DNA from: an uncultured Burkholderiales bacterium
GTDB taxonomy: Bacteria; Pseudomonadota; Gammaproteobacteria; Burkholderiales; Burkholderiaceae_F
Direction: 5' to 3'
Assembly (NCBI GenBank): GCA_903871435.1
Contig: CAIQGU010000439.1
Coordinates: 1-10,765 of the forward strand
DNA: 10,765 nucleotides
The position numbers were made by a program, and so were the translations under genes. Below, in pieces: positions 1 through 10,765 of the stretch (positions are counted from its first letter, which is position 1; every line of letters starts with the position of its first letter). The notes below the pieces were generated by a model. The model saw only the letters and a list, made by a program, of their open reading frames with translations. It did not search any database and was not told the origin of the DNA.

Positions 1-833
1 CAGATGCCCGCCTGTTCGCAGGCAAAAAAACTGCCCGTGCGCCCGAATCCCACCGCGATCTCGTCGGCGATCAGGTGCACGCGGTACCGGTCGCACAAGG
101 CGCGCACTTCCCTCAGGAAGAGCGGATCGTGCATGGCCATGCCGGTTGCACACTGCACCAGGGGCTCGACGATCACGGCAGCTATGGCCCCGGCCCGCTC
201 TGCCAGCAGTCGGCCAATGTCGGCCGCCGCGCGGCGGGCTGGCGCCTCCGGACCTTCCCCGGCCGCTGCCAGGCGTGCATCCGGGCTGGCAGTGACGTGC
301 GCAGCGTGCAGGAGGCTGGAATAGACGTCGCGGAAAATCGGCACATCGGTCACGCCGAGCGCGCCCAGTGACTCGCCGTGATAGTCGCCGCGGATGCACA
401 CGAACTCGCGCTTGCCCGCCTGACCCGCGTTGCGCCAGGCGTGATGGCTCATCTTGAGCGCGATCTCCACGGCGGAAGCGCCATCGGAGCCATAAAAGCA
501 ATGGCCCAGGGCATTGCCGGTGAGCGCGGCGAGCCGCTCGGAGAGCTCCACCACGGGCGCATGGGTACAGCCGGCCAGCATGGCGTGCTCGAGCAGCCCC
601 ATCTGCTCGGTGATGGCAGCGGCGATGCGCGGATTGGCATGACCAAAGAGGTTCACCCACCAGGAACTGACCCCATCGAGCAGGCGATGCCCGTTGGTTT
701 CTATCAGCCAGGGCCCTTCGCCGCGCGCCAGTTCTATCAGTGGCACCTTCTCGTGGACCTGCATCTGGGTACACGGATGCCAGACCGCCCGCAGGCTGCG
801 GGCCTGCAGGGAATCCGACCCGAGGTCATTCAT
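1..833 (-). CDS. bioA: Adenosylmethionine-8-amino-7-oxononanoate aminotransferase, 5' part (3' end beyond window)
   Basis: PLP enzyme of biotin synthesis; it moves an amino group from S-adenosylmethionine to 7-keto-8-aminopelargonate (KAPA), giving DAPA, in the cytoplasm. The first 277 residues are visible, of about 430 usual for the family. Seen: the N-terminal WHPCTQM motif, the substrate-side SSWWVNLFGHANPRI, the PLP-phosphate-binding FYGSDGASAVEIALKM, RGDYHGESLGALGVTD, VIVEPLVQCATGMAMH and the cofactor-binding ADEIAVGFGRTGSFFACE. The Asp of the last motif should contact the PLP ring nitrogen. The catalytic lysine lies beyond the left edge. The ATG at 833 is chosen because GGAG (complement of 840-843) lies just upstream at good spacing and translation starts cleanly there; an ATG at 829 is in another frame. 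The frame is intact to the edge. It is transcribed away from glpK with 136 bases between them. No other bio gene is in the window. Confidence 0.93.
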   Translation of the reverse strand, partial: MNDLGSDSLQARSLRAVWHPCTQMQVHEKVPLIELARGEGPWLIETNGHRLLDGVSSWWVNLFGHANPRIAAAITEQMGLLEHAMLAGCTHAPVVELSERLAALTGNALGHCFYGSDGASAVEIALKMSHHAWRNAGQAGKREFVCIRGDYHGESLGALGVTDVPIFRDVYSSLLHAAHVTASPDARLAAAGEGPEAPARRAAADIGRLLAERAGAIAAVIVEPLVQCATGMAMHDPLFLREVRALCDRYRVHLIADEIAVGFGRTGSFFACEQAGI

Positions 834-969
834 GGAAATCTCCGGCAACAGCAATAAGGCAGGTCCCGATTATGCGGGTTGCGCGGCCGCCTTGCGCTGA
901 GCCTTGCGACTGGCCTTCTCCCGCGCTGGTACCCGCGCCGCGCGCTGCCATCGCGGACGTGGCGCGCTC

Positions 970-2481
970 CTACTGTACCCACTCCAGGCTGCGGCGAACC
1001 GCGCGTCGCCAGTCGTACAGCAGCGCGGCGCGCTGGTCCTCGCCCCACTGCGGCTCGAAAACCCGCTCGCTTTGCCAGAGCGCCGACAGCTCGCCGGTAT
1101 CGCTCCAGAAACCCACGGCCAGGCCCGCCAGAAATGCGGCACCCAGCGCCGTGGTCTCGATACAGCGCGGACGCACGACGGGCACGCCCAGCAGGTCGGC
1201 TTGCAATTGCATCAGCAGGTTGTTGGCGGATGCCCCGCCATCGACCCGCAGTTCGCTCAATTGGGCGCCGCCGGCGCGCAAGGCCTGGAGCAGTTCCGTG
1301 GACTGCAGCGCGATCGCCTCCAGCGCAGCGCGGGCAATATGCGCGCGTGTCGTGCCGCGCGTGAGGCCCAGCAGGCTGCCGCGCGCGTTCGGGTCCCAGT
1401 ACGGTGCGCCCAGCCCCGCAAAGGCGGGGACGAGGACCACGCCGCCGGTGTCGGGCACCTGCGCTGCCAGTGTTTCGATTTCGGCGGCCGAGCCGATGAT
1501 GCCCAGCCCGTCGCGCAACCATTGCACCACGGCGCCGCCGGCAAAGACACTTCCCTCGAGCAGATAGTTGCTCGTGCCGTCGGCCAGCCGCCACCCGACG
1601 GTTGCCAGCAGCCCCTTGCCCGGTTGGGGCGGTGTACTGCCCGTCTGCAGCAGCAGGAAACACCCGGTTCCGTAGGTGTTCTTGGCCATGCCCCGAGCGA
1701 AGCAGGCCTGCCCGAAGGTGGCCGCCTGCTGATCGCCGGCCATGCCGGCGATGGCGATCGGCGCACCGAACCACTCGGCCGAGGAATTGCCAACCACCCC
1801 GCTGGAGTCGACGATCCGCGGCAGCACGCCGGGCGGAATGCCAAACCACGCCAGCAACTGCGGGTCCCAGTCGAGGGACTGCAGGTTGAGCAGCTGGGTG
1901 CGCGAGGCATTGCTGACGTCGGTGGCATGCGCGGTTCCGCCCGTGAGCCGGGCGACCAGCCATGCATCCACGGTGCCCACGGCCAGCTCGCCGCGGTCCG
2001 CCCGCTGGCGTCCCTGCGGAACATGATCGAGCAGCCAGGCTATCTTGGTGGCGGAGAAGTAGGGATCGAGCAGGAGTCCGGAGCGCTGGCGGATGTCCGC
2101 TTCGAGGCCGCGCTCACGCAGGCGGGCGCAATCTGCCGCGGTGCGGCGGTCCTGCCAGACACTGGCGTTGGCCAGCGCGCGGCCCGAGGCGCGCTCCCAA
2201 AGCACCGTGGTTTCGCGCTGGTTGGCGATGCCGATGGCCGCCACATCCCGTGCGCTGGCGCCGGCCATGCGCAGGGCCTCCCTTGCGCAAGCCAACTGAC
2301 CCTGCCATATCTGCTCCGGATCGTGTTCCACCCAGCCGGGCTGCGGATAGTGCTGCGGCAGCTCGCGCTGGGCCATGGCCACCGTGCGACCCTGACGGTC
2401 GAAGACCAGGGCCCGCGAGCTCGTGGTGCCCTGGTCCAGGGCAAGCAGGTAGGGTCCTGGGGCAGTCCCGCTGGTTGTCAT
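970..2481 (-). CDS. glpK: Glycerol kinase (FGGY family), 503 aa
   Basis: Phosphorylates glycerol to sn-glycerol 3-phosphate with ATP. Full length for the family (about 500 aa). Seen: N-terminal phosphate-binding [16 protein letters not shown] (residues 13-28), [10 protein letters not shown] (50-59), [11 protein letters not shown] (85-95), the catalytic-base region [14 protein letters not shown] (Asp250), the FGGY-type [13 protein letters not shown] (265-277) and adenosine-pocket [17 protein letters not shown] (413-429). The start at 2481 is supported by GGAGA (complement of 2487-2491) five bases upstream; the open frame runs further up to 2688, but that extension resembles no family sequence. 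The loop before the catalytic Asp reads [15 protein letters not shown]. Compared from memory with the E. coli enzyme, the fructose-1,6-bisphosphate contact Arg236 aligns with Pro241, so FBP inhibition may be absent. No glycerol facilitator (glpF), dehydrogenase (glpD) or repressor (glpR) gene is in the window. Confidence 0.96.
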
Positions 2482-2540
2482 GTGGGTCTCCAAGTGTGGC
2501 TCGGCCCGCAACCGCCCACGGAGACGGTGCAGGGGCTGCC

Positions 2541-2580
2541 GCTCGACCGGCCTAGCCGAGACCTGAGGGGCCGGTCGAGC
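2541..2580. repeat. Perfect 12-bp inverted repeat upstream of glpK
   Basis: Left arm GCTCGACCGGCC (2541-2552) and right arm GGCCGGTCGAGC (2569-2580) are exact reverse complements separated by 16 bases. It lies 60 bases upstream of the glpK start and 113 bases before the plus-strand gene at 2694. There is no T-tract after it on either strand, so a rho-independent terminator is unlikely. It could be a protein-binding dyad (operator) or an RNA hairpin in the glpK leader. The repeat itself is certain; its role is not known. Confidence 0.8.
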
Positions 2581-2693
2581 ACAAATAAGGCGTAAAGGTG
2601 CACGGTATTCCCCCGTTCGGATGATGCCCGGCTCCGATCTACTGCAAGCCTTGGGCGGCGCGCGGCGCGCACCCATTTCCTCGGGCAAGAGCC

Positions 2694-3050
2694 ATGCGCA
2701 TGCAAGTCAGCGAACAGGGTGACGAAGTCTTCATCGAACTCTCCGGTGTTGCCGGGCGCCACCAGCGCATCCTGCAGGCGCTTACCCAGGGTCCGCTGGC
2801 GGCCGGCCGCGACGAGGGCGGCAGCGCGGCGGCGCTGGAGACCGCGGATATCAGCGTGCGCGTCGGCGCAGACGAGATGCACATCCGCCTCAAGAGACGA
2901 TCGGGCCGTATCCTGGAAGCGCTCTCCATTTATCGTTACCTGCGACACCAACTGGTGGAACTGGGAAACACCCCGGCGCATGCCATCGGCATCGGGACTG
3001 CCGGCACCTCGACCGCCGGCGCTGCAAGCGCGGGCGTTGCAACCGCCTGA
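2694..3050 (+). CDS. Small uncharacterised protein, 118 aa
   Basis: I do not recognise the family. The first 95 residues look like a real folded protein: alternating [14 protein letters not shown] (5-18), helix-like [12 protein letters not shown] (21-32), beta-like [21 protein letters not shown] (two stretches within 51-71) and helix-like [18 protein letters not shown] (73-90). The last 20 residues (about 98-118) are low-complexity Gly/Ala/Thr. Third codon positions are strongly G/C like the neighbouring genes, which supports coding on this strand. It has no signal peptide, membrane segment or cysteine. The ribosome site is weak (GGGCAAGAG before the ATG); a second in-frame ATG at 2700 is an alternative start. 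It is divergent from glpK and converges on fadD with an 8-base gap and no clear terminator between them. A 194-codon open frame on the opposite strand over the same bases looks like a shadow. Confidence 0.65.
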
Positions 3051-3058
3051 CATCCTGC

Positions 3059-4747
3059 TCAAGCCTGCGCGCGCAATTCCCGCCGCAGGATCTTGCCCAC
3101 TGGAGACTTGGGCAGCTCGTCGCGAAATTCGATGATCCGCGGCCGCTTATAGCCGGCCAGGTTGTCGTGGCAGTAAGCCACCAGCGCCGACTCCTGCAGT
3201 GCCGCGTCCTTGCGCACCACGAACAGTTTCACGGCCTCGCCGGAGTGCTCGTCCGGGACGCCGATGACGGCGCATTCCATCACGCCGGGAAAAGCCGCCA
3301 CGACATCCTCGACCTCGTTGGGATAGACGTTGAACCCCGAGACCAGGATCATGTCCTTCTTGCGGTCGACGATGCGCGTATAGCCGTTTGCATCCATGAC
3401 TCCGATGTCGCCCGTGCGCAGGAAACCTTCCGCGGTCATCACCTTGGCCGTCTCGTCGGCGCGCTGCCAGTAACCCGCCATCACCTGCGGGCCGCGAATG
3501 GCAATTTCTCCGGGCGTTCCCGGCGGCAGGCGCCCGCCGCTGTCGTCGACGATGGCCACTTCGGTGGATGACACGGGCAGTCCGATGGTCCCGGTGTAGC
3601 GATCGGTGTCCGACGGATTGCAGGTGGCCAGCGGCGATGTTTCCGACAGGCCGTAGCCCTCGCAGATCGGGCAGCCAGTGAGCGCCAGCCAGCGCTCGGC
3701 GACCGCGCTCTGCACCGCCATGCCACCGCCACCGGACAGCACCAGCGCGGAAAAATCCAGGGTGCGGAATTCGGCGTTGTTGGCCAGCGCATTGAACAAG
3801 GTATTTACGGCGGGAAAGACATGGAACCGGACCCCGCGCAGCGCGGCCACCACCGAGGGGAAATCGCGCGGATTGGGAATGAGCACGCAGCGGCCGCCTC
3901 TGCGCATGGCCACGAGGGCGCAGCAGGTTAGCGCGTAGATGTGATAGAGCGGCAGGGCGGTGACGGTGACGATCTGCTCGCCGGGGGGCGCCTTGGCGTA
4001 CGCCGGTGCGTACCAGGCCTCGGCCTGGAGAATGTTGGCGATGAGGTTGCGGTGCAGCAGCATCGCGCCCTTGGCGACCCCGGTGGTGCCGCCCGTGTAT
4101 TGGAGCACGGCGACGTCGCGCGGCGTAAGCCCGACGGGCCGAAGCGCGCGGCCTTGCCCCTTTGCCAGAACATCGGCAAACCGCAGCGAAACTGCACGCA
4201 GGCGCGGATAGGGGCGTACCAGCTTCTTGACGTGCCGCACCACGAAGTTCACCACCCAGGCCTTCGGCACCGTGAACATTTCGCCCAGGGCGCAGATGAC
4301 GACGCGGCGCGTGGGCACCTCGTCCATGACCGCTTCTACCGTATGCGCGAAATTCTCCAGCACGAACAGCGTCTGCGCGCCCGAGTCTTTGAGCTGGAAG
4401 GCAAGCTCGTGCGGCGTGTACAGCGGATTGACATTGACCACGGTGGCGCCGGCCCGCAGCGCCCCGAAAAAGATGACCGGGAAGTGCAGGACATTGGGCA
4501 GCATGATGGCCACGCGCTCGCCCGGAACCACGCCCTCGGACTGCAGCCATGCCGCCACCGCGGCGCTGCGTCGGTCAAGCTCCGCGTAGCTGAGATCGAC
4601 ACCCATGCAGGTGTAGGCAATCTGCGCGGCGTTGGCGCGTAGAGAATCCTCCAGTATGGCCACCAGGGAGGGGTAGGCGTCGGCATTGATCTCGGCGGGC
4701 ACGCCGGGGGGATAGCTCTTGAGCCAGATGCGCTCTGCCAAATCCAT
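3059..4747 (-). CDS. fadD: Long-chain acyl-CoA synthetase (fatty acid-CoA ligase), 562 aa
   Basis: Activates free fatty acids to acyl-CoA through an acyl-adenylate, using ATP and CoA, at the inner face of the cytoplasmic membrane; entry step of beta-oxidation. Nearly the same length as E. coli FadD (561 aa) and similar along its whole length. Seen: VNVNPLYTPHELAFQLKDSG (104-123), the ATP/AMP-binding loop YTGGTTGVAKGAML (217-230), LPLYHIYALT (265-274), GYGLSETSP (364-372), LRTGDIGVMD (443-452), the fatty acyl-CoA synthetase signature DRKKDMILVSGFNVYPNEVE (461-480) and the C-terminal PKSPVGKILRREL with the adenylation lysine Lys552. The ATG at 4747 has a strong AGGAGA (complement of 4755-4760) seven bases upstream. 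It is the third gene leftward in the minus-strand group, 102 bases after the molybdoenzyme, and could share its transcript or have its own promoter in that gap. Confidence 0.95.
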   Translation of the reverse strand: MDLAERIWLKSYPPGVPAEINADAYPSLVAILEDSLRANAAQIAYTCMGVDLSYAELDRRSAAVAAWLQSEGVVPGERVAIMLPNVLHFPVIFFGALRAGATVVNVNPLYTPHELAFQLKDSGAQTLFVLENFAHTVEAVMDEVPTRRVVICALGEMFTVPKAWVVNFVVRHVKKLVRPYPRLRAVSLRFADVLAKGQGRALRPVGLTPRDVAVLQYTGGTTGVAKGAMLLHRNLIANILQAEAWYAPAYAKAPPGEQIVTVTALPLYHIYALTCCALVAMRRGGRCVLIPNPRDFPSVVAALRGVRFHVFPAVNTLFNALANNAEFRTLDFSALVLSGGGGMAVQSAVAERWLALTGCPICEGYGLSETSPLATCNPSDTDRYTGTIGLPVSSTEVAIVDDSGGRLPPGTPGEIAIRGPQVMAGYWQRADETAKVMTAEGFLRTGDIGVMDANGYTRIVDRKKDMILVSGFNVYPNEVEDVVAAFPGVMECAVIGVPDEHSGEAVKLFVVRKDAALQESALVAYCHDNLAGYKRPRIIEFRDELPKSPVGKILRRELRAQA

Positions 4748-4771
4748 GCAATCGTCTCCTGGGAGCGCGCC

Positions 4772-4794
4772 GGGATTCTTGGATCCCGTTTTTT
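4772..4794 (+). terminator. Short hairpin plus T-run, weak terminator-like
   Basis: GGGAT (4772-4776) pairs with ATCCC (4783-4787) across a 6-base loop, followed by a run of six T at 4789-4794. This has the form of a small rho-independent terminator reading rightward, but both flanking genes are read leftward and no plus-strand gene precedes it. It may stop antisense transcription or be chance. The stem is only 5 bp. Confidence 0.2.
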
Positions 4795-4849
4795 CCGTCG
4801 CTGGCCGGTACTACGGCAGCCCGCGTCAGCCCGCGGCGGGCGCTGCGCT

Positions 4850-7000
4850 CTAGGCCGATGATACGCGGGCTGTACCGGAGCCCGCCATGCGCACCTCCAC
4901 GAGGCAATCGTAGAAGGTGGCCCCCCCGCCCAGGTCGGTCAGGCGCTGACTGGTGACTTCATTGGCATTCTTGCCATCGGCAGCGAGCTTCTTCCACCAG
5001 ATGGACAGTGCCACCACCACCCCGGGACGGGCCTTTTCGCTCACTCGGGCGCGCAGCATGAAGGAGCCGCGGTCGTTGAATACCTCCACCCGGTCGCCCT
5101 CGACGATGCCGCGCGCGGCCGCATCCTGGGGGTGGAGCTCCAGGTGCGGTTCCCCCTCGGTGTCCCGCAGGCTCACGACATTGACGAAGCTTGAGTTGAG
5201 AAAATTGCGCGCCGGCGGGGAAATTATGGCCAGCGGAAAACGCGCGGCCAGTTCCGGGCTGCTCTGCATGCTCTCAAACGGCGCAATGAAATCGGGCAGC
5301 GGATCGTGGCCCTGGGCGGCAAGGCGTTCCGATGTGAATTCGCAGCGGCCGCTGGGCGTGGGGAATTTCCCTTCCGCGAACGGCGCATAGGGCTGGGGCA
5401 GGTCCAGGCGCTGCCAGCCGTCGCGGCGCAGCCGCTCCCAGTCATAAGGTGAGGCGCCGCACGAGTGGAAAGCGCTGGCAGCCAAGGACTCGTCGGTTTC
5501 CACAAAGCACGGGTCGTCAAATCCCATGCTCTGCGCCAGACGGCGGAATATCTCGGTATTCGGCAACGATTCACCCAACGGTGCTATGGCCGGATTGTTG
5601 GCGAGCTGGTACAGATGCCCGTACGACAGGTGGACATCCACGTGCTCGAGCTGAGTCGTGGCCGGCAGCACGATATCGGCATAGTCCGCCGTGTCCGTCT
5701 GGAAATGCTCGAGGACGACGGTGAACAGGTCATCGCGCGCGAAGCCGCGCGCTACCTCCCCCGACTGCGGCGCTACCGCTACCGGATTGCTGTTGTAGAC
5801 GATGACGGCTTCGACGGCCGGCGCGGCGTGCAGCAGAGCGTCGCCGATGGCGCTCATGTTGAGCGTGCGCGGCGTGCGGCCGGCCAGCAGGTCCGGCCGT
5901 TCCAAGGCTTCATGGTTGACCTGGAAGGTGCCGCTGCTCGACAACAGCAAGCCGCCGGCTGGGTCGCGCCAGTGGCCCGCCAGCGCCGGGAGGCAAGCAA
6001 TTGCCCGCACGGCGTTGCCACCACCGCGCGTGCGCTGAATGCCGTAATTGAGCCGTATGGCCGTGGGGCGAATCTGCCAGTAGTCGTGCGCGAGCCGTTC
6101 TATCGTGCCGGCGCCGATGCCGCAGATGTGGGCGACGCGCTCGGGATCGTAGGCAAGCGCCCGCTCCGCCAGGGCAGCAAAGCCCAGGGTGTAGCGCTCG
6201 ATGTAGTCGCGATCGAGCCAGCCTTCCCGGATGAGCACATGCATGATGCCAAAGGCCAGCGCCCCATCGGTACCCGGCAACGGTGCGATGTGTTCATGGC
6301 AGCGCTCGGCGGTGAGCGAACGGTAGGGGTCGATGGCGATGAGGCGGGCGCCGCGGCGTTTGGCCTCCTGGGCGCGGCTCCACAGGTGTAGGTTGGAACC
6401 CACGGCATTGGTGCCCCAGAAGATGATCTGCCGGCTGTTTTCGAATTGTTCCATGTCCATACCGACGCTGGCTCCCAGCGTATGGCGCAGGCCCTGGCTG
6501 CCGGCCTCAGAGCATATGGTGCGATCCAGGCGGCTCGCCCCCAGCTTGTTGAAGAAGCGCTGGGCCATGGATTCGCCCTGCACCAGCCCCATGGTTCCCG
6601 CATAGCTGTAGGGCAGTATGGCTTCAGGGTTGCGCGACGCAATGGCGCCCAGACGCTGCGCGATTTCGTCGAGGGCACGGTCCCAACTCACTGGCTCGAA
6701 GCGGCCGGCTCCCTTGCGGCCGATGCGCCGCAGCGGGGTGAGAACACGGTCGGCGTGATAGGTGCGTTCCAGGTAGCGGCTGACCTTGGTACAGAGCGCG
6801 CCCCCGGTGGGGGGATGGTGCGGATCGCCGGCAATCTTGATAGCGATGCGGCGCTCGCCGTGGCGTTCCACCGTGACCTGCATGGCGCAGGTGTCGGGGC
6901 AATCGTGGGGACAGGCCGCCTGGACGATTTCTCGTGGGATATCCGGCTGCCGTGCCGCCGCATCCCCGCCCGCCAAAGGCTCACGTTCGCCCGGATTCAT
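4850..7000 (-). CDS. Cytoplasmic molybdopterin oxidoreductase (DMSO reductase superfamily), 716 aa
   Basis: Mo/W-bis-PGD enzyme of the formate dehydrogenase/nitrate reductase/DMSO reductase superfamily; substrate unknown. An N-terminal [4Fe-4S] motif is formed by Cys30, Cys34 and Cys38 (CPHDCPDTCAM) and Cys70 (GGALCTKVSRYLERTYH). Cys163 in TICSEAGSQGL sits where NapA and formate dehydrogenases carry their Mo ligand Cys/Sec, so Cys ligation is likely (inference). IIFWGTNAVGSNLHLW and LIAIDPYRS are cofactor-binding core motifs. The C-terminal dinucleotide-binding domain (about 588-716) ends with NEVTSQRLTDLGGGATFYD. There is no twin-arginine signal or membrane segment, so it should be cytoplasmic. 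The start at 7000 is fixed by GGAGGG (complement of 7006-7011) five bases upstream. The open frame continues to 8077 through the next gene, but that part is an out-of-frame shadow. It begins 59 bases after the flavoprotein stop, so an operon is likely. No dedicated small or membrane subunit is adjacent; the flavoprotein may supply or accept electrons. Confidence 0.9.
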   Translation of the reverse strand: MNPGEREPLAGGDAAARQPDIPREIVQAACPHDCPDTCAMQVTVERHGERRIAIKIAGDPHHPPTGGALCTKVSRYLERTYHADRVLTPLRRIGRKGAGRFEPVSWDRALDEIAQRLGAIASRNPEAILPYSYAGTMGLVQGESMAQRFFNKLGASRLDRTICSEAGSQGLRHTLGASVGMDMEQFENSRQIIFWGTNAVGSNLHLWSRAQEAKRRGARLIAIDPYRSLTAERCHEHIAPLPGTDGALAFGIMHVLIREGWLDRDYIERYTLGFAALAERALAYDPERVAHICGIGAGTIERLAHDYWQIRPTAIRLNYGIQRTRGGGNAVRAIACLPALAGHWRDPAGGLLLSSSGTFQVNHEALERPDLLAGRTPRTLNMSAIGDALLHAAPAVEAVIVYNSNPVAVAPQSGEVARGFARDDLFTVVLEHFQTDTADYADIVLPATTQLEHVDVHLSYGHLYQLANNPAIAPLGESLPNTEIFRRLAQSMGFDDPCFVETDESLAASAFHSCGASPYDWERLRRDGWQRLDLPQPYAPFAEGKFPTPSGRCEFTSERLAAQGHDPLPDFIAPFESMQSSPELAARFPLAIISPPARNFLNSSFVNVVSLRDTEGEPHLELHPQDAAARGIVEGDRVEVFNDRGSFMLRARVSEKARPGVVVALSIWWKKLAADGKNANEVTSQRLTDLGGGATFYDCLVEVRMAGSGTARVSSA

Positions 7001-7034
7001 AGCCACCCTCCGCGAATTGCCTGCGTCATTATCT

Positions 7035-7058
7035 ACCAGAGCTTGTACCAGAGCTCGT
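7035..7058. repeat. 12-bp tandem direct repeat in the intergenic gap
   Basis: ACCAGAGCTTGT (7035-7046) is followed at once by ACCAGAGCTCGT (7047-7058), with one mismatch. It fills part of the 59-base gap between the flavoprotein stop and the molybdoenzyme start. Function unknown; it may be a recent slippage duplication or a paired site. Confidence 0.6.
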
Positions 7059-7059
7059 A

Positions 7060-8367
7060 TTAGACCTCGCCGCGGTGCGTCTCGAACATGACGCCGATCT
7101 TCTTGAGGAGCGGCGTGGGCAGCTCGCCGCCCGCGCAGACGATCACGATGTCGTTGCGGATGGCCACGTCCTTTTCCTCGTACTTGAGGTGCACCTTGTC
7201 GGTCTCGATCTGGGAAATGCTGGACTTGAGCATGACGCGCAGGCGCCCGGCGTCCTGGGCCGACTTGAGCGCGCTGCGGTTCTTTTCCTTGACGCGGCTG
7301 AACGCCTCGCTGCGGTAGGAGATGGTGACCTTCGACCCGGGCTGCTCCGCCACTGCCACGGCCGCCTCGAGCGCGCTGTCGCCGCCGCCCACCACCAGGA
7401 CCCGCTGACCCTTGTATTGCTCCGGGTCGATCAACCGGTAGACCACCTTGGGCGAGTCCTCGCCGGGCGCCCCGAGCTTGCGCGGCGTGCCCCGCCGGCC
7501 GATGGCCAGCAGCACCGTCTTGGCTTGGTAATTGCCGCGCTGGGTCTGCACGACAAACCCTTCGCCGGAGCGCTCGATTGCTTCCATGCGCTCGCGGAAG
7601 GAGACCTGGAGCCCCGTCTTTTTCATGACGCCGTTCCAGAATTCCAGCAGTTGCTCCTTGCTCACCTCGGTGAACTTCACCTTGCCGATGATGGGCAGGT
7701 TTACCGGTGCGGTCATCGCGATCTTGTTGCGCGGATAGTGGTAAACCGCTCCGCCCAGCGAGTCTTCCTGCTCGATCAGCTTGTACTTGAGCTTGTGCTC
7801 TATCGACGCCAGGCCGGCGGCGATGCCGGCGGGCCCGGCCCCGACGATGACGACGTCGAATTCGGCATTGCCCTTCATGGCCGCGCGCGCCGCATTGATG
7901 GCCTGGCGCCCCTGCTCGGCGCACTTGCGGATCAGGCCCATCCCCCCCAGTTCGCCGGCGATGAAGATGCCCGGAACATTGGACTCGAAGTTGGGCTTGA
8001 CCATGGGAATGTCGATGCCGCGCTTTTCCGTGCCGAACACGAGCTTGATTGCCTCGACGGGGCAGGCCGGAAAACACGCGCCATGGCCGATGCAGCTGGC
8101 GGCGCCAACCAGCACCGCCTTGCCGTCGACAACGCCCAGGGCACCTTCCGGACAGGCCTTGACGCAGGCCCCGGAGCCGATGCAGCGGCCCAGGTCGACC
8201 ACGGGATGCAGGGACGGCGGTTCGGTCAGGCCGGCAGCCACCGATTCGAGCAACAGCTCTTCATGAACCTCGGTGCGCGCCCGGTGGTTCCGTATGTAAA
8301 TGGCCATCGCCACCGCGGCCGGTATCCCGTAGATCAGCCAGGGAATCAGATTATTGACAGATTGCAT
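7060..8367 (-). CDS. Membrane-anchored ferredoxin-flavoprotein oxidoreductase with permuted reductase fold, 435 aa
   Basis: Predicted NAD(P)H/FAD oxidoreductase fused to a two-cluster ferredoxin; electron partner unknown. Order seen: one hydrophobic helix (about 6-25, LIPWLIYGIPAAVAMAIYI), anchoring it with the rest probably cytoplasmic; ferredoxin motifs CIGSGACVKACP (62-73) and CIGHGACFPACP (92-103); a segment NVPGIFIAGELGGMGLIRK with EQGRQAI (130-157) that in thioredoxin-reductase-like proteins is C-terminal; the FAD-binding VVIVGAGPAGIAAG (172 on, GxGxxG at 176-181); the NAD(P)-binding VLVVGGGDSALEAA (323-336); and an end at AGGELPTPLLKKIGVMF...GEV without the usual closing GD segment. 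The second Cys of each ferredoxin motif is replaced (Ser65, His95). No thioredoxin-reductase CxxC was found. The ATG at 8367 is preferred because it directly precedes the membrane helix; no clear ribosome site is visible, and upstream in-frame ATGs (8421, 8472) give family-unlike sequence. First gene of the leftward group. Confidence 0.88.
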   Translation of the reverse strand: MQSVNNLIPWLIYGIPAAVAMAIYIRNHRARTEVHEELLLESVAAGLTEPPSLHPVVDLGRCIGSGACVKACPEGALGVVDGKAVLVGAASCIGHGACFPACPVEAIKLVFGTEKRGIDIPMVKPNFESNVPGIFIAGELGGMGLIRKCAEQGRQAINAARAAMKGNAEFDVVIVGAGPAGIAAGLASIEHKLKYKLIEQEDSLGGAVYHYPRNKIAMTAPVNLPIIGKVKFTEVSKEQLLEFWNGVMKKTGLQVSFRERMEAIERSGEGFVVQTQRGNYQAKTVLLAIGRRGTPRKLGAPGEDSPKVVYRLIDPEQYKGQRVLVVGGGDSALEAAVAVAEQPGSKVTISYRSEAFSRVKEKNRSALKSAQDAGRLRVMLKSSISQIETDKVHLKYEEKDVAIRNDIVIVCAGGELPTPLLKKIGVMFETHRGEV

Positions 8368-8381
8368 GAAGATGCCGTGGC

Positions 8382-8483
8382 GACGCCTGTATTTATGGAC
8401 ACTTGGATGACCCGGGGACATGCCATTGACGCCGCAGCGTCGTGCACCGCACCATTGGCGTCCACACCCCACCCTTTGACGCC
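8382..8483. repeat. Cluster of four GACGCC/GGCGTC hexamers
   Basis: GACGCC occurs at 8382-8387, 8428-8433 and 8478-8483, with its complement GGCGTC at 8457-8462. Two copies extend to the same 8-mer TTGACGCC, exactly 50 bases apart (8426 and 8476). Such clustering just upstream of the flavoprotein gene could be a regulator-binding array, but the units are short and the region is GC-rich. Confidence 0.3.
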
Positions 8484-8552
8484 TGGAGGCTCCACGAAGC
8501 TGAACCGGGCCCGACGCATGGAAACCCCGGTAGGAGTCCTTCTGTTGCCGAT

Positions 8553-8581
8553 GATATATGTTCGCAAAGCCACACTATCAT
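8553..8581 (-). promoter_or_regulatory. Candidate sigma-70-like promoter for the leftward group
   Basis: Read leftward: a -35-like ATGATA (complement of 8576-8581), a 17-base spacer and a -10-like TATATC (complement of 8553-8558), each matching 4 of 6 consensus bases, in the only clearly AT-richer patch of the intergenic region. It would give a leader of about 180 bases before the flavoprotein ATG. Confidence 0.22.
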
Positions 8582-8796
8582 TGCGGATTGGTAAAGGCCG
8601 GAAGGATTGCGGATTTCACGCCCAAGACCCTGCCCCCTGTCCGGATCAGCGCGTGGCATTGTGTTCAAAATACAGCTTCGGTCGGCCGCGAGGGCGTGCC
8701 GGGTACGAGCGCTTCGGCCAACGCGTCCCGCTGATAGCGCGATACAAGGCGAACTTCCCCTGTATTTTTCGATTCATGTTTTTGGCGGAGACTCCG

Positions 8797-8841
8797 ATGT
8801 CTCCGGTGACGAGGTTACTGGCGTTCTCGGCCTCCGCGTAA
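8797..8841 (+). CDS. Possible 14-residue leader peptide upstream of the cytochrome b gene
   Basis: ATG at 8797 has GGCGGAG (8784-8790) six bases upstream, the best ribosome site in the region, and encodes MSPVTRLLAFSASA before a TAA. It ends 26 bases before the cytochrome b ATG, which itself has no good ribosome site, so translation of the short ORF could help initiation downstream. It is in a different frame from the cytochrome. Chance is a real alternative. Confidence 0.25.
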   Translation: MSPVTRLLAFSASA

Positions 8842-8867
8842 TCGTGGCCTTTTTCAAAGATATCCCT

Positions 8868-9827
8868 ATGAGCTCCGCAGTATTACCCGAATTTAAGCCC
8901 GACAGCGGCAAGCCCGATGACAAGGTCAATAGCATTGAAGCGGCCAAGGCGGCCGTACCCTTCGTCATCGAACCGCGCCCGAGTGCTGTAAAAAAAGACC
9001 GCTCCTTCGGGGCGGTCATGTGCTCGACCGCGGTCGGCATCCTTGTGGCGTACGCCATCGGCCGCAGCGGCTGGTTCACCCCGGGGGACGACGTCGGCTA
9101 CTACGTGGGGCTGGTCGGCGGCGTGCTGATGCTGCTGCTGCTGCTCTACCCATTGCGCAAGCACGTTGCAGCGCTACGCAACTGGGGGGCCGTCAAGCAT
9201 TGGTTCTCCATCCACATGATCCTGGGCATTTCCGGCCCCATCCTGGTCCTGGCGCACTCCACGTTCCACATGCGCTCGACCAATGCAGCGGTCGCCCTTG
9301 TTTGCATGCTGGTGGTGGCCGGCAGCGGCATCGTGGGGCGGTTTTTCTACACCAAGGTCCACCGCGGTTTGTATGGCGAGAAGCTCAATCTCCAGGAACT
9401 GCAGGCCGAGTCGGGGGTGGAGTCGGCGCAGATTCAATCGCGGCTGCACTTTGCGCCCACAGTGGAGAAGCGGCTGGCCGACTTCCAGGCTTTCGCCCTG
9501 GCAAAGCGCAACGGGCTGATCGAAGACACCATGCGTTTCATGGCCCTGGGACTGCGCCGCCACCAGGTGTCGCGCGCCTGCCGGACGGATCTGGCGGTTA
9601 CCTTGCGTGCCGCCGCCGAGGCGCGCTCCTGGGACGAGCCCAAATACCAGCGGCGCTTCAAGGCCGCCACCGACCTGGTTGACGAGTTCTTGAGCGCCAC
9701 CCAGCGCGTTGCCGAATTTGGCGTCTACGACCGCCTGCTGCAACTCTGGCACGTTGCCCACGTACCCCTCGTCTACCTGCTGGTGATCAGCGCCATCGCC
9801 CACGTCGTCGCGGTCCACATGTACTGA
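8868..9827 (+). CDS. Di-heme b-type membrane cytochrome, 319 aa
   Basis: Predicted inner-membrane electron carrier; I cannot assign a named family. After a soluble N-terminus of about 45 residues come five hydrophobic helices: about 47-65, 76-96, 112-133, 139-161 and 293-316. Helix 3 carries His116 and His130 and helix 5 carries His298 and His312; each pair is 14 residues apart, the spacing expected for two stacked b hemes. His111, His134, His295 and His317 lie near the helix ends. A hydrophilic, charged stretch of about 125 residues (165-290), probably helical, separates helices 4 and 5. The start at 8868 is the first ATG near the conserved-looking part; its ribosome site is weak, and the frame remains open upstream to 8607 with unlikely sequence. 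The multiheme cytochrome follows 13 bases later, so co-transcription is very likely. It probably links quinones or the cytoplasmic flavoprotein to that cytochrome (inference). Confidence 0.8.
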   Translation: MSSAVLPEFKPDSGKPDDKVNSIEAAKAAVPFVIEPRPSAVKKDRSFGAVMCSTAVGILVAYAIGRSGWFTPGDDVGYYVGLVGGVLMLLLLLYPLRKHVAALRNWGAVKHWFSIHMILGISGPILVLAHSTFHMRSTNAAVALVCMLVVAGSGIVGRFFYTKVHRGLYGEKLNLQELQAESGVESAQIQSRLHFAPTVEKRLADFQAFALAKRNGLIEDTMRFMALGLRRHQVSRACRTDLAVTLRAAAEARSWDEPKYQRRFKAATDLVDEFLSATQRVAEFGVYDRLLQLWHVAHVPLVYLLVISAIAHVVAVHMY

Positions 9828-9840
9828 TGGGGCGGCCGTA

Positions 9841-10765
9841 ATGCTCTTCACCCAACTGCGCCGGGCACCGGTGCTGAGCCGGCCCAGCGCTGCCCTGCGG
9901 GGTGTGATTGCCGTCCTGGCGCTCGCCATGGCCACGTTGCTGGCTCCCGCCGGGGCCACAACCCTGGAGGGGGTGCTCTCGCCCGGCGAACTCATCCAGG
10001 GTCACGCCAAGGCCGAATCCAGTTGCGACAACTGCCACGCGCCCTTCAAGAAAACCGGCCAGGACGAACTCTGCGAGAAATGCCACAAGGACGAGAAGCG
10101 CGACATCGATGAAAGGATCGGTTATCACGGGCGCATCAAGGACCGTGGCCTGTGCCGCAGCTGCCACGTCGACCACAAGGGCCGGACCGCCCAGGTAGTC
10201 ATCCTGGACGAAAAGAAATTCGATCACACCCAGACCAATTACGAACTTAAGGACAGCCACCAGAAGGTGGAGTGCGCCAAGTGCCACCTGCCCAAGGCCA
10301 AGCACCGCGACGCCTACAAGACCTGCGTCGCCTGCCACAAGAAGGACGACGACGCCAAGGGCCACAAGGGCACGCTGGGCGACAAGTGCCAGGACTGCCA
10401 CACGATCAAGAAGTGGAAGGACACCTTCTTCGATCACGACAAGACCCATTTCCCGCTGCGCAATGCCCATGCCGACCCCAAGGTCGCCTGCAAGGATTGC
10501 CACCCGAACAATCACTTCAAGAACACGCCTACGGACTGCTACGCCTGTCACAAGAAGGACGACGACAGCAAGAACGGCCACCACGGCCGCTATGGCCAGA
10601 AGTGCGAGACCTGTCATACCGACAAGAAGTGGGACGTTATCAAGTTCGACCACAACCGGGACACCAAGTACCAACTGCTGTTCAAGCACGCCGACGCCAA
10701 GAAGGTAAAGTGCAACGACTGCCATACCGGCAAGAATCTCTACAAGGACAGCAACGGGTGCATCA
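9841..10765 (+). CDS. Exported multiheme cytochrome c, at least 10 hemes, 3' end beyond window
   Basis: The visible 308 residues begin with an export signal: basic residues, hydrophobic GVIAVLALAMATLLAPAGA (21-39), and likely cleavage after Ala39. Ten CXXCH motifs start at residues 62, 78, 105, 145, 162, 183, 217, 233, 255 and 291, and Cys307 probably begins an eleventh. Many other His residues could be distal ligands. The protein is Lys/Asp/His-rich and built of about 71-74-residue three-heme units: CxxCHKKDDD, then a KCxxCHTxKKW motif, then FDH and a CxxCH after an H-A-D stretch (162-232 and 233-306), with a more diverged unit at 78-161. This resembles cytochrome c3/c7-type periplasmic or outer-membrane multiheme proteins. 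The start at 9841 follows GGGGCGG (9829-9835) and lies 13 bases after cytochrome b. Role (inference): periplasmic acceptor or donor for the membrane cytochrome b. Confidence 0.93.
   Translation, partial: MLFTQLRRAPVLSRPSAALRGVIAVLALAMATLLAPAGATTLEGVLSPGELIQGHAKAESSCDNCHAPFKKTGQDELCEKCHKDEKRDIDERIGYHGRIKDRGLCRSCHVDHKGRTAQVVILDEKKFDHTQTNYELKDSHQKVECAKCHLPKAKHRDAYKTCVACHKKDDDAKGHKGTLGDKCQDCHTIKKWKDTFFDHDKTHFPLRNAHADPKVACKDCHPNNHFKNTPTDCYACHKKDDDSKNGHHGRYGQKCETCHTDKKWDVIKFDHNRDTKYQLLFKHADAKKVKCNDCHTGKNLYKDSNGCI

Follow-up and report, generated by a model that had tools for sequence, protein, structure and literature searches.

Flavoproteins with two dinucleotide-binding domains, such as those of PF13738, are built in the order FAD, NAD(P) and FAD-closing segment. 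The window considered here, a stretch of 10,765 nucleotides from an uncultured Burkholderiales bacterium, holds a gene (7060..8367, minus strand) whose product departs from this order. Two questions are raised by this locus: whether the protein is a circular permutation of the thioredoxin-reductase-like fold, and in which electron-transfer system a membrane-anchored enzyme of this kind would take part.

Layout of the flavoprotein and of its iron-sulphur domain

The gene encodes a permuted, membrane-anchored Fe-S flavoprotein of 435 residues, the translation of the ORF being a 100% match to a protein of its own genome (P0002). A transmembrane anchor is found at the N terminus by hydropathy (residues 7-25, 8293..8349, minus strand, as are all features of this gene), within a helix that spans residues 2-44 in the AlphaFold2 model. 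The mean net charge around the anchor in 143 homologues is -0.2 before it and +2.5 after it, and because the positive residues follow the anchor, the soluble part of the protein is predicted to be cytoplasmic.

The anchor is followed by a ferredoxin-like domain (approximately residues 52-111, 8035..8214; Pfam Fer4_10 at 55-103). The preliminary description of this DNA, made from its letters, speaks of a ferredoxin domain, and here a correction has to be made, as the domain is not of the standard 2[4Fe-4S] kind. Instead of two CxxCxxCxxxCP motifs, the alignment gives CxxSxxCxxxCP for motif I (CIGSGACVKACP, residues 62-73, 8149..8184), with a serine at residue 65, and CxxHxxCxxxCP for motif II (CIGHGACFPACP, residues 92-103, 8059..8094), with His95 in place of the second cysteine. 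Across the 143 aligned homologues, residue 65 is a cysteine 84 times, a serine 58 times and an alanine once, and residue 95 is a histidine throughout. According to the part of the source at hand, CxxHxxC ferredoxins from elsewhere have been isolated as [3Fe-4S] proteins, versions with His or Asn having a more positive potential and the version with Ser a clearly lower one (PMC6237146).

The relocated FAD-closing segment comes next (residues 116-160, 7888..8022), supported by a closing-segment HMM, a canonical-order profile and conservation; it includes, within residues 126-160, the sequence ESNVPGIFIAGELGGMGLIRKCAEQGRQAI. A short linker (residues 161-169, 7861..7887), with a median length of 10 residues and a range of 1-16 in 264 sequences of the short permuted family to which this protein belongs, leads to the FAD and NAD(P) core (residues 170-435, 7063..7860). 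The core holds the FAD GxGxxG (residues 176-181, 7825..7842), whose glycines are invariant in the 143 aligned homologues, and the NAD(P) motif GGGDSA (residues 327-332, 7372..7389). With 151.8 bits against Pyr_redox_3 (PF13738), for a gathering threshold of 30, the protein belongs among the flavoproteins with two dinucleotide-binding domains. The arrangement proposed in the preliminary description is thereby borne out in the 435-residue translation: the closing segment (residues 130-157 in that description) precedes the FAD motif at 176-181 and is placed between it and the ferredoxin domain, and the chain stops right after the NAD(P) domain.

The cysteines of the flavoprotein are, in full, those at 62, 68, 72, 92, 98, 102, 149 and 411, and no CxxC is present outside the ferredoxin motifs in the whole 435-residue sequence. 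Since it has no redox-active CxxC in the NADPH domain, the protein does not count among the disulfide reductases that work like thioredoxin reductase, and this candidate was ruled out; the position of the closing segment at the front is a further difference from thioredoxin reductase. A close known system is the bacillithiol disulfide reductase YpdA/Bdr (TIGR04018; PDB codes: 7a76, 7a7b). Against this model the flavoprotein reaches 165 bits, for a cut-off of 339.9, and it differs from YpdA/Bdr in being permuted and in carrying the anchor and the ferredoxin domain in addition.

Downstream on the same strand, a molybdopterin oxidoreductase of the DMSO reductase/formate dehydrogenase superfamily (716 residues, 4850-7000) starts 59 bp after the flavoprotein stop; its 25 listed NCBIfam matches are all below cut-off. 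Such an oxidoreductase also adjoins the flavoprotein in locus L001 (72% identity), and none was seen in the other named loci compared. The window also contains an AMP-binding acyl-CoA synthetase-like gene, identified with Pfam (3059-4747, minus strand), and an ORF that we take to be glycerol-kinase-like (970-2688, minus strand). In 12 of 21 loci a repeat protein follows the flavoprotein, with ankyrin and Sel1 repeats in one of them (L009:6400-8394, plus strand).

Identity of the relocated segment

The canonical-order profile and the closing-segment HMM were both built only from seven canonical-order relatives (ORFs of 811-896 residues), found on searching 299 genomes of the phylum, and in these relatives the closing piece stands after the NAD(P) domain (for example, ESSVPGLYIIGALAGYPLIKQALNQGYEVVEAI). 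The HMM gives 34.1 bits at residues 120-159 of the flavoprotein, compared with a maximum of 6.9 bits among 3860 shuffled proteins. In three positive controls from outside the profile set (L136, L027 and L142) it matches after the core, with 98.8, 15.9 and 9.2 bits, and on rows more distant than these it finds no match.

The canonical profile, for its part, aligns to the flavoprotein in two pieces, positions 1-264 on residues 170-431 and positions 231-309 on residues 81-160. The second match resembles a closing segment only from about residue 116; the earlier part falls on the ferredoxin motif and is probably a spurious alignment. As the two pieces cover the profile up to position 309 with no gap, they point to a circular permutation in the sequence. 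When the chain is rejoined in the canonical order, a single domain match over positions 1-309 is obtained with 245.6 bits, compared with 197.5 for the highest-scoring single domain of the unaltered chain. The full-sequence score goes from 232.9 to 245.8, a gain of 12.9 bits that is small since both parts already contribute to the score before rejoining. Rejoining with twenty shuffled segments gives at most 202.8; full scores of up to 248.1 were reached when other 50-residue pieces of the core were appended, a control judged invalid in the analysis. Also, the YpdA model TIGR04018 ends at position 264 of 316 on the flavoprotein and at 265 on a protein of a second, longer permuted family, compared with 289 on a canonical-order relative.

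The permuted order is kept in homologues, a check that the preliminary description had called for. Every sequence scored, 264 of the short family and 121 of the long one, has the segment ahead of the FAD core; these correspond to 259 and 121 distinct sequences (six locus copies repeat a listed protein) and come from lists of the best 120 of each search plus the loci, not from a random sample. No closing match above -1.9 bits was found after the core in the sequences scored. Moreover, residues 126-153 have the highest conservation among nine regions compared in 143 aligned short-family proteins (mean of 0.885), with G138-L145, Q152 and G153 invariant.

The long family (P0122 and P0243-P0362) is permuted in the same way, its closing segment lying close to the N terminus. 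It differs from the flavoprotein in lacking the N-terminal ferredoxin domain, and in the one member scanned a NapH-like membrane ferredoxin region is found after the NAD(P) domain. No multihaem cytochrome was seen near a long permuted gene in the one neighbourhood looked at. One protein of this family (L101:6908-9241, minus strand) is encoded among glycosyltransferases, a methyltransferase, DUF2064, DUF547 and a radical SAM gene, and a homologue of 1099 residues (P0338) carries PF04784 (DUF547) itself.

A different reading of these data is that there is no functional permutation, the enzyme having no closing segment and the N-terminal look-alike being a separate module, for example the stretch that precedes the FAD motif in AhpF. 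AhpF models do run collinearly with the flavoprotein from residue 130 onwards: residues 131-349 align to positions 171-380 of TIGR03140 and residues 130-342 to positions 170-377 of PDB 1hyu, which places the segment on that preceding stretch. Because of these matches, the segment was scanned alone as a check of the AhpF reading, and AhpF is not among the matches of the isolated segments of the flavoprotein and of loci L012 and L021. The segments of L012 and L021 give weak NCBIfam matches (E of 0.0026 to 0.1) at the profile ends (TIGR04018, 268-314 of 316; TIGR01316, 406-447 of 449; TIGR01292, 256-297 of 300), and the match to Pfam Pyr_redox_2 (258-291 of 291) is likewise at the end of the profile, that is, in the closing region of FAD enzymes. 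The flavoprotein's own segment gives a single weak match in NCBIfam (E of 0.02), on positions 423-461 of 468 of protoporphyrinogen oxidase, and no match in Pfam; none of its 13 matches in the PDB is significant (E of 0.24 or more), and 8 of the 13 are chains of thioredoxin reductase, ferredoxin-NADP reductase or MnmG. In-place closing rests on profiles, coevolution and an unsuperposed model, which leaves the AhpF-like reading some room. Nonetheless, the HMM scores, the conservation of the segment, the complete coverage of the canonical profile and the couplings described below stand against it, and we regard it as extremely improbable.

The AlphaFold2 model of the flavoprotein is confident (pLDDT of 87.9, pTM of 0.79) and has a strand at residues 134-137 and a helix at 147-163; its comparison with solved structures was made with chain-order aligners and covered the residues from about 165-170 onward. 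Coevolution couples the moved segment to two strands of the FAD domain, 170-175 and 279-288, through the pairs I157-V172, I157-L286, A163-T284 and I134-L287, as would be expected if the moved strand and helix close the FAD site. Among the top 20 couplings between segment and core, 6 fall on these two strands for 1.05 expected; the excess fades among the top 100 (10 for 5.26 expected), and many top couplings lie off both strands, such as K115-I424, N130-M427 and I157-Y211. Together, profiles and coevolution support a segment that closes the FAD site in situ, in the manner of canonical enzymes.

Neither sequence nor coevolution distinguishes between closing in cis and in trans, and enzymes of the canonical order in this superfamily often form dimers. 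The segment could then close the FAD site of the neighbouring subunit in an obligate, domain-swapped dimer. This arrangement appears quite unlikely to us, given that the linker between closing segment and core is short, with the median of 10 residues mentioned above, and that the AlphaFold2 monomer is confident at the closing segment. Closing within the same chain is thus preferred, and the circular permutation put forward in the preliminary description, supported by the profile mapping, the order in homologues and the couplings, stands as a fact at the level of sequence, with good indirect structural support.

Association with a PCC3-type membrane protein and multihaem cytochromes

On the opposite strand, the window encodes a divergently transcribed PCC3-type inner-membrane protein of 319 residues (8868..9827, plus strand), followed by a multihaem cytochrome c that is open at the window end (9841..10764, plus strand) and shows 10 CxxCH before that point; its homologue in L001 has 24. 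The membrane protein has five hydrophobic segments, an SGXXG motif (SGIVG, residues 153-157) and two WX3HX13H motifs, W112-H116-H130 (9201..9257) and W294-H298-H312 (9747..9803), in each of which the tryptophan and both histidines are invariant in 45 aligned proteins. In the text of He et al. 2017 available to us, PCC3 comprises a porin, two kinds of multihaem cytochrome (one extracellular, the other periplasmic with a median of 21 haems) and an inner-membrane protein, which has about 300 residues, five transmembrane segments, SGXXG and two WX3HX13H (PMC5566968). The neighbour has each of these inner-membrane traits, length included, and so corresponds closely to this component. In homologous loci the haem numbers of the cytochromes agree as well: in the 40 compared, the cytochrome adjoining the membrane gene has between 18 and 68 CxxCH, with 21 or 24 in 31 of them and single cytochromes of 62 to 68 in some.

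No porin or extracellular multihaem cytochrome is encoded within the window; in many relatives a second multihaem cytochrome is present. Outer-membrane proteins typically end in F, and a neighbouring protein has this ending in 6 of 7 clustered ORFs, and again in 6 of 7 additional loci. Modelling of the membrane protein gave no convincing match to known folds, including the NAD(P)H-fed diheme b transporters of the FRD/NOX type. The model shows a long helical insert (residues 165-290, 9360-9737, plus strand) between the fourth and fifth hydrophobic segments, which we would tentatively place in the cytoplasm from its charges and which could possibly serve as a docking site for the flavoprotein.

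The flavoprotein and the membrane protein co-occur in a near-obligate manner. In 299 genomes of the phylum, the membrane protein is present in 4 of 4 carriers of the short permuted flavoprotein and in 0 of 295 others (cut-offs of E <= 1e-130 for the flavoprotein and E <= 1e-50 for the membrane protein; best other membrane match, 1.2e-11). In 300 genomes of the order the figures are 17 of 17 and 0 of 283 (best other match, 3.5e-14), the two samples overlapping in at least G000, G246 and G170. In both searches, no more than five flavoprotein candidates per genome were scored, so that weak copies could escape. The flavoprotein is also present in 12 of 99 genomes from the phylum of L012 (Nitrospirae per its record).

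At the level of loci, the membrane gene lies in the same stretch as the short permuted flavoprotein in 41 of 50 cases, and within 1 kb in 26; a cytochrome with at least nine CxxCH is found in 45, and both together in 40. Of the 9 loci without the membrane gene in the fetched stretch, 8 belong to genomes that encode it elsewhere (E <= 1.1e-69); in two of these, G302 and G311, it shares a contig with the flavoprotein. Only in the flavoprotein genome G365 was no membrane gene seen.

The association could also arise if the flavoprotein were a helper of cytochrome c maturation, a reductant for haem or thiols that tracks PCC3 through its many haems. Of 21 loci, 9 have a gene of the CcmI/CycH type close to the flavoprotein, and further ccm-type genes, which from their sequences we take to be CcmA-, CcmF- and CcmG/H-like, adjoin it in four (L003, L005, L006 and L022); Pfam confirms CycH domains in L006. 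Against such a helper, the flavoprotein has no CxxC for thiol chemistry, and it was not found in 283 of 300 genomes of the order, c-type cytochromes being far more widespread than that. We therefore consider this explanation very unlikely. A functional link of the flavoprotein to PCC3, to which co-occurrence and gene order point and which the preliminary description does not mention, would be more consequential than the permutation itself.

Proposed role and direction of electron flow

Taken jointly, it is likely that the flavoprotein is a circularly permuted member of the YpdA/thioredoxin-reductase-like group, fused to an anchor and a ferredoxin domain, and that it acts as the cytoplasmic redox module of PCC3, probably as an NAD(P)H-FAD-FeS module. 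In the proposed scheme, NAD(P)H would reduce the FAD, which would hand single electrons to the Fe-S clusters; from these, electrons would pass to two b haems of the inner-membrane protein, then to the periplasmic cytochrome of 21 or 24 haems and finally to the porin and the extracellular cytochrome. Cofactor binding by the flavoprotein, its contact with the membrane protein and the direction of the flow are all steps that we infer.

Electrons leaving NAD(P)H outwards would run downhill, whereas inward transfer to NAD(P)+ is uphill, with both the potential difference and the membrane voltage opposing it. For this reason, and because CxxHxxC clusters elsewhere are [3Fe-4S] clusters of relatively positive potential, outward flow is moderately favoured. 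On the other side, motifs with serine, like motif I here, are described as lower in potential in the part of the source at hand (PMC6237146).

The reverse direction, in which Fe(II) or another outside donor would feed PCC3 and then the flavoprotein, leading to the reduction of NAD(P)+, would give autotrophs a direct source of NAD(P)H. In the text of He et al. at hand, PCC3 is reported from iron oxidisers, with a model in which electrons enter from outside and reach the quinone pool through a quinone-active membrane protein (PMC5566968), in agreement with uptake. Considering the uphill step and the relatively positive potential of CxxHxxC clusters elsewhere (PMC6237146, same part), inward flow is rather doubtful.

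Those passages of He et al. also weigh against a role of NAD(P)H in PCC3, since quinone is proposed there as the partner (PMC5566968). The four components listed in them do not include the flavoprotein, and the main text contains none of the whole words NADP, FAD, thioredoxin and ferredoxin, with NADH appearing once. In the portion seen of a table covering 87 iron oxidisers (PMC10734462), a 4Fe-4S protein cluster, which may or may not be the flavoprotein, is assigned to 41 and a potential periplasmic PCC3 cytochrome to 42. PCC3, a porin-cytochrome system whose cytochromes are very large, is termed functionally unverified in the accessible part of a 2025 paper (PMC12442390), and no description of the permutation or of a link between the flavoprotein and PCC3 was found in the open-licence PMC papers searched.

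The canonical-order relatives (L094-L100) offer a comparison, as they share a related core and closing segment with the flavoprotein but keep the latter in its usual place; in the one member scanned, cNMP-binding domains and, near the C terminus, an Fe-S domain (Fer4_11 match) were detected. In 6 of the 7 loci they are adjoined by a 10-haem cytochrome and by a PCC4-like membrane protein, a distant relative of the PCC3-type one that scores 40-72 bits against the PCC3-type profile. In the available text of He et al., subgroup II of PCC4 has a pfam13247 gene upstream of the membrane protein and a 10-haem cytochrome, and PCC3 and PCC4 membrane proteins are stated to have no significant overall homology (PMC5566968). 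It would appear from this that the canonical-order sister is that PCC4 gene, and these loci may encode a cyclic-nucleotide-linked electron conduit. More generally, with somewhat less than an even chance, PCC3 and PCC4-like conduits would both be NAD(P)H-driven transmembrane electron exporters with a split, NOX-like organization, in which a flavin/Fe-S module, permuted in PCC3 and canonical and cNMP-linked in PCC4-like conduits, delivers electrons to two b haems, from which a chain of c haems takes over (10 of them in PCC4-like conduits; in PCC3 21-24, with more than 60 at the upper end).

Finally, a natural circular permutation of the thioredoxin-reductase-like fold in two protein families would be, if true, a useful case for fold evolution. 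For the organisms that carry it, the co-occurrence of the flavoprotein with PCC3 components suggests how this putative wire to the outside may connect with the cell's NAD(P)H. The link of PCC3 to the cytoplasm has so far only been modelled, and the flavoprotein gene is a specific candidate that makes the choice between quinone and NAD(P)H a testable question.
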